Shown here piece by piece: positions 1 to 64,000 of a DNA stretch of 64,000 nucleotides. A model generated the notes under the pieces. It was given only the letters and a program-made list of their open reading frames with translations. It ran no database searches and had not been told where the DNA came from. Positions within the stretch are counted from its first letter, which is position 1; the number at the start of each line of letters is the position of its first letter. Source of the stretch: Pseudomonas hefeiensis (GTDB lineage: Bacteria; Pseudomonadota; Gammaproteobacteria; Pseudomonadales; Pseudomonadaceae); contig NZ_CP117449.1 of NCBI RefSeq assembly GCF_030687835.1, positions 5,208,001 through 5,272,000 on the forward strand, given 5' to 3'. A program made the translations under genes and the position numbers.

Positions 1-520
1 AGGTGCGACCCTTTTCGCGCATCTCGGTAAGAATGAAGTTGCCAGTGCCGTTGATGATCCCGGCGACCCAGTTGATGCGGTTGGCCGAAAGGCCCTCGCG
101 GATCGCCTTGATCACCGGAATGCCACCGGCCACGGCGGCTTCGAACGCAACGATCACGCCCTTTTCCCGCGCTTTGGCGAAAATCTCATTACCGTGAACA
201 GCGATAAGCGCCTTGTTCGCGGTGACCACATGCTTGCCATTCTCGATGGCCTTGAGTACCAGCTCGCGGGCAACGGTATAGCCGCCCATCAGCTCTATGA
301 CGATGTCGATCTCAGGGTTCGTGGCCACTTCGAAGACATCGTTGGTAATCGCAATACCGGTCGTCTGGAACTGAGGCTTTGGCGTGCGCATGGCAATTTG
401 TGCCACTTCGATTCCACGCCCGGCACGACGAGCAATTTCCTCGGCGTTGCGCTGAAGTACGTTGAAGGTGCCGCCACCGACGGTACCTAACCCACAGATG
501 CCTACTTTGACCGGATTCAC
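1..520 (-). CDS. hom: Homoserine dehydrogenase, N-terminal part (runs off the window)
   Basis: Homoserine dehydrogenase reduces aspartate semialdehyde to homoserine with NAD(P)H, on the path to threonine and methionine. About 173 codons are present; the gene continues past base 1. It starts with GTG at 518-520, which gives an N-terminus MNPVKVGICGLGTVGGG containing the GxGxxG dinucleotide-binding loop of the Rossmann fold. The rest matches the family, including a VVTANKALIA stretch and a VAGGIPVIK stretch. It lies downstream of dsbC on the same strand, a usual order in Pseudomonas. An ATG-only search would miss this start. Identification is from family knowledge. Confidence 0.9.
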   Translation of the reverse strand, partial: MNPVKVGICGLGTVGGGTFNVLQRNAEEIARRAGRGIEVAQIAMRTPKPQFQTTGIAITNDVFEVATNPEIDIVIELMGGYTVARELVLKAIENGKHVVTANKALIAVHGNEIFAKAREKGVIVAFEAAVAGGIPVIKAIREGLSANRINWVAGIINGTGNFILTEMREKGRT

Positions 521-537
521 TCTTGACTCCCCATGAA

Positions 538-560
538 ACGGCCGACGCAAGGTCGGCCGT
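538..560 (-). terminator. Hairpin between dsbC and hom
   Basis: A perfect 9-bp inverted repeat (ACGGCCGAC / GTCGGCCGT) with a 5-base loop lies just upstream of the hom start. It has no U-run on the minus strand, so it may be a weak terminator, an attenuator or only an RNA-stabilising stem. Confidence 0.35.
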
Positions 561-652
561 GAAATACAGCCGCGCAGCAACGCGACTTTGTGTTTAACGG
601 CCCGACGAAGGTTTTCGCCGAGCCGTGATCTTCATAAACGCACTGCCCATGA

Positions 653-1384
653 TCATTTGGCGCCAAGGGCCAGTTTGGCGACTTGTGGCGCCGGCTGGTA
701 GCCCGGAATCACCTGGCCGTCCGCCAAAACGATGGCCGGCGTACCGTTCACACCGATGGACTGACCGAGGGCGAACTGCTTGGAAACCGGGTTTTCGCAC
801 TTGGCGGCCTTGATTTCCTTGCCATCGACCATTTTGTCCATGGCCGCTTTTTTGTCCTTGGAGCACCAGACCGCCTGCAACTGCTCATCACCCGGCGAAC
901 CCAGGCCCTGACGCGGAAACGCCACATAGCGCACTTCGATGCCGCGCTTGTTCAGCTCCGGCACTTCGGCGTGCAGCTTGTGGCAATACGGGCAGGTGGT
1001 GTCGGTAAACACGGTGATATGGGATTTGGTTTCGCCGACCGCCGGGTAAACCACGGTTTCGGCAACCGGAATGCCGTTGATCAGCTTGGAAATACCCTGG
1101 CGCTCGGTCTTCTCGGTGAGGTTGACCGGCTTACCGCCTTTGAGCTCGAACAGGTTGCCCTGGACGATGTACTGACCGTCAGCGCTGGCGTAGAGCACAC
1201 GGCTGCCCTGGAGCTTGACTTCGTACAGGCCGGACATGGGGCTGGCGGTGATGGTTTCGATCGGCACCTCCATCTGAAGGTTTTCCAGGCTCTTGCGGAT
1301 AGCCTTGTCGGCCGCGTCGTCGGCGATGGCAACAGTACTGGCCAACGCAATGGCGGCGGCGGTGAACATCTGGATCAAACGCAT
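653..1384 (-). CDS. dsbC: Thiol:disulfide interchange protein DsbC
   Basis: Periplasmic disulfide isomerase that reshuffles wrong disulfides and is kept reduced by DsbD. The 243-aa product has a signal peptide (about residues 1-21, ending AIA), an N-terminal dimerisation domain and a thioredoxin-fold domain with the active-site CPYC at 131-134. A further cysteine pair (VWCSKDK ... AAKCENP) fits the structural disulfide of the family. The ATG at 1382-1384 is chosen because it begins the signal peptide and has an AGGAG just upstream; the open frame extends further but without a signal-like N-terminus. In pseudomonads it commonly lies between xerD and hom, as here. Confidence 0.95.
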   Translation of the reverse strand: MRLIQMFTAAAIALASTVAIADDAADKAIRKSLENLQMEVPIETITASPMSGLYEVKLQGSRVLYASADGQYIVQGNLFELKGGKPVNLTEKTERQGISKLINGIPVAETVVYPAVGETKSHITVFTDTTCPYCHKLHAEVPELNKRGIEVRYVAFPRQGLGSPGDEQLQAVWCSKDKKAAMDKMVDGKEIKAAKCENPVSKQFALGQSIGVNGTPAIVLADGQVIPGYQPAPQVAKLALGAK

Positions 1385-1569
1385 GGGAGCTCCTGAGACG
1401 GACAAATGGGACGGGGAACGCCGACCGGCAGATTCGGGTTCCAACCGCCCACTGTGCAAACCGGCAAAGCCTACCACATAAGGCCCGCGTGGCCGAATGC
1501 CGGTGATACAAGGCACTGATGAATGCTTTCTGTGGGCGCTCACAGATCCTGAACTCACCACACATCCCC

Positions 1570-1960
1570 TGTGGGAGCTGAGCTTGCTCGCGAAAGCGGT
1601 GGGTCAGCTTGCATCACCGCCAGATGCGCCACCGTCATCGCGGGCAAGCCTTGCTCCCACAGTTTTCCGAGTCGTTCGCAGATCTCCATCCACCACAAAT
1701 CCACTGTGGGAGCGAGCCTGCTCGCGAAAGCGGTGGGTCAGCTTGCATCACTGCCAGATGCGCCACCGTCATCGCGGGCAAGCCTTGCTCCCACATGAGT
1801 TCTCGGGTGTTCATAAGTTTGGGGCTCACCACCAGCCCCCTGTGGGAGCTAAGCTTGCTCGCGATGGCGGTCTGTCAGCTTTCACCCATGCTGAATGTGC
1901 CCACGTCATCGCGAGCAAGCTGGGCTCCCACACGGGTTCTCGGGTGTTCATAAGTTTGGT
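1570..1960. repeat. Three consecutive REP doublets (REPIN-like)
   Basis: Three inverted pairs lie at about 1570-1661, 1705-1795 and 1841-1932. Each begins TGTGGGAGC and ends GCTCCCACA, with GCTTGCTCGCGA-like inner arms and a variable centre. The second and third are each followed by a copy of GTTCTCGGGTGTTCATAAG. The pattern suggests local duplication of a 135-bp unit. The interval 1385-1982 between dsbC and xerD holds nothing else I recognise. Confidence 0.85.
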
Positions 1961-1982
1961 GCTCTCCCCAGGGGGGGGTCAC

Positions 1983-2879
1983 TCAACCGCGGGGGTGATG
2001 TTTGGCGTGCAGGTCCTGCAGCCGCGCCCGGGCGACGTGGGTGTAGATCTGGGTGGTGGACAGGTCGCTGTGACCCAGCAGCATCTGCACCACCCGCAGG
2101 TCGGCACCGTGATTGAGCAGGTGCGTGGCGAAGGCATGACGCAGGGTATGGGGGGACAGTGACTTGCCGATCCCGGCCACCTTGGCCTGGTGCTTGATGC
2201 GATGCCAGAAGGTCTGGCGAGTCATCTGCTCGCCGCGCAGGCTGGGGAACAGCACGTCGCTGGGGCGCCCACCCAGCAGTTCATGGCGGGCGTCGCGCAT
2301 GTATCGCTCGACCCAGACGATTGCCTCTTCGCCCATCGGCACCAGACGCTCCTTGCTGCCTTTGCCCATCACCCGCAGAACGCCCTGGCGCAGGTTGACC
2401 TGCTCCAGCGTCAGGCTGATCAGCTCGGTGACCCGCAGGCCACAGGCATACAAAACCTCGAGCATGGCCCGGTCGCGCTGACCGATGGCTTCGCTGAGGT
2501 CCGGCGCCGCCAGCAGCGCCTCCACATCGGCTTCGGACAGGGACTTGGGCAGCGGTCGCCCCAACTGCGGCATCTCCACGCGCAAGGTCGGGTCCACCGC
2601 GATCAGCTTTTCGCGCAGCAAATAACGATAAAACCCGCGCAAACCGGAGAGCAATCGTGCGGTCGAGCGCGGCTTGTAGTTCTGCTCCAGACGCCACGCC
2701 AGGTGATCGAGGATCAACTCCCGCCCGGCATTGGCCAGATCCAGGCCTTGCTCCTGCAACCAGCCATTGAACAGCGCCAAGTCGCTGCGATAGGCATCGC
2801 GGGTGTTATCGGACAGGCCCTTCTCCAGCCACAGAGCGTCGAGAAACTGGTCTATCAACGGATGATCAATGGCTGCCAT
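1983..2879 (-). CDS. xerD: Tyrosine recombinase XerD
   Basis: XerD works with XerC at the dif site to resolve chromosome dimers, activated by FtsK. The 298-aa length is standard. An N-terminal SAM-like DNA-binding domain (about 1-95) is followed by the catalytic domain with the expected residues: Arg149 (ACGLRVTEL), Lys175 in GKGSKER, His244 and Arg247 (SPHTLRH), His270 (LLGH) and the nucleophile Tyr279 (TQIYTH). It sits upstream of dsbC on the same strand, separated by REP doublets. XerC is the paralogue, but position and sequence favour XerD. Confidence 0.95.
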   Translation of the reverse strand: MAAIDHPLIDQFLDALWLEKGLSDNTRDAYRSDLALFNGWLQEQGLDLANAGRELILDHLAWRLEQNYKPRSTARLLSGLRGFYRYLLREKLIAVDPTLRVEMPQLGRPLPKSLSEADVEALLAAPDLSEAIGQRDRAMLEVLYACGLRVTELISLTLEQVNLRQGVLRVMGKGSKERLVPMGEEAIVWVERYMRDARHELLGGRPSDVLFPSLRGEQMTRQTFWHRIKHQAKVAGIGKSLSPHTLRHAFATHLLNHGADLRVVQMLLGHSDLSTTQIYTHVARARLQDLHAKHHPRG

Positions 2880-2965
2880 ATAAACTCATGAGGGATGCGT
2901 GCGTACGCGGCATCGAAACGGGAAATGATGAGATGCAGGGTGCTCAAAGACCAAATCGCAGGCAA

Positions 2966-2997
2966 CAAAAAAGCAGCCCGCAGGCTGCTTTTTTTGC
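2966..2997 (-). terminator. Rho-independent terminator of the rpsP operon
   Basis: The stem AGCAGCC/GGCTGCT with a short CGCA-type loop is flanked by A and T runs. On the minus strand a T-run follows the stem directly after the rplS stop. Confidence 0.85.
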
Positions 2998-3011
2998 ATC
3001 GGAAGCTGGAC

Positions 3012-3362
3012 TTAAGCCAGTTTTTCCTTGATGCGAGCTGCTTTACCGGACAGGTCACGCAGGTAGTACAGCTTGGCTTTACGCACATCACCGCGACGCT
3101 TGACAGCCATGCTGTCGATTTGCGGGCTGTAGGTCTGGAAAGTACGCTCTACGCCAACACCGTTGGAGATTTTACGAACGGTGAATGCACTGTTTACGCC
3201 GCGGTTACGCTTGGCGATAACAACGCCTTCGAACGCTTGCAGACGCGAACGGTCGCCTTCCTTCACTTTCACCTGAACGACAATGGTGTCGCCCGGGGCA
3301 AAGGTAGGGATTTCTTTGGTCATCTGCTCTGCTTCGAGTGCAAGAATGATTTTGTTAGTCAT
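3012..3362 (-). CDS. rplS: 50S ribosomal protein L19
   Basis: L19 lies at the 30S-50S interface of the ribosome. The 116-aa protein carries the family's [20 protein letters not shown] region and a basic C-terminus. It is the last gene of rpsP-rimM-trmD-rplS and is followed by a strong terminator. The order is the same as in E. coli. Confidence 0.97.
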
Positions 3363-3407
3363 GCTGTGCTCCTAAGGCAAGTCGTCGGACTTACCATCGA
3401 TACGTTG

Positions 3408-4160
3408 TTAACTATCGTCCCGCTCGCGGATGTATTCCTCGAGCAGCTTCTTCTCTTCTCCAGAAAGCGAGCGGCTTTCCAGAAGATCGGCGCGTCGTTC
3501 ATAGGTCCGACCAAGGGACTGCTGTAAACGCCAACGCCGGATGTGCGCGTGATTGCCACTTAGCAATACGTCGGGAACACGCTGATCCGCATACACCTCC
3601 GGTCGGGTGTAGTGCGGGCAATCCAGCAGACCATCCGTAAAGGAATCTTCCTCGGCGGAATCTGCATGCCCTAAAGCTCCAGGCAGCAGTCGTGTAACCG
3701 CATCGATCAGGACCATCGCCGGCAGCTCGCCGCCAGACAGTACATAGTCGCCAATCGACCACTCTTCATCGACATGAGCTTCAATAAAACGCTCGTCAAT
3801 GCCTTCATAACGGCCGGCAATCAGGATCAATGCATCCAAATTTGCCAGCTCGCGTACCGCCGACTGAGTCAGCTGACGGCCTTGGGGCGACAGGTAAATC
3901 ACCTTCGCACCCTCCCCGGCTGCCGTCCTGGCCTGAACCAGCGCATCTTCCAGGGGCTTGATCTTCATCACCATGCCCGGACCACCGCCAAACGGGCGAT
4001 CGTCCACAGTGTGATGTCGATCCGTGGTGTAGTCCCGCGGATTCCAACAGGTAAGCTGCAACAGCTCCTGTTTCACCGCGCGGCTGGTTATGCCGTACTC
4101 GCTGATGGCGGAAAACATCTCGGGAAACAACGTGATGACTTCAACGCGCAAATTAGCCAC
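3408..4160 (-). CDS. trmD: tRNA (guanine-N1-)-methyltransferase TrmD
   Basis: TrmD methylates G37 of tRNAs with SAM and prevents +1 frameshifting. It is a SPOUT-family enzyme with a trefoil knot; the motifs GRYEGIDER and [10 protein letters not shown] are present. I choose the GTG at 4158-4160, directly after the rimM stop, because it gives the family's usual 250 aa beginning MANLRVEV. An in-frame ATG at 4179-4181 with an AAGGTGG upstream would add seven residues and overlap the rimM end. The gene is third in the rpsP operon. Confidence 0.93.
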
Positions 4161-4162
4161 GT

Positions 4163-4699
4163 TTAGAAATCCGCATCCCATTCCACCTTCATCTCGCCTG
4201 CTGCAAGGTCAACTGCCAACACGCATTGCTCGGTATAGGGCAACAGGCGTTCGCGATCATCCAGGCTGCCGACGCAAGGCTTTACCACCATGACATCGTT
4301 CGAACCGGTCTCGAGCAGGTGATCGATTTTCCCGAGCAATTGCCCGAGGTGGTCGATGACCTTCAGACCCACCAGCTGGTACCAGTAGTACTCGCCGTCG
4401 GTCAGTTCAGGGAACAGGTTGCGTGGCACGCAGATCTCAAAACCGGCCAGAAGACGCGCTTCTTCACGATCATCGAGATCCTTGAGCTTTGCGACCAGGA
4501 ACTTGTCGTTCCCACGTCCGCTGACCAGCTCAACCTGCTTCACGCTACCTTCGCGCTTGAGCGTCCAGGTTTTGTAGTCCAACAGGTTTTTGATCGGATC
4601 AGTAAAGGAATAAACCTTCACTTCGCCGCGAACGCCATGAACAGAATAGATTTTGCCGACAACGATCAAATCATCAGCATCTTTTGGCGTCGCGTTCAT
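4163..4699 (-). CDS. rimM: Ribosome maturation factor RimM
   Basis: RimM helps assemble the 30S head and binds ribosomal protein S19. The 178-aa protein has an N-terminal RimM domain (about 10-95, including [15 protein letters not shown]) and a C-terminal PRC-barrel domain (about 100-175, with [10 protein letters not shown]). Its stop is followed at once by the trmD start, so the two are probably translationally coupled. Confidence 0.96.
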
Positions 4700-4704
4700 A
4701 TTGC

Positions 4705-4956
4705 TCAGGCCGCAGCCTTAGCCGATTCCTTCAACAACTGAGCAACGCGCTCAGAAGGTTGTGCACCAACGCTCAGCCAGTAGGCTACGCGCTCTTGGTT
4801 CACGGACAGACGAATTTCCTGACCACGGGCAACAGGGTTGAAGAAACCAACCTGCTCCTTGTGGGAACCGTCGCGCGGGTTGCGGCTGTCGGTTACGGTC
4901 AGGTGGTAAAACGGGCGCTTTTTGGAGCCGCCAAGGGCAAGACGGATTGTTAGCAT
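4705..4956 (-). CDS. rpsP: 30S ribosomal protein S16
   Basis: S16 is an early-assembling 30S protein. The 83-aa product begins [19 protein letters not shown], the family signature. It is the first gene of the rpsP-rimM-trmD-rplS operon, with rimM 5 bp downstream. Confidence 0.97.
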
Positions 4957-5028
4957 GTGAACATCGTTCCTGTAGTCGGTGCTGCAAATCTAAATGCACA
5001 GCGGGCATAGGTGCCCGAAAGGCCGCAT

Positions 5029-5056
5029 ATTCTAAGGAATATCCGGACTTTTGCAA
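5029..5056 (-). promoter_or_regulatory. Sigma-70-type promoter of the rpsP operon
   Basis: On the minus strand a TTGCAA -35 (5051-5056) and TAGAAT -10 (5029-5034) are separated by 16 bp, about 70 bp upstream of the rpsP start. Inferred from consensus match and position. Confidence 0.6.
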
Positions 5057-5207
5057 ATGTCTTTTTCCGGCGCCTGGCGCCGTGCGATCAAGATTTGCCA
5101 TAGAGCCGTCATGAAAAACGGCAGGTCAGCTCCCGTGCAGCACGGGTTTGCTGGAGATCCCCGCATCCGTGCGGGGCAACGCCGACATGACAGCCGGCGC
5201 AGATTCT

Positions 5208-6584
5208 TTACATTTTCGGCATGCCGCCGCCGGGCAACATACCGCCCATGCCGCGCATCATCTTGGCCATCCCGCCCTTGGCGGAGAATTTCTTCATCAT
5301 CTTCTGCATCTGCTTGTGCTGCTTGATCAAGCGACCGATGTCCTGCACCTGGGTGCCGGAACCCATGGCAATGCGGCGTTTGCGCGAACCGCTGATCAGC
5401 TCAGGGTCGCGGCGCTCGGCCGGGGTCATGGAGTTGATGATGGCTTCCATCTGCTTGAACTGCTTTTCAGCCGCGCCCTGGGCATTGCCCATTTGCGCCA
5501 GGTTCACACCACCGATACTCGGCAGCTTGTCCATGAGGCCACCGAGGCCGCCCATGCTCTTCATTTGTTGCAGCTGATCGCGGAAGTCTTCGAGGTCGAA
5601 GCCCTTGCCCTTCTTCAGCTTCTTGGCCAGTTTGTCGGCCTTGTCCTTGTCGAGGGTCTGCTCGGCCTGCTCGATCAGGCTGAGCACATCGCCCATGCCG
5701 AGGATACGCGAGGCGATACGCTCGGGGTGGAACGGCTCGAGCGCTTCGCTCTTCTCGCCCATACCGATGAACTTGATCGGCTTGCCAGTGATGGCACGGA
5801 CCGACAGCGCGGCGCCGCCACGGGCATCACCGTCGACCTTGGTCAGGATCACGCCGGTCAGCGGCAGCGCATCACCGAACGCCTTGGCGGTGTTGGCCGC
5901 GTCCTGGCCGGTCATGGCATCGACCACGAACAGGGTTTCCACCGGGTTGATCGCGGCATGCAGCGCCTTGATCTCGCCCATCATCTCTTCGTCGATGTGC
6001 AGGCGACCGGCGGTATCGACGATGACCACGTCGATGAATTTCAGTTTTGCTTCTTTAATAGCCGCCTGGGCGATGTCCACCGGCTTCTGGCTCAGGTCGG
6101 ACGGGAAGAACGTCACGCCGATGTCGTTGGCCAGGGTTTCGAGCTGTTTGATCGCCGCCGGGCGATAGATGTCCGCGGACACCACCATCACCGACTTCTT
6201 CTTGCGCTCTTTAAGGAAACGCGCCAGCTTGCCGGCCGTGGTGGTCTTGCCCGCGCCCTGCAGGCCGGCCATCAGCACCACCGCTGGCGGCACGGCGCTC
6301 AGGTTCAGGTCTTCGTTGGCGGCGCCCATCAGGCTTTCGAGTTCGGCCTGGACGATCTTCACGAACGCCTGACCCGGCGTCAGGCTGCGCGACACCTCGG
6401 CGCCGACGGCGCGTTCCTTGACCGAATTGACGAAGTCCTTGACCACCGGCAGGGCGACGTCGGCTTCGAGCAACGCCATGCGCACTTCGCGCAGGGTGTC
6501 TTTGATGTTGTCCTCGGTCAGCTTCGCCTTGCCGGTAACATGGCGCAGCGTCTGCGAGAGACGGTCGGTTAGGTTTTCAAACAT
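5208..6584 (-). CDS. ffh: Signal recognition particle protein Ffh
   Basis: Ffh is the SRP GTPase that, with 4.5S RNA and FtsY, targets nascent membrane proteins to SecYEG. The 458-aa protein has an N-terminal helical domain (1-90), a G domain with P-loop GLQGAGKT at 107-114, a later DTAGR motif, and a Met-rich M domain ending in repeated GGM segments. It is divergent from the ccsA-like gene at 6792. Two hairpins follow at 5130-5180 but without clear U-runs. Confidence 0.97.
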   Translation of the reverse strand: MFENLTDRLSQTLRHVTGKAKLTEDNIKDTLREVRMALLEADVALPVVKDFVNSVKERAVGAEVSRSLTPGQAFVKIVQAELESLMGAANEDLNLSAVPPAVVLMAGLQGAGKTTTAGKLARFLKERKKKSVMVVSADIYRPAAIKQLETLANDIGVTFFPSDLSQKPVDIAQAAIKEAKLKFIDVVIVDTAGRLHIDEEMMGEIKALHAAINPVETLFVVDAMTGQDAANTAKAFGDALPLTGVILTKVDGDARGGAALSVRAITGKPIKFIGMGEKSEALEPFHPERIASRILGMGDVLSLIEQAEQTLDKDKADKLAKKLKKGKGFDLEDFRDQLQQMKSMGGLGGLMDKLPSIGGVNLAQMGNAQGAAEKQFKQMEAIINSMTPAERRDPELISGSRKRRIAMGSGTQVQDIGRLIKQHKQMQKMMKKFSAKGGMAKMMRGMGGMLPGGGMPKM

Positions 6585-6791
6585 GCGCGATCCTTTCAGG
6601 CCCAGATAAGACCGGGATAATGGCGGCCCAGACCGTAAAAAATGTGCTCGGCGAGCCTGCGGCGTGGGCAGGTCGCGGATTATAGCGAAGACTGCGCCCG
6701 GCGCACACCTCGCCGTCAGTTGCGCTGGTCTTTCGTGCGATGGAGATTCTATGCCAAACTCAGCGCCTTTCGGGCCTGCCTAACAGGATTT

Positions 6792-7604
6792 ATGCTCCCC
6801 TTGTCACCCAGTTTGCTTGCCTCCCTCGCCGCCGCTTGTCTTTATGCCGCTGCGACCCTCTATCAAGGCACCCGCCTGGCCACCGGCGCCAAGGCGAACA
6901 AACGCCTGCTGGTTATGCTTGGCGTGCTGGCGGTGCTCGGCCACGCGGCCAGCCTTTATACCCACCTGATGACGCCAATTGGCCTGGGCCTGGACTTCTT
7001 CAACGCCGCCAGCCTCATTGCCGTGGCCGTGATTGCCCTGACGCTGCTGGCCTGTTCACGCATCCCGGTGGAAAACCTGCTGGTGCTGCTGTTCCCGCTG
7101 GGGCTGGCCACGGTGCTGCTGGCGCAATTCGCGCCGTCGGGCACGGTGCAGATCATCGATGAAGAACCGGGCATCCTGGCTCACATCCTGCTGTCGATCC
7201 TCGCCTACGGCCTGTTCACCATCGCGGTGTTCCAGGCCTTGCTGCTGCTGGTGCAGGATCACCAGCTCAAGCACAAGCACCCCTCCGGGCTGATCCGCAA
7301 CTTCCCGCCGCTGCAAACCATGGAAAGCCTGCTGTTCGGCTTCCTCTGGGCCGGCTGGACCCTGCTGTCGCTGTCGCTGATCTCTGGCTGGTTGTTCGTC
7401 GAGAACCTGTTCGCCCAGCACCTGGTGCACAAAACCCTGCTGGCGTGCCTGGCGTGGGTGGTGTTCAGCGTACTGCTGTGGGGCCGAAATCGTCTGGGCT
7501 GGCGCGGCCATAAAGCCATTCGCTGGACCCTGGCCGGTTTCTGCCTGCTGATGCTGGCGTACTTCGGCAGCAAGCTGGTTCGTGAATACATTCTGCATGT
7601 CTGA
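6792..7604 (+). CDS. CcsA/YpjD-type cytochrome c assembly membrane protein
   Basis: The 270-aa protein is nearly all hydrophobic, with about eight membrane helices and a WAGWTLLSLSLISGW segment resembling the tryptophan-rich region of CcsA/CcmC haem-handling proteins. This subfamily often sits next to ffh and a CorC-like gene in gamma-proteobacteria; its exact function is unproven. The ATG at 6792 is chosen because an AGGA precedes it and membrane helix 1 follows; the frame is open further upstream but with non-membrane, arginine-rich sequence. The next gene starts 12 bp downstream, so the two are probably co-transcribed. Confidence 0.85.
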   Translation: MLPLSPSLLASLAAACLYAAATLYQGTRLATGAKANKRLLVMLGVLAVLGHAASLYTHLMTPIGLGLDFFNAASLIAVAVIALTLLACSRIPVENLLVLLFPLGLATVLLAQFAPSGTVQIIDEEPGILAHILLSILAYGLFTIAVFQALLLLVQDHQLKHKHPSGLIRNFPPLQTMESLLFGFLWAGWTLLSLSLISGWLFVENLFAQHLVHKTLLACLAWVVFSVLLWGRNRLGWRGHKAIRWTLAGFCLLMLAYFGSKLVREYILHV

Positions 7605-7616
7605 CGGACGGCTCTG

Positions 7617-8858
7617 ATGGATATGTTGCCCGTAGGCCCGCTGTTCGCTGTACTGGTTGTGCTGATCCTCTGGTCCGCCCTGTTCACGGCCATCGAAGCC
7701 GCCCAGCAGCATTTGCTGGCCCAACGCAAAGCTTCGCGCGCCAGTGACAAACCACTGGCGAAGCTGAGTTTTCCCCGGGACAGTCTGATTCTGTGCAATA
7801 CCCTCTGCCGCGCCCTGGCGGTCGTCATCGGCACGGTGCTGGCAATTTTTACCTGGCTGCAACACGGCCCCTGGGTGGCCTGGCTCGGTACCAGCGCAGC
7901 CCTGCTGGTCTTTGCCGATTACCTGCCGCGCACCCTGGCCACCCGCCACCCCGATGCGGTCCTGGCATTGGGCAACGCCTTGCTTGGCGTGCCCTTGAAG
8001 CTTCTTTATCCATTTGCCTGGCTGTTGAATGGCATCAGTCAATTGCTACTGCGTCCGTTTGCCCGCCAGGCAAGCGTGGTACAGCAAAACGACGATGAAA
8101 TGCCCACACCCGCGCGCAACGATCATGAACCCGAACACAGCGGCGGCCGGCCGCATCCGGTTTCCGGCATCCATGCCCTGGACAACATTACCGTCAACGA
8201 TATTCTCGTGCCCCGCAGCGAGGTCGATGGCATCAACCTCGACGATCCCATCGGCGACATCATTGAACAGTTGCGCCTGAACCGCCGCACCCGCCTGCCG
8301 GTGTTTCACAGCGACATCAACCAGGTCGAAGCGGTGCTCAACACCCGCCAGATCCGCCACCTGTTGAAGGACGCGAGCCTGACCCAGGAAGCATTGCTGG
8401 CCGCCTGCCACGAACCCTACTTCGTTCCCGAAAGCACGCCACTGCAGTTGCAATTGCTGAACTTCCACAAGCAGCAACGGCGCCTGGGCATGGTGGTAGA
8501 CGAATATGGCGAAGTGCTGGGCATCGTCACCCTGGAAGACATCCTTGAAGAAATCGTCGGGGAGTTCGAAAGCGAGCACAGCCTCGACAACCCCCACGTT
8601 CATCCCCAACCGGATGGACGCCTCCTGATCGATGGCGCCGCCTCGATCCGCGAACTGAACAGGACGCTGGGCTGGCACCTGCCTTGCGAAGGCCCCAAGA
8701 CCCTCAACGGCCTGGTGACCGAAGCCCTGGAAACCATTCCCGAGAGCCCGGTGTGCCTGAAGATCGGCCGCTATCGCCTGGAAATCATCGAAACCGTGGA
8801 TAACCGCGTCAGCCAGGTGCTGGTGTGGCATAACAGTTCGGTGCCCGCCGTTTCCTGA
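7617..8858 (+). CDS. CNNM-type transporter / CBS-domain protein (CorB/CorC family)
   Basis: A 413-aa membrane protein with an N-terminal CNNM (DUF21) transmembrane domain (about 1-170), a linker, a CBS pair (about 190-330, with DNITVNDILVPRSEVDGI and GMVVDEYGEVLGIVTLEDILEEIVGE) and a C-terminal transporter-associated CorC_HlyC domain (about 340-405). Such proteins are linked to magnesium or cobalt efflux or tolerance. The residues quoted as separate motifs are directly visible; the substrate is inference. Confidence 0.88.
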   Translation: MDMLPVGPLFAVLVVLILWSALFTAIEAAQQHLLAQRKASRASDKPLAKLSFPRDSLILCNTLCRALAVVIGTVLAIFTWLQHGPWVAWLGTSAALLVFADYLPRTLATRHPDAVLALGNALLGVPLKLLYPFAWLLNGISQLLLRPFARQASVVQQNDDEMPTPARNDHEPEHSGGRPHPVSGIHALDNITVNDILVPRSEVDGINLDDPIGDIIEQLRLNRRTRLPVFHSDINQVEAVLNTRQIRHLLKDASLTQEALLAACHEPYFVPESTPLQLQLLNFHKQQRRLGMVVDEYGEVLGIVTLEDILEEIVGEFESEHSLDNPHVHPQPDGRLLIDGAASIRELNRTLGWHLPCEGPKTLNGLVTEALETIPESPVCLKIGRYRLEIIETVDNRVSQVLVWHNSSVPAVS

Positions 8859-8887
8859 ATCCCAACAGGCTCAAGGTAAAACACAGT

Positions 8888-8917
8888 TGTGGCGAGGGGA
8901 CTTATCCCCTCGCCACA
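8888..8917. repeat. GTGGCGAGGGG-type palindrome
   Basis: TGTGGCGAGGGG / CCCCTCGCCACA form a perfect 12-bp stem with a 6-base loop. It belongs to the second palindromic family of this window, seen again near 56420 and 56552. It may also help end transcription of the CBS gene, although no U-run follows. Confidence 0.7.
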
Positions 8918-8957
8918 AAAAGCTCAGCGCACGCTTCAATATTGTGCACGGCCTCAC

Positions 8958-8987
8958 TTGTTGAATCGTTAGCCTCCTTCCTATACT
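8958..8987 (+). promoter_or_regulatory. Candidate promoter for the MFS transporter gene
   Basis: TTGTTG (8958-8963) and TATACT (8982-8987) are separated by 18 bp, about 190 bp upstream of the gene. Consensus match only. Confidence 0.4.
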
Positions 8988-9172
8988 CAATCCGCTTACC
9001 CAGCCCCGTCCGAACCCCGTGCTTACCCGCACCCAGCAGGTTCCGGCCCGACCATCGGCAAAATCCGCATCAGTCCTGCGACTGTTCCTACCTGAAACAG
9101 CGCCAGCGGCCCAAGGGAGTTCGACCATAATAATTCGCTCCAACGGAGCACATGACTGTCAGGGATAACTGC

Positions 9173-10486
9173 ATGACAACGACCACTTGCAACGAAGCTG
9201 TGTCTGCCCAGCCGACGAACTCCGCCACCCGCGTGGCGACCGCAAGTTTCATCGGCACTGCCATCGAGTTCTATGACTTCTACGTCTACGCCACGGCTGC
9301 GGCCCTGGTGATCGGGCCGGTGTTCTTCCCACAAACCTCAGGCACGGCACAAATGCTGTCGTCCTTCCTGACGTTCGGCATCGCATTCCTCGCTCGTCCA
9401 TTGGGCTCGGCGCTGTTTGGCCACTTCGGCGACCGGATCGGGCGCAAGTCCACGCTGGTGGCGTCCCTGCTGCTGATGGGGGTGTGTACCACGCTTATTG
9501 GTGTGCTGCCCGGTTACGCCAGTATTGGCGCCTGGGCGCCGATCCTGTTGTGCGTGCTGCGTTTTGGCCAGGGGCTGGGCCTGGGCGGTGAGTGGGGCGG
9601 CGCGGCGTTGCTCGCCACCGAGAATGCGCCCGAAGGCAAACGCGCCTGGTTCGGCATGTTTCCCCAACTGGGTCCCTCGATCGGTTTTCTGGCGGCCAAC
9701 GGGCTGTTCCTGACCCTGGCCATGACCCTGGACGACGAGCAGTTCCGTTCCTGGGGTTGGCGGATTCCGTTCCTGCTCAGTGCGGTACTGGTGATCGTCG
9801 GCCTCTATGTGCGACTCAAGCTTCATGAAACACCCGTATTTGCCGATGCCATGGCCCGCCAGGAACGGGTGAAGGTCCCGCTGGTCGAGCTGTTCAGCCA
9901 GTACTGGGCGCCGACGTTGCTGGGTGCCGCGGCGATGGTGGTGTGTTATGCGCTGTTCTACATCTCGACCGTGTTTTCCCTGAGCTACGGCGTGTCCACC
10001 CTCGGCTATAGCCGCGAAACCTTCCTCGGCCTGCTGTGCTTTGCGGTGCTGTTCATGGCTGCCGCGACGCCGCTGTCGGCCTGGGCCAGCGACCGCTACG
10101 GGCGCAAACCGATCCTGATCATCGGGGGGGTGCTGGCGATTGCCTCGGGTTTCCTCATGGAACCCTTGCTGACCCAGGGCACGACCTGGGGCGTGGCGCT
10201 GTTCCTGTGCATCGAGCTGTTTCTGATGGGCGTGACCTTCGCCCCCATGGGCGCCTTGCTACCGGAACTGTTCCCCACCCATGTGCGCTATACCGGCGCC
10301 TCGGCCGCCTACAACCTGGGCGGCATCGTCGGCGCATCGGCCGCCCCGTTCTTTGCCCAGAAACTGGTGGCGATGGGCGGTTTGAGCTACGTCGGCGGTT
10401 ATGTCTCGGGGGCTGCTGTGCTCAGCGTCATCGCGGTGCTGTGCCTGAAAGAGACGCGGCATAACGATTTGAACAGGGTCGCCTGA
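9173..10486 (+). CDS. MFS transporter, metabolite:H+ symporter (MHS) type
   Basis: Inner-membrane proton symporter of the MHS family, which takes up small organic acids or osmolytes; the substrate cannot be told from sequence. The 437-aa protein shows twelve hydrophobic segments, the family's N-terminal GTAIEFYDFYVYATAAALV stretch and the loop 2-3 MFS motif GHFGDRIGRK. The ATG at 9173 is preferred (AGGGATAACTGC upstream); an in-frame ATG at 9152 would add seven residues. It stands alone, between the CBS gene and lon. Confidence 0.85.
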   Translation: MTTTTCNEAVSAQPTNSATRVATASFIGTAIEFYDFYVYATAAALVIGPVFFPQTSGTAQMLSSFLTFGIAFLARPLGSALFGHFGDRIGRKSTLVASLLLMGVCTTLIGVLPGYASIGAWAPILLCVLRFGQGLGLGGEWGGAALLATENAPEGKRAWFGMFPQLGPSIGFLAANGLFLTLAMTLDDEQFRSWGWRIPFLLSAVLVIVGLYVRLKLHETPVFADAMARQERVKVPLVELFSQYWAPTLLGAAAMVVCYALFYISTVFSLSYGVSTLGYSRETFLGLLCFAVLFMAAATPLSAWASDRYGRKPILIIGGVLAIASGFLMEPLLTQGTTWGVALFLCIELFLMGVTFAPMGALLPELFPTHVRYTGASAAYNLGGIVGASAAPFFAQKLVAMGGLSYVGGYVSGAAVLSVIAVLCLKETRHNDLNRVA

Positions 10487-10636
10487 ACCATCGGTGCGGG
10501 TCAGGCAACAGGCCCGCACCGAACCTGTCACAAGGCTGAAGGCCTTGCAATGAAATAACAGCTAACAATCGCCCACCATTGAAACCACCCCTCGCCTGCC
10601 CCATCTAAGACCCATACTCCATTGCGCAGGTGCCCC

Positions 10637-13051
10637 ATGAGCGACCAGCACTCTACTGAAGCCACGAACGATTACGCCGACCCCGAACACATCGAACATA
10701 CCTCCTCCGGCACCGGCCTGGCCCTGCCCGGCCAAAACTTGCCGGACAAGGTCTACATCATTCCCATCCACAATCGCCCGTTCTTCCCGGCTCAGGTGCT
10801 GCCGGTCATTGTCAATGAGGAGCCCTGGGCCGAAACCCTGGAACTGGTCGCCAAATCCGAACACCATTCCCTGGCGCTGTTTTTCATGGACTCGCCCCAG
10901 GAAGATCCGCGCCACTTCGACACCTCCGCGCTGCCGCTGTACGGCACGCTGGTCAAGGTGCACCACGCCAGTCGCGAAGCCGGCAAACTGCAGTTCGTTG
11001 CCCAAGGCCTGACCCGCGTACGCATCCGCACCTGGCTCAAGCACCATCGCCCACCGTACCTGGTGGAAGTCGAATACCCGCACCAGCCAAGCGAGCCGAC
11101 CGACGAGGTCAAGGCCTATGGCATGGCGTTGATCAATGCGATCAAGGAACTGCTCCCGCTCAATCCGCTGTACAGCGAAGAGCTGAAGAACTATCTCAAC
11201 CGCTTCAGCCCCAACGACCCGTCGCCCCTGACCGACTTTGCCGCTGCGCTCACCTCGGCCACCGGCAGTGAGTTGCAGGAAGTGCTCGATTGCGTCCCGA
11301 TGCTCAAGCGCATGGAAAAAGTGCTGCCAATGCTGCGCAAGGAAGTTGAAGTCGCGCGGCTGCAGAAGGAGATTTCTGCCGAGGTCAACAACAAGATCGG
11401 CGAACATCAGCGCGAATTCTTCCTCAAGGAGCAGTTGAAGGTCATTCAGCAGGAGCTGGGGCTGACCAAGGACGATCGCAGCGCCGATCTCGAACAATTC
11501 GAGCAACGGCTGGAGGGCAAGGACCTGCCGGCCCAGGCGCAAAAGCGCATCGAAGAGGAAATGAACAAGCTCTCGATCCTGGAGACCGGCTCGCCGGAAT
11601 ACGCCGTCACCCGTAATTACCTCGACTGGGCAACGTCAGTGCCGTGGGGCGTCTATGGCCAGGACAAGCTCGACCTCAAGCACGCGCGCAAGGTGCTCGA
11701 CCAGCACCATGCCGGGCTGGGGGACATCAAGGACCGCATCCTCGAGTTTCTTGCGGTGGGTGCCTATAAAGGCGAAATCAGCGGTTCTATCGTGCTGCTG
11801 GTGGGGCCGCCGGGGGTGGGCAAGACCAGCGTCGGCAAATCCATCGCCGAAACCCTGGGTCGGCCGTTTTACCGCTTCAGCGTCGGCGGCATGCGCGATG
11901 AAGCCGAAATCAAGGGCCATCGGCGTACCTACATCGGCGCTCAACCGGGCAAGCTGGTACAGGCCCTCAAGGACGTCGAAGTGATGAACCCGGTGATCAT
12001 GCTCGACGAGATCGACAAGATGGGCCAGAGCTACCAGGGCGATCCGGCCTCGGCCTTGTTGGAGACCCTCGACCCGGAACAGAACGTCGAATTCCTCGAT
12101 CACTATCTGGACCTGCGCCTGGACCTGTCGAAAGTGCTCTTCGTGTGCACCGCCAACACCCTGGACTCGATCCCCGGCCCACTGCTGGACCGGATGGAAG
12201 TGATTCGCCTGTCGGGCTATATCACCGAAGAGAAGGTCGCCATCGCCAAGCGCCATTTGTGGCCCAAACAACTGGCCAAGGCCGGCGTGTCCAAAGGCAG
12301 CCTGAATATCACCGACAGCGCCCTCAAGGCCCTGATCGACGGTTATGCCCGTGAGGCCGGGGTGCGACAGCTGGAGAAACAGCTGGGCAAGCTGGTGCGC
12401 AAGGCGGTGATGAAGCTGATCGACGACCCGAAAGCCGTGATCAAGCTCGGGCCCAAGGACCTTGAGGCCTCCCTGGGCAAGCCGGTGTTCCGCAACGAGC
12501 AAGTGCTGTCCGGCATCGGTGTGATTACCGGCCTGGCCTGGACCAGCATGGGCGGCGCGACTCTGCCGATCGAAGCGACGCGCATCCACACGCTCAATCG
12601 CGGCTTCAAGCTCACCGGGCAACTGGGGGAGGTGATGAAAGAATCAGCGGAAATCGCCCACAGCTACGTCAGCTCGCATTTGAAGCAATTTGGCGGCGAT
12701 CCGAAGTTCTTCGACGAAGCCTTCGTTCACTTGCACGTACCGGAAGGCGCCACCCCCAAGGACGGCCCGAGTGCCGGGGTGACCATGGCCAGCGCTCTGC
12801 TGTCCCTGGCCCGCAACCAGCCGCCGAAAAAAGGCGTGGCCATGACCGGCGAACTGACCCTCACCGGGCACGTGCTGCCGATTGGCGGGGTGCGCGAGAA
12901 AGTGATCGCGGCGCGACGGCAGAAAATCAATGAGTTGATCCTGCCGGAAGCCAACCGGGGCAACTTCGAAGAACTGCCGGACTATCTCAAGGAAGGCGTC
13001 ACGGTGCACTTTGCCAAGCGCTTTGCCGATGTGGCCAAGATATTGTTCTGA
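10637..13051 (+). CDS. lon: ATP-dependent Lon protease (endopeptidase La)
   Basis: Lon unfolds and degrades damaged or regulatory proteins in the cytoplasm. The 804-aa product has an N-terminal substrate-binding domain (about 40-245), a long coiled-coil linker, the AAA+ module with Walker A GPPGVGKT at 390-397, and the protease domain with the Ser712-Lys755 dyad (DGPSAG; REKV). The ATG at 10637 has an AGG 6 bp upstream; the upstream TTG at 10622 is less likely. Pseudomonads usually encode two Lon proteins, and the N-terminus here differs from the canonical clpX-linked one, so this may be the second copy (inference). Confidence 0.93.
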   Translation: MSDQHSTEATNDYADPEHIEHTSSGTGLALPGQNLPDKVYIIPIHNRPFFPAQVLPVIVNEEPWAETLELVAKSEHHSLALFFMDSPQEDPRHFDTSALPLYGTLVKVHHASREAGKLQFVAQGLTRVRIRTWLKHHRPPYLVEVEYPHQPSEPTDEVKAYGMALINAIKELLPLNPLYSEELKNYLNRFSPNDPSPLTDFAAALTSATGSELQEVLDCVPMLKRMEKVLPMLRKEVEVARLQKEISAEVNNKIGEHQREFFLKEQLKVIQQELGLTKDDRSADLEQFEQRLEGKDLPAQAQKRIEEEMNKLSILETGSPEYAVTRNYLDWATSVPWGVYGQDKLDLKHARKVLDQHHAGLGDIKDRILEFLAVGAYKGEISGSIVLLVGPPGVGKTSVGKSIAETLGRPFYRFSVGGMRDEAEIKGHRRTYIGAQPGKLVQALKDVEVMNPVIMLDEIDKMGQSYQGDPASALLETLDPEQNVEFLDHYLDLRLDLSKVLFVCTANTLDSIPGPLLDRMEVIRLSGYITEEKVAIAKRHLWPKQLAKAGVSKGSLNITDSALKALIDGYAREAGVRQLEKQLGKLVRKAVMKLIDDPKAVIKLGPKDLEASLGKPVFRNEQVLSGIGVITGLAWTSMGGATLPIEATRIHTLNRGFKLTGQLGEVMKESAEIAHSYVSSHLKQFGGDPKFFDEAFVHLHVPEGATPKDGPSAGVTMASALLSLARNQPPKKGVAMTGELTLTGHVLPIGGVREKVIAARRQKINELILPEANRGNFEELPDYLKEGVTVHFAKRFADVAKILF

Positions 13052-13067
13052 TAGTCCTGTAGCGCCT

Positions 13068-13440
13068 GTGTGGGCCCCATCGCGGGCAAGCCTTGCTCCC
13101 ACAGAGATCAATGTCGCTCACAGATTGTGTGTGCAACCAAGATCCATTGTGGGAGCAAGGCTCCCACAGAGGTCAATGTCGCTCACAAACTTTGTGTGCA
13201 ACCAAAATCCATTGTGGGAGCAAGGCTTCCACAGAGGTTCAATGTCGCGCACAAACTTTGCGTGCAACCAAAATCCATTGTGGGAGCAAGGCTTCCACAG
13301 AGGTCAATGTCGCTCACAAACTTTGTGTGCAACCAAAATCCATTGTGGGAGCAAGGCTCCCACAGAGGTTCAATGTCGCTCACAAACTTTGCGTGCAACC
13401 AAAATCCATTGTGGGAGCAAGGCTTGCCCGCGATGGCGTC
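13068..13440. repeat. Tandem REP array with 65/66-bp period
   Basis: Five units start with CAATGTCG at 13109, 13174, 13240, 13305 and 13371, giving spacings 65, 66, 65 and 66. Each holds a GTGCAACCAA segment and a GTGGGAGCAAGGC(T)TCCCAC palindrome. Outer REP arms close the array (CGCGGGCAAGCCTTGCTCC near 13081 and its complement near 13410-13432). It fills the gap between lon and the inhibitor gene. Confidence 0.9.
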
Positions 13441-13523
13441 ATCAGCAACAACACATCCCCGCCTGACACACCCAGTAGCATCTTCGGTTATGCTCGCCGT
13501 TCGTCGTAAATGCCGGAGCCCTT

Positions 13524-13916
13524 ATGTCCCTCATCCGCCTGCTCGTCCCTTTCAGCCTTGCCCTGCTAAGCGCCTGTGCCACGCAACCGAAACACAACGT
13601 GACCGTGGAAAAACTGAGCCAGTGCCCGGTGCAGCTCACTAACGGGCAAAATCTGATCCTGAATTTGCCCAGTAACCCCAGCACCGGTTATCGCTGGGCG
13701 ATCCAGGATTCGGCCGGCGGCGTGCTGAAGGCCCTGGGGCCTGAGGTGTACCGCAACCCGGAAGACGCCGGCATCGTTGGCGCGGCGGGGGTGTCCACCT
13801 GGCGTTTCCAGGCATTTGCTGCCGGAACCGGTCGCTTGCGCCTGACTTATCAACAGCCCTGGGCACCCGAAGTGCCGCCGGTGGAAACCTTCGACTGCGC
13901 CATTTCGGTGAATTGA
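13524..13916 (+). CDS. Chagasin-type (I42) protease inhibitor lipoprotein
   Basis: A 130-aa protein with a lipoprotein signal (lipobox LLSAC, Cys18) and a chagasin-like beta domain. The NPSTGY motif at about residues 51-56 corresponds to the NPTTGY loop with which chagasin-family inhibitors block papain-like cysteine peptidases. A GVSTWRF segment and a final strand follow. It is the gene after lon on the same strand, but the repeat array between them makes co-transcription uncertain. Target enzymes are unknown; inhibition of a cysteine peptidase is inferred from the family. Confidence 0.78.
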   Translation: MSLIRLLVPFSLALLSACATQPKHNVTVEKLSQCPVQLTNGQNLILNLPSNPSTGYRWAIQDSAGGVLKALGPEVYRNPEDAGIVGAAGVSTWRFQAFAAGTGRLRLTYQQPWAPEVPPVETFDCAISVN

Positions 13917-13918
13917 TC

Positions 13919-14554
13919 GTGGGTTGGCTGATCCTTGCACTGATGGGCGCGGCCACCTATGTGTACGGGCTCACTGTGCATGCCACCCTGCTGTGCCTGC
14001 TGGTCAAGCCGATGCCGGTGCTGGCCCTGCTTGGCTGGCTGCACGATGCGCCACCCAGCGAATATCGACGCTGGATCAGCCTGGGACTGATTTTTTCGGT
14101 GGTGGGCGATGTGCTGCTGGCTTGGCCCGGGGACCTGTTCGTATTCGGCCTTGGCGCGTTTTTGCTGGCGCACCTGGCCTACCTGAAAGCCTACCTCAGC
14201 GACTGTCGCCGCCCGGCGTTGCTATCACTGGCCCTGGCATTGGGGCTTGGCGCAACCTTGCTAGGAATTCTGATATCGAGCGGTCTTGGGCCTTTGCTCG
14301 TCCCGGTGATTGTCTATGGTTTGGCCATCAGCGCCATGCTCTGGCGGGCGTTGGCACGACTGGGCACTGAAGTCCCGGAGCGTTCGGCCTGGCTGGCCGC
14401 TGCCGGGGCTCTGGCATTCGTGTTTTCTGACAGTTTGATTGGAATAAACCGGTTCGTGGCGCCCTTCCATGCCGCGCCTTATCTGATCATCGTCAGCTAT
14501 TGGCTGGGCCAGTGGGGCATTACCGCGTCGGCGTTCCCGCAAAAGCAGCATTGA
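13919..14554 (+). CDS. Lysoplasmalogenase-like (YhhN/TMEM86 family) membrane protein
   Basis: A 211-aa hydrophobic protein with about eight membrane segments and family motifs KPMPVLALL near the N-terminus, a GDVLLAW segment in the middle and a VFSDSLIGINRF segment near the C-terminus. Animal TMEM86 members hydrolyse lysoplasmalogen; the role of bacterial YhhN is not settled. The GTG at 13919 is chosen, two bases after the inhibitor gene's stop; a TTG at 13913 overlapping that stop is possible. The two genes are probably co-transcribed. Confidence 0.8.
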   Translation: MGWLILALMGAATYVYGLTVHATLLCLLVKPMPVLALLGWLHDAPPSEYRRWISLGLIFSVVGDVLLAWPGDLFVFGLGAFLLAHLAYLKAYLSDCRRPALLSLALALGLGATLLGILISSGLGPLLVPVIVYGLAISAMLWRALARLGTEVPERSAWLAAAGALAFVFSDSLIGINRFVAPFHAAPYLIIVSYWLGQWGITASAFPQKQH

Positions 14555-14565
14555 ACAGAGATTAA

Positions 14566-14684
14566 TGTAGGAGCAAGGCTTGCCCGCGATGAACGATAGT
14601 GCGGTCTTGCTGTAGACCGCGGTGCCTTTATCGCGGGCAAGCCTTGCTCCCACAGGCCTTGCTCCCACAAAGCTCGCTCCCAGA
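14566..14684. repeat. REP doublet
   Basis: Inverted arms (GGAGCAAGGCTTGCCCGCGATG and its complement) flank an inner CGGTCTT-GC-type stem, and two extra GCTCCCA half sites follow. It lies just upstream of cmoA. Confidence 0.8.
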
Positions 14685-14737
14685 GGTTTTTTGGTTAAAA
14701 TGCCGGCCTTTTCACCACCCATGCCGCTGGAACTGCC

Positions 14738-15481
14738 GTGAGCAAAGAACCCGATCGTCTATTCGCCCAGCCCCTGGCCCAGGTGCCTGACTTCGCTTTT
14801 AACGAGGACGTGGTGCGGGTGTTTCCGGACATGATCAAGCGTTCAGTACCAGGTTACCCGACCATCGTCGAAAACCTCGGCGTGCTCGCCGCGCAATTCG
14901 CCCAGCCCAATAGCGTGCTCTACGACCTGGGCTCGTCCCTGGGCGCGGTGACCCAGGCCCTGCGCCGTCATGTGCGCACCGACGGTTGCCGGGTGATTGC
15001 GGTGGATAACTCGGCGGCCATGGTCGAGCGCTGCCGCGAGTATCTTAACGGCCAGGACTCGATGTTCCAGGAGTTGCTCCCGGTTCAAGTGATAGAAGGC
15101 GACATTCTCGCCCTGACGTTCCAGCCGGCCTCGGTGGTAGCGCTGAACTTCACCCTGCAATTCATCGCGCCGGATCAGCGTACCGCCTTGTTGAGCCGCA
15201 TCCGCCAGTCCCTGCTGCCCGGCGGTGCGTTGATTCTCTCGGAGAAGCTGCGCTTTAACGATGAGCAAGAGCACGCGCTGCTCACCGACCTGCATGTGGC
15301 GTTCAAGCGCGCCAACGGCTACAGCGAGCTGGAAATCGCCCAAAAACGCAGCGCCATCGAAAACGTCATGAAGCCCGACAGTCTCGAAGAACACCGCGAA
15401 CGCCTGCTGGCGGCCGGCTTCTCGAAAGTCGTGCCGTGGTTCCAGTGTCTTAATTTTGCCTCGTTGATTGCCCTGCCATGA
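14738..15481 (+). CDS. cmoA: Carboxy-S-adenosyl-L-methionine synthase CmoA
   Basis: CmoA converts SAM and prephenate to carboxy-SAM, the donor for cmo5U at tRNA position 34. The 247-aa protein has a Rossmann methyltransferase fold with a [11 protein letters not shown] motif I near residue 67 and the [12 protein letters not shown] acidic loop. The start is GTG. Its stop overlaps the cmoB start (ATGA), so the pair is translationally coupled. Confidence 0.95.
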
Positions 15482-16434
15482 TTGATCTGTCTCCCCTCGC
15501 TCGCCATCTGGCCGGCACCCCCCTGGCCGATTGGGCCGCGACGCTGCAAATGCAACTGGACACCAAAATGGAAAAGGGCCATGGCGACCTGGAGCGCTGG
15601 CAGAGCGCCCTTGATGCCTTGCCAGTGCTGCAACCGACCCGGGTCGACCTGCTGAACGGCCTGACCCTCGACACCGATTGCAGCGACGAAACCCGTGCAC
15701 AGATGCGAACCGCGCTGATGGGCCTGTCGCCATGGCGCAAAGGGCCTTTCGACCTGTTTGGCGTGCAGGTTGATACCGAATGGCGTTCGGACTGGAAGTG
15801 GTCGCGGGTGGCCCCGCACCTGGACCTTGTGGGCAAGCGCATTCTCGATGTGGGCTGTGGCAACGGTTATTACATGTGGCGGATGCTCGGTGCCGGTGCC
15901 GATACGGTGATCGGCGTCGACCCCAACTGGCTGTTCTTCTGCCAGTTCCAGGCGGTGCAGCGTTACCTCTCGCAGCCCAACGCCTGGCACCTGCCGTTTC
16001 CATTCGAAGCCCTGCCTCCGGAGCTGGAAGGCTTCGATACGGTGTTTTCCATGGGCGTGTTCTACCACCGTCGCTCGCCGATCGAGCATTTGCTGGCGCT
16101 CAAGGACTGCCTGGTCAAGGGTGGCGAACTGGTGCTGGAAACCCTGGTGATCGAAGGCGACGAACATCAGGTGCTGGTGCCCGAGGATCGCTATGCGCAG
16201 ATGCGTAACGTCTGGTTCCTGCCCTCGGTCCCAGCCCTGGAACGCTGGCTGCGCCGCGCCGGGTTCAGCGATGTGCGTTGCGTCGACGTGAGCATCACGA
16301 CGGTGGAAGAACAGCGCGGCACAGAGTGGATGAAATATCAGTCGCTGAGTGACTTTCTCGACCCCGCCGATCACAGCAAGACCATCGAAGGCCTGCCTGC
16401 GCCGATGCGGGCGGTGATTGTGGCGCGAAAATAA
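15478..16434 (+). CDS. cmoB: tRNA U34 carboxymethyltransferase CmoB
   Basis: CmoB transfers the carboxymethyl group from carboxy-SAM to 5-hydroxyuridine at the wobble position of tRNAs. The 318-aa protein has the family's N-terminal extension ([18 protein letters not shown]) and a methyltransferase core with [12 protein letters not shown] near residue 120. It forms a two-gene operon with cmoA. Confidence 0.95.
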
Positions 16435-16471
16435 ATCTCCCCCCCTGTGTGCGAGCTTCTGTGGGAATGAA

Positions 16472-16560
16472 CGTGGGAGCAAGGCTTGCCCGCGATGGCG
16501 GCACCGCGGTCTATAGCAAGACCGCGTTATCGTTCATCGCGGGCAAGCCTTGCTCCCACA
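16472..16560. repeat. REP doublet
   Basis: Outer arms GTGGGAGCAAGGCTTGCC / GGCAAGCCTTGCTCCCAC enclose a second stem GCGGTCT/AGACCGC. It lies between the convergent cmoB and tadA and may serve as a bidirectional stop. Confidence 0.85.
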
Positions 16561-16590
16561 GAGATTCACTCCCACATTAGGGGGACGGTG

Positions 16591-17088
16591 TCAGTCTTGG
16601 GATTTGGCTCTTCGGGCCTTGAAGAACTCGCTCAGCACAGCACTGCACTCTTCAGCCAGCACCCCGCCCTCGAACATCACCCGATGATTCAGAAAACCCT
16701 GGCTAAAAAATTGCCCCTGGCTTTGCACAATGCCGGCCTTGGGCTCCAGGGCGCCATAGACGACCCGGGCGATGCGCGAGTGGACGATGAGGCCGGCGCA
16801 CATGCTGCAGGGCTCCAGGGTCACGTAGAGAGTGCTGCCGGGCAGACGATAGTTGCTCACGGCCTGGGCGGCGGCGCGGATGGCGACCATTTCCGCGTGG
16901 GCGCTGGGGTCGTGGCCGCTGATCGGGCAATTGAAGCCGCGCCCGATGATCTCACCGTCCTGTACCAGCACCGCGCCCACCGGCACTTCACCCAAGGCTG
17001 CGCCTTGCTCAGCGAGGGCCAGGGCTTGGCGCATGAAATCCTGGTCACGGCTGCGATCAATGATCCGGGCAGGACGAATCTGGCGCAT
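16591..17088 (-). CDS. tadA: tRNA-specific adenosine deaminase TadA
   Basis: TadA deaminates A34 to inosine in tRNA-Arg(ACG). The 165-aa protein is a cytidine-deaminase-fold zinc enzyme with HAE at 64-66 and PCSMC (Cys94, Cys97). The ATG at 17086-17088 overlaps the multicopper oxidase stop (ATGA), so translation is probably coupled. The open frame runs further upstream inside the oxidase gene but those residues do not fit the family. Confidence 0.94.
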   Translation of the reverse strand: MRQIRPARIIDRSRDQDFMRQALALAEQGAALGEVPVGAVLVQDGEIIGRGFNCPISGHDPSAHAEMVAIRAAAQAVSNYRLPGSTLYVTLEPCSMCAGLIVHSRIARVVYGALEPKAGIVQSQGQFFSQGFLNHRVMFEGGVLAEECSAVLSEFFKARRAKSQD

Positions 17089-18464
17089 CACGCCACCTCG
17101 ATGGCGGCCATCAGGCCGGTTTCCATGTGGTCGATCACGTGGCAGTGGAACATCCACACCCCTGGGTTATCCGCCACCAGCGCCACCTGCGCCCGCTCAT
17201 TCTTGCCCAGCAGGTAGGTGTCGGTGAAATACGGGATGACCTTGTGCCGGTTGGACGCAATCACCTTGAAGCTCATGCCGTGCAAATGGATCGGATGCTG
17301 GTACTGAGTCATGTTCTTCAATTCGAGAATGTAGCTCTGGCCCTTTTTCAGCGTAGCAATCGGCCGATCGGCGCAGGTCTTGTCGGTGATGTCCCAAGCC
17401 TGGCCGTTGATCTGCCACAAACTCGGTGGTTTGCCGTTGTCGACATTGACCGACACCGAACCGACCCACTCGAAATTGAAGTTGAGTTTCTCGGCATTGG
17501 CCAGGTCTGGCTCGGCCACCGGGTTAGGTGGCAGCGCGGGCGGCCACTGGGCCGGCGCCTCGTTGTTGGGCACGGAGCGCAAAGTGCCCAGCCGCACCGG
17601 ACCATTGCGCAAAGACAACTCCTCCCCGGCTGCCGGCGCCTTGATCGCCAGACAAATGCGCATGCCCGGGCCCAGCCAGTATTCCTTGCCCAACGGGCGC
17701 GGCGCGACAGGGTTGCCGTCCAGGGCGTAGATCTGCGCCTCGACGCCAGGAATGTTGATGCGGTAGGTCAGGGTATTGTCCAGGTTCAGCAAGCGTACCC
17801 GGGTGATCTGTCCGGCTGGCAGATCAATCACCGGCAGCGGCACACCGTTGATGGTCGACAGACGCCCGGCCGTCCCGCCACGGGCTGCTTCACGGGGAAT
17901 GCTGAAGGCGACGAACTCGCCCCGCTCATCCACATGCCAGTTCTTGAGGCTGAGGGTTTGTTCGTATTTAAAGCCGGTGGGCTCACGCTCTTCGACAATC
18001 AAGGGCCCAACAAGCCCGCGACCGAGTTCTTCGCTGCTGTTGACGTGAGGGTGATACCAATAGCTGCCGGCGTCCGGCACGCGGAACTTGTAATCGAAGT
18101 ACTCACCCGGCAGCACCGGCAATTGCGAGACATACGGCACGCCGTCCATCTCCAGCGGCAGGCGGATCCCGTGCCAGTGAATGGTGGTCGCGACCGGTAA
18201 GTGATTGATGAAGCGTACCCGCAGCCATTCACCCTGACGAACCCGCAACTCGGTGCCCGGCGCCGACGGACCAAAGGCCCAGGCCTGGGTCTTGTGCCCG
18301 GCCACCAGCTCCACGTCCAAGGGCGCTGCGATCAGCTCATAGTCGTGACCGGCCTCGGCATCGGCCATCTTGCCCAACCAATACCGCGATGCGCCCCCCG
18401 CACCCACGCCAACGACAACAAGACCGGCCAGGCCACCGAGTATTTGGCGACGGGTAAAGGACAT
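17088..18464 (-). CDS. Multicopper oxidase, Tat-exported
   Basis: A 458-aa laccase/CueO-type oxidase. The N-terminus SFTRRQILGG is a twin-arginine signal, so export is folded to the periplasm. Copper motifs are present: HWHG 96-99, HPH 138-140, HPIHLHG 390-396 and HCHxxxH 440-446. The last makes the His-Cys-His link between type 1 and type 3 copper. Substrate is unknown; copper tolerance or metal oxidation is inferred. The ATG at 18464 has a GAGGTG 8 bp upstream. It directly precedes and overlaps tadA, an unusual partner. Confidence 0.9.
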   Translation of the reverse strand: MSFTRRQILGGLAGLVVVGVGAGGASRYWLGKMADAEAGHDYELIAAPLDVELVAGHKTQAWAFGPSAPGTELRVRQGEWLRVRFINHLPVATTIHWHGIRLPLEMDGVPYVSQLPVLPGEYFDYKFRVPDAGSYWYHPHVNSSEELGRGLVGPLIVEEREPTGFKYEQTLSLKNWHVDERGEFVAFSIPREAARGGTAGRLSTINGVPLPVIDLPAGQITRVRLLNLDNTLTYRINIPGVEAQIYALDGNPVAPRPLGKEYWLGPGMRICLAIKAPAAGEELSLRNGPVRLGTLRSVPNNEAPAQWPPALPPNPVAEPDLANAEKLNFNFEWVGSVSVNVDNGKPPSLWQINGQAWDITDKTCADRPIATLKKGQSYILELKNMTQYQHPIHLHGMSFKVIASNRHKVIPYFTDTYLLGKNERAQVALVADNPGVWMFHCHVIDHMETGLMAAIEVA

Positions 18465-18588
18465 GAAGCTATCACCTCTTGAATCTGCGGCGGACCATGG
18501 GGCCCGCAAAAGGCGAATACGATACACCCGCAATTGAGAAATATTAAGTGAAGTATTGTCGCGCCACCCGCTTGAACACTGATGGCCG

Positions 18589-19113
18589 TCACCCAACCAA
18601 AGCTTCCAACTCTCTGGCAGCCAAGCCAGGTAACCGTCGGCCTTCTTTCGCAACGTTGACCTGCAAGGCCACCTGGGCCACATCCAACACGTTCTTGGCA
18701 AGTGAATAACTGCCCTTGGCCTGCAGCCAGGTCAGCACGTCTGCCAAGTGCCAGATAGACGCACTCCCCTCGTGCACGGGCGTCGGGAAGCTGCCAGGAT
18801 GAGCCAACATCAGCTTGCGCATGTTCTGTCGAGATACGCCTACGATTTCGGCTACCTCGGTTAGCCCGACCCAATCAGGAGCAACCTCGATCAGTTTGGC
18901 CGACGGCACCGCGCGGCGGACATCGCCTAGGGCGCTAAGGACGGCCTTGATCGCATCCGGAGCCTCCCGAGTGAACTCAAGCGCCAGCCGCCCCGGTTGC
19001 CCAATGCCTACCAGAGCGTCATCGCAGCCAGCCTCACCCAGCCGCTCGACCAGTTCATCCGCGGGACAGTCATCGCCAGCGAGCTGATATTTCAAGGTAA
19101 AGGTGTATTCCAT
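18589..19113 (-). CDS. Helix-turn-helix protein, probable antitoxin/regulator of a two-gene operon
   Basis: A 174-aa protein. Residues 1-75 form an alpha/beta domain that I do not recognise with certainty. Residues about 80-140 contain a MerR/AlpA-like helix-turn-helix (GLTEVAEIVGVSRQNMRKL) and the WHLADVLTWL segment typical of such excisionase-like domains. Its ATG lies 3 bp after the stop of the small HicA-like frame at 19117, so the two form an operon. A 7-bp inverted repeat over the promoter suggests autoregulation. I infer the antitoxin or transcription-factor half of a toxin-antitoxin pair. Confidence 0.7.
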   Translation of the reverse strand: MEYTFTLKYQLAGDDCPADELVERLGEAGCDDALVGIGQPGRLALEFTREAPDAIKAVLSALGDVRRAVPSAKLIEVAPDWVGLTEVAEIVGVSRQNMRKLMLAHPGSFPTPVHEGSASIWHLADVLTWLQAKGSYSLAKNVLDVAQVALQVNVAKEGRRLPGLAARELEALVG

Positions 19114-19116
19114 TTC

Positions 19117-19390
19117 CTAGTCCTCAGCACCGTCATCAGCTTCGCGCCAATTACGATGCGCAGTGCAATTGTCCACAACGCGCCGCAATGCTCGCGCGTG
19201 ATTGCCAGGGTTCTTTGGCGTGGTCCATATCGACGTAATGCAGAACTCACCGCAGCGGCAGTCCTCATCGTTATAAGGACAATAAGCCCGCCCCCAGGCG
19301 TGACTACCGCCGACTACTACACGCCAGTCCTGCGCTTCGGCATGCCTAAGTACTTCTTCGACCTCTTTTCGGGTGCGAGGGACGACTCAT
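19117..19390 (-). pseudogene. HicA-like small protein, frameshifted
   Basis: The ATG at 19388-19390, with GGAG upstream, opens MSRPSHPK and then hits a stop. One base shift at the AAAA in CCGAAAAGAGG gives an open frame EVEEVLRHAEAQDWRVVVGG continuing through SHAWGRAYCPYN and two CxC-type pairs to the TAG at 19117-19119. Restored, it is about 90 aa. The helix followed by a GGSH strand resembles HicA, whose catalytic histidine sits in a GSH motif. It is either an inactivated toxin or a sequence error. The neighbouring HTH gene is intact. Confidence 0.6.
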
Positions 19391-19401
19391 CCGTGATCTC
19401 C

Positions 19402-19430
19402 AGTATTCGCATGACCCACAAGGTTGTCAA
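19402..19430 (-). promoter_or_regulatory. Promoter of the HicA-like/HTH operon
   Basis: On the minus strand a perfect TTGACA -35 (19425-19430) and AATACT -10 (19402-19407) have a 17-bp spacer, just upstream of the ATG at 19390. Confidence 0.7.
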
Positions 19431-19439
19431 TCGACAACC
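19422..19439. promoter_or_regulatory. Inverted repeat over the -35 (candidate operator)
   Basis: GGTTGTC and GACAACC form a perfect 7-bp inverted repeat with a 4-base gap, covering the -35 element. This is a typical layout for autorepression by the downstream HTH protein (inference). Confidence 0.6.
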
Positions 19440-19611
19440 CTGGCTCACTCTTCAATGGCTGCGATACCCGCAGGCCATACCGCCCGATGATAAGCGCGTC
19501 TCGGTGCCCGCTGAGACGGTAATCGTAGCGAAACGTGACGGAGAAACCGCCTGACAGAAGCTTTCCTCAAAAGACCCGCAGATGAGAAACAGTAAGGCCA
19601 GTCAAAATGAA

Positions 19612-19644
19612 AAAACCCTGGAGAGGTTATCCACAGGGTTTTTC
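19612..19644. terminator. Bidirectional terminator
   Basis: AAAACCCTG ... CAGGGTTTT with flanking A and T runs can act on both strands. It follows the transporter remnant on the minus strand. Confidence 0.7.
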
Positions 19645-19664
19645 TGTACACATCGATACGGTGG

Positions 19665-19772
19665 TCATTCGTGCAGCAAACGCGCTTTGTCACCTCGTAG
19701 CGTGAAAAAAGCCAAAGCCGTCGCGACGATGAACAAGGCGGGCACGAGGAAAATCCAGGAGTACGGAGCTTG
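19665..19772 (-). pseudogene. C-terminal remnant of an MFS transporter
   Basis: A 35-codon frame reads QAPYSWIFLVPALFIVATAL and continues to a charged tail ending LLHE before a stop. It looks like the last membrane helix and tail of a major-facilitator protein. Upstream in this frame a stop appears at once, so only the end of a gene remains. Confidence 0.45.
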
Positions 19773-20106
19773 GCATGAAGTGCTTCAACGGTCGACGGGC
19801 TTTCCCGGGCGATACCGATCAATCACGCCAGCACCCGCTCCACCGTCCTCCGCAAACGCCCGCGAGACGGCATCAACGATCTCGGCCCACACCCCGACCT
19901 GTTGTAGTACGGGCATTCCAGAAATGATGTCGTGCACCTGATCTTGTCAGCTAACGGTTAAGGCTGTAAAAAAACGATTAGATAACAAGAGCCGCGCACA
20001 AAAACGATTATCTTTAACAGCCAGGTCGTCAGAGCAGGGGAAGAGCTTGAACTGCCTCTTCCTCCCTCCGATCACAGAATCGACGTTGCATCGATTTCAG
20101 AATAAC

Positions 20107-20123
20107 GGGGGTTAATATCCCCC
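20107..20123 (-). terminator. Weak hairpin after guaA
   Basis: GGGGG/CCCCC with a 7-base loop lies 12 bp after the guaA stop, followed on the minus strand by GTTATT. A weak terminator at best. Confidence 0.35.
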
Positions 20124-20134
20124 AGGATTTTCCG

Positions 20135-21712
20135 TCACTCCCACTCAATCGTCGCCGGCGGCTTGCTCGACACGTCATACGTCACGCGAGAAATACCTTC
20201 GATTTCATTGATGATGCGTCCGGAAACGGTCTCCAGCAGCTCGTACGGCAGGTGTGCCCAGCGAGCGGTCATGAAGTCGATGGTTTCCACGGCGCGCAGG
20301 GCCACGACCCAGGCGTAGCGACGGCCATCGCCGACCACGCCAACCGATTTCACCGGCTGGAACACCACGAACGCCTGGCTGACCTTGTGGTACCAGTCGG
20401 CCTTGCGCAGTTCTTCGATGAAGATATGGTCGGCGCGACGCAGCAGGTCGGCGTATTCCTTCTTCACTTCACCGAGGATCCGCACGCCCAGGCCTGGGCC
20501 CGGGAATGGGTGGCGGTAGACCATGTCGTACGGCAGGCCCAGCTCCAGGCCGAGGCGACGCACCTCGTCCTTGAACAGCTCGCGCAGCGGCTCGACCAGC
20601 TTGAGGTTCATTTCTTCCGGCAGGCCACCGACGTTGTGGTGGGACTTGATCACGTGGGCCTTGCCGCTCTTGGCGCCAGCCGACTCGATCACGTCGGGGT
20701 AGATGGTGCCTTGGGCCAGGTACTTGATGTTGTCGAGCTTGCAGGATTCGGCATCGAACACGTCGATGAAGGTGCGGCCGATGATCTTGCGCTTCTTCTC
20801 CGGGTCGGACTCGCCGGCCAGGTTGTTCAGGAACTGCTCTTCGGCGTTGGCGCGGATCACCTTGACGCCCATGTTCTCGGCGAACATGGCCATCACTTGC
20901 TCGCCTTCGTGCAGGCGCAGCAGGCCGTTGTCGACGAAGACGCAAGTCAGTTGATCGCCGATGGCCTTGTGCAGCAATGCGGCAACCACCGAGGAGTCCA
21001 CGCCGCCGGACAGGCCGAGCAGCACGTTGTCGGTGCCAACCTGGGCACGAACCTGGGCGATGGCGTCTTCAGCGATTTTCGATGGCGTCCACAGGGCTTC
21101 GCACTCGCAGATATCGAGGATGAAGCGCGACAGGATGCGACCGCCCTGCTTGGTATGGGTCACTTCCGGGTGGAACTGCACGCCGTAGTAACGGCGATCA
21201 TCGTTGAACATGCCGGCAATCGGGCAGCTCGGGGTGCTGGCCAGGATGTGGAAGTTTTCCGGCATCTTGGTGACCTTGTCACCGTGGCTCATCCACACGT
21301 CAAGGCCAAACAGGCCGTCGGCGTCGATGTGGTCTTCGATGCCGTCCAGCAGGCGGCTCTTGCCGACCACGTCGACGCGGGCATAACCGAACTCACGCAG
21401 GTCGGAACCTTCTACCTTGCCGCCCAGCTGTTCAGCCATGGTCTGCATGCCGTAGCAGATACCGAAGACCGGTACGCCCAGGTCGAACACTGCTTGCGGG
21501 CAACGCGGGCTGTCGGCTTCGTGCACAGACTCGGGGCCGCCGGCGAGGATGACGCCTTTAGGCGCGAATTCGCGAATCGCTTCGTCATCCATGTCGAACG
21601 GATGCAATTCGCAGTACACGCCGATTTCACGCACGCGGCGGGCGATCAGCTGGGTGTACTGGGAACCGAAGTCGAGGATCAGGATGCGGTGAGCGTGAAT
21701 GTCGAGGGCCAT
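20135..21712 (-). CDS. guaA: GMP synthase (glutamine-hydrolysing)
   Basis: GuaA aminates XMP to GMP. The 525-aa protein has a class I glutamine amidotransferase domain (about 1-205) with the triad Cys86 (GICYG), His181 and Glu183 (QFHPE), an ATP pyrophosphatase domain with PP-loop SGGVDS at 235-240, and the C-terminal dimerisation domain ending PPATIEWE. It follows guaB with a 79-bp gap, the usual guaBA operon. The 3' end of guaA is a known integration site for genomic islands, relevant to the debris downstream. Confidence 0.97.
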
Positions 21713-21791
21713 GACTCATTCTCATGTAGTGAATCAGAAACAACTCGGGGCTGAATGAACAGCCCCGGTGATTAACGTTTTGCTGAAGGCC

Positions 21792-23339
<1,548 letters not shown>

Positions 23340-23397
23340 CTATTATTGCCGGGGTGATTGAAGGGGCTAAACACTGCCCGATTGCCACACATTCCCT

Positions 23398-23502
23398 TGT
23401 GGGAGCCAAGCTTGCTCGCGATGAACGATGACGCGGTCCTGCAGTTAACCCGCGTCGCCCCCATCGCGAGCAAGCTTGGCTCCCACAAAGCCTGCTCCCA
23501 CA
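23398..23502. repeat. REP doublet
   Basis: TGTGGGAGCCAAGCTTGCTCG and its complement flank an inner GACGCGG-type stem; an extra GCTCCCACA half site ends it. Located between guaB's promoter and the next gene's 3' end. Confidence 0.85.
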
Positions 23503-23520
23503 TGGGTTATTGCGGCGCCC

Positions 23521-24069
23521 TTACAACTCCACCTTCACCCAACTCACCGGCTGATCCAGCCAATCGGCGAACTCGTCGATAAAGTCCTGCTTGAACCCCG
23601 CCTCGAGCCAGTTGTTGAAGATAAACCCCAGGTTGGAGAAGCCACACGGTTGCAGGTACAGAAACCCGTTGATGTCATCTTCGTGCCCACACTCAGGGCA
23701 GGTGAAGTTATCGGTGCGGGCCGGCATCCAGTCTTCCAGGCTTTCGAACAGCGCCTCACCGATTTCCTTGCGGCATTCGGCGCAGCCCGCTTCCTCGAGA
23801 AAGCCTTTGGCCGGGGTATAGATGCAGCGCTTGGTGATGATTTCCAGGCCATTGACCGGTTCGCCAAACGGCAAGGCCTCAGGGTGCAGGACCACGTCGC
23901 GGGCGCCGGGGGCGATGGCGTGGGCCATGCGATTGCCGGTCCGCCCGCAGGTGGTCAGTTGTTCTTCGACGATATTCTTGCGCACCAGCCAACGCACAAT
24001 CGCCCGGGCCCGAGGCTCGTGGACCGGCAAGGAGGAAATTTTCGGGACGATGATGCTTTGCGAATTCAT
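23521..24069 (-). CDS. Conserved zinc-ribbon-like protein of unknown function
   Basis: A 182-aa soluble protein that I do not recognise by function. It has two CxxC pairs in the middle and C-terminal half (GCAECRKE and FTCPECGHEDD) that could bind one zinc, and an acidic, aromatic C-terminus (FADWLDQPVSWVKVEL). It is found near guaB/xseA in pseudomonads to my knowledge, sometimes carrying a doubtful sugar-transporter label that the sequence does not support. The ATG at 24069 is chosen because the upstream extension overlaps the divergent xseA start. Confidence 0.75.
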   Translation of the reverse strand: MNSQSIIVPKISSLPVHEPRARAIVRWLVRKNIVEEQLTTCGRTGNRMAHAIAPGARDVVLHPEALPFGEPVNGLEIITKRCIYTPAKGFLEEAGCAECRKEIGEALFESLEDWMPARTDNFTCPECGHEDDINGFLYLQPCGFSNLGFIFNNWLEAGFKQDFIDEFADWLDQPVSWVKVEL

Positions 24070-24220
24070 GGGACATCCTGCGGTGAATCTACGGGTGGCG
24101 ACGAGCAAGCCCGCGCCCGCCTTGAACCTATGGGCAATGGAGCATTGTACCGCGCCGATTCCCGGAAGGTTTTTCGCTGAACATGGAGATTGAGCAGCGA
24201 ATGCCCTTATCATGCCGTCC

Positions 24221-25600
24221 ATGATTAGAGATCCCTTTGCCCGACTGGGCCTGGACCGCGAGGTCCTGACTGTCAGCCAGCTCAACGGCCGTGCGCGGGT
24301 GTTGCTTGAAGACGTGTTCAGCAACATCTGGGTCGAGGGCGAAATTTCCAACCTTGCCCGGCCGGCCTCCGGCCATGTGTATTTCACCCTCAAGGACAGC
24401 GGCGCCCAGGTGCGCTGCGCACTGTTCCGGCAAAATGCCGCGCGAGTGCGTCAGGCCCTCAAAGACGGGCTGGCGGTGAAAGTACGCGGCAAGGTCTCAC
24501 TGTTCGAGGGCCGCGGCGACTATCAGCTGATTCTCGACACCGTGGAACCGGCGGGCGATGGCGCCCTGCGCCTGGCCTTCGATGCGCTCAAGGAAAAGCT
24601 CAGCGCCGAAGGCCTGTTCAGCGCCGAACGCAAGGTGCCGCTGCCGGCCCATCCGCAACGCATCGGCATCATCAGTTCACCCACCGGCGCGGTGATCCGC
24701 GACATCATCAGCGTCTTCCGCCGCCGTGCGCCGCAGATTTCGCTGACGCTGATCCCCACCGCCGTACAGGGCCGCGAAGCCACCGCGCAAATCGTTCGCG
24801 CGCTGAAACTGGCGGATGCCCGGGGGTTCGATGCGCTGATCCTGGCCCGGGGCGGCGGCTCGCTGGAAGACTTGTGGTGCTTCAACGAAGAAGCCGTGGC
24901 ACGAGCGGTGGACGCCTGCGTCACGCCGATCGTCAGCGCCGTCGGCCATGAAACCGACGTATCCATCAGCGATTTCGTCGCTGACGTGCGCGCCCCGACC
25001 CCGTCCGCCGCTGCCGAACTGCTGGCACCCGATGCCGGCGACTTGGTGCGCCGGGTCGAAAGCCTGCACCGGCGGCTGGTGATGCGCATGCGCGACCGGC
25101 TGATGCGCGATCAATTGCGCCTCGAAGGCCTGACCCGACGCCTGCGCCACCCTGGTGAGCGTCTGCGCCAGCAGGCCCAGCGCCTCGACGACCTGGACAT
25201 GCGCATGCGCCGGGCCTTCGAGCGCAGCCTCAATACCCGCCGCGAACGTCTGATCCGCCTGGAAACCCGCCTGGCCGGGCAACACCCGGGCCGGCAACTG
25301 GCAATGCTGCGCCAGCGCCTGGACAGCCTCGCCTCGCGCTTGCCCCGGGCCATGCGCGAGGGGCTGAAGGCGCGACGCCTGCAACTGCAAAACCAGATGC
25401 AGACGCTGCACATCGTCAGCCCCCTGGCGACCCTCGGCCGGGGCTACAGCATTTTGCTGGACGAACGCGGCCAGGCGATCCGCCGCGCCGGACAGACCCA
25501 AACCGGCCAGCGCCTGACGGCGCGGCTCGGTGAAGGCGAACTGCTGGTGCGGGTCGAAGACAATCACCTGACGCCGGTCACCCTTTCTCTATTGGATTGA
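24221..25600 (+). CDS. xseA: Exodeoxyribonuclease VII large subunit
   Basis: XseA with XseB forms exonuclease VII, which degrades single-stranded DNA from both ends. The 459-aa protein has an N-terminal OB fold (about 15-110, LTVSQLNGRARVLLEDVF), the catalytic domain with the LARGGGSLEDLW motif and VGHETDVSISDFVAD region, and a long coiled coil. The ATG at 24221 matches the family; an in-frame ATG at 24212 adds three residues. The next gene starts 3 bp downstream, indicating an operon. Confidence 0.95.
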   Translation: MIRDPFARLGLDREVLTVSQLNGRARVLLEDVFSNIWVEGEISNLARPASGHVYFTLKDSGAQVRCALFRQNAARVRQALKDGLAVKVRGKVSLFEGRGDYQLILDTVEPAGDGALRLAFDALKEKLSAEGLFSAERKVPLPAHPQRIGIISSPTGAVIRDIISVFRRRAPQISLTLIPTAVQGREATAQIVRALKLADARGFDALILARGGGSLEDLWCFNEEAVARAVDACVTPIVSAVGHETDVSISDFVADVRAPTPSAAAELLAPDAGDLVRRVESLHRRLVMRMRDRLMRDQLRLEGLTRRLRHPGERLRQQAQRLDDLDMRMRRAFERSLNTRRERLIRLETRLAGQHPGRQLAMLRQRLDSLASRLPRAMREGLKARRLQLQNQMQTLHIVSPLATLGRGYSILLDERGQAIRRAGQTQTGQRLTARLGEGELLVRVEDNHLTPVTLSLLD

Positions 25601-25603
25601 TTC

Positions 25604-26425
25604 ATGCCGCGATATCTCGCCCCATTGCTCTTGCTGTGCCTGACCTTCAACGCCAACGCCGACAGTTACATCACTCGCCTGCTGAACAAACCGGTGCCCG
25701 GCGGCGTGGCCGTGGTGGACCTGGGCAGCGCCGCCCAGCCGCCAAAAGCCAGTTACCAGGGCAAACCGGTGCTGGTGGTCAAGGAAAAGGACAACTGGCT
25801 GGCAATTGTCGGCATCCCGCTGACGGTCAAGCCCGGCACCCAGCAGATCAGCAGTGGCGGCAGCACCCAGCCGTTCGTGGTCGGCTATAAAAAGTACCCC
25901 GAGCAACACATCACCCTGAAGAATAAGCGCCAGGTCAATCCGAACCCGGCGGACCTCAAACGCATCAACGCCGAACTGGCCATACAACTGAAGGCCTATC
26001 GCAGCTTCAGCCCGAACATCCCCAGCAACCTGCTGCTGGACAAGCCGGTCAATGGTCCGATGTCGAGCAAGTTCGGCGTGCGGCGCTTCTTCAACGGCGA
26101 AGAGCGCAATCCCCACGCTGGCCTGGACTTCGCCGTGCCCGCCGGCACACCCATCAAGACTCCCGCCGCTGGCAAGGTGATCCTCACCGGCAATTACTTC
26201 TTCAATGGCAACACCGTCTTCGTTGACCATGGCCAGGGTTTCATCAGCATGTTCTGCCACCTGTCGAAGATCGACGTGAAGGTCGGCCAGCCACTCAAGC
26301 GCGGCACCGTTGTCGGCAAAGTCGGCTCCACGGGCCGGGCGACGGGACCGCACATGCACTGGAACATCAGCCTGAACGATGCACGGGTAGACCCGGCGAT
26401 TTTTATCGGGGCGTTCCAACCCTGA
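25604..26425 (+). CDS. M23-family peptidoglycan endopeptidase
   Basis: A 273-aa exported protein: signal peptide 1-19 (ending NANA), a beta-rich N-terminal domain, and a LytM/M23 domain (about 155-265) with zinc-binding motifs NPHAGLDF, FCHLSK and GPHMHW. All expected metal and catalytic histidines are visible, so it should be an active DD-endopeptidase that cuts peptide cross-links. It follows xseA by 3 bp. Confidence 0.9.
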   Translation: MPRYLAPLLLLCLTFNANADSYITRLLNKPVPGGVAVVDLGSAAQPPKASYQGKPVLVVKEKDNWLAIVGIPLTVKPGTQQISSGGSTQPFVVGYKKYPEQHITLKNKRQVNPNPADLKRINAELAIQLKAYRSFSPNIPSNLLLDKPVNGPMSSKFGVRRFFNGEERNPHAGLDFAVPAGTPIKTPAAGKVILTGNYFFNGNTVFVDHGQGFISMFCHLSKIDVKVGQPLKRGTVVGKVGSTGRATGPHMHWNISLNDARVDPAIFIGAFQP

Positions 26426-26450
26426 GTTTTTTGCGGTGAGGCCACTGGCC

Positions 26451-26547
26451 TCTTCGCGAGCAGGCTCGCTCCCACATTGGGCCCTCTTGTGAACACAACA
26501 TTTGCAACCCACAGAGATCCCCTGTGGGAGCGAGCCTGCTCGCGATG
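26451..26547. repeat. REP doublet
   Basis: Arms CGCGAGCAGGCTCGCTCCCACA and TGTGGGAGCGAGCCTGCTCGCG face each other about 45 bp apart, the reverse orientation of most copies in the window. Confidence 0.85.
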
Positions 26548-26725
26548 ACGGCAGCCGCACCACCACTATCCCGGGAATTGCCAAGCCCTAAATATCGACG
26601 CAATCCTTAGGATACAAACTGTCTATATGCGCGATTAAATCTCGCAAACCCGCCTAAAAACAGAACTTATCTCAATTTTTGTCGACTGCTTGCGATCCGC
26701 CCTCCGCGCGGTTAGGGTTGAAAGC

Positions 26726-26803
26726 ATGAAGACCTCTCATACCCTCATTCAGCTTCGCCAGCACCGCAGCCTGTGCCTCGTCAGCGCACGACTGCCGGGC
26801 TGA
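26726..26803 (+). CDS. Possible leuA leader peptide
   Basis: A 25-codon frame begins with ATG after an AGGG and reads MKTSHTLIQLRQHRSLCLVS plus five residues. Five of 25 codons are leucine, and it ends 92 bp before leuA. Position and composition suggest a leader peptide for attenuation, but there is no leucine run and I see no clear terminator with a U-run between it and leuA. Tentative. Confidence 0.35.
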   Translation: MKTSHTLIQLRQHRSLCLVSARLPG

Positions 26804-26895
26804 ATCGCGGCACCTCGTTCCGGCTGTAAAGCCACCCCCGTCCGAACCACCGGCAGGCCGCCTTTTCCCGGCCACGACAATAAAAGGATTCCCCG

Positions 26896-28575
26896 ATGAG
26901 CATGCTCAAAGACCCGTCTTCCAAATACCGCGCCTTCCCGACCATCAACCTGCCGGATCGCACCTGGCCGTCGAAGACCATCACCGCCGCGCCGATCTGG
27001 TGCAGCTCCGACCTGCGTGACGGCAATCAGTCGCTGATCGAGCCGATGGACGCCACCAAAAAGCTGCGTTTCTGGAAAACCCTGGTCGCCGTGGGCGTGA
27101 AGGAAATCGAAGCGTCGTTCCCGGCGGCTTCGCAGACCGACTTCGACTTCGTGCGTACCCTCATCGAAGAAGGCCACATCCCGGACGACACCACCATCCA
27201 GGTGCTGACCCAGGCCCGTGAAGACCTGATCGCCCGTACGTTCGAATCCCTTCGCGGGGCGAAAAAAGCCATCGTCCACCTGTACAACGCCACCTGCCCG
27301 TCGTTCCGCCGCATCGTGTTCAACCAGGACAAGGAAGGCGTGAAGGAAATCGCGGTGAACGCGGCCAAGCTGTTCGTCAAATACGCAGCGCAACAGCCAG
27401 AAACCCAGTGGCAGTTCGAGTACTCGCCGGAAACCTTCAGTGCTACCGAGCTGGAGTTCGCCAAGGAAGTCTGCGACGCGGTGATCGAAGTCTGGAACCC
27501 GACGCCCGAGCGCAAGGTCATCCTCAACCTGCCCGCTACCGTGGAAGTCGCCACGCCGAACATCTACGCCGACCAGATCGAGTGGTTCCACCGCAACATC
27601 ACCCGTCGTGACAGCGTGCTTATCAGCCTGCACACCCACAACGACCGTGGCACCGGCGTAGCCGCCACTGAACTGGGCCTGATGGCCGGCGCCGACCGTG
27701 TCGAAGGTTGCCTGTTCGGCAACGGCGAGCGCACCGGTAACGTCGACCTGGTGACCGTCGCGCTGAACCTCTACACCCAGGGCATCCACCCGGAGCTGGA
27801 TTTCTCCGACATCGACGGCGTGCGCAAAGTGGTCGAAGAGTGCAACCAGATCCCGGTGCATCCTCGTCACCCGTACGTGGGCGACCTGGTTCACACCGCA
27901 TTCTCCGGCTCCCACCAGGATGCGATCCGCAAGGGCTTCGCCCAGCAGAAACCCGACACCCTGTGGGAAGTGCCTTACCTGCCGATCGACCCGGCTGACA
28001 TCGGCCGCAGCTACGAGGCGGTGATCCGCGTCAACAGCCAGTCGGGCAAGGGTGGCATTGCCTACCTGCTGGAGCAGGAATACGGCATCAGCCTGCCGCG
28101 TCGCATGCAGATCGAGTTCAGCCAGGTGGTGCAGCGCGAAACCGATCGCCTGGGCCTGGAAATGACCGCCCAGCAGATCCACGCCCTGCTCCACAGCGAG
28201 TACCTGCAAGCCAACACCCCGTACGCGCTGGTCAGCCATCGTCTGCAGGAAGAAAACGGCAACAGCTCCGTGGAAGTCGAAGTGGCCAGCAAGGGCCAGG
28301 GCGAGACCAATCTGCACTGGCGCGGCAAAGGCAACGGCGCGCTGGAAGCGCTGGTGGCCGGCCTGCCGATTCCGGTGGAAATCATGGACTACAACGAACA
28401 CGCTATCGGCGCCGGCACCAATGCCAAGGCTGCGGCGTACATCGAGCTGCGGGTCAACGGTGAGCGTGCGGTACACGGCGTTGGCATTGATGAAAACATC
28501 ACCACTGCCAGCTTCAAGGCCCTGTTCAGCGCGCTGAACCGCTCCCTGAGCCAGCCGGAAGCCAAAGCGGCCTGA
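26896..28575 (+). CDS. leuA: 2-isopropylmalate synthase (long LeuA2 type)
   Basis: Condenses acetyl-CoA with 2-oxoisovalerate, the first step of leucine synthesis. The 559-aa length and N-terminus [19 protein letters not shown] are of the longer LeuA form. The HMGL-type catalytic barrel contains [10 protein letters not shown] at about residues 37-46 and HTHNDRGTG; the C-terminal regulatory domain (about 430-555) binds leucine for feedback inhibition. A strong terminator follows. Confidence 0.96.
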
Positions 28576-28592
28576 TGGTTTAGCTGGAATGC

Positions 28593-28629
28593 AAAAAGGC
28601 CCCGGGGTGTGAACCCTGGGGCCTTTTTG
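28593..28629 (+). terminator. Terminator of leuA
   Basis: Stem GGCCCCGGGG / CCCTGGGGCC followed by TTTTTG, 20 bp after the leuA stop. Confidence 0.9.
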
Positions 28630-28661
28630 TTTGGCTCGGGATTTGGGGGTGGCTGTTCCGA

Positions 28662-28762
28662 CGCCTTCGCGAGCAAGCCCGCTCCCACGGGAGGTTTCTG
28701 CCGGGCACAGAATCTGTGTCCACCGCAGATCCACTGTGGGAGCGGGCTTGCTCGCGAAGGCG
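28662..28762. repeat. REP doublet
   Basis: CGCGAGCAAGCCCGCTCCCAC and GTGGGAGCGGGCTTGCTCGCG face each other about 45 bp apart. Confidence 0.85.
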
Positions 28763-28783
28763 CCCTACCAGACGGCCGGGATG

Positions 28784-29200
28784 TCAGGCATGGGTATCAA
28801 TCGAAACGGTCATCGCCTGCAGCAAAGCGGCCTGTAAGGTCTGCAATGTGGCCTGGGTCGCCATGATCTGGGTCTGGATCGCCATGGCTTCCTGGGCTTT
28901 CTGCTCCTGGTTGGCCTGGCTTTTCTGCACGCGAGCCAACTGGGCCTGCTGCTCGGCCAGCAACTTCTCGGTCTGCTCGATCTGTTTCTTCAACTGTTCG
29001 ATGACATCGCCACTGCCACTGGCCGGAGCGCCCGCGATGTTCGCGCCACTGGTGTCAACTTTCAACTGCTGGTCTTTGTCATCGCTGGCGTCAGTCGATA
29101 CCGCAGGACTGACCGCTGCTTCATCTTCCGCACCCTTGATGGAGACCTTAGGTGCAGAGAGTGGGTATGGATTTACCGTGGTTGCGCTGATGCTGGTCAT
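28784..29200 (-). CDS. Coiled-coil protein resembling FlxA
   Basis: A 138-aa protein with a low-complexity, Ser/Ala/Asp-rich first half and a long coiled coil (about 65-110, VIEQLKKQIEQTEKLLAEQQ and onward). This layout resembles FlxA-like proteins, whose role is poorly known. No signal peptide or membrane helix. It stands alone between leuA and the amidase gene. Confidence 0.65.
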   Translation of the reverse strand: MTSISATTVNPYPLSAPKVSIKGAEDEAAVSPAVSTDASDDKDQQLKVDTSGANIAGAPASGSGDVIEQLKKQIEQTEKLLAEQQAQLARVQKSQANQEQKAQEAMAIQTQIMATQATLQTLQAALLQAMTVSIDTHA

Positions 29201-29270
29201 AATGGACTTCTCCTTGGCTGCCCCGGTTATCGGCCACCATCAGCGCTTCTGAAGGGCTGAATCGTTTCAA

Positions 29271-30062
29271 TCAGATGAATTCGAAACGATCGGCATCCAG
29301 GTTCGCCGGGAAGCGCGCGCGGTAAGCCGCCAGGTCCGCCGCATTCAAACACACGGTGAACACCCCGTCCGCATCACCGGCACTGAGCAGGGTTTCGCCC
29401 TGGAAGTCCAGCACCTGACTGTCACCGGTATAGGCAAAGCCCTTGCCGTCGTGGCCGATGCGATTTACCGCTGCCACGTAGCACAGGTTCTCGATTGCCC
29501 GGGCCGGCAGCAGACGGTTCCAATGCTGGCGCCGCGCGCCGGGCCAGTTGGCGGTGTACAGCAGCAGGTCGGTGTCCTCGGCATCGCGGCTCCACACCGG
29601 GAAACGCAGGTCGTAGCAAATGAGCGGGCGGATCCGCCAGCCGTTGAGCTCGAACAGCACCTGACGCTCGCCCGGCGTGTAGTGATTGTGCTCACCGGCC
29701 ATGCGGAACAGATGACGCTTGTCGTAATGCAGCACTTCGCCGTCCGGTCGGGCCCAGAGCAGACGATTACGATGGCTGCCGTCGGCGGCCTGGATAATCA
29801 CACTGCCAGTGATCACCGCTTCGAGCTTCGCAGCCTGAGCCTGGAGCCACTTGTGCGAAGGACCGTTTTCCGGCTCCGCCAGGGTCTCGGACTCCATGGA
29901 AAATCCCGTGGTGAACATTTCCGGCAGGATAATCAGATCCGCTGCGCGCGCCTGCGCAAGCAGGCCCTCGAAATGCTCCAGATTGGCCTTGCGATCGTGC
30001 CAGGCCAGGGTGGTCTGGATCAGCGCAACGTTGAGATTGGGCAACGCACTCAGATCACGCAT
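29271..30062 (-). CDS. Nitrilase-superfamily amidohydrolase (omega-amidase, YafV type)
   Basis: A 263-aa carbon-nitrogen hydrolase with the Glu-Lys-Cys triad: LPEMFTTGF, YDKRHLF and ICYDLRFP. Omega-amidases hydrolyse 2-oxoglutaramate or the keto acid amide made from methionine transamination. The gene overlaps the end of the upstream aminotransferase gene by 13 bp, so the two probably act together: the aminotransferase uses glutamine or methionine-type keto acids and the amidase removes the product (established for YbdL/YafV-like pairs, inferred here). Confidence 0.88.
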   Translation of the reverse strand: MRDLSALPNLNVALIQTTLAWHDRKANLEHFEGLLAQARAADLIILPEMFTTGFSMESETLAEPENGPSHKWLQAQAAKLEAVITGSVIIQAADGSHRNRLLWARPDGEVLHYDKRHLFRMAGEHNHYTPGERQVLFELNGWRIRPLICYDLRFPVWSRDAEDTDLLLYTANWPGARRQHWNRLLPARAIENLCYVAAVNRIGHDGKGFAYTGDSQVLDFQGETLLSAGDADGVFTVCLNAADLAAYRARFPANLDADRFEFI

Positions 30063-31198
30063 AGTTTTTCCGCCGCGTCGCGCAGCGTCTCCTCACGTTT
30101 GGCAAAGCACAGGCGCACCAGGCGCTGGCCTTCGGGTGGGTTCTGGTAGAACACCGAGACGGGGATCGTCGCCACACCGTGCTCGCGGGTCATCCAGACC
30201 GCCATGTCGACGTCATTGAGGTCCGGGCGGATCTGCGAGTAATCCACCAGCTGGAAATAGGTGCCAGGCACCCGCTTGAAACTGAAGCGTGAGGGGGCCA
30301 GCAAGTCGCAGAACAGGTCACGCTTGGCCTGGTAGAAGTCCGGCAGTTCTTCGACGTGCTCCGGGTGATCGGCCATGTAGTCGGCCAAGGCGTACTGCAA
30401 CGGCGTCACGCCGCAGAAGCTGACGTACTGATGCACCTTGCGCAATTCCGCCGTCAGGGCGGGTGGCGCTACCACGTAGCCGGTTTTCCAGCCGGTGACG
30501 TGGTAGGTCTTACCAAACGAACTGACCACAAAGGCCCGACGGTACAGCTCCTCATGGGCCAGGACACTGGCGTGGGCGACGCCGTCGAACACAAGGTGTT
30601 CGTAGACTTCGTCACTGATCAGGTAAATGTCGCGGTCACGAATCAACGCCGCCAACTGGTCGAGTTCGGCGCCGCTGATCAGCGCTCCACTGGGGTTGTG
30701 CGGCGAGTTGAGAATGATCATGCGCGTACGCGGGCTCAGGGCTTCGCCAAGCTTCTGGAAATCGATGGCGAAATCATCCAGGCCCAACTGCACATGCACA
30801 CAACGGCCACCGGCCAACTCGACGGCGGGTTCATAGCTGTCGTAGCAAGGGTCGAACACGATCACTTCGTCGCCGCTGTGAACCACTGCTGCGATGGCGC
30901 AGAAAATCGCCTGGGTCGCACCGGGGGTCACGGTCACTTCCTGGTCGGCATCGACGGTGACGCCATAGCTGCGGGCGATCTTCGCCGCGATCTGCTGGCG
31001 CAGCGCCGGCAAACCGGTCATGGGCGAGTATTGGTTATGACCTTGGGCGACATGCCGGCCGACAGCATCGCGCAGGGCCTGCGGACCATCGAAATCGGGA
31101 AACCCCTGGGACAGATTGAGCGCGCCGGTCTGCGCGGCGAGCTGGGACATCTGGGTGAAGATAGTGATGCCGACATTCGGCAACTTGCTGGTGATCAT
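30050..31198 (-). CDS. Pyridoxal-phosphate aminotransferase (methionine/glutamine type, YbdL-like)
   Basis: A 382-aa fold-type I class I/II aminotransferase. Visible motifs are LNSPHNPSG, the SDEVYEHL segment and SSFGKTYHVTGWKTGY, in which the SFGKT lysine forms the PLP Schiff base. The closest familiar enzymes are methionine aminotransferase YbdL and kynurenine/glutamine transaminases. The ATG at 31198 begins MITSKLPNVG, the family N-terminus. It is first in a two-gene operon with the amidase. Confidence 0.88.
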   Translation of the reverse strand: MITSKLPNVGITIFTQMSQLAAQTGALNLSQGFPDFDGPQALRDAVGRHVAQGHNQYSPMTGLPALRQQIAAKIARSYGVTVDADQEVTVTPGATQAIFCAIAAVVHSGDEVIVFDPCYDSYEPAVELAGGRCVHVQLGLDDFAIDFQKLGEALSPRTRMIILNSPHNPSGALISGAELDQLAALIRDRDIYLISDEVYEHLVFDGVAHASVLAHEELYRRAFVVSSFGKTYHVTGWKTGYVVAPPALTAELRKVHQYVSFCGVTPLQYALADYMADHPEHVEELPDFYQAKRDLFCDLLAPSRFSFKRVPGTYFQLVDYSQIRPDLNDVDMAVWMTREHGVATIPVSVFYQNPPEGQRLVRLCFAKREETLRDAAEKLCVI

Positions 31199-31273
31199 TG
31201 GGGGTTCCCTGCGTCTACACCCGGCTCTGGTGCGGCGCGGGAGAGGTCGAGGATAGCCCAATCGCCGGGCATG

Positions 31274-31300
31274 AAAAAGGGTGCCCATGGGCACCCTTTT
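31274..31300 (-). terminator. Terminator between der and the aminotransferase gene
   Basis: AAAAGGGTGCCC / GGGCACCCTTTT forms a strong, nearly perfect palindrome with a T-run on either strand. It probably ends the der transcript. Confidence 0.8.
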
Positions 31301-31334
31301 ATGTTGATCACTCATACCCTCTGGCAACAAGGGC

Positions 31335-31424
31335 TGTGGGAGCAGGGCTTGCCCGCGATGGCCGCGCTGCGGTGTGCAGGTTAAACCGCGTTATCGTTCA
31401 TCGCGGGCAAGCCTTGCTCCCACA
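31335..31424. repeat. REP doublet
   Basis: TGTGGGAGCAGGGCTTGCCCGCGATG and its near complement enclose an inner CGCGG-type stem. Confidence 0.85.
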
Positions 31425-31440
31425 GGTCAACATCCCAACT

Positions 31441-31536
31441 TCCAGATCCAGATCCAGATCCAGATCCAGATCCAGACCCAGATCCAGATCCAGATCCAGA
31501 TCCAGATCCAGATCCAGGTCCAGGTCCAGGTCCAGA
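31441..31536. repeat. Hexanucleotide tandem repeat (TCCAGA)16
   Basis: Sixteen consecutive 6-bp units: twelve exact TCCAGA, one CCCAGA and three TCCAGG. It ends 5 bp before the der stop codon (31542-31544). All frames stay open through it; in the der frame, read-through would add alternating Leu-Asp. Confidence 0.95.
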
Positions 31537-31541
31537 CTAGA

Positions 31542-33014
31542 TCAGCGCTTGTCGCGGCGCTTCTTGTCGGCCTTCTTGTGGTGGGACATCAAGCGGCGCT
31601 TCTTGTTGACCTGACGGTCGGTGAGCGTGTTCTTGTTGCCTTCGTACGGGTTCTCGCCGCCCTTGAACTCGATGCGGATCGGCGTGCCGACCAGCTTCAG
31701 GACGCGACGATAAGTATTTTCCAGATAACGGACGTACGACTTGGGCACCTTCTCGATCTGGTTACCGTGAATCACGATGATCGGCGGATTGGCGCCACCC
31801 AGGTGAGCGTAACGCAGCTTGATCCGGCGGTTGTTGACCATCGGTGGCGCGTGCTCGCCGACGGCGTCTTCCAGGATCTGGGTCAGGCGGTTGGTCGGCC
31901 AGCGGGTTACCGCCGACTTGAACGAGTTCTGCACCGACGCGTAGAGGTTGCCCACGCCCGTCCCGTGCAAGGCCGAGATGAAGTGGATGTCGGCGAAGTC
32001 AACGAAGAACAGCCGGCGTTGTAATTCAACCTTGACGAAATCCCGCTCGCTTGGCGTCATCCCGTCCCACTTGTTGATCGCGATGACCAACGCACGGCCG
32101 GCTTCCAGGGCGAAGCCCAGCAGGTTCAGGTCGTGATCGACCACACCTTCGCGGGCGTCCATCACGAAGATCACCACGTTGGCGTCTTTGATCGCCTGCA
32201 GGGTTTTGACCACGGAGAATTTTTCGACTTCTTCGTGGATCTTGCCGCGCTTGCGCACCCCGGCAGTGTCGATCAGCGTGTACTTCTCTTCGTTACGCTC
32301 GAACGGGATGTAGATACTGTCGCGGGTGGTGCCGGGCTGGTCGTACACGATGACCCGGTCTTCGCCGAGCATACGGTTGACCAGCGTCGACTTGCCGACG
32401 TTCGGGCGGCCGATGATGGCGATCTTGATCCCGTCTTTTTCGCTAGGACCAGGAATACGCTTGGCTTCCTCGCCTTCGGCAACGATTTCTTCTTCGCCGT
32501 CTTCCGGTTCGTCTTCGTCGTCTCTAGGGAAATCAGACAGGGCGATTTCCAGCATCTGGGTGATGCCACGACCATGCGCACCGGCAATCGGAATTGCCTG
32601 GCCCATGCCCAACGGTGCGAACTCGGCGCGAGCCATGTCCGGGTCGATGTTGTCGACCTTGTTGGCCACCACGTAGGAACGCTTGTTACGTTTGCGCAAA
32701 TGCTCGGCGATCATCTGGTCGGCGGCGGTAAAACCGGCCTTGGCGTCTACCAGGAACAGCACCACATCCGCTTCTTCGATGGCGAGCAGCGACTGCTCGG
32801 CCATTTTTTCATCCATGCCGTGTTCATCACCGGAGATGCCACCGGTGTCGACCAGAATATAGGTACGCCCTTGCCACTTGGCCTCACCGTATTGGCGATC
32901 ACGGGTCAGACCGGACAAGTCGCCGACAATGGCGTCGCGAGTCCTGGTCAGGCGGTTGAACAAGGTGGACTTGCCGACGTTCGGTCGGCCCACCAGGGCG
33001 ATTACGGGAACCAT
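31542..33014 (-). CDS. der: Ribosome biogenesis GTPase Der (EngA)
   Basis: An essential GTPase for 50S assembly. The 490-aa protein has two tandem G domains with P-loops [12 protein letters not shown] (about 8-19) and [12 protein letters not shown] (about 200-211), an acidic linker and a C-terminal KH-like domain with a basic tail. The ATG at 33014 gives the family start [11 protein letters not shown]. Downstream of bamB in the usual gamma-proteobacterial order. Confidence 0.96.
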
Positions 33015-33049
33015 GCGGCTCTCCACTTCGTTATTTCAGAAAATACAAA

Positions 33050-33070
33050 AGCCGCTGCGAGGCAGCGGCT
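33050..33070 (-). terminator. Hairpin upstream of der
   Basis: AGCCGCTGC/GCAGCGGCT is followed on the minus strand by TTTTGTATTTT, a good intrinsic terminator between bamB and der. Confidence 0.7.
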
Positions 33071-33088
33071 GGTGCTCGGGGGCCATCC

Positions 33089-33177
33089 TGTGGGAGCGGG
33101 TTTGCTCGCGGAAGCGGTGGATCAGTCGACATCCATGCCACCGGAACACCGCATTGGCGAGCAAGCCCGCTCCCACA
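33089..33177. repeat. REP doublet
   Basis: TGTGGGAGCGGGTTTGCTCGCG and GCGAGCAAGCCCGCTCCCACA in the bamB-der gap. Confidence 0.85.
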
Positions 33178-33188
33178 AAAATGAAGCC

Positions 33189-33210
33189 GCTTGGGGGATT
33201 AGCCCCAAGC
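33189..33210 (-). terminator. Terminator after bamB
   Basis: GCTTGGGG/CCCCAAGC stem 7 bp after the bamB stop, with ATTTTTG further on. Confidence 0.6.
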
Positions 33211-33216
33211 ATAGTC

Positions 33217-34368
33217 TTACTTGATGGTCAGGGCTTCCAGTTTGCCGCTGTTGCCATACACATAAATCATGTTGCCCACCACCAGCGGACGGGCACGCAG
33301 GCCGTCGCTGTCGATGCGCTCACGGCCGACAAAACGACCGTCCACCTGGCTGAGCAGGTGCAGGTAACCTTCCAGGTCACCGACTGCAACGTAGCTGGAG
33401 AACACTTCCGGGGCCGACAGTTGACGACGGGCCAGGGCATCGTTACTCCACAATGCGGTGGTGGAACGCTCGTCGACGCCTTCAACCGTGCCCGAGGACA
33501 GGCTTACGTAGACGCTGCCAAAACCCTGGGCGACCCCGGCGTAGCTGGACGCATCACGCTGCCACAGCGGGCGACCGCTTTCCAGGTCCAGCGCCGCAAC
33601 GCGACCCTGGTAGCTGGCGACGTACAGCGTACCGCCAGACAACAGCAGGCCGCCGTCGATGTCGACCACACGCTCCAGCTCCGAACGGCCCTGCGGGATG
33701 GCCACGCGCTGTTCCCACACCGGCACGCCGTTGGAAATATCCAGGGCAACCACTTTACCGGTCGACAACCCGGCCACCGCGAGGCGGTTGGTGACGATCG
33801 GCGCACTGGTGCCGCGCAGGGTCAGTACCGCCGGGGTGCTGTCGTACAACCAGCGCTGCTCGCCAGTGGCGGCATCCAGACCGATCAGGCTGTCATCCTG
33901 GGTCTGCACGACCACCACGTCACCGTTGGTGGCCGGCGGAGCGAGGACTTCACTGGTCACGCGGGCGCGCCATTTCTCTTCACCGCTGCTGGCGTCCAGG
34001 GCCACGATCTCGCCCTTGAGCGTACCGATCATGACCAGCCCGTAACCCACGCCAACGGCGCCGGAAACGGGCAGTTCGAGATCCTGCTCCCACTTGACGT
34101 CGCCGTTGGTGCGATCCATCGCCATCACCACGCCAGTGACGTCGGAGGCATAGATGGTGTCGCCATCAATGGCCGGCACCAGCATGTTGTAGGTTTCACC
34201 CTGGCCGTCACCGATGGAGCGGCTCCATTGCTTCTGCAGCACGACTTCTTCTTTGAAATCGGTCAGTTCGGCCGGAGGCAGTTCTTTCTTGCTGTTGCTG
34301 CTGCAACCCGCGGCCAGAATGGCCAGAGCCAGCAATGCTGCATGTTTCCAACGGATCACGTCACGCAT
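33217..34368 (-). CDS. bamB: Outer-membrane assembly lipoprotein BamB
   Basis: BamB is a beta-propeller lipoprotein of the BAM complex that inserts outer-membrane proteins. The 383-aa protein has a lipobox (LAILAAGC) and repeated PQQ-like blades such as VYALDASSGEEKW-type segments (IVALDASSGEEKWRARV here). The ATG at 34368 overlaps the 3' end of the upstream gene by 8 bp. Part of the yfgM-bamB-der block. Confidence 0.94.
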   Translation of the reverse strand: MRDVIRWKHAALLALAILAAGCSSNSKKELPPAELTDFKEEVVLQKQWSRSIGDGQGETYNMLVPAIDGDTIYASDVTGVVMAMDRTNGDVKWEQDLELPVSGAVGVGYGLVMIGTLKGEIVALDASSGEEKWRARVTSEVLAPPATNGDVVVVQTQDDSLIGLDAATGEQRWLYDSTPAVLTLRGTSAPIVTNRLAVAGLSTGKVVALDISNGVPVWEQRVAIPQGRSELERVVDIDGGLLLSGGTLYVASYQGRVAALDLESGRPLWQRDASSYAGVAQGFGSVYVSLSSGTVEGVDERSTTALWSNDALARRQLSAPEVFSSYVAVGDLEGYLHLLSQVDGRFVGRERIDSDGLRARPLVVGNMIYVYGNSGKLEALTIK

Positions 34369-35002
34369 CCCCTTTGGCCAGGTCGTCCAGCTTGATTTGC
34401 AGGCCACCGACCGCAGCTTCATCCGACAGCGCAGCCTTGGCTTTTTGGTAGGCCGCATGGGCCTCATCAGCACGACCAAGCTGTACCAGCAGGTCGCCCT
34501 TGAGTTCTTCGCGAGTCGCCAGGAACGCCTTGTCGGCATCACCGTCGAGCAGCTTCAAGGCGTCTTCGGCCTTGTCCTGTGCCGCCAGCACCTGCGCCAG
34601 GCGCTGACGCGCCACTTCGCCCAGGGTCGGGTTGGCAGGCTTGTCGACAATGGCTTTGAGCTCGATGGCGGCGTCGTCCAGCTTGCCCGTGTCTACCGCG
34701 ACCTTGGCCACGAACAGGCGGCCATATTGCGCGTAGGCGGTGCCGCCGAATTCGTTGTCGAGCTTGCCGGCCAACTCTGCCACGCGGGCAGCGTCAGGCT
34801 TGCCGTCCGGGGTCAGGGTAGTTTCCAGCAACTGCTGATAGAGCATCGAAGCGCCTTGCGCCTGATTGCTCTGGTACTTCTGCCAGGCCTGCCAGCCGAA
34901 CACGATGACCAGCGCCAACAGGCCGCCAGTGACCAGCGGCTTACCGTTGCGCGTCCACCAGTCCTTCAAATCCGCCAGCTGTTCATCATCGGTACTCGAC
35001 AC
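34361..35002 (-). CDS. YfgM-like periplasmic TPR protein
   Basis: A 213-aa protein with a short cytoplasmic N-terminus, one membrane helix (about 24-42, PLVTGGLLALVIVFGWQAW) and a TPR-like periplasmic region. YfgM in E. coli is an ancillary subunit of the SecYEG translocon that links to periplasmic chaperones. It lies between hisS and bamB, the conserved position of yfgM. Confidence 0.88.
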   Translation of the reverse strand: MSSTDDEQLADLKDWWTRNGKPLVTGGLLALVIVFGWQAWQKYQSNQAQGASMLYQQLLETTLTPDGKPDAARVAELAGKLDNEFGGTAYAQYGRLFVAKVAVDTGKLDDAAIELKAIVDKPANPTLGEVARQRLAQVLAAQDKAEDALKLLDGDADKAFLATREELKGDLLVQLGRADEAHAAYQKAKAALSDEAAVGGLQIKLDDLAKGDA

Positions 35003-35042
35003 CCCAATACTCCTTAATCGCTAAATCGGCTGTTTGACAGCT

Positions 35043-36332
35043 TCAACCCTGCACGACGCAGGTGGCCAGGTGTGCGGCAAGCGCATCCCAGGCAATGCTT
35101 TGTTGTTCGCCCTGGCCACGCAGGGGTTTGAAACCTACCACTTGCTGGGCCAGTTCGTCGTCACCGAGAATCAGTGCATACAGCGCACCGCTCTTGTCGG
35201 CCTTCTTGAACTGGCTCTTGAAACTGCCGCCGCCGGCGTTGATCTGCAGGCGCAGGTTGGGCAACTGGTCGCGGACCCGCTCGCTCAGCGCCAGGGCCGC
35301 CAGTTCGGCTGCTTCGCCGAAGGCGCACAGGTAAACGTCGACCTGACGGGAGATTTCTTGCGGAATCTTGTCGAGCGTCTCAAGCATCAACACCAGACGC
35401 TCGATGCCCATGGCAAAACCCACGCCCGACGTCGGCTTTCCGCCCATCTGTTCCACCAGCCCGTCGTAACGGCCGCCGGCACACACGGTGCCCTGGGCAC
35501 CCAGCTTGTCGGTGACCCATTCAAAGACGGTTTTGCTGTAGTAATCCAGCCCGCGGACCAGCTTCGGGTTGATGACGTAGGGAATGCCGACGGCGTCCAG
35601 GCGCGCCTTCAGGCCTTCGAAGTGCAGGCGGGATTCTTCGTCGAGGTAGTCAGCCATTTTCGGCGCATCGACCAGGATCGCCTGCGTGTCGGCGTTCTTG
35701 GTATCCAACACCCGCAGCGGGTTGGTTTTCAGGCGACGCTGACTGTCTTCGTCCAGCTTGTCCAGGTGAGCAGACAGGAACTCCACCAGCGCTTCGCGGT
35801 AACGCCCACGGGACTCGCTGGTGCCCAGGCTGTTGAGTTCGAGCTTGACCGCATCACGGATGCCCAACTCGCCCCACAGACGCCAGGTCAATACGATCAG
35901 CTCAGCGTCGATGTCCGGACCGTCGAGGTTGAACACCTCGAGGCCTATCTGGTGGAACTGGCGATAACGACCTTTCTGCGGACGCTCGTGGCGAAACATC
36001 GGGCCGATGTACCAGAGTTTCTGCACCTGGCCGCCGCCGGTAATGCCGTGCTCGAGCACCGCACGCACGCATGCCGCCGTGCCTTCGGGACGCAGGGTCA
36101 GCGAATCGCCGTTGCGGTCCTCGAAGGTGTACATCTCTTTTTCGACGATGTCGGTCACTTCGCCGATGGAACGCTTGAACAGCTCGGTGAACTCGACGAT
36201 CGGCATGCGGATCTGCCGATAACCGTAGTTATCCAGCAAACGCGCCACGGTGCCCTCGAAATAACGCCACAGGGGCGTGTGCTCGGGCAGGATGTCGTTC
36301 ATGCCACGAATGGCTTGCAGGGACTTGCTCAC
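35043..36332 (-). CDS. hisS: Histidyl-tRNA synthetase
   Basis: A class II aminoacyl-tRNA synthetase that charges tRNA-His. The 429-aa protein shows class II motifs (motif 2 around [16 protein letters not shown], motif 3 near GFAMGIERL) and the histidine-specific [15 protein letters not shown] segment, with a C-terminal anticodon-binding domain. Between ispG and the yfgM-like gene. Confidence 0.96.
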
Positions 36333-36356
36333 AGGTAATCCTTAAATTCGTTCGAC

Positions 36357-37466
36357 TCAACCACGCGCGATTACAGCAGCGTCGGCTTCGACCTTTTCGG
36401 CCGCTTTCTGGCGGATCAGCCGTTCCAGTTCATCCACCAGATTGTCATTCGTCAGTTTCTGCGACGGCTTGCCGTCGATGTAAATCAGGTTCGGTGTACC
36501 GCCGGTGAGGCCGATATGGGCCTCCTTGGCTTCACCCGGCCCGTTGACCACGCAACCGATCACCGCGACATCCAGCGGCACCAGCAGATCCTCCAGGCGC
36601 CCTTCCAGCTCGTTCATGGTCTTGACCACATCGAAGTTCTGCCGCGAGCAGCTTGGGCAGGCGATGAAGTTGATGCCACGGGAACGCAGGTGCAGGGACT
36701 TGAGGATGTCGTAGCCGACTTTCACTTCCTCCACCGGATCGGCCGCCAACGAGATGCGGATGGTATCGCCAATCCCTTCGGCGAGCAGCATACCGAGGCC
36801 GACGGCGGATTTCACCGTGCCCGAACGCAACCCACCGGCTTCGGTGATGCCCAGGTGCAGCGGCTGGACGATTTCCTTGGCCAGCAGGCGGTAGGCTTCG
36901 ACGGCCATGAACACGTCGGAAGCCTTCACGCTGACCTTGAAGTCCTGGAAGTTCAGGCGTTCCAGGTGCTCGACATGGCGCAGGGCCGATTCCACCAGCG
37001 CAGCCGGGGTCGGTTCGCCGTATTTCTTTTGCAGGTCTTTTTCCAGCGAACCGGCGTTGACGCCGATGCGGATCGGAATGCCACGGTCGCGGGCGGCATC
37101 CACCACCGCACGCACGCGGTCTTCGCGGCCGATGTTGCCCGGATTGATGCGCAGGCAGTCCACACCCAGCTCGGCCACGCGCAGGGCAATGCGGTAGTCG
37201 AAGTGAATGTCGGCCACCAGCGGCACTTTGACCAACTGCTTGATTTTGCCGAACGCCTCGGCGGCGTCCATGTCCGGCACGGAAACCCGCACGATGTCGA
37301 CACCGGCGGCTTCCAGTCGGTTGATCTGCGCAACGGTGGCCGCTACGTCGTTGGTGTCGCTGTTGGTCATGCTTTGCACAGCGATGGGCGCATCGCCGCC
37401 AACAGGAACGTTGCCGACCCAGATCTTTCGCGATTCGCGACGTTTGATTGGAGATTCGCCGTGCAT
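36357..37466 (-). CDS. ispG: 4-hydroxy-3-methylbut-2-en-1-yl diphosphate synthase
   Basis: IspG (GcpE) is a [4Fe-4S] enzyme of the MEP isoprenoid pathway. The 369-aa protein has an N-terminal TIM barrel and a C-terminal cluster domain with the cysteines of [10 protein letters not shown] and [10 protein letters not shown]. It follows rodZ by 3 bp and precedes hisS. Confidence 0.96.
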
Positions 37467-37469
37467 GAC

Positions 37470-38516
37470 TTATTGACCCAACTTCAGGCGAGCGGTCTCG
37501 CCACTGGTGAACGGAGCCACGTCGACCGGTTGGCCGTTGTAGCTGACCTGCGCGCCACGGGCATAACCCAGGCGTACGGCAAACGGCGGCGTGCCGTTGA
37601 CGGAGGTACTGTCGCCCTTGCGCTTGAGGCCACTGAACAGCACCTTGCCGCTACCGTCGGTGATCTGCGTCCAGCAGTCGGCGGTAAATTGAATCTGTAC
37701 CTGGCCTTCACCGGCAGCGGGTGCGACAGCCGCTACCGGAGCTGTTGGCGCTGTCGGCGCAACCTGTGCGGCGGCTGGTGCGGCTGGGGCCTCTACAGCA
37801 GGGGCCGGCGTGCTCGGTACGGCCGGCGCTGAAGCAGCCGGCGCGCTGGCGGTCGGCGCGGGCGTGGTCGGTGCAACGGGTGCGTCCGCCGGAGCAGCCG
37901 GAACAATTGGTTCAGCACCAACGGAGGCATCAGTGCCGTCCTGCCCCTGAGGCAACACCAGAGTGCTTTCCCCTGCGGTCTGGCCTTCCACGACAGCCTG
38001 ATCTTCCGGCTCGTCCAGTGGATGTATGCGGGTGGTGCCGTCGGCGCCTTCGACCTCAACATGCTCAGGGCTCATGCCGATCGGATCCTTGGCCCGCAAA
38101 GAGGCCTGGTCCTGCCACCAGAGGAAACCGCCACCAATCACCGCGATCAACAGCAGCAAACTGACGATTCGCAAAATGGTGTGGGAAACGCGAACCGGCT
38201 CCTCGATGCGACCCAGGCTGTGCACGCTGCTGCCCTGGGCATCGGAACCGGTGTATTGATCGAATTGCTGGACCAGTTCGGTCTGGTCCATGTCGAGCAA
38301 TTTGGCATAGGCACGGATGTAGCCCCGGGCGAAAGTATGCCCAGGCAGTTTATCGAACGCGCCGGCTTCCAGGTTGCCCAGGGAGGTCACGGTGAGATTG
38401 AGCTTGAGGGCCACCTCTGCCAGCGACCAACCATGGCTTTCGCGAGCTTGGCGCAGGGTCTCACCGGGATTTACGCGAGTCGCTGCTACAACTTCAGGAT
38501 GCGCCGCTTTCATCAT
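37470..38516 (-). CDS. rodZ: Cytoskeletal protein RodZ
   Basis: RodZ links MreB filaments to the membrane and keeps rod shape. The 348-aa protein has a cytoplasmic XRE-like HTH domain (about 15-85), a membrane helix (about 112-134, ILRIVSLLLLIAVIGGGFLWW), a Pro/Ala-rich linker (about 205-275) and a C-terminal DUF4115 beta domain. The start overlaps the pilF stop (ATGATGA); the second ATG is also possible. The order pilF-rodZ-ispG-hisS is conserved. Confidence 0.93.
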   Translation of the reverse strand: MMKAAHPEVVAATRVNPGETLRQARESHGWSLAEVALKLNLTVTSLGNLEAGAFDKLPGHTFARGYIRAYAKLLDMDQTELVQQFDQYTGSDAQGSSVHSLGRIEEPVRVSHTILRIVSLLLLIAVIGGGFLWWQDQASLRAKDPIGMSPEHVEVEGADGTTRIHPLDEPEDQAVVEGQTAGESTLVLPQGQDGTDASVGAEPIVPAAPADAPVAPTTPAPTASAPAASAPAVPSTPAPAVEAPAAPAAAQVAPTAPTAPVAAVAPAAGEGQVQIQFTADCWTQITDGSGKVLFSGLKRKGDSTSVNGTPPFAVRLGYARGAQVSYNGQPVDVAPFTSGETARLKLGQ

Positions 38517-39271
38517 TGCTCCGACAGGTATTGCTGATATTCCGGCGTACCGGGATAGAGTCTTTTTAGTTGCAGGCCAAAACTGGCGGCCTTGTCACGA
38601 TCTTCAAACACGTGGGCCAGCCGCACACCGAGCAATAGACTACGTGCATTTTGCTCGCTCAGCAGGCTAAAACGTTCGTAATAATCCCGCGCGGGCACAT
38701 AATGCCTGTCTTCGTAAGACAACTCAGCCATTTCCAGCAATGCCCGCGGCTGCTGACGGTTGAGCCGCAGCGCTTTTTCAAGCTGCTGGCGGGCCAGATC
38801 ACGCTGACCGAGTTTGGAAGCCGTCATGCCCAGGTTTTCAAACACCCGTGACCGCTCTGGGTAAAGGGTATCGGCGGTCGCCTGCTCGAAGCGCTCGTAG
38901 GCCTCTTTATAACGCTTCTGCTCGAAAAGGAAGCTGCCGTAGTTGTTCAGGATCCGTGCATCCTGCGGCAGGGCGGACAGCGCCTTGCGAAAATGCGCGT
39001 CGGCCAGCTCAGGTTCCATCTCGGCCTGGAAGACCAACGCCAGGGCCGCATTGGCATCGGCGTCTGAATCGTCCAGCTCCAGGGCTTTCTTGAGCGGCAC
39101 CTTGGCCCGCTCGGTCATGCCCTGTTGCAGATAGCCTATGCCCAATTGCACATAGGCTTCACGCGCCTCGTCGCGCCCCTTGCTGGTTTTCATGGGGTTG
39201 TAGTCACCCGACAGAACACAACCGGCGCAAAGACCGGCCAACAGCAACAGCAGCGCGAAGCGCAGGGACAT
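38513..39271 (-). CDS. pilF: Type IV pilus biogenesis/stability lipoprotein PilW (PilF)
   Basis: A 252-aa outer-membrane lipoprotein (lipobox LCAGC, about Cys18) with several TPR repeats (about 40-210). PilF helps the secretin PilQ assemble and localise. It lies between rlmN and rodZ, its conserved place, and its stop overlaps the rodZ start. Confidence 0.93.
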   Translation of the reverse strand: MSLRFALLLLLAGLCAGCVLSGDYNPMKTSKGRDEAREAYVQLGIGYLQQGMTERAKVPLKKALELDDSDADANAALALVFQAEMEPELADAHFRKALSALPQDARILNNYGSFLFEQKRYKEAYERFEQATADTLYPERSRVFENLGMTASKLGQRDLARQQLEKALRLNRQQPRALLEMAELSYEDRHYVPARDYYERFSLLSEQNARSLLLGVRLAHVFEDRDKAASFGLQLKRLYPGTPEYQQYLSEQ

Positions 39272-39283
39272 AGAGATCCTCTC

Positions 39284-40432
39284 TTAGTGACTGTTCGCAG
39301 CGTTTTGCGCGGCATCGTCGGCGGCGTTCAACTCACGCACGGCAATGTAACGCTCACTGCGACGGGTGCGATCCAGCACCTGTCCTACCAATTGGCCGCA
39401 CGCGGCGTCGATGTCTTCGCCGCGGGTAGTACGCACGGTGACGTTGAAGCCAGCGTGGTGAAGCTGGTCCTGGAAGCGACGAATCGCGTTGTTGCTCGGA
39501 CGCTCGTAACCGGAATGCGGGAACGGGTTGAACGGGATCAGGTTGATCTTGCAAGGGATGTTCTTGAGCAGCTCGATCATCTCGACCGCATGTTCAACCT
39601 TGTCGTTCACGTCCTTGAGCAGGGTGTACTCGATGGTCAGCACGCGTTTTTCGCCCAGGGACGACATGTAGCGCTGACACGACTCCAGCAGCATCTTAAG
39701 CGGGTATTTCTTGTTGATCGGCACCAATTGGTTACGCAATGCGTCATTGGGTGCGTGCAGCGACAACGCCAGGGAAACATCGATGTGCTTGGCCAGCTCA
39801 TCGATCATCGGCACCACGCCGGAGGTGGACAGGGTCACCCGGCGCTTGGAGATGCCATAGCCCAGGTCATCCATCATCAGGTGCATGGCGGCGATGACGT
39901 TGTCGAAGTTCAGCAGCGGCTCACCCATGCCCATCATCACCACGTTGGTGATGGCACGGTCGACGGTTGCCGGGACGCTGCCAAAGGATTTGTTGGCAAT
40001 CCACACCTGGCCGATCACTTCGGCGGCGGTGAGGTTGCTATTGAAGCCTTGCTTGCCGGTGGAGCAGAAACTGCAATCCAGGGCACAGCCTGCCTGGGAC
40101 GAAACGCACAAGGTGCCGCGTTTGCCCTGGGGAATGTAAACGGTCTCGACGCAACTGCCGGACGCCACGCGCACCACCCACTTACGGGTGCCGTCGCTGG
40201 AGATGTCCTCGCTGACCACTTCCGGACCGCGAATTTCAGCAACAGCCTTGAGCTTTTCGCGCAGGGCCTTGCTGACATTCGTCATGGCGTCGAAGTCGTC
40301 GACGCCAAAGTGGTGAATCCATTTCATCACCTGGCCGGCACGGAAACGCTTCTCCCCGATCGAGTCGAAGAATTTCTCCATTTCCGGCTGGGTCAGACCC
40401 AACAGGTTGGTTTTGCCGTTTGATGTAGTCAT
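39284..40432 (-). CDS. rlmN: Dual-specificity RNA methyltransferase RlmN
   Basis: A radical-SAM enzyme that makes m2A in 23S rRNA (A2503) and in tRNAs at A37. The 382-aa protein has the cluster motif CALDCSFC and the downstream cysteine loops of the Cfr/RlmN family. The ATG at 40432 has AAGGTGA upstream. In line with ndk and pilF. Confidence 0.95.
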
Positions 40433-40460
40433 GGATTCACCTTCACTCAAAAGCCTGGGC

Positions 40461-40886
40461 TTAGCGAGTGGTTACTTCAGTAGCGGAGAAAAAGTAAGCG
40501 ATTTCGCGAGCAGCAGCGGCTTCGGAGTCCGAACCGTGAACGGCGTTGGCGTCGATCGACTCAGCGAAGTCAGCACGGATGGTGCCGGCAGCCGCTTCTT
40601 TAGGGTTGGTAGCACCCATCAGCTCACGGTTGCGAGCAATGGCGTTTTCGCCTTCCAGCACCTGAACGACAACCGGACCGGAAGTCATGAAAGCAACCAG
40701 CTCACCGAAGAAGCCGCGCTCGCTGTGCTCAGCGTAGAAACCTTCGGCTTCGGCCTTGGACAGTTGCTTCATTTTCGAAGCTACAACGCGCAGGCCAGCG
40801 TCTTCGAAGCGGGTAACGATCTTGCCGATCACGTTTTTAGCAACGGCGTCAGGCTTGATGATGGAAAAAGTACGTTGAACAGCCAT
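40461..40886 (-). CDS. ndk: Nucleoside diphosphate kinase
   Basis: Transfers the gamma phosphate of NTPs to NDPs through a phosphohistidine. The 141-aa protein contains the active-site His in NAVHGSDS and the [12 protein letters not shown]-terminus. 28 bp upstream of rlmN. Confidence 0.97.
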
Positions 40887-40915
40887 GGTGTAACTCCAGA
40901 AACGGTAATTTGCGA

Positions 40916-40946
40916 AAAATTAAACCCGCGAATTATACGCGGGTTC
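40916..40946 (-). terminator. Terminator of the isc operon
   Basis: AACCCGCG/CGCGGGTT with a 7-base loop, followed on the minus strand by TTTAATTTTT, 29 bp after the iscX stop. Confidence 0.85.
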
Positions 40947-40974
40947 AGGGGTATTGCCTAACCTGCCAGGTGGA

Positions 40975-41175
40975 TCAGTCGATTTCTTCGATCCAGAGCT
41001 GCTGGACAGCTTCCAAGACCTTCTCGCCACAACGGCCAGAGGTACTGTCGAATTCCGGCAGCTCCATGATCCAGCGCTGTAAATCGACAAAATTCACAGT
41101 CAGCGGATTCACGTCCGGCTTGGCTTCGGCCAACTCTTCTGCGATGCGTTGTACATCATTCCAACCATAGCTCAT
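40975..41175 (-). CDS. iscX: Fe-S cluster assembly protein IscX
   Basis: A small acidic protein (66 aa) that binds IscS and iron and modulates cluster assembly. It starts MSYGWNDVQRIAEEL, the family N-terminus, at 41175, and contains the conserved VNFVDLQRWI region. Last gene of the isc operon. Confidence 0.94.
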   Translation of the reverse strand: MSYGWNDVQRIAEELAEAKPDVNPLTVNFVDLQRWIMELPEFDSTSGRCGEKVLEAVQQLWIEEID

Positions 41176-41188
41176 GACAGTGTCACCA

Positions 41189-41530
41189 TCAGTGCGGCGC
41201 TTCGGCCGCATGGTTAAGCGAATATTTCGGAATTTCGACCACCAGGTCTTCGGTTCCGACCTTGGCCTGGCACGTCAGGCGCGACGTCGGCTCCAGGCCC
41301 CAGGCCCGGTCAAGATAGTCTTCTTCCAGCTCATCGGCCTCATTCAGCGAGTCGAAACCCTCGCGAATGATGCAATGGCAGGTGGTGCAGGCACAGACGC
41401 CGCCACAGGCGCTCTCGATCTCGATGTGGTTGTCATGAGCCACTTCGAGAATGGACTTGCCGGTTTCGGCCTCTACCACCATACCGTCCGGGCAATGCTC
41501 GGCGTGTGGCAGAAAAATGATCTGCGGCAT
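41189..41530 (-). CDS. fdx: 2Fe-2S ferredoxin of the isc system
   Basis: An adrenodoxin-type ferredoxin (113 aa) that donates electrons in cluster assembly. Cluster ligands are seen at Cys42, Cys48 and Cys51 (ACGGVCACTTC) and in RLTCQAK near residue 88. 3 bp after hscA. Confidence 0.95.
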   Translation of the reverse strand: MPQIIFLPHAEHCPDGMVVEAETGKSILEVAHDNHIEIESACGGVCACTTCHCIIREGFDSLNEADELEEDYLDRAWGLEPTSRLTCQAKVGTEDLVVEIPKYSLNHAAEAPH

Positions 41531-41533
41531 CAG

Positions 41534-43396
41534 TTATTCCTCAATTTCATTCAGGTTGCGCCCCGCCAGGGCGGCTTTGACCGTCGAATCCAGGCGGCGG
41601 GCAGCAAAGGCATCGGTGACTTGCGACAGACGCTTGGTCTGTTGCTCAATGGCATAGCCATCGGTGCCTTTGATCAATTCAGACAATTCCTGCATTTGCA
41701 GCTCGATCACCATGCGCTCCTCGGCATCCAGCAGACGGTCGCCATCGGCCTCAATAGCGGCCTGCACGGCTTCGACCAGACGCTGGCCGTCGACCTGCTG
41801 CTCACGCAATACACGGGCGACCTTGTCGTCGCTGGCATGCTGGAACGAATCCTTGAGCATTTTGGCGATTTCGCCGTCGGTCAGGCCGTAGGACGGCTTG
41901 ACCTGGATGCTCGCCTCGACGCCCGAACCCAGCTCGCGGGCGGAGACATTGAGCAAACCGTCGGCGTCGACCTGGAAGGTCACGCGGATCTTCGCCGCAC
42001 CGGCCACCATCGCCGGGATGCCGCGCAATTCGAAGCGCGCCAGGGAGCGGCAGTCGCTGATGAGTTCACGCTCGCCTTGCAGCACATGAATCATCATGGC
42101 CGACTGGCCGTCTTTATAAGTGGTGAAATCCTGGGCGCGGGCAACGGGGATGGCGGTGTTGCGCGGAATCACCTTCTCCATCAGACCACCCATGGTTTCC
42201 AGGCCCAAGGACAACGGAATCACGTCGAGCAACAGCAGTTCGCCGCCGTCGCGCTTGTTCCCGGCCAGGGTATCGGCCTGGATCGCGGCGCCGATGGCAA
42301 CCACCTGGTCCGGGTCGATTTCAGTCAGCGGCTGGCGGCCAAAGGCCTCGGCAACGGCTTCGCGAACCCGCGGCACACGGGTCGAACCACCGACCATGAC
42401 CACGGCTTTAACGTCTTCGAGTTCCACGCCGGAATCACGCACGGCGCGGCGACAAGCCTTGAGGCTGCGGGCGACCATGGGTTCGATCAGCGCATCAAAG
42501 GCTTCACGGCTCAGAGCAGCCTTCCAGTCGCCGTACGCCACTTCGACACTTGCCGCGTCGGTCAAGGCTTCCTTGGCGGCGCAGGCCGTTTGCAGCAGGT
42601 GACGTTGCGCACCCGGATCAAGGTCGGCGGACAGGCCCGCTTGCTCGATGATCCAGCCGGCGATGGCGTGATCGAAGTCATCGCCGCCCAGGGCGCTGTC
42701 GCCGCCAGTGGCCAGGACTTCGAAGACGCCGCCGGTCAGGTGCAAAATGGAAATATCAAAGGTGCCGCCACCCAAGTCGTAAATTGCGACGAGGCCTTCG
42801 GCGTGCTGGTCCAGGCCGTAGGCCACCGCAGCGGCAGTCGGCTCGTTGAGCAGGCGCAACACGTTCAGACCGGCCAGCTTGGCCGCGTCCTTGGTGGCTT
42901 GACGCTGAGCGTCGTCGAAATAGGCCGGGACGGTGATGACCGCACCGACCAATTCACCGCCCAACGCCGCTTCGGCGCGCTGGCGCAGCACCTTGAGAAT
43001 ATCGGCTGAAACTTCAACCGGGCTTTTCGGGCCCTGCACGGTTTCAATGAACGGCATGTGGGACTCGCCGCCGACGAAACGGTACGGCAACTGATCACCC
43101 AATTGCTTGACGTCGGACAGACCACGCCCCATCAGGCGCTTGACCGAGACAATGGTATTGAAGGGATCGGTCGCGGCGGCCAGCTTGGCTGACTCGCCCA
43201 CTTCCACGCGATCGGCGTGATAGCGCACGGCGGACGGCAGGATCACCTGCCCCTGCTCATCGGCCAGCGGTTCGGAAAGACCGCTGCGCAAAGCAGCGAC
43301 CAGGGAATTGGTAGTACCCAAGTCAATTCCCACAGCCAGGCGACGCTGGTGCGGTTGTGGACTTTGGCCGGGTTCGGCGATCTGCAGTAGGGCCAT
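41534..43396 (-). CDS. hscA: Fe-S chaperone HscA (Hsp70 type)
   Basis: A specialised DnaK that, with HscB, releases clusters from IscU after binding its LPPVK segment. The 620-aa protein has the ATPase domain ([13 protein letters not shown] near residue 23; [12 protein letters not shown] near 190) and a substrate-binding domain. Between hscB and fdx as in other isc operons. Confidence 0.96.
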
Positions 43397-43446
43397 CGTA
43401 ATCAGGACTTATCTGTAATCAGGCGTGCGACCGGAGCGGCACTGGG

Positions 43447-43968
43447 TTAATCGTCGAGGCGCTCTTCTAGTTGGCGCACTTCGTAGGTGAGCTTGTCGAG
43501 GAACTGCATGCGCCGCATCAGGCGTTCGGCCTGTTCGCGTTGCGCGGCATCGTCCCAACAGGCTGCGAAGCTTTCGTTCAAGGTGTGCTGGGCGTCCTTC
43601 AAGCGGCGCTTGAACACCGCGACACCGGCCAGATCGGCGCTGTCTTGCAGATCTTCGAGTTCTTCGCGCCACTGCATCTGTTGCAACAGAAACTCGGGAT
43701 CATGCACGGTGACTTCCAGGGGCAACTCATGACCGCTGATGGCCAGCAGATAACGCGCGCGCTTGGCCGGGCTCTTGAGTGTCTGGTAAGCGTCGTTGAG
43801 GTTCGCCGACTGTTCCAGCGCGCGCCGCTGCTCTGCCTCCGAGGCATCAGCGAAGCGGTCGGGATGGACACCGCGGGCCAGCTCCAGATAACGAGCGGAC
43901 AACTGCTCGAGATCCAGGGAAAAGCCCGGCTGCAACTGGAACAAAGCAAAATGACAAGGAGTACCCAC
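43447..43968 (-). CDS. hscB: Fe-S co-chaperone HscB
   Basis: J-domain partner of HscA. The 173-aa protein has a J domain (1-75) with the HPD motif in [10 protein letters not shown] and a C-terminal helical IscU-binding domain. The GTG at 43966-43968, 8 bp after iscA, gives the family N-terminus [10 protein letters not shown]; an upstream ATG at 44007 would overlap iscA. Confidence 0.94.
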
Positions 43969-43976
43969 AAGCCGCC

Positions 43977-44300
43977 TCAGATGTTGAAGCTTTCGCCGCA
44001 GCCACATTCACCGCGCACGTTGGGGTTGTTGAACTTGAAGCCTTCGTTCAACCCTTCCTTGACGAAATCCAGTTCAGTGCCGTCCAGGTACGTCAGGCTT
44101 TTCGGGTCGATGATCACTTTCTGACCGTGACTCTCGAACACCTGATCGTCATCGCCCACTTCGTCGACGAATTCCAGCACGTAGGCAAGACCAGAGCAGC
44201 CCGTGGTGCGAACACCCAGGCGGATACCCTCGCCCTTGCCGCGCCCTTCAAGAGAACGCTGCACATGCTTAGCTGCCGCTTCTGTCATCTGGATAGCCAT
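43977..44300 (-). CDS. iscA: Fe-S assembly protein IscA
   Basis: A-type carrier (107 aa) that passes 4Fe-4S clusters to target proteins. The three conserved cysteines are Cys35, Cys99 and Cys101. Between iscU and hscB. Confidence 0.95.
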
Positions 44301-44324
44301 GAAAACTCCTTACCTGTGCGCGGA

Positions 44325-44711
44325 TCAGATCAAGCCTTTCTTCTGCTTGTAATCGCGCACGGCAGCCTTGATGGCGTCCTCGGCGAGTACCGAGCAGTGG
44401 ATCTTCACTGGCGGCAGGGCCAGTTCTTCGGCCAGCTGAGTGTTCTTGATGGTTTCAGCCTCATCAAGGGTCTTGCCCTTCATCCACTCGGTGGCCAGGG
44501 AGCTGGACGCAATGGCGGAACCGCAGCCGTAGGTCTTGAACTTGGCATCTTCGATGATGCCTTGCTCGTTGACCTTGATCTGCAGGCGCATGACGTCGCC
44601 GCACGCTGGGGCGCCGACCATGCCGGTGCCAACATCAGGATCCTGCGCGTCCATCTTGCCGACGTTGCGCGGGTTCTCGTAGTGGTCGATGACCTTTTCG
44701 CTATATGCCAT
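44325..44711 (-). CDS. iscU: Fe-S scaffold protein IscU
   Basis: Scaffold (128 aa) on which the cluster is built. Conserved Cys37, Cys63 and Cys106 and the HscA-recognition segment LPPVK (99-103) are present. The ATG at 44711 gives MAYSEKVIDHYENP. Confidence 0.96.
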   Translation of the reverse strand: MAYSEKVIDHYENPRNVGKMDAQDPDVGTGMVGAPACGDVMRLQIKVNEQGIIEDAKFKTYGCGSAIASSSLATEWMKGKTLDEAETIKNTQLAEELALPPVKIHCSVLAEDAIKAAVRDYKQKKGLI

Positions 44712-44753
44712 TTGCTTCAATCCTCATCAGTGAGTCGCTCTGGTGGCGACTTC

Positions 44754-45968
44754 TCAGTGCGCCGCCCACTCGATTTTCGAGATGTCGACGCCGTCTTTGT
44801 ACATGTCCCACAGCGGCGAAAGAGCACGCAGCTTGGTAACGGCCTCGCAGACTTTCTGCGCGGCGTAATCGATTTCTTCTTCGGTGGTGAAGCGGCCGAA
44901 GGTGAAGCGGATCGAGCTGTGGGCCAGTTCGTCGTTGCGGCCCAGGGCGCGCAGTACGTACGAAGGCTCAAGCGAAGCCGAGGTGCACGCCGAACCGGAC
45001 GACACGGCCAGATCCTTGAGTGCCATGATCAGCGACTCGCCTTCAACGTAGTTGAAGCTCAGGTTCAGGTTGTGCGGTACGCGGGCGGTCATGCTGCCGT
45101 TGACGTAAAGCTCTTCGAGGTGCTCGACCTGCTTGAAGAAGCGGTCGCTCAGGGCCTTGATACGCACGTTCTCGGCGGCCATGTCTTGCTTGGCGACACG
45201 GAAGGCTTCGCCCATGCCGACAATCTGGTGGGTCGCCAGGGTGCCGGAGCGCATGCCACGCTCGTGACCGCCGCCGTGCATGGTCGCCTCGATGCGAACA
45301 CGCGGCTTGCGGCTCACGTACAGCGCGCCGATGCCTTTAGGGCCGTAAGTCTTGTGGGCAGAGAACGACATCAGGTCCACTTTGAGCTTCGACAGGTCGA
45401 TGTCGACCTTGCCGGTGGACTGGGCCGCGTCGACGTGGAACAGGACGCCCTTGGAGCGGGTCAGCTCGCCGATGGCTTCGATGTCGTTAACGGTGCCGAT
45501 TTCGTTGTTCACATGCATGATCGAAACCAGGATGGTGTCGTCGCGCAGTGCAGCTTCCACCATGGCCGGGGTGATGATGCCGTCTTCACCGGGCTCGATG
45601 TAGGTGACTTCGAAGCCTTCACGCTCCAGCTGGCGCATGGTGTCCAGGACAGCCTTGTGCTCGATCTTGGAGGTGATCAGGTGCTTGCCCTTGGTGTGAT
45701 AGAAGTGCGCGACACCCTTGATTGCCAGGTTGTCGGACTCAGTAGCACCCGAGGTCCAGACGATTTCACGCGGGTCGGCGTTGACCAGATCAGCGACCTG
45801 GCGGCGGGCGTTTTCGACCGACTCTTCAGCTTTCCAGCCAAACACGTGGGAGCGGGACGCCGGGTTACCGAAGTTTCCGTCGACCAGCAGGCATTCACTC
45901 ATCTTTTGCGCGACACGCGGATCAACCGGGGTGGTCGCAGAGTAATCAAGGTAAATCGGCAATTTCAT
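44754..45968 (-). CDS. iscS: Cysteine desulfurase IscS
   Basis: PLP enzyme that takes sulfur from cysteine for Fe-S clusters and tRNA thiolation. The 404-aa protein has the PLP lysine Lys206 (SAHK) and the catalytic loop Cys328 (SGSACTS). Second gene of the operon, after iscR. Confidence 0.97.
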
Positions 45969-46018
45969 GGACTATCTCCTAAATCAGGCTGGCTGGCGTT
46001 CCGCTTGCTCTGCGGCGG

Positions 46019-46510
46019 TCATTCGACGGCGGACGCTTCAATCTTGTCCAGGTGCGGCGCCTTGCCATTGCAACGGCGCTGGTCCTGACGCTGGGCTACT
46101 TCCTGCACCTCACGGCGAGTTACAAGGTCAGCCAAGCTAATACCGCTGAGAAATTCGTGGATCTGCAGGCTCAGGTCGCACCACAAATGGTGGGTCAGGC
46201 AAGTATCGCCGCCATGGCAGTCGCCAAGGCCCTGGCATTTGGTCGCATCGACCGATTCGTTCACTGCATCGATCACCTGGGCGACCTGGATGCCCTGCAT
46301 GTCGCGTGACAGCTGATAACCGCCGCCGGGGCCGCGCACACTGGAAACCAGGTTACTGCGGCGCAGCTTGGCGAACAGCTGTTCAAGGTAGGACAGGGAA
46401 ATGCCCTGGCGCTCGGAGATATCGGCCAGGGACACCGGCCCGTGCTGCGCATGCAATGCCAGATCCAGCATCGCGGTCACGGCGTATCGGCCTTTTGTAG
46501 TCAGTCGCAT
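46019..46510 (-). CDS. iscR: Fe-S cluster regulator IscR
   Basis: Rrf2-family repressor that senses Fe-S status. The 163-aa protein has an N-terminal winged HTH and cluster ligands Cys92, Cys98, Cys104 and His107, the same positions as in E. coli. The ATG at 46510 begins [11 protein letters not shown]. It leads the isc operon and probably represses it through the site just upstream. Confidence 0.96.
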
Positions 46511-46543
46511 GGACAATTACCACGGAGTTCAGAATGGGGCGAG

Positions 46544-46572
46544 TATGCAATTCCCGAGTATTTAAGTCAAGT
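46544..46572 (-). promoter_or_regulatory. Promoter of the isc operon
   Basis: On the minus strand TTGACT (-35, about 46567-46572) and CATACT (-10, about 46544-46549) are about 17 bp apart. The -35 lies inside the IscR site. Confidence 0.65.
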
Positions 46573-46574
46573 AT
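46550..46574 (-). promoter_or_regulatory. Type 1 IscR binding site
   Basis: The 25-bp minus-strand sequence begins ATACTTGACT and ends ACTCGGGAAT. It agrees with the type 1 IscR consensus at 22 of 25 positions by my count. It overlaps the -35, which fits repression by [2Fe-2S]-IscR. Confidence 0.7.
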
Positions 46575-46667
46575 AAGACCTAGTGCTTTACTCGGGTTTA
46601 CCCGCAAAAGAGCGCGCGCATCATAACAAAGGCTGGCCAGTGGCGACCAGCGATACCGCGTTATCGT

Positions 46668-46764
46668 TCATCGCGAGCAGGCTCGCTCCCACAGGGGGTC
46701 TTGGGTGGCCGCACGATTTGCGTACACCACAGATCCAATGTGGGAGCGAGCCTGCTCGCGATGG
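46668..46764. repeat. REP doublet
   Basis: CGCGAGCAGGCTCGCTCCCACA and TGTGGGAGCGAGCCTGCTCGCG face each other between cysE and iscR. Confidence 0.85.
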
Positions 46765-46777
46765 GGCCAGCCAGACA

Positions 46778-47555
46778 TCAACCGGCCTGGCTTTCATCCT
46801 TATCCTTCACACAGGCAAAATCTTCCTCGCGCAGCTCAGGCAGCTCCTTGGCGCAGTAATTACTGCCCAGGTCCTTCAGGGCGCCGCACATACCCTCCAG
46901 GCGCCCATCGACTGCCTGCAGGTGATCGAGCAACTGGTTGATGGCTCGGGCGACCGGATCAGGCATGTCTTCACCGACGCCGTAGGCATCGAAGCCGATC
47001 TTCTCGGCCATGGCTTTGCGCCGGGCATCCTGCTCGTCATCGGACTTGATGATGATCCGCCCTGGAATGCCCACCACAGTGGCACCGGCCGGCACTGCCT
47101 TGGTCACCACCGCATTGGAGCCGACTTTCGCCCCCGCCCCCACGGTGAACGGCCCGAGCACCTTTGGCGCCGGCACCGACCACTACGCCGTCCTCCAGGG
47201 TCGGGTGGCGCTTGCCTTTGTTCCAACTGGTGCCGCCGAGGGTCACGCCCTGGTACAGCGTCACGTCATCGCCAATCTCGGCGGTTTCACCGATGACAAT
47301 GCCCATGCCGTGGTCGATGAAGAACCGGCGACCGACCTTGGCGCCCGGATGGATCTCGATCCCGGTCAACCAGCGTCCGAAGTTGGAGACAACCCGTGCC
47401 AGCCACTTCCAGCCCATACCCCACAAGGCACCCGACAGGCGATGGATCCAGATGGCGTGCATGCCCGGGTAGCAGGTCAGCACTTCAAAGGCATTGCGCG
47501 CCGCCGGGTCACGATGGAAAACGCTTTGGATATCTTCACGCAAACGATCGAACAT
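46778..47555 (-). pseudogene. cysE: Serine O-acetyltransferase CysE, frameshifted
   Basis: CysE acetylates serine to O-acetylserine for cysteine synthesis. The ATG at 47555 opens a normal CysE N-terminus and hexapeptide-repeat region ([19 protein letters not shown]) up to GVVVGAGAK, then the frame leaves the family. The rest ([19 protein letters not shown] onward) lies in the next frame to 46778. One extra base in the AAA of GCCAAAGGTG (47163-47165) explains it; removing it restores 258 aa, the usual length. It sits next to iscR, where cysE is common. Either a true mutation or a sequence error. Confidence 0.88.
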
Positions 47556-47557
47556 CT

Positions 47558-48328
47558 TTATTCCTTCCGCTTAATCAGCTCGCCACGGGCCGCTTTCTGG
47601 GTTTCCGTGAGGATGCCGCGCAATATATTCATCTCCGCCCGGCTGACCGAGCTTCGTCCGTACAACCGACGCAGGCGCGCCATCAAGTGCCGGGGCTTGT
47701 CCGGGTCAAGAAACTCGATGTCCACCAGGGTCTGCTCCAGGTGCTCATAGAGCCGCTCCAGCTCGTCCATGGTCGCCAGTGTCTCACTGCGCGGCGACGT
47801 GGCCTCGAATTTTTCGACCTTGCTGGGTTTGCCTTCGGCCGCCAGCCAGGCCATGCGCACTTCATAACTCAACACCTGCACCGCCGCCCCGAGGTTCAGG
47901 GAACTGAACTGCGGGTCGGAAGGGATATGCACGTGAAAGTGACATCGCTGCAGCTCTTCGTTGGTCAGGCCGGAATCTTCACGGCCAAACACGAGGGCGA
48001 TCTCAGCGCCCTGCCCGGCTTCCTCGATCACTTTCGTTCCGCATTCGCGGGGGTCGAGCAACGGCCAGGGGATACGGCGGTCGCGGGCGCTGGTGCCAAG
48101 CACCAGATTGCAGCCCACCAGGGCGTCTTCCAGGGTGGCGACCACTTGGGCGGCTGCCAGGATGTCACCGGCACCGGAAGCCCGGGCGTCGGCTTCGTGA
48201 TGGGGAAACGAGCGTGGCTCGACCAGCACCAGCCGCGACAGGCCCATGTTCTTCATGGCCCGCGCAGCCCCGCCGATATTTCCCGGATGGCTGGTATTGA
48301 CCAGGACGACACGAATGTTCTGCAACAA
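47558..48328 (-). CDS. trmJ: tRNA (cytidine/uridine-2'-O-)-methyltransferase TrmJ
   Basis: SPOUT methyltransferase that adds 2'-O-methyl at tRNA position 32. The 256-aa protein has [20 protein letters not shown] near the N-terminus and the knot motifs [16 protein letters not shown] and [14 protein letters not shown] choose the TTG at 48326-48328, giving [10 protein letters not shown], the family start; the frame is open to 48361. Its stop is 2 bp before the cysE ATG. Confidence 0.9.
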
Positions 48329-48472
48329 GGGAGGCGCTCTCGAACACGATAAAGGGAGCAAATCTTACCTAAGCACCTACCGTTAAGCTATGAAAGCGAA
48401 CACCAACCTTCTCCTGGGAAAACTTTCTGATAGAATGCGCGGCTTTCTTTAACAACCTTAGGTGACACATCC

Positions 48473-49291
48473 ATGCAGCCCATGCTGAATATCGCGCTGC
48501 GCGCCGCCCGCAGCGCCAGTGAACTGATCTTCCGCTCCATCGAGCGCCTGGATACCATCAAGGTCGATGAAAAAGACGCCAAGGACTACGTGTCCGAGGT
48601 TGATCGCGCCGCCGAACAGAAAATCGTCGACGCACTGCGCAAGGCTTACCCGAACCACTCGATCCTGGGTGAAGAGACCGGCATGCACGCCGGCACCGGC
48701 ATCGAAGGCGAAGAGTACCTGTGGATCATCGATCCACTGGACGGTACCACCAACTTCCTGCGCGGCATCCCTCATTTCGCTGTCAGCATCGCCTGCAAAT
48801 ACCGTGGTCGCCTGGAACACGCCGTCGTGCTGGACCCGGTTCGCCAGGAAGAATTCACCGCCAGCCGCGGCCGTGGCGCCCAACTGAACGGTCGTCGCCT
48901 GCGCGTCAGCGGCCGCACCAGCCTGGACGGCGCCCTGCTGGGTACCGGCTTCCCGTTCCGCGATGACCAGATGGACAACCTGGACAACTACCTGGGCATG
49001 TTCCGCGCCCTGGTCGGCCAGACCGCCGGCATCCGCCGCGCCGGTGCCGCGAGCCTGGACCTGGCGTATGTCGCCGCCGGCCGTTTCGATGCATTCTGGG
49101 AGTCGGGCCTGTCCGAATGGGACATGGCAGCAGGCGCCCTGTTGATCCAGGAAGCTGGCGGCTTGGTAAGTGACTTCACTGGCGGTCACGACTTCCTTGA
49201 AAAAGGCCACATCGTTGCCGGCAACACCAAATGCTTCAAGGCCGTACTCACCGCCATCCAGCCACACCTGCCGGCGTCGCTGAAACGCTAA
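48473..49291 (+). CDS. suhB: Inositol-1-monophosphatase family protein SuhB
   Basis: A Mg2+-dependent inositol phosphatase that also acts in rRNA antitermination and ribosome maturation, and in virulence control in P. aeruginosa. The 272-aa protein has the metal motifs GEETG and WIIDPLDGTTNF (about 84-95) and a later WDMAAGALLIQEAGG. Divergent from trmJ with a 144-bp gap. Confidence 0.94.
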   Translation: MQPMLNIALRAARSASELIFRSIERLDTIKVDEKDAKDYVSEVDRAAEQKIVDALRKAYPNHSILGEETGMHAGTGIEGEEYLWIIDPLDGTTNFLRGIPHFAVSIACKYRGRLEHAVVLDPVRQEEFTASRGRGAQLNGRRLRVSGRTSLDGALLGTGFPFRDDQMDNLDNYLGMFRALVGQTAGIRRAGAASLDLAYVAAGRFDAFWESGLSEWDMAAGALLIQEAGGLVSDFTGGHDFLEKGHIVAGNTKCFKAVLTAIQPHLPASLKR

Positions 49292-49306
49292 GCTTCCCGG
49301 TTAGAA

Positions 49307-49335
49307 GAAAAGCACCTTTCGGGGTGCTTTTTTTA
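49307..49335 (+). terminator. Terminator of suhB
   Basis: AAAGCACC/GGGTGCTTT stem followed by a run of T, 16 bp after the suhB stop. Confidence 0.88.
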
Positions 49336-49339
49336 TGCC

Positions 49340-49940
49340 TGGATTTCCGACATACCCCCATTACCAGCAAGAGCAAAGCCTATGAGAGCCAAGCCTGTGG
49401 GAGCAAAGCTTATGAGAACTAAGCCTGTGGGAGCAAAACCTGTGGGAGCAAAGCTTGCTCGCGATGACTGAAGCACATCCAACATGGATGCAAGTTGACC
49501 CACTGCTATCGCGAGCAAGCTTTGCTCCCACAGAGGGCTTTGCTCCCATAGAAGTGGCTTGGGTGGCAGGGAAATTGAAGGCTGCCGCAGGGCGCTTGGC
49601 TGAGCACAGGATTGGGCCCCAACGAAGATTAAGTGTGGGAGCAAAGCTTGCTCGCGATGACTGGGGCACATCCAACATAGATACAAGCTGCCCCACCGCT
49701 GTCGCGAGCAAGCTTTGCTCCCACAGAGGGCTTTGCTCCCACAGCTGGGGCACATCCAACATAGATACAAGCTGGCCCACCGCCATCGCGAGCAAGCTTT
49801 GCTCCCACAGGTTTGGCTCCCACAGGCTTTGCTCCCACAGAGGGCTTTGCTCCCACAGAGGGCTTTGCTCCCGCAGAGGGCTTTGCTCCCGCAGAGGGCT
49901 TTGCTCCCGCAGAGGGCTTTGCTCCCACAGGGGATTGGGG
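49340..49940. repeat. Dense REP cluster
   Basis: Full doublets at about 49445-49533 and 49635-49723, and a half copy with the same centre (ACATCCAACATAGATACAAG) at about 49744-49808, all with GTGGGAGCAAAGCTTGCTCGCG arms. Single GTGGGAGCAAAG half sites precede them (49397-49450). The gap 49292-50002 holds no gene I believe. Confidence 0.88.
49826..49933. repeat. 18-bp tandem repeat, six copies
   Basis: GCTTTGCTCCCACAGAGG units start at 49826, 49844, 49862, 49880, 49898 and 49916. Copies 3-5 share the variant CCCGCAG; the last ends GGGG. The unit is one REP arm plus a short spacer. Confidence 0.92.
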
Positions 49941-49961
49941 TGGGTCATAGAATGCGGGCGT

Positions 49962-49990
49962 AAAAAAAGCACCCCGAAGGGTGCTTCTTC
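49962..49990 (-). terminator. Terminator of the glycine-zipper gene
   Basis: On the minus strand GAAGCACCC/GGGTGCTTT is followed by TTTT, just after the stop at 50003. Confidence 0.85.
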
Positions 49991-50002
49991 ATTACAACTG
50001 GA

Positions 50003-50551
50003 TCACTGAGCCGGTTCGTTCTGCCCCAGGATCAGTTGGCCTTCCTTGTTCACCGGGATCTGGTTGCCTGGGTCGCGGTCCATGCGGACCTTGCCTTCCT
50101 TGCCATCAAGCATGTAGCGAACGTCGTAACCTACAACCTTGTCGCTGATGTCATTGACCGTGTTGCAGCGAGTTTGGGTGGTGGTGTAGGTGTCGCGCTC
50201 CTGCATGCCTTCCTGAATCTTGTTACCGGCATAACCGCCGCCGGCCGCACCCGCCACGGTGGCGATTTTCTTACCAGTGCCGCCGCCGATCTGGTTACCC
50301 AACAGGCCACCGGCCACGGCGCCCAATACGGTACCGGCGATCTGGTGTTGATCCTGGACCGGCTTCTGCCGAGTCACGGTAACGTCCTTGCACACTTCAC
50401 GCGGGGTCTTGATTTGTGTTTTAACCGGGTCCACGGCCACTACTTGCGCATACTCCGGGCCGCTTTTGACCAAGCTGTAGGTGGCTACCGCACCACCGGC
50501 AGTCACACCGACAGCACCCAATACCGCACCAACCAGCATCGATTTGTTCAC
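50003..50551 (-). CDS. Glycine-zipper 2TM-domain envelope protein
   Basis: A 182-aa protein with an N-terminal membrane/signal segment, a central glycine-zipper pair (about 70-110, GTVLGAVAGGLLGNQIGGGT and following) typical of Rick_17kDa-type surface antigens, and a C-terminal region with a GYDVRYMLDGKEGKVRMD segment. Function unknown; envelope location is inferred. The GTG at 50551 is chosen because a near-perfect AGGAGG lies 5 bp upstream. Confidence 0.82.
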   Translation of the reverse strand: MNKSMLVGAVLGAVGVTAGGAVATYSLVKSGPEYAQVVAVDPVKTQIKTPREVCKDVTVTRQKPVQDQHQIAGTVLGAVAGGLLGNQIGGGTGKKIATVAGAAGGGYAGNKIQEGMQERDTYTTTQTRCNTVNDISDKVVGYDVRYMLDGKEGKVRMDRDPGNQIPVNKEGQLILGQNEPAQ

Positions 50552-50609
50552 TTGAACCTCCTGACCATCACATGCGGATTCATCCGCGCTTCTCCCAGCC
50601 TTGGAGCAC

Positions 50610-50640
50610 AAAAAAAGGCGCGAGTTCAACTCGCGCCTTT
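50610..50640 (-). terminator. Terminator of the secDF operon
   Basis: AGGCGCGAGTT/AACTCGCGCCT followed by a seven-T run on the minus strand, 28 bp after the secF stop. Confidence 0.9.
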
Positions 50641-50667
50641 CGGGCCATGACGGGCGGGGACCAAACC

Positions 50668-51582
50668 TTACGGGCGGTCGTCCACTTCCGTGTCGCTGAC
50701 CACCGGAGGAATCAGGTCTTCGGTACTCAGGTTCAGCCAGATCAGCACCACGTTGGCGATGTAGATCGACGAATAAGTACCCGCCAATACGCCGATGAAC
50801 AGCGCAATGGAGAAACCGAACAGGTTGTCACCGCCAAACACCAGCAGCGCACCGATCGCCAGCAACGTGGAGATCGACGTCGCCATGGTCCGCAGCAGGG
50901 TCTGGGTGGTCGAGATGTTGATGTTCTCGATCAGCGTCGCCTTGCGCAGCACACGGAAGTTTTCACGTACCCGGTCAAACACCACGATGGTGTCGTTGAG
51001 CGAGTAACCGATGATCGCCAGCACCGCCGCCAGCACCGTCAAATCGAAGGTGACCTGGAAGAACGACAGGATGCCCACAGTCACGATCACGTCGTGGATC
51101 AGCGAGACAATCGCGCCCACCGCGAACTTCCACTGAAAGCGGAAAGCCAGGTACAGCAGGATGCCGCCCAGCGCCATCAGCATACCGAGGCCGCCCTGGT
51201 CGCGCAGCTCTTCACCCACTTGCGGGCCGACATACTCGACACGCTTGACCTGTGCCGGGTTGTCGCCGCCGGCCTTCTGCAAGGCCTCAGCCACTTGCTG
51301 ACCCAGTTGCGGGTCTTCACCCGGCATACGCACCAGCAGATCGGTGGTCGCGCCAAAGCTCTGCACCACGGCGTCGGTGTAACCCGAAGTCATCAGTTGC
51401 TCGCGCACCTGGCCAACATCGGCCGGACGCTCGTAGGTCAGCTCGATCAGCGTACCGCCGGTGAAGTCCAGGCCGTAGTTCAGGCCCTTGCTGAACCAGC
51501 TGAACAACGCCAGCAAGGTCAGCAATACAGTGACGCCGAACGCAACGTTGCGAACGCCCATGAAGTTGATTGTACGTAACAT
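50668..51582 (-). CDS. secF: Protein translocase subunit SecF
   Basis: RND-type subunit that with SecD uses proton flow to pull proteins out of SecYEG. The 304-aa protein has six membrane helices, GLNYGLDFTGGTLIEL after helix 1 and the conserved IGYSLNDTIVVFDRVREN segment. 9 bp after secD. Confidence 0.96.
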   Translation of the reverse strand: MLRTINFMGVRNVAFGVTVLLTLLALFSWFSKGLNYGLDFTGGTLIELTYERPADVGQVREQLMTSGYTDAVVQSFGATTDLLVRMPGEDPQLGQQVAEALQKAGGDNPAQVKRVEYVGPQVGEELRDQGGLGMLMALGGILLYLAFRFQWKFAVGAIVSLIHDVIVTVGILSFFQVTFDLTVLAAVLAIIGYSLNDTIVVFDRVRENFRVLRKATLIENINISTTQTLLRTMATSISTLLAIGALLVFGGDNLFGFSIALFIGVLAGTYSSIYIANVVLIWLNLSTEDLIPPVVSDTEVDDRP

Positions 51583-51591
51583 GGCAGCCCC

Positions 51592-53460
51592 TTAAATCCA
51601 CAACTTCTTGAAGTCACGGCCACCATAAATCAGGTTGACCATTGCACGGGTCACCAGAATGGCTGTGAACATCGAGGTAAAGATCCCGAGGGACATGGTC
51701 ACTGCGAAGCCCTTCACCGGGCCGGTGCCCATGGCGAAGAGAATCCCGCCCACCAGCAAGGTGGTCAGGTTGGCATCGATAATCGCAGTAAATGCCCGGC
51801 CGAAGCCTTCGTTGATTGCCCGCTGGACCGACATGCCCGCGGCGATCTCTTCACGAATCCGCGAGAAGATCAGCACGTTGGCGTCCACCGCCATACCCAT
51901 GGTCAACACGATACCGGCAATACCCGGCAGGGTCAGCGTAGCCCCCAGCAGCGACATCAGCGCCAGCAGCAGCACCATGTTCACCGCCAGTGCCACCGTG
52001 GCGATCACACCGAAGAAGCGGTAGATGGCGATGATGAACAGCGAGACAAACAGCATGCCCCACAGCGATGCATCGACACCCTTGGCAATGTTGTCGGCAC
52101 CCAGGCTCGGGCCAATGGTGCGCTCTTCAGCGAAGTACATCGGCGCGGCCAGACCACCGGCACGCAGCAGCAGGGCCAGTTCCGAGGATTCACCCTGGCC
52201 ATTGAGACCGGTGATGCGGAACTGACTGCCCAGCGGCGACTGGATGGTCGCCAGGCTGATGATCTTTTTCTCTTCCTTGAACGTCTGGACCGGTACGTCT
52301 TTCTCGACGCCGTTGACCACTTGCTTGGTGTAAGTGGTGGTCGGCTTCTGCTCGATGAAAATCACCGCCATGCTGCGACCGACGTTGCTGCGCGTGGCGC
52401 GGCTCATCAGTTCGCCGCCGTGGCCGTCGAGGCGAATGTTCACCTGTGGGCGACCCTGCTCGTCGAAGCCCGCCTGGGCGTCGGTCACCTGGTCACCGGT
52501 GATGATCAGGCCACGCTCGATCTGCGCCGCCGGACGACCGCCTTCACGGAACTCGAAGCTCTCGGTGGTGGCCCGGGAAGCGCCCGGTTCAGCAGCGAGG
52601 CGGAATTCCAGGTTGGCCGTCTTGCCGAGGATACGTTTGGCTTCGGCAGTGTCCTGCACGCCCGGCAGCTCAACCACGATGCGGTTGGCGCCCTGGCGCT
52701 GCACGATCGGCTCGGCCACACCCAGCTCGTTGACCCGGTTACGCACCGTGGTCAAGTTCTGCTTGATGGAGTATTCGCGGATTTCCGCCAGCTTGGCCGG
52801 GGTCATCGCCAGACGCAGCACCGGCTGACCATTGAGGTCGGCCGGTACAATGTCGAAATCGTTGAAGCTCTTGCGGATCAGCGCACGGGCCTTCTCGCGT
52901 ACATCTTCGTCAGCAAAGCCCAACTGAACGGCACCGTCGAGCTGCGGCAGGCTGCGATAGCGCAGGCGCTCTTTACGCAACAGGCTCTTGACGTCGCCTT
53001 CGTAGACTTTCAAGCGTGCATCCAGCGCTTTGTCCATGTCCACTTCCAGCAGGAAGTGCACACCACCGGACAAGTCCAGACCCAGCTTCATCGGATGCGC
53101 GCCGAGGTTGCGCAGCCATTGCGGGGTAGTCTGGGCCAGGTTCAGGGCCACGACATAGTCGTCACCGAGGGCCTTGCGCACCACGTCCTTGGCCGGCAGT
53201 TGATCTTCATCCTTGACCAGACGCAACAAACCGCCCTTGCCGCCTTCGGCAACGGTCGCGGCCTTCACGTCGATGCCGGACGCCTTGAGCGCTGTGCTCG
53301 CACGGTCCAGATCGGCCTGAGTGACCTGCAAGGCAGTGCTTGCGCCACTGACCTGAATGGCCGGGTCATCAGGATAAAGATTGGGAGCGGAATAAATCAG
53401 ACCGACCGCCAGCACCGCCAGGATCAGTAAATATTTCCACAGAGGGTATTTGTTCAGCAT
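51592..53460 (-). CDS. secD: Protein translocase subunit SecD
   Basis: Partner of SecF. The 622-aa protein has one N-terminal helix, the periplasmic P1 and P4 domains (MKLGLDLSGGVHFLLEVD), and five C-terminal helices with GMAVDANVLIFSRIREE. The ATG at 53460 is chosen over a GTG one codon upstream. Confidence 0.96.
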   Translation of the reverse strand: MLNKYPLWKYLLILAVLAVGLIYSAPNLYPDDPAIQVSGASTALQVTQADLDRASTALKASGIDVKAATVAEGGKGGLLRLVKDEDQLPAKDVVRKALGDDYVVALNLAQTTPQWLRNLGAHPMKLGLDLSGGVHFLLEVDMDKALDARLKVYEGDVKSLLRKERLRYRSLPQLDGAVQLGFADEDVREKARALIRKSFNDFDIVPADLNGQPVLRLAMTPAKLAEIREYSIKQNLTTVRNRVNELGVAEPIVQRQGANRIVVELPGVQDTAEAKRILGKTANLEFRLAAEPGASRATTESFEFREGGRPAAQIERGLIITGDQVTDAQAGFDEQGRPQVNIRLDGHGGELMSRATRSNVGRSMAVIFIEQKPTTTYTKQVVNGVEKDVPVQTFKEEKKIISLATIQSPLGSQFRITGLNGQGESSELALLLRAGGLAAPMYFAEERTIGPSLGADNIAKGVDASLWGMLFVSLFIIAIYRFFGVIATVALAVNMVLLLALMSLLGATLTLPGIAGIVLTMGMAVDANVLIFSRIREEIAAGMSVQRAINEGFGRAFTAIIDANLTTLLVGGILFAMGTGPVKGFAVTMSLGIFTSMFTAILVTRAMVNLIYGGRDFKKLWI

Positions 53461-53523
53461 CACGCCGCCCGCTTATGACGCGGGGCGCCTTGCGCGCCCC
53501 GTCGATTGAATAGAAGTTGTTAC

Positions 53524-53859
53524 TTAGATCGCTTTCAGCGTGCCTTTTGGCAGCGTGGCCGCGATGGCGCCCTTCTGGAACTTCATTTCAACGGTGTCGG
53601 ACACTTCCAGTACCACGAAGTCATCGGCCACTTTGGTGATCTTGCCAGCGATACCGCCGGTGGTGACCACTTCATCGCCCTTTTGCAGGCTGCTGAGCAG
53701 ATTCTTCTGCTCTTTGGCGCGCTTGGCCTGTGGACGCCAGATCATCAGGTAGAAGATGACCAGGAAGCCAACCAGGAAAATCCACTCAAAACCGCCACCC
53801 ATAGGGCCGGCAGCAGGTGCAGCGGCGTCAGCCATGGCATTAGAGATAAAAAAGCTCAT
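53524..53859 (-). CDS. yajC: Sec translocon accessory protein YajC
   Basis: A 111-aa single-span membrane protein (helix about 24-42) with a C-terminal KGDEVVTTGGIAGKI domain. It associates with SecDF. In the conserved tgt-yajC-secD-secF order. Confidence 0.95.
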   Translation of the reverse strand: MSFFISNAMADAAAPAAGPMGGGFEWIFLVGFLVIFYLMIWRPQAKRAKEQKNLLSSLQKGDEVVTTGGIAGKITKVADDFVVLEVSDTVEMKFQKGAIAATLPKGTLKAI

Positions 53860-53902
53860 TTAGCACTCCAGTTGCAAGTATTGAATCTTAGGATCGGAAA
53901 AC

Positions 53903-56082
<2,180 letters not shown>

Positions 56083-56148
56083 GATGGGGTTCGTCTAGCA
56101 GGGCCGGAAAGTCTAGCGGAATTATCAAAAATTCACCATGAAACGTGA

Positions 56149-56177
56149 TTGACCAACGGTAGGCACCTCTCTATACT
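56149..56177 (+). promoter_or_regulatory. Promoter of tRNA-Leu
   Basis: TTGACC (56149-56154) and TATACT (56172-56177) are 17 bp apart and end 13 bp before the tRNA. Confidence 0.8.
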
Positions 56178-56190
56178 TCGCCGCCATTGA

Positions 56191-56275
56191 GCCCTGATGG
56201 CGGAATTGGTAGACGCGGCGGATTCAAAATCCGTTTTCGAAAGGAGTGGGAGTTCGAGTCTCCCTCGGGGCACCA
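56191..56275 (+). tRNA. tRNA-Leu (CAA)
   Basis: 85 nt with a 7-bp acceptor stem (GCCCTGA/TCGGGGC, one G-T pair), a class II long variable arm, TTCGAGTC T-loop and encoded CCA. The anticodon loop TTCAAAA gives CAA, reading UUG. In P. aeruginosa the tRNA-Leu beside queA is a known island insertion site. Confidence 0.96.
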
Positions 56276-56280
56276 TCTTA

Positions 56281-56313
56281 AAAAAAGACCTTGAAATTCA
56301 AGGTCTTTTTTTT
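56281..56313 (+). terminator. Terminator of tRNA-Leu
   Basis: AAGACCTTGAA/TTCAAGGTCTT followed by a run of eight T. Confidence 0.92.
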
Positions 56314-56373
56314 CGCCTGCAGGAAAGTGGTTTGCCATAACCAACGCAAATCTCAGCCAATCCCCCGCTCACT

Positions 56374-56451
56374 TTTGTGGTGGGGGGATAAACCACCGCT
56401 CCCCTTTGTGGCGAGGGGATTTATCCCCGCTGGGCCGCAAAGCGGCCCCAG
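56374..56451. repeat. GTGGCGAGGGGAT-type palindromic repeats
   Basis: Two imperfect stems (GGTGGGGGGATAAACCACC-like and GCGAGGGGATTTATCCCCGC) and a GGGCCGC/GCGGCCC stem. Next to it, 56473-56540, a degenerate repeat AAGAACCNGTGGTA recurs. The 387-bp gap 56276-56662 holds these repeats, the tRNA terminator and the left end of the IS. Confidence 0.75.
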
Positions 56452-56573
56452 AATACCCAACCTCATAGTGAGGAAGATCCAGTGGTAAGGAAGAACCTGG
56501 GAGCAAGGAAGAACCAGTGGTAGAGAAGAACCGGTGGTGGGGGGAAAACCTGTGGCGAGGGAGCTTGCTCCCG

Positions 56574-56579
56574 CTTGAG
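56574..56579. repeat. Target site duplication, left copy (CTTGAG)
   Basis: CTTGAG directly before the left IS end; the same six bases follow the right end at 58544-58549. Confidence 0.85.
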
Positions 56580-56662
56580 TGTCAGTACCGATGCAAAACT
56601 GACCCACCCTACCGGTTGAAAACTGACCCACTTGGGCAAAATGCAGCTTTTGCGAGCTGCCC

Positions 56663-57681
56663 ATGCTGTCCAAGGAGCAACACGTGGAAATCAGTGTTCT
56701 TGTTCGTCAGGGTTTGTCTATTCGAGCTATCGCTCGGCAGATGGGCTGCTCACGCAATACCATTCGACGCCACCTCAAATTACAAGCCCAGCGCCAACCC
56801 GTCGTCTACGGCCCGCGCGCGGAGCGCGTGGGCAAGCTTGCGCCTTTCGAGGCCTTCCTGCGTCAGCGCGTAGATACCGCTCGGCCACACTGGATCCCTG
56901 CGATTGTTCTGCTCAGAGAGATCCGAGAACAGGGCTATACGGGCGGTTACTCCATCCTCACCAGCTTTCTGCTGACCTTGAAATCCAAGGCCAACGAGCC
57001 CGTTGTGCGCTTTGAAACAGAGCCTGGCGAACAGATGCAGGCGGATTTCACGATCATTCGACGTGGCCGCGATCCGCTGTTGGCATTTGTCGCAACGCTG
57101 GGTTGGAGTCGCGCCACTTACGTTGTTTTCTCGCGACGGGAAGACTCCGCAGCCTGGTGCGCTGGCATTGAAAAAGCCCTGCATTTCTTCGGCGGCACGC
57201 CACGCAAAGTGTTGTTCGACAACGCCAAGACCATCATCCAAGAGCGCGATGTCTATGGCCCCGGCGAGCACCGTTGGAACCCGGCTCTGTTGAGCTTGGC
57301 AGAACGCTATGGCTTTACGCCAAAGGTCTGCCGGCCCTATCGAGCGCAAACCAAGGGCAAGGTTGAGCGCTTCAACCACTACCTGAAAAACAGTTTCGTC
57401 GTGCCGCTGGCAGCGACACTTAATCAGGTCGGTTTGGTGCTGGATGTCGAAGTCGCGAACAGCAAAATCGGCCCTTGGCTGATCGATATCGCCAATGCCC
57501 GAACTCACGCTACGACCGGTGAAATCCCTCAGTATCGCCTGGATAAAGAGGTGCACTATTTGCTGCCGCTGCCAGCGCTTCAAGACGTTCCGAGCGCTCT
57601 GATACAAGCCATTCAGCCCATACCGGTGGAGAGCCTGCAACATCCACTGTCGGTCTACCAAGCCCTGCTTGAGGTGCGAGC

Positions 57682-57685
<4 letters not shown>
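56663..57685 (+). CDS. istA: IS21-family transposase IstA
   Basis: A 340-aa DDE transposase. The N-terminal HTH (GLSIRAIARQMGCSRNTIRRH, about 16-36) is followed by the catalytic core with Asp in MQADFT, Asp in VLFDNAKT and Glu in KGKVERFN. The stop overlaps the istB ATG (ATGA). Confidence 0.95.
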
Positions 57686-58469
<784 letters not shown>

Positions 58470-58543
58470 ACAGACTTTAAATACCGCCGGGGTGGGTCAG
58501 TTTTACTTCGGTAGGGTGGGTCAGTTTTCAACCGGTGTTGACA

Positions 58544-58549
58544 CTTGAG
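58544..58549. repeat. Target site duplication, right copy (CTTGAG)
   Basis: Matches 56574-56579 and marks the right boundary of the IS. Confidence 0.85.
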
Positions 58550-58660
58550 CGCAAAGCGCTCACAAAAAAGTCACCACCCCCACCGATACTCCGATCTGCC
58601 AAATCCAAGACATACACCATCACCCCACCCTCCCCACCCAGTCACAAAGGATTTCACCCC

Positions 58661-58990
58661 ATGGAATTGCTGCTGGAAACGGTCGCGCTTTACTCGCTCA
58701 AGCTGGCTTATGAAACGGAAGGCCACAGCCCGATTCTGCGGGATGATCCATTGATGGGCAGTTGCGACCGTGAGGTTTTTGAGTTGTTGATACGGCGGGC
58801 CGATGTGGCTGGGATTCAGGGCGAAATCGGTCGATGCCTGGATTTAGCGATGGGGGGGATTGGTGGGGTGGATACGGTGTTGGGGCGGGAGCTGGGGCGG
58901 TTGTCTGCGGATTTTGGTGCTGCGCAGACGATGGAGGAGCTTGATGTTCCAGCCATCAGACTTAGAGATTATTTGCGCGATGCTCAGTGA
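58661..58990 (+). CDS. Small protein of unknown function
   Basis: A 109-aa acidic soluble protein, no signal peptide or membrane helix, with GC-rich codon use like the core genome. I do not recognise a family. The ATG at 58661 has AAAGGA upstream; the frame is open to 58535, but that part is proline/lysine-rich and overlaps the IS edge. It is the last core-like gene before the AT-rich block. Confidence 0.65.
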   Translation: MELLLETVALYSLKLAYETEGHSPILRDDPLMGSCDREVFELLIRRADVAGIQGEIGRCLDLAMGGIGGVDTVLGRELGRLSADFGAAQTMEELDVPAIRLRDYLRDAQ

Positions 58991-59182
58991 GCAGGACTCT
59001 CCTAAAATAACTCTGCTCCCTTCTCCCTTAGCTGAATTTTTGTCGGGTGTCCGTCTTTTTTCAAATCGCCCCCCTCCCCTCTCTCCACTGGAATGGATAT
59101 CTAGCTGCCTCTCGGTACATAACTTTGATACATTGCTCCGACACCGCTAGCCTGTTCTGCAAGCAACGAAAGGGAGGGATCT

Positions 59183-61297
59183 ATGACTCTAGATGTCAAG
59201 GGTGGTTTAAAAAATACAGATATCAGCTCAAATCAATACGTGGTTATCGAGGAATTGATATCCAATGCCATAGACTCTTATCTCATCCGAAAAAATCTCG
59301 AAGAAAACATTCCAAAGCTGAACATTGAACTTACTGTTGACTTCTTCCACTCCACGCTACTTGAAGATTCAAATTATGATATTTCAATATCTTGCAAGGA
59401 CAACGGAGCAGGTTTTGGAGAGGCACAAGTAAAAGCCTTCGTCACAAAAGACTCAACTTATAAGGACTATCTAAAAATACAAGGCATCGGAAAATGCAAG
59501 GGCGCGGGCCGAATACAATATTTTCACTACTTTAAAAATCTAAAAATAGACAGCTATTTTTTTGAAGAGCAGACATATAAACGCAAAACGCTGAACGTAA
59601 ACTCGGATACGCGAGAGATTTCAGAAGCACATTTCAACACATTGAAAAATATAGAAAAAAAGAGCGAGACCATTGTTAGCCTACAAGGTTTTTATGATAG
59701 TTTAATAAGCAACCAATTGAACAACATAAACTTAAGAGCTGAATTTTCAGCCCTTGCCGTACACAACTACCTATACACAACTTTTCTCCAACGCTTTATC
59801 ATTCTTAGAAACATAGTTGGAAGCTTCTCAATCGCGATCATAGAGCAGGAAGGAAGCAATATAGACAGCCTCACTATCAACTCGGAAGACTTACCCAGCC
59901 CCACCAGTGTTGAAGAAATACCGCTTATCTGCACTCATGGCAAAAGCGACCAAGTACTCCACTCATTAAAAACAACACGCTACTCCCTTCCCCGAGGACA
60001 ATTCAAAGATTCACAACACGAGGTAGCGCTCTGCGCTAACTCTGCAATCGTACAATCCTTAACGAAGCACTATCTAAGAAAGTTCCAAGATAGAAAAACA
60101 CCAATTGATGATCGCTTCGAACTATTGCTTATCGAAAGCGAACTTCTTGAGGAAAAGGTCAACATTCAACGAGATGGCTTTAACATACCCAAAGAGTGCA
60201 GCCCTAACAACGAGCTTATCGAAAGCCACTCCTTACAAGATATAATTGATTCGCTAGAAGACTATGTTTACAGCATCCTCACACCGAAAGACTTCGATAG
60301 AGATGCACTGCTTAATTCCACGCAAGCGAAATTCGGTATATCGAAGTCGATGCTCGAAGCTGTAAACATTAAAATACATTACAGCGACACAGAGGCAAAC
60401 ATTGCCAAGCGAGTGCTAAAAAAATATCAAGAGGAAATAGTTAACGAAACCTCGGACATTTTTGACATCAAACAAAAGCTACTGGACCTTGACCCCAGAA
60501 CGCAAGATTTCAGAGACAAGGTTAATGAACTATCTTGGAAATATACCAGCACTATAAAAAAAATGGATATGGCCAACCTTTCCCAGCTGGTCGTGCGACG
60601 TTCATCAATGATCGAAGTACTTAAAAAAGCAGTAAGCCTCCTTTTGAACTGTCAAGATGAGGCTGGAGTTAGGCGGGACGACGAAAAAATAATTCACAAT
60701 ATATTTTTCCCGACAGGAAAGGACAGCAGAGACCTCACCGACCATGATATTTGGATTCTCAATGAAGAGTATCATTACTTCGACCATATAGCTTCAGACA
60801 AACCTCTTTCGTCTTATCCATGGGGAAATAGTGAAAAACTATTCGAATCAGATATAGACTCTAGCTTAGAGCAACTATTCCGACGAAACAACACAGATCA
60901 CAAATTAAAACGACCTGACATTGCAATATTTAACGAAGAGGGAGCGGCAATAATAATTGAATTCAAAGCTCCAACTGTAGAGCTTCAAGAACACATACCA
61001 GATTTAGTCCAGTACGCAAGACTCTTGGCAGCAAAATCTAACGGCAAGATCAATAAATTCTACGGTTACTTAATAGGTGACTGTATGGATGAAAGCCGAA
61101 TGCCTCCTGCCTTCACACGCTTTCCTAGCGGCTTGGGATACTTCAATACAGATAGAATTCACGATCCTGTTACCGGCAAACAATATGGAGAATTATATTC
61201 TGAAATCCTCTATTATCAACAATTCATCAAAAGAGCCGAAAGTCGCCTTGATATTTACAAGAAAAGACTGAACATAACCAAGAGTTTTTCAGACTAA
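59183..61297 (+). CDS. GHKL-ATPase protein with C-terminal PD-(D/E)XK-like domain
   Basis: A 704-aa protein. The N-terminus is a GHKL (Hsp90/MutL/histidine-kinase) ATPase: N-box EELISNAIDS at 23-32, DNGAGFG at 73-79 and GIGKCKGAGR at 101-110. The C-terminus has a restriction-nuclease-like core: Asp579 in RPDIAIF and Glu593-x-Lys595 in IIIEFKAP, with helices following. The middle (about 200-560) has charged helical segments. GAAAGGGAGGG precedes the ATG. Codons are AT-rich, unlike neighbours, so it is probably acquired. I infer a nucleotide-gated nuclease with a defence role; MutL-like or Shedu-like proteins are relatives to compare. Confidence 0.72.
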   Translation: MTLDVKGGLKNTDISSNQYVVIEELISNAIDSYLIRKNLEENIPKLNIELTVDFFHSTLLEDSNYDISISCKDNGAGFGEAQVKAFVTKDSTYKDYLKIQGIGKCKGAGRIQYFHYFKNLKIDSYFFEEQTYKRKTLNVNSDTREISEAHFNTLKNIEKKSETIVSLQGFYDSLISNQLNNINLRAEFSALAVHNYLYTTFLQRFIILRNIVGSFSIAIIEQEGSNIDSLTINSEDLPSPTSVEEIPLICTHGKSDQVLHSLKTTRYSLPRGQFKDSQHEVALCANSAIVQSLTKHYLRKFQDRKTPIDDRFELLLIESELLEEKVNIQRDGFNIPKECSPNNELIESHSLQDIIDSLEDYVYSILTPKDFDRDALLNSTQAKFGISKSMLEAVNIKIHYSDTEANIAKRVLKKYQEEIVNETSDIFDIKQKLLDLDPRTQDFRDKVNELSWKYTSTIKKMDMANLSQLVVRRSSMIEVLKKAVSLLLNCQDEAGVRRDDEKIIHNIFFPTGKDSRDLTDHDIWILNEEYHYFDHIASDKPLSSYPWGNSEKLFESDIDSSLEQLFRRNNTDHKLKRPDIAIFNEEGAAIIIEFKAPTVELQEHIPDLVQYARLLAAKSNGKINKFYGYLIGDCMDESRMPPAFTRFPSGLGYFNTDRIHDPVTGKQYGELYSEILYYQQFIKRAESRLDIYKKRLNITKSFSD

Positions 61298-61529
61298 TAT
61301 TAGATTAGACAACATGCCGAACCGCAATTAATAAGAAACCAAATTTGTGCTTCCCAGCGACTTCAAGAATATTAACGGAGAAATGAAAAGGATACGGATT
61401 CATTTTCAGAAGTCCGTACCCGTTTTGGTATCGTTTGCAAACCACGTATCCTGCGCTTGAAACCTTTTCCATCACTCGCAACAAAGGGCACAAATTAACT
61501 TAATGCCAAGTAAGTAAATCCTTCTCTTT

Positions 61530-63054
61530 TTAAGCTGTTTTTTGGACCCATTGCGCCACCAGCCGATCTAACAAAACAGGAGAATTGCTGATAAATAACT
61601 TAAGCCAATGTGTGCGCTCATCGCTTGGCAATACTCTTGACGAATTCAGAACGGCTCTGCGAGCTTTTCCTCCTAGATTATAAACAGTCGCCTTGTGATT
61701 TCGCACCCACGCCACATTTTTGTTAGTGATCGCAGCCTGAGCTTGGTTTTCAATGTTGGGACCGTTAAAAACAAACGCATATAGCTTCGCCGATTTCAAT
61801 AGATTAGCGTTTTGGGCGATGTACCATTCCAACCAGAAACGGCATATTTGACTGTCGACAGCTGAATTATCAATTATCGCTTCAATGACGGGAAGATTTT
61901 TTTTTGCAAAATCATCATCTGTAACTTCATGAAGATACAATACAACATCATTTATGACGGGGGAAAAAAAGTCGAAATTTGAGAAAATTACAGAGGCAAT
62001 ATTTGATTGCTTGTTACGGCGAGCAGATCTGATAATACTCCTTGCAAGACCTAGATCCAGATATTCGTAGGTGATAATTTTTTCTATTGCCGCCAACAAT
62101 TTAAACTCCAAAATTAATTCCTCATCGTCAATTTCAACCTCTACCTGCTCCATTTCATTAGTATATGCGTTAAAAATCTCCAAGGTTTCAAGGAGCTGAA
62201 CCTTCTCTTCGGCATAATGATTGTGAAGATGTTTCTCAACAAACTCTTTTGAATCCATTAAGAAGGTTTTTTCAGAGGAAACGGTTAGGCGATGATTTTC
62301 ATATAGATACATGGTAAGGCTTTCAAGTACACCGGATAGTTCTCTAGTTGAGTTTGAGAAAATTCGAATATCATCAACATACCGAGTGTGATGCACTCCT
62401 TGGTCTTTCAAGAAACGATCAATATCTATGAATACCGCCTCGGCCATAATGATACTGGCGGCAGGCCCAACCGGAATTCCTTGGGAAGATTTGCTATTTT
62501 GGGTTGAAAGGAAGGTCTCTATATCATCCCCAAGAGGCTTGAGCATCGAGTCAGCGATTTCGATGGCATTGTTTAGACGGTGAAGGTAAATCTGATTATA
62601 GAAGTCAGTGATATCGGTAATTAACACCGTACTATACTGATTGGCTAGCTCTTCCGTCTTTTTGGTAAAATCGGCCCATCCAGATCCTGCACCAAAAAAA
62701 TTTCCGTCTGAAATTTGTAGACGATACGAACAGGCAATGTGCTCTTCGCTGGGTATGCGTGCTTTTTCGACCGCCTCAGTGACTTCGCAAGCCAAGGCGG
62801 TATAAATGACTGAGTCGATAGGTTCAAGTTGATGGACAATTCGAAAACCACCTTTGGGTTTTGCGATGGTCATGGCCCGCGGTTGTGTTACCCACAACTT
62901 AGCAATATTTTTTTGACATCAACTCTTTTTTTACATCGTCCCATTGATACCATAGAGCCTCATACTCGATTGGTTTAGGAAAAAAATCCGAGTCATAGTA
63001 CTTGCTTATATGTTCGCGCGCGAAGTCAAGCGATTTTTCGCTAAGTATGGCCAT
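61530..63054 (-). pseudogene. Reverse transcriptase of abortive-infection/unknown-group type, frameshifted
   Basis: The ATG at 63052-63054 opens MAILSEKSLDFAREHISKYY and on to ELMSKK, stopping at 62899. A one-base change in the A7 run (62908-62914) joins it to the long frame ending at 61530, giving about 507 aa. The long frame alone (from TTG 62897) is 455 aa. RT signatures: KPKGGFRIVHQ, SYRL, catalytic TDITDFY, SQGIPVGPAASIIMAEA and RYVDDIRIF with the YVDD box. The last 250 residues are helical, as in AbiA/AbiK-type and other defence RTs. No maturase or retron motif seen. The exact subgroup is not assignable here. Confidence 0.8.
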
Positions 63055-63198
63055 CGTGTGTATTCTCCATTAACGTTTTAACGTTGTTGTTAATACCTAA
63101 ATCATCCCTCGGTTCGTTGGCTACTATAACTCCTCTTTCCGACTACACTTTTATCTGATCAGTTGTTTCAGTCAGATCACATCCATTTGAAATCTGCC

Positions 63199-63909
63199 TC
63201 ATTGGAAATTTGAAACAATAAACTCAGCTTCATCCACACTTATGAATTCAGCCGCGTGTGTAAGAATCGTTTTGGAGTCTGAAGCAAATGGAAATCCACC
63301 AGCATCAACCCTGATAGCTCTTAGGACTTGGTCTGGTATTTTGGCTGCAACTTTGTATGCTGACCAATATTTAGTATTCATACCTATCGGGCTGTCCCCG
63401 AACGGTAGTTCTTTGTATTCAGCGATATACTTAGAGTACATTTCCTCCGCAAACTTCACGGCCACCCCTTCATCAAGAGAACTCGCAGATATGATTCCAC
63501 CTGTCGGAGCCAGTACAGGGTTCAAGAGATGAATCACCTCGTGAGCAATCTGATAAAATACTCGCTCCCAAGTATTAAATTCAGGGCCTATTTTTATACC
63601 TACATCCAACTCCCCATGGAAAGCAATTATCCGAGAATTAGAGCAAGGGTCTTCAGAACAATATATCGGACGCTTAAAAATTTTCTTTCCGTCGAACTCC
63701 CCATATCTAAATCGAGCGATAGACTTCAAAGCGTCCTGCACGAGGTACATGATGTCAATACTTGGTGAGCTTTCTTGCGTCGGTTGCAAATCACCAACCA
63801 GGTTCAAGGCATTAAGATAACTGACTCTCTTGACTTTCTCGGCGGGAGAATAGTCAGTGTCTTGGATTACTTTTATAAGCGCCGAAATAAATTTCTTAAT
63901 AAGACACAC
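63199..63909 (-). CDS. HExxH metallopeptidase-like protein
   Basis: A 236-aa soluble protein. HEVIH at 123-127 is the zinc-peptidase HExxH motif; Glu147 in LDEGVAVKF, 20 residues later, could be the third ligand as in gluzincins. The N-terminal 60 residues are helical and AT-rich in code. The start is GTG at 63907-63909; no in-frame ATG lies near. It is 144 bp upstream of the reverse transcriptase on the same strand, so the two may share a transcript. Substrate unknown. Confidence 0.65.
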   Translation of the reverse strand: MCLIKKFISALIKVIQDTDYSPAEKVKRVSYLNALNLVGDLQPTQESSPSIDIMYLVQDALKSIARFRYGEFDGKKIFKRPIYCSEDPCSNSRIIAFHGELDVGIKIGPEFNTWERVFYQIAHEVIHLLNPVLAPTGGIISASSLDEGVAVKFAEEMYSKYIAEYKELPFGDSPIGMNTKYWSAYKVAAKIPDQVLRAIRVDAGGFPFASDSKTILTHAAEFISVDEAEFIVSNFQ

Positions 63910-64000
63910 CCCATATTAAATCTACACGTTATTACTTAAAAAAATCAACCAGAAAAAAGTAATTGATCCGTTTACAATGGCAAACCCATTGCAAATAAAT
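63910..64000. other. AT-rich window end
   Basis: The last 91 bp are AT-rich and likely hold the promoter of the peptidase-like gene. I see no gene start. Confidence 0.4.

Follow-up and report, generated by a model that had tools for sequence, protein, structure and literature searches.

The AT-rich tract at the right end of the window (the window being the whole stretch of DNA that was analysed, 64,000 nucleotides) is, as we hold with good confidence, a small defence island carrying three independent single-gene cargoes near a tRNA-Leu, one of which is apparently disabled. The genes, called here P1, RT and P3, would encode a GHKL/PD-(D/E)XK protein, a reverse transcriptase of Drt8 type and a zinc peptidase. 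The features are the following:

56191..56275, + strand: tRNA-Leu(CAA)
about 56572..58551, + strand: insertion sequence (IS) with istA/istB-like genes and 60-nt terminal inverted repeats
59000..64000, no strand: AT-rich tract, GC 0.34-0.48 (from the ORF list and GC blocks)
59183..61297, + strand: P1, 704 aa, paraMORC3-type (from motifs and predicted fold)
61510..63102, - strand: stretch in common with genome G096 (locus L022), 85.5% identity over 1596 bp (blastn)
61530..62897, - strand: main open piece of the Drt8-type RT, 455 aa from a TTG, with YVDD (from PADLOC Drt8 and conserved residues)
62899..63054, - strand: first ~51 codons of the RT gene, in another frame (from the alignment to L022)
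63199..63909, - strand: P3, 236 aa, predicted zinc metallopeptidase, H123-E124-x-x-H127 and E147 (from conserved residues)

Setting of the AT-rich tract

The GC content is 0.34-0.48 across about 59.0-64.2 kb, against 0.54-0.66 in the 1-kb blocks elsewhere in the window; the right end of the tract lies about 0.2 kb past the window end, in a genome consisting of one contig of 6.45 Mb. P1, RT and P3 are the sole ORFs inside the tract that we judged to be genes. They are adjacent, similar in base composition and arranged in the order P1 (+), RT (-), P3 (-). P1 is convergent with the two others and forms no operon with RT, the ends of these two genes being separated by 232 bp. The sequence-only reading had described three AT-rich genes lying side by side, and this description stands: the ORFs and the drop in GC are confirmed, and homologues of all three genes exist elsewhere, which means that they are not chance ORFs.

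The same reading had placed the genes next to a tRNA-Leu and an IS. Both are present, but the IS does not touch the tract: about 0.6 kb of DNA with an ORF of ordinary GC separates them, and this DNA is 74-76% similar to that of two near relatives. The 60-nt terminal inverted repeats of the IS are 82% complementary; we take the element to be IS21-like and its genes to be istA/istB-like. The tRNA-Leu was rejected as an attachment site. No second copy of its last 18-26 nt, with up to two mismatches, was found in the 58-kb stretch searched, and hence an integrating element at this tRNA is not shown. In a scan of 9 kb for RNAs of the Rfam type, the tRNA alone reached the gathering score.

A Drt8-type reverse transcriptase with a broken frame

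The whole RT gene spans 61530-63054 (-). It matches the PADLOC profile Drt8 (PDLC03783) with 428 bits (1.5e-128) over positions 53-492 of 493, the next family scoring 113, and its RVT_1 match lies above the cut-off. The residues D95, D98, F99, Y173, D175 and D176 (motifs DIxDF and YxDD, the latter being YVDD here) are invariant in the six RTs compared. Judged by profile and motifs, the RT is of a known kind, Drt8, which we take to be the class UG7.

The first 52 positions of the profile are missing from the open piece because the gene begins in a different frame, at 62899-63054. The break is found at a run of seven A, and the Drt8 profile match at this locus runs across stops. An intact relative in G096 (L022) encodes a protein which is 90% identical and matches the profile over positions 2-492. 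Upstream of the break, 47 codons align to L022 without a gap and 22 of their 24 differences fall at third positions; over 454 codons of the open piece, dN is 0.049 and dS is 0.684. This bias and this ratio indicate that constraint acted on the gene until recent times; the break is thus of young age, or else an error made by the assembly in a homopolymer. As assembled, the RT is probably inactive, unless the break is such an error.

Drt8-type reverse transcriptases elsewhere

The DNA in common with L022 is confined to the RT gene and its immediate flanks (48 bp on the upstream side, 20 bp on the downstream side), and the surroundings differ. We gathered 13 other Drt8-type stretches, 4.9-16 kb long: six from the genus, three viral, and four from the class and phylum samples, these four having been found with the Drt8 profile. 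PADLOC was run on five of the six genus RTs, the remaining one being L026 with its shorter frame of 393 aa. The three viral RTs are 35-54% identical over about 450 residues; of at least 67 viral loci, 64 were set aside, their matches being short and weak. The RT matches of L018-L021 and the plasmid RTs L201 (28% identical) and L202 (23% identical) were not counted as Drt8-type. With tblastn, P1 and P3 were found in none of the 13 stretches. Thirty plasmid records match the RT, three of which cover 80% or more of the query.

The neighbours of the Drt8-type RTs are an OLD-like ATPase and a UvrD-like helicase in L024 and HsdR- and HsdS-like genes in L130 (names read by eye in both cases), a cyclase with an AGS_C sensor in L027, a HerA/DUF87 protein in L205 and, in L206, a nearby NOV_C/PDDEXK_5 protein, one of ten proteins scanned. 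Two further regions, L129:3964-4914 and L026:5987-7108, look nuclease-like by eye and have no Pfam match. A fusion of RT and nuclease was considered for L203 and rejected: the C-terminal stretch of this 827-aa RT is DUF3108-like below the cut-off and has no nuclease match. An extended conserved RNA next to the RT gene is disfavoured as well, with less than 50 bp conserved on each side and no Rfam RNA in the 9 kb scanned, while a short or distant RNA may exist. The little room in the flanks and the lack of an Rfam RNA fit a single-gene mode of the RT.

A passage of PMC12596737 ascribes a PD-(D/E)XK domain to DRT8, and a listing in PMC10952713 gives it a PNP-type effector, so that DRT8 RTs may work with separate effectors; a listing in PMC13213688 has DRT8 without an established mechanism. 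Our RT resembles DRT8 in matching the profile over nearly its whole length and in keeping the RT catalytic residues, and differs from its intact relatives in the frame broken in the assembly. The PD-(D/E)XK part, as that passage of PMC12596737 has it, does not lie within the RT here, and no such neighbour is common to the loci seen. P1 does carry a PD-(D/E)XK domain beside a Drt8 RT, yet it is convergent and is absent beside the other Drt8-type RTs.

P1 and the paraMORC3 architecture

P1 consists of a GHKL ATPase domain followed by an S5 domain (about residues 4-400), a helical middle and a C-terminal PD-(D/E)XK nuclease domain with D579 and E593-x-K595. Across the 40 aligned members of its family, the GHKL residues E24, N28, D31, D73, N74, G75, G77 and T163 are invariant, and so are E501, D579, E593 and K595 in the C-terminal part (the assignment of E501 being ours). 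Broken or partial P1 genes (L073, L080, L081 and L084) were omitted from this alignment. At E<=1, Pfam HATPase_c is matched by 33 of the 40 members and HSDR_N by 39, the matches of P1 itself lying below the curated cut-offs. The reading frame of P1 is open and its motif residues are kept.

In a passage of Iyer et al. 2008 (PMC2292703), paraMORC3 is described as a GHKL domain, an S5 domain and a C-terminal RE-fold domain with D...ExK, standalone in proteobacteria. Judged by motif and predicted fold, P1 has this same standalone architecture, and no difference was seen in a comparison with the published description. The motif points to a C-terminal RE-fold domain with E-D-ExK, a fold here barely probed by structure comparison. 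Motifs and predicted fold hence support the view that P1 is of a known kind, the paraMORC3 or GHKL-nuclease architecture.

In PADLOC 2.0 no model is matched well by the 40 members, the best E being 0.011. No match to P1 was found in phage records, whereas three viral contigs of IMG/VR carry the family; 16 plasmid records match P1, six of them covering 80% or more of the query. L036 (genome G011) encodes a protein 26% identical to P1 and aligned along its full length; for this protein, Pfam gave no nuclease hit at E<=0.5 and PADLOC no match at 0.01.

Neighbourhoods of the P1 relatives

The P1 loci number 43, 40 on genome contigs and three on viral contigs; those on genome contigs were sought with two peptide patterns, which makes the number an undercount. 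Clustering of the 588 ORFs called in the 43 loci gave neighbour families that each occur in at most five loci. In L047 and L048, P1 lies amid HsdM-, HsdS- and HsdR-like genes (names read by eye; type I families appear in the PADLOC scan). At 1e-15, PADLOC matched 264 families among 98 neighbours from 26 of the 43 loci, against two among 97 control proteins from 18 stretches. These counts are of families and not of proteins: the proteins hit number 12 or more of 98, if none falls in two classes, and in the control no more than 3 of 97. Restriction and Septu genes are far commoner around the P1 relatives than in the control stretches. Genes were called by a simple script; we chose the control stretches ourselves, on contigs carrying an RT elsewhere, and used 97 of their 105 proteins, eight being dropped for size. 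The P1 relatives lie in defence islands, without a fixed partner. This adds a family of 43 loci which is tied to defence islands and yet has no good PADLOC 2.0 model.

Neither P3 nor a close relative of the RT was found in any of the 43 loci. When the 39 genomes of P1 relatives were searched in full (a set without a positive control, L061 being left out here and in the RT-density search), a close Drt8-type RT was found in none and P3 in none.

P3, a predicted metallopeptidase

The residues H123, E124, H127 and E147 are invariant in the five aligned P3 sequences, and HEVIH is an HExxH motif; from these residues we predict a zinc peptidase. We liken the motif set to the HExxH metallopeptidases of gluzincin type, with which P3 shares the HExxH motif and, 20 residues downstream of it, a conserved Glu. 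What sets P3 apart from them is that none of the families in PADLOC, Pfam, PHROGs or NCBIfam matches it at E<=0.1, nor does any PDB sequence at E<=1.

The genus sample has a single further genome with a relative of P3 (G119), and 38 plasmid records carry relatives too, most of them from Klebsiella (18), Enterobacter (10) or Yersinia (7); the identities are 28-39%. Of these records, 23 are predicted conjugative and six cover 80% or more of the query; in the three plasmid relatives that were opened, P3 corresponds to the C-terminal part of a protein of ~370-430 aa. There was no match in phage records or viral contigs. P3 is tied to defence by its position alone, and it adds a family of predicted metallopeptidases carried on plasmids, for which none of the four libraries has a model.

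Co-occurrence of the three genes

In the genus, 398 genomes were sampled, of which 11 have a match to the RT, four to P1 and two to P3. Seven of the 11 RT matches, this genome included, are at 1.2e-49 or better; three of the four P1 matches are strong and one is at 26% identity. This genome (G000) is the only one of the 398 with two or more of the three genes, and the lists of plasmid records of P1, RT and P3 have no accession in common. The genus, class and phylum searches are samples from larger groups.

The sequence-only reading had seen in the three genes a candidate defence module. Its motif classes were right: RVT_1 over its cut-off and the Drt8 profile for the RT, weak HATPase_c and HSDR_N matches under the curated cut-offs for P1, and HEVIH for P3. 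The RT gene is not intact, its frame being broken after ~48-51 codons. An anti-phage type of activity, which had been attributed to each gene, is supported for the RT (Drt8) and for P1 (architecture and island neighbours), and P3 has no such link beyond its position. The joint function failed the test of co-occurrence, which was negative across the 398 genomes, the 39 genomes of P1 relatives and the 13 Drt8-type stretches, and we rejected the joint module for lack of co-occurrence. Moreover, the RT and P1 fall under two kinds that have been described independently of each other. The set of P1, RT and P3 was not found as a described system in the literature searched. The negative result is useful: a defence island is enough by itself to bring three defence-like genes side by side within AT-rich DNA.

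Discussion

If the three cargoes are independent, P1 most likely acts alone as an ATP-gated nuclease. By analogy with MutL/MORC and VcSduA, ATP binding would make the GHKL-S5 module dimerise and clamp DNA, and the clamp would license the C-terminal PD-(D/E)XK domain to cut invading DNA. VcSduA is a GHKL-type Shedu of Vibrio cholerae, described in PMC12137116 as a proven single-gene phage defence that requires both active sites. An intact Drt8-type RT most likely would act alone too, synthesising DNA independently of any separate, conserved RNA gene and so stopping infection. Such a single-gene mode may be modelled on DRT4, which a passage of PMC13213688 describes as a single-gene system making random single-stranded DNA. 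This is a guess, since the solved RTs closest to it in sequence match weakly and belong to several groups (the best is 7r08, at 1.4e-8; then a retron, UG15 and Drt3a). P3 would be a zinc peptidase.

A different reading makes P1 and RT a two-gene DRT8 system, in which the P1 nuclease would be gated by ATP and by the DNA product of the RT, with P3 as a bystander. The PD-(D/E)XK domain ascribed to DRT8 in the passage of PMC12596737 is indeed found in P1, the end of whose gene lies 232 bp from that of the RT gene; a NOV_C/PDDEXK_5 protein stands near the RT of L206, and the neighbours in L129 and L026 are nuclease-like by eye only. In L046, moreover, a P1 relative (57% identical), a gene of 157 aa and an RT follow one another on the same strand, almost without gaps, as an apparent operon. 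This RT, however, is of the UG5-nitrilase class and not Drt8, and in our window P1 and RT are convergent, the RT being broken and P1 open. The 90% identical RT of L022 lacks P1, the RT gene alone being in common, P1 is missing from all 13 other Drt8-type stretches, and no close Drt8-type RT occurs in the 39 genomes of P1 relatives. We consider the two-gene reading improbable. RTs do lie near two of the 43 P1-family loci (L046 and L071, found with our own RT profile) against 0.14 expected, the Poisson chance of two or more being 0.008; the expectation comes from 42 RVT_1 matches in ~201 Mb and 0.65 Mb of loci, in a density that includes the two nearby RTs. As the RT classes differ, the clustering of defence genes explains these RTs, though GHKL nucleases and defence RTs may be loosely linked. 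A bolder form of this link is slightly less probable than the two-gene reading: paraMORC3-type GHKL nucleases would be recurrent partners of defence RTs, the DNA made by the RT during infection being the clamp ligand that licenses the nuclease. The Drt8 island here and L046 with its UG5-nitrilase RT would then be two independent pairings, and DRT8 would gain a testable effector.

That P1, RT and P3 make up one new defence system, as first proposed, we find scarcely credible: the genes lie next to one another, have a similar base composition and share the tract with no other gene, but any two of them occur together in no other genome or stretch searched, P1 is convergent to the other two and the RT is split. 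It is unlikely, with rather more to be said for it, that the island is decayed, the RT being dead and the tract a relic with genes that have lost their part in defence. The broken frame and the missing repeat of the tRNA 3' end (in 58 kb) speak in favour of decay, while P1 and P3 are open with their motif residues kept and the RT is strongly constrained with respect to its relative.

P1 and Shedu

The likeness of P1 to VcSduA is one of architecture only: like VcSduA, as PMC12137116 describes it, P1 has an N-terminal GHKL domain and a C-terminal PD-(D/E)XK domain in a single gene. Unlike Shedu, P1 and its 39 relatives have no PF14082 (SduA_C) match at E<=1 and no PADLOC SduA match: SduA_C / DUF4263 is not one of the 19 Pfam families that the 40 members hit at this threshold. 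No PF14082 match was found in P1's own genome either. P1 as a classical Shedu was rejected on account of the absent PF14082. A motif search of 199 genus genomes, with one ORF per locus, found a GHKL-like G1 box in one of 20 PF14082 loci, L110, which aligns to the P1 profile over its N-terminal part only and has a weak PADLOC SduA match (4e-4). By eye, L107 resembles L110.

Relatives of P1 and of the reverse transcriptase

The candidate set from Rheinheimera soli and the restriction loci that bear on the paraMORC3-type protein P1 are the following:
L046:2189-7776, one strand, head to tail: P1 relative, 157-aa gene and UG5-nitrilase-class reverse transcriptase (RT) of Rheinheimera soli
L047:5793-13298 and L048:5829-14276: P1 relatives of Mariprofundus and Ghiorsea, amid HsdS-like and HsdR-like genes

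The Rheinheimera soli relative is 57% identical to P1 and the gene set to which it belongs, which is preceded by an ORF resembling a regulator, is a possible paraMORC3-RT operon. In Mariprofundus and Ghiorsea, the loci harbouring P1 relatives are type I restriction loci. We also noted that two Pseudomonas genomes (L023 and L034) have alike hrpA-like/LysR-like surroundings with different cargo: one genome carries a Drt8-type RT there, the other a P1 relative.

One Drt8-type RT is extended at its C-terminus:
L203:2338-4821: Drt8-type RT, 827 aa

This protein has a weak DUF3108-like match. Two small ORFs adjoin its gene and look like a toxin-antitoxin pair.

The P3 family

The predicted HExxH metallopeptidase P3 belongs to a family whose members include:
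Window 63199-63909: P3
L088, L089 and L090: plasmid loci

No model for this family was found in PADLOC, Pfam, PHROGs or NCBIfam at E<=0.1. It occurs in enterobacterial plasmid records (n=38), and in all three plasmid loci examined the P3-like part is the C-terminal portion of longer proteins.

Right flank of the AT-rich tract

To the right of the tract carrying P1, the RT and P3 lies this stretch:
L009:10737-11401: stretch of ~660 bp

Two copies of it, ~4.7 kb apart, are present in the near relative G010 (L038).
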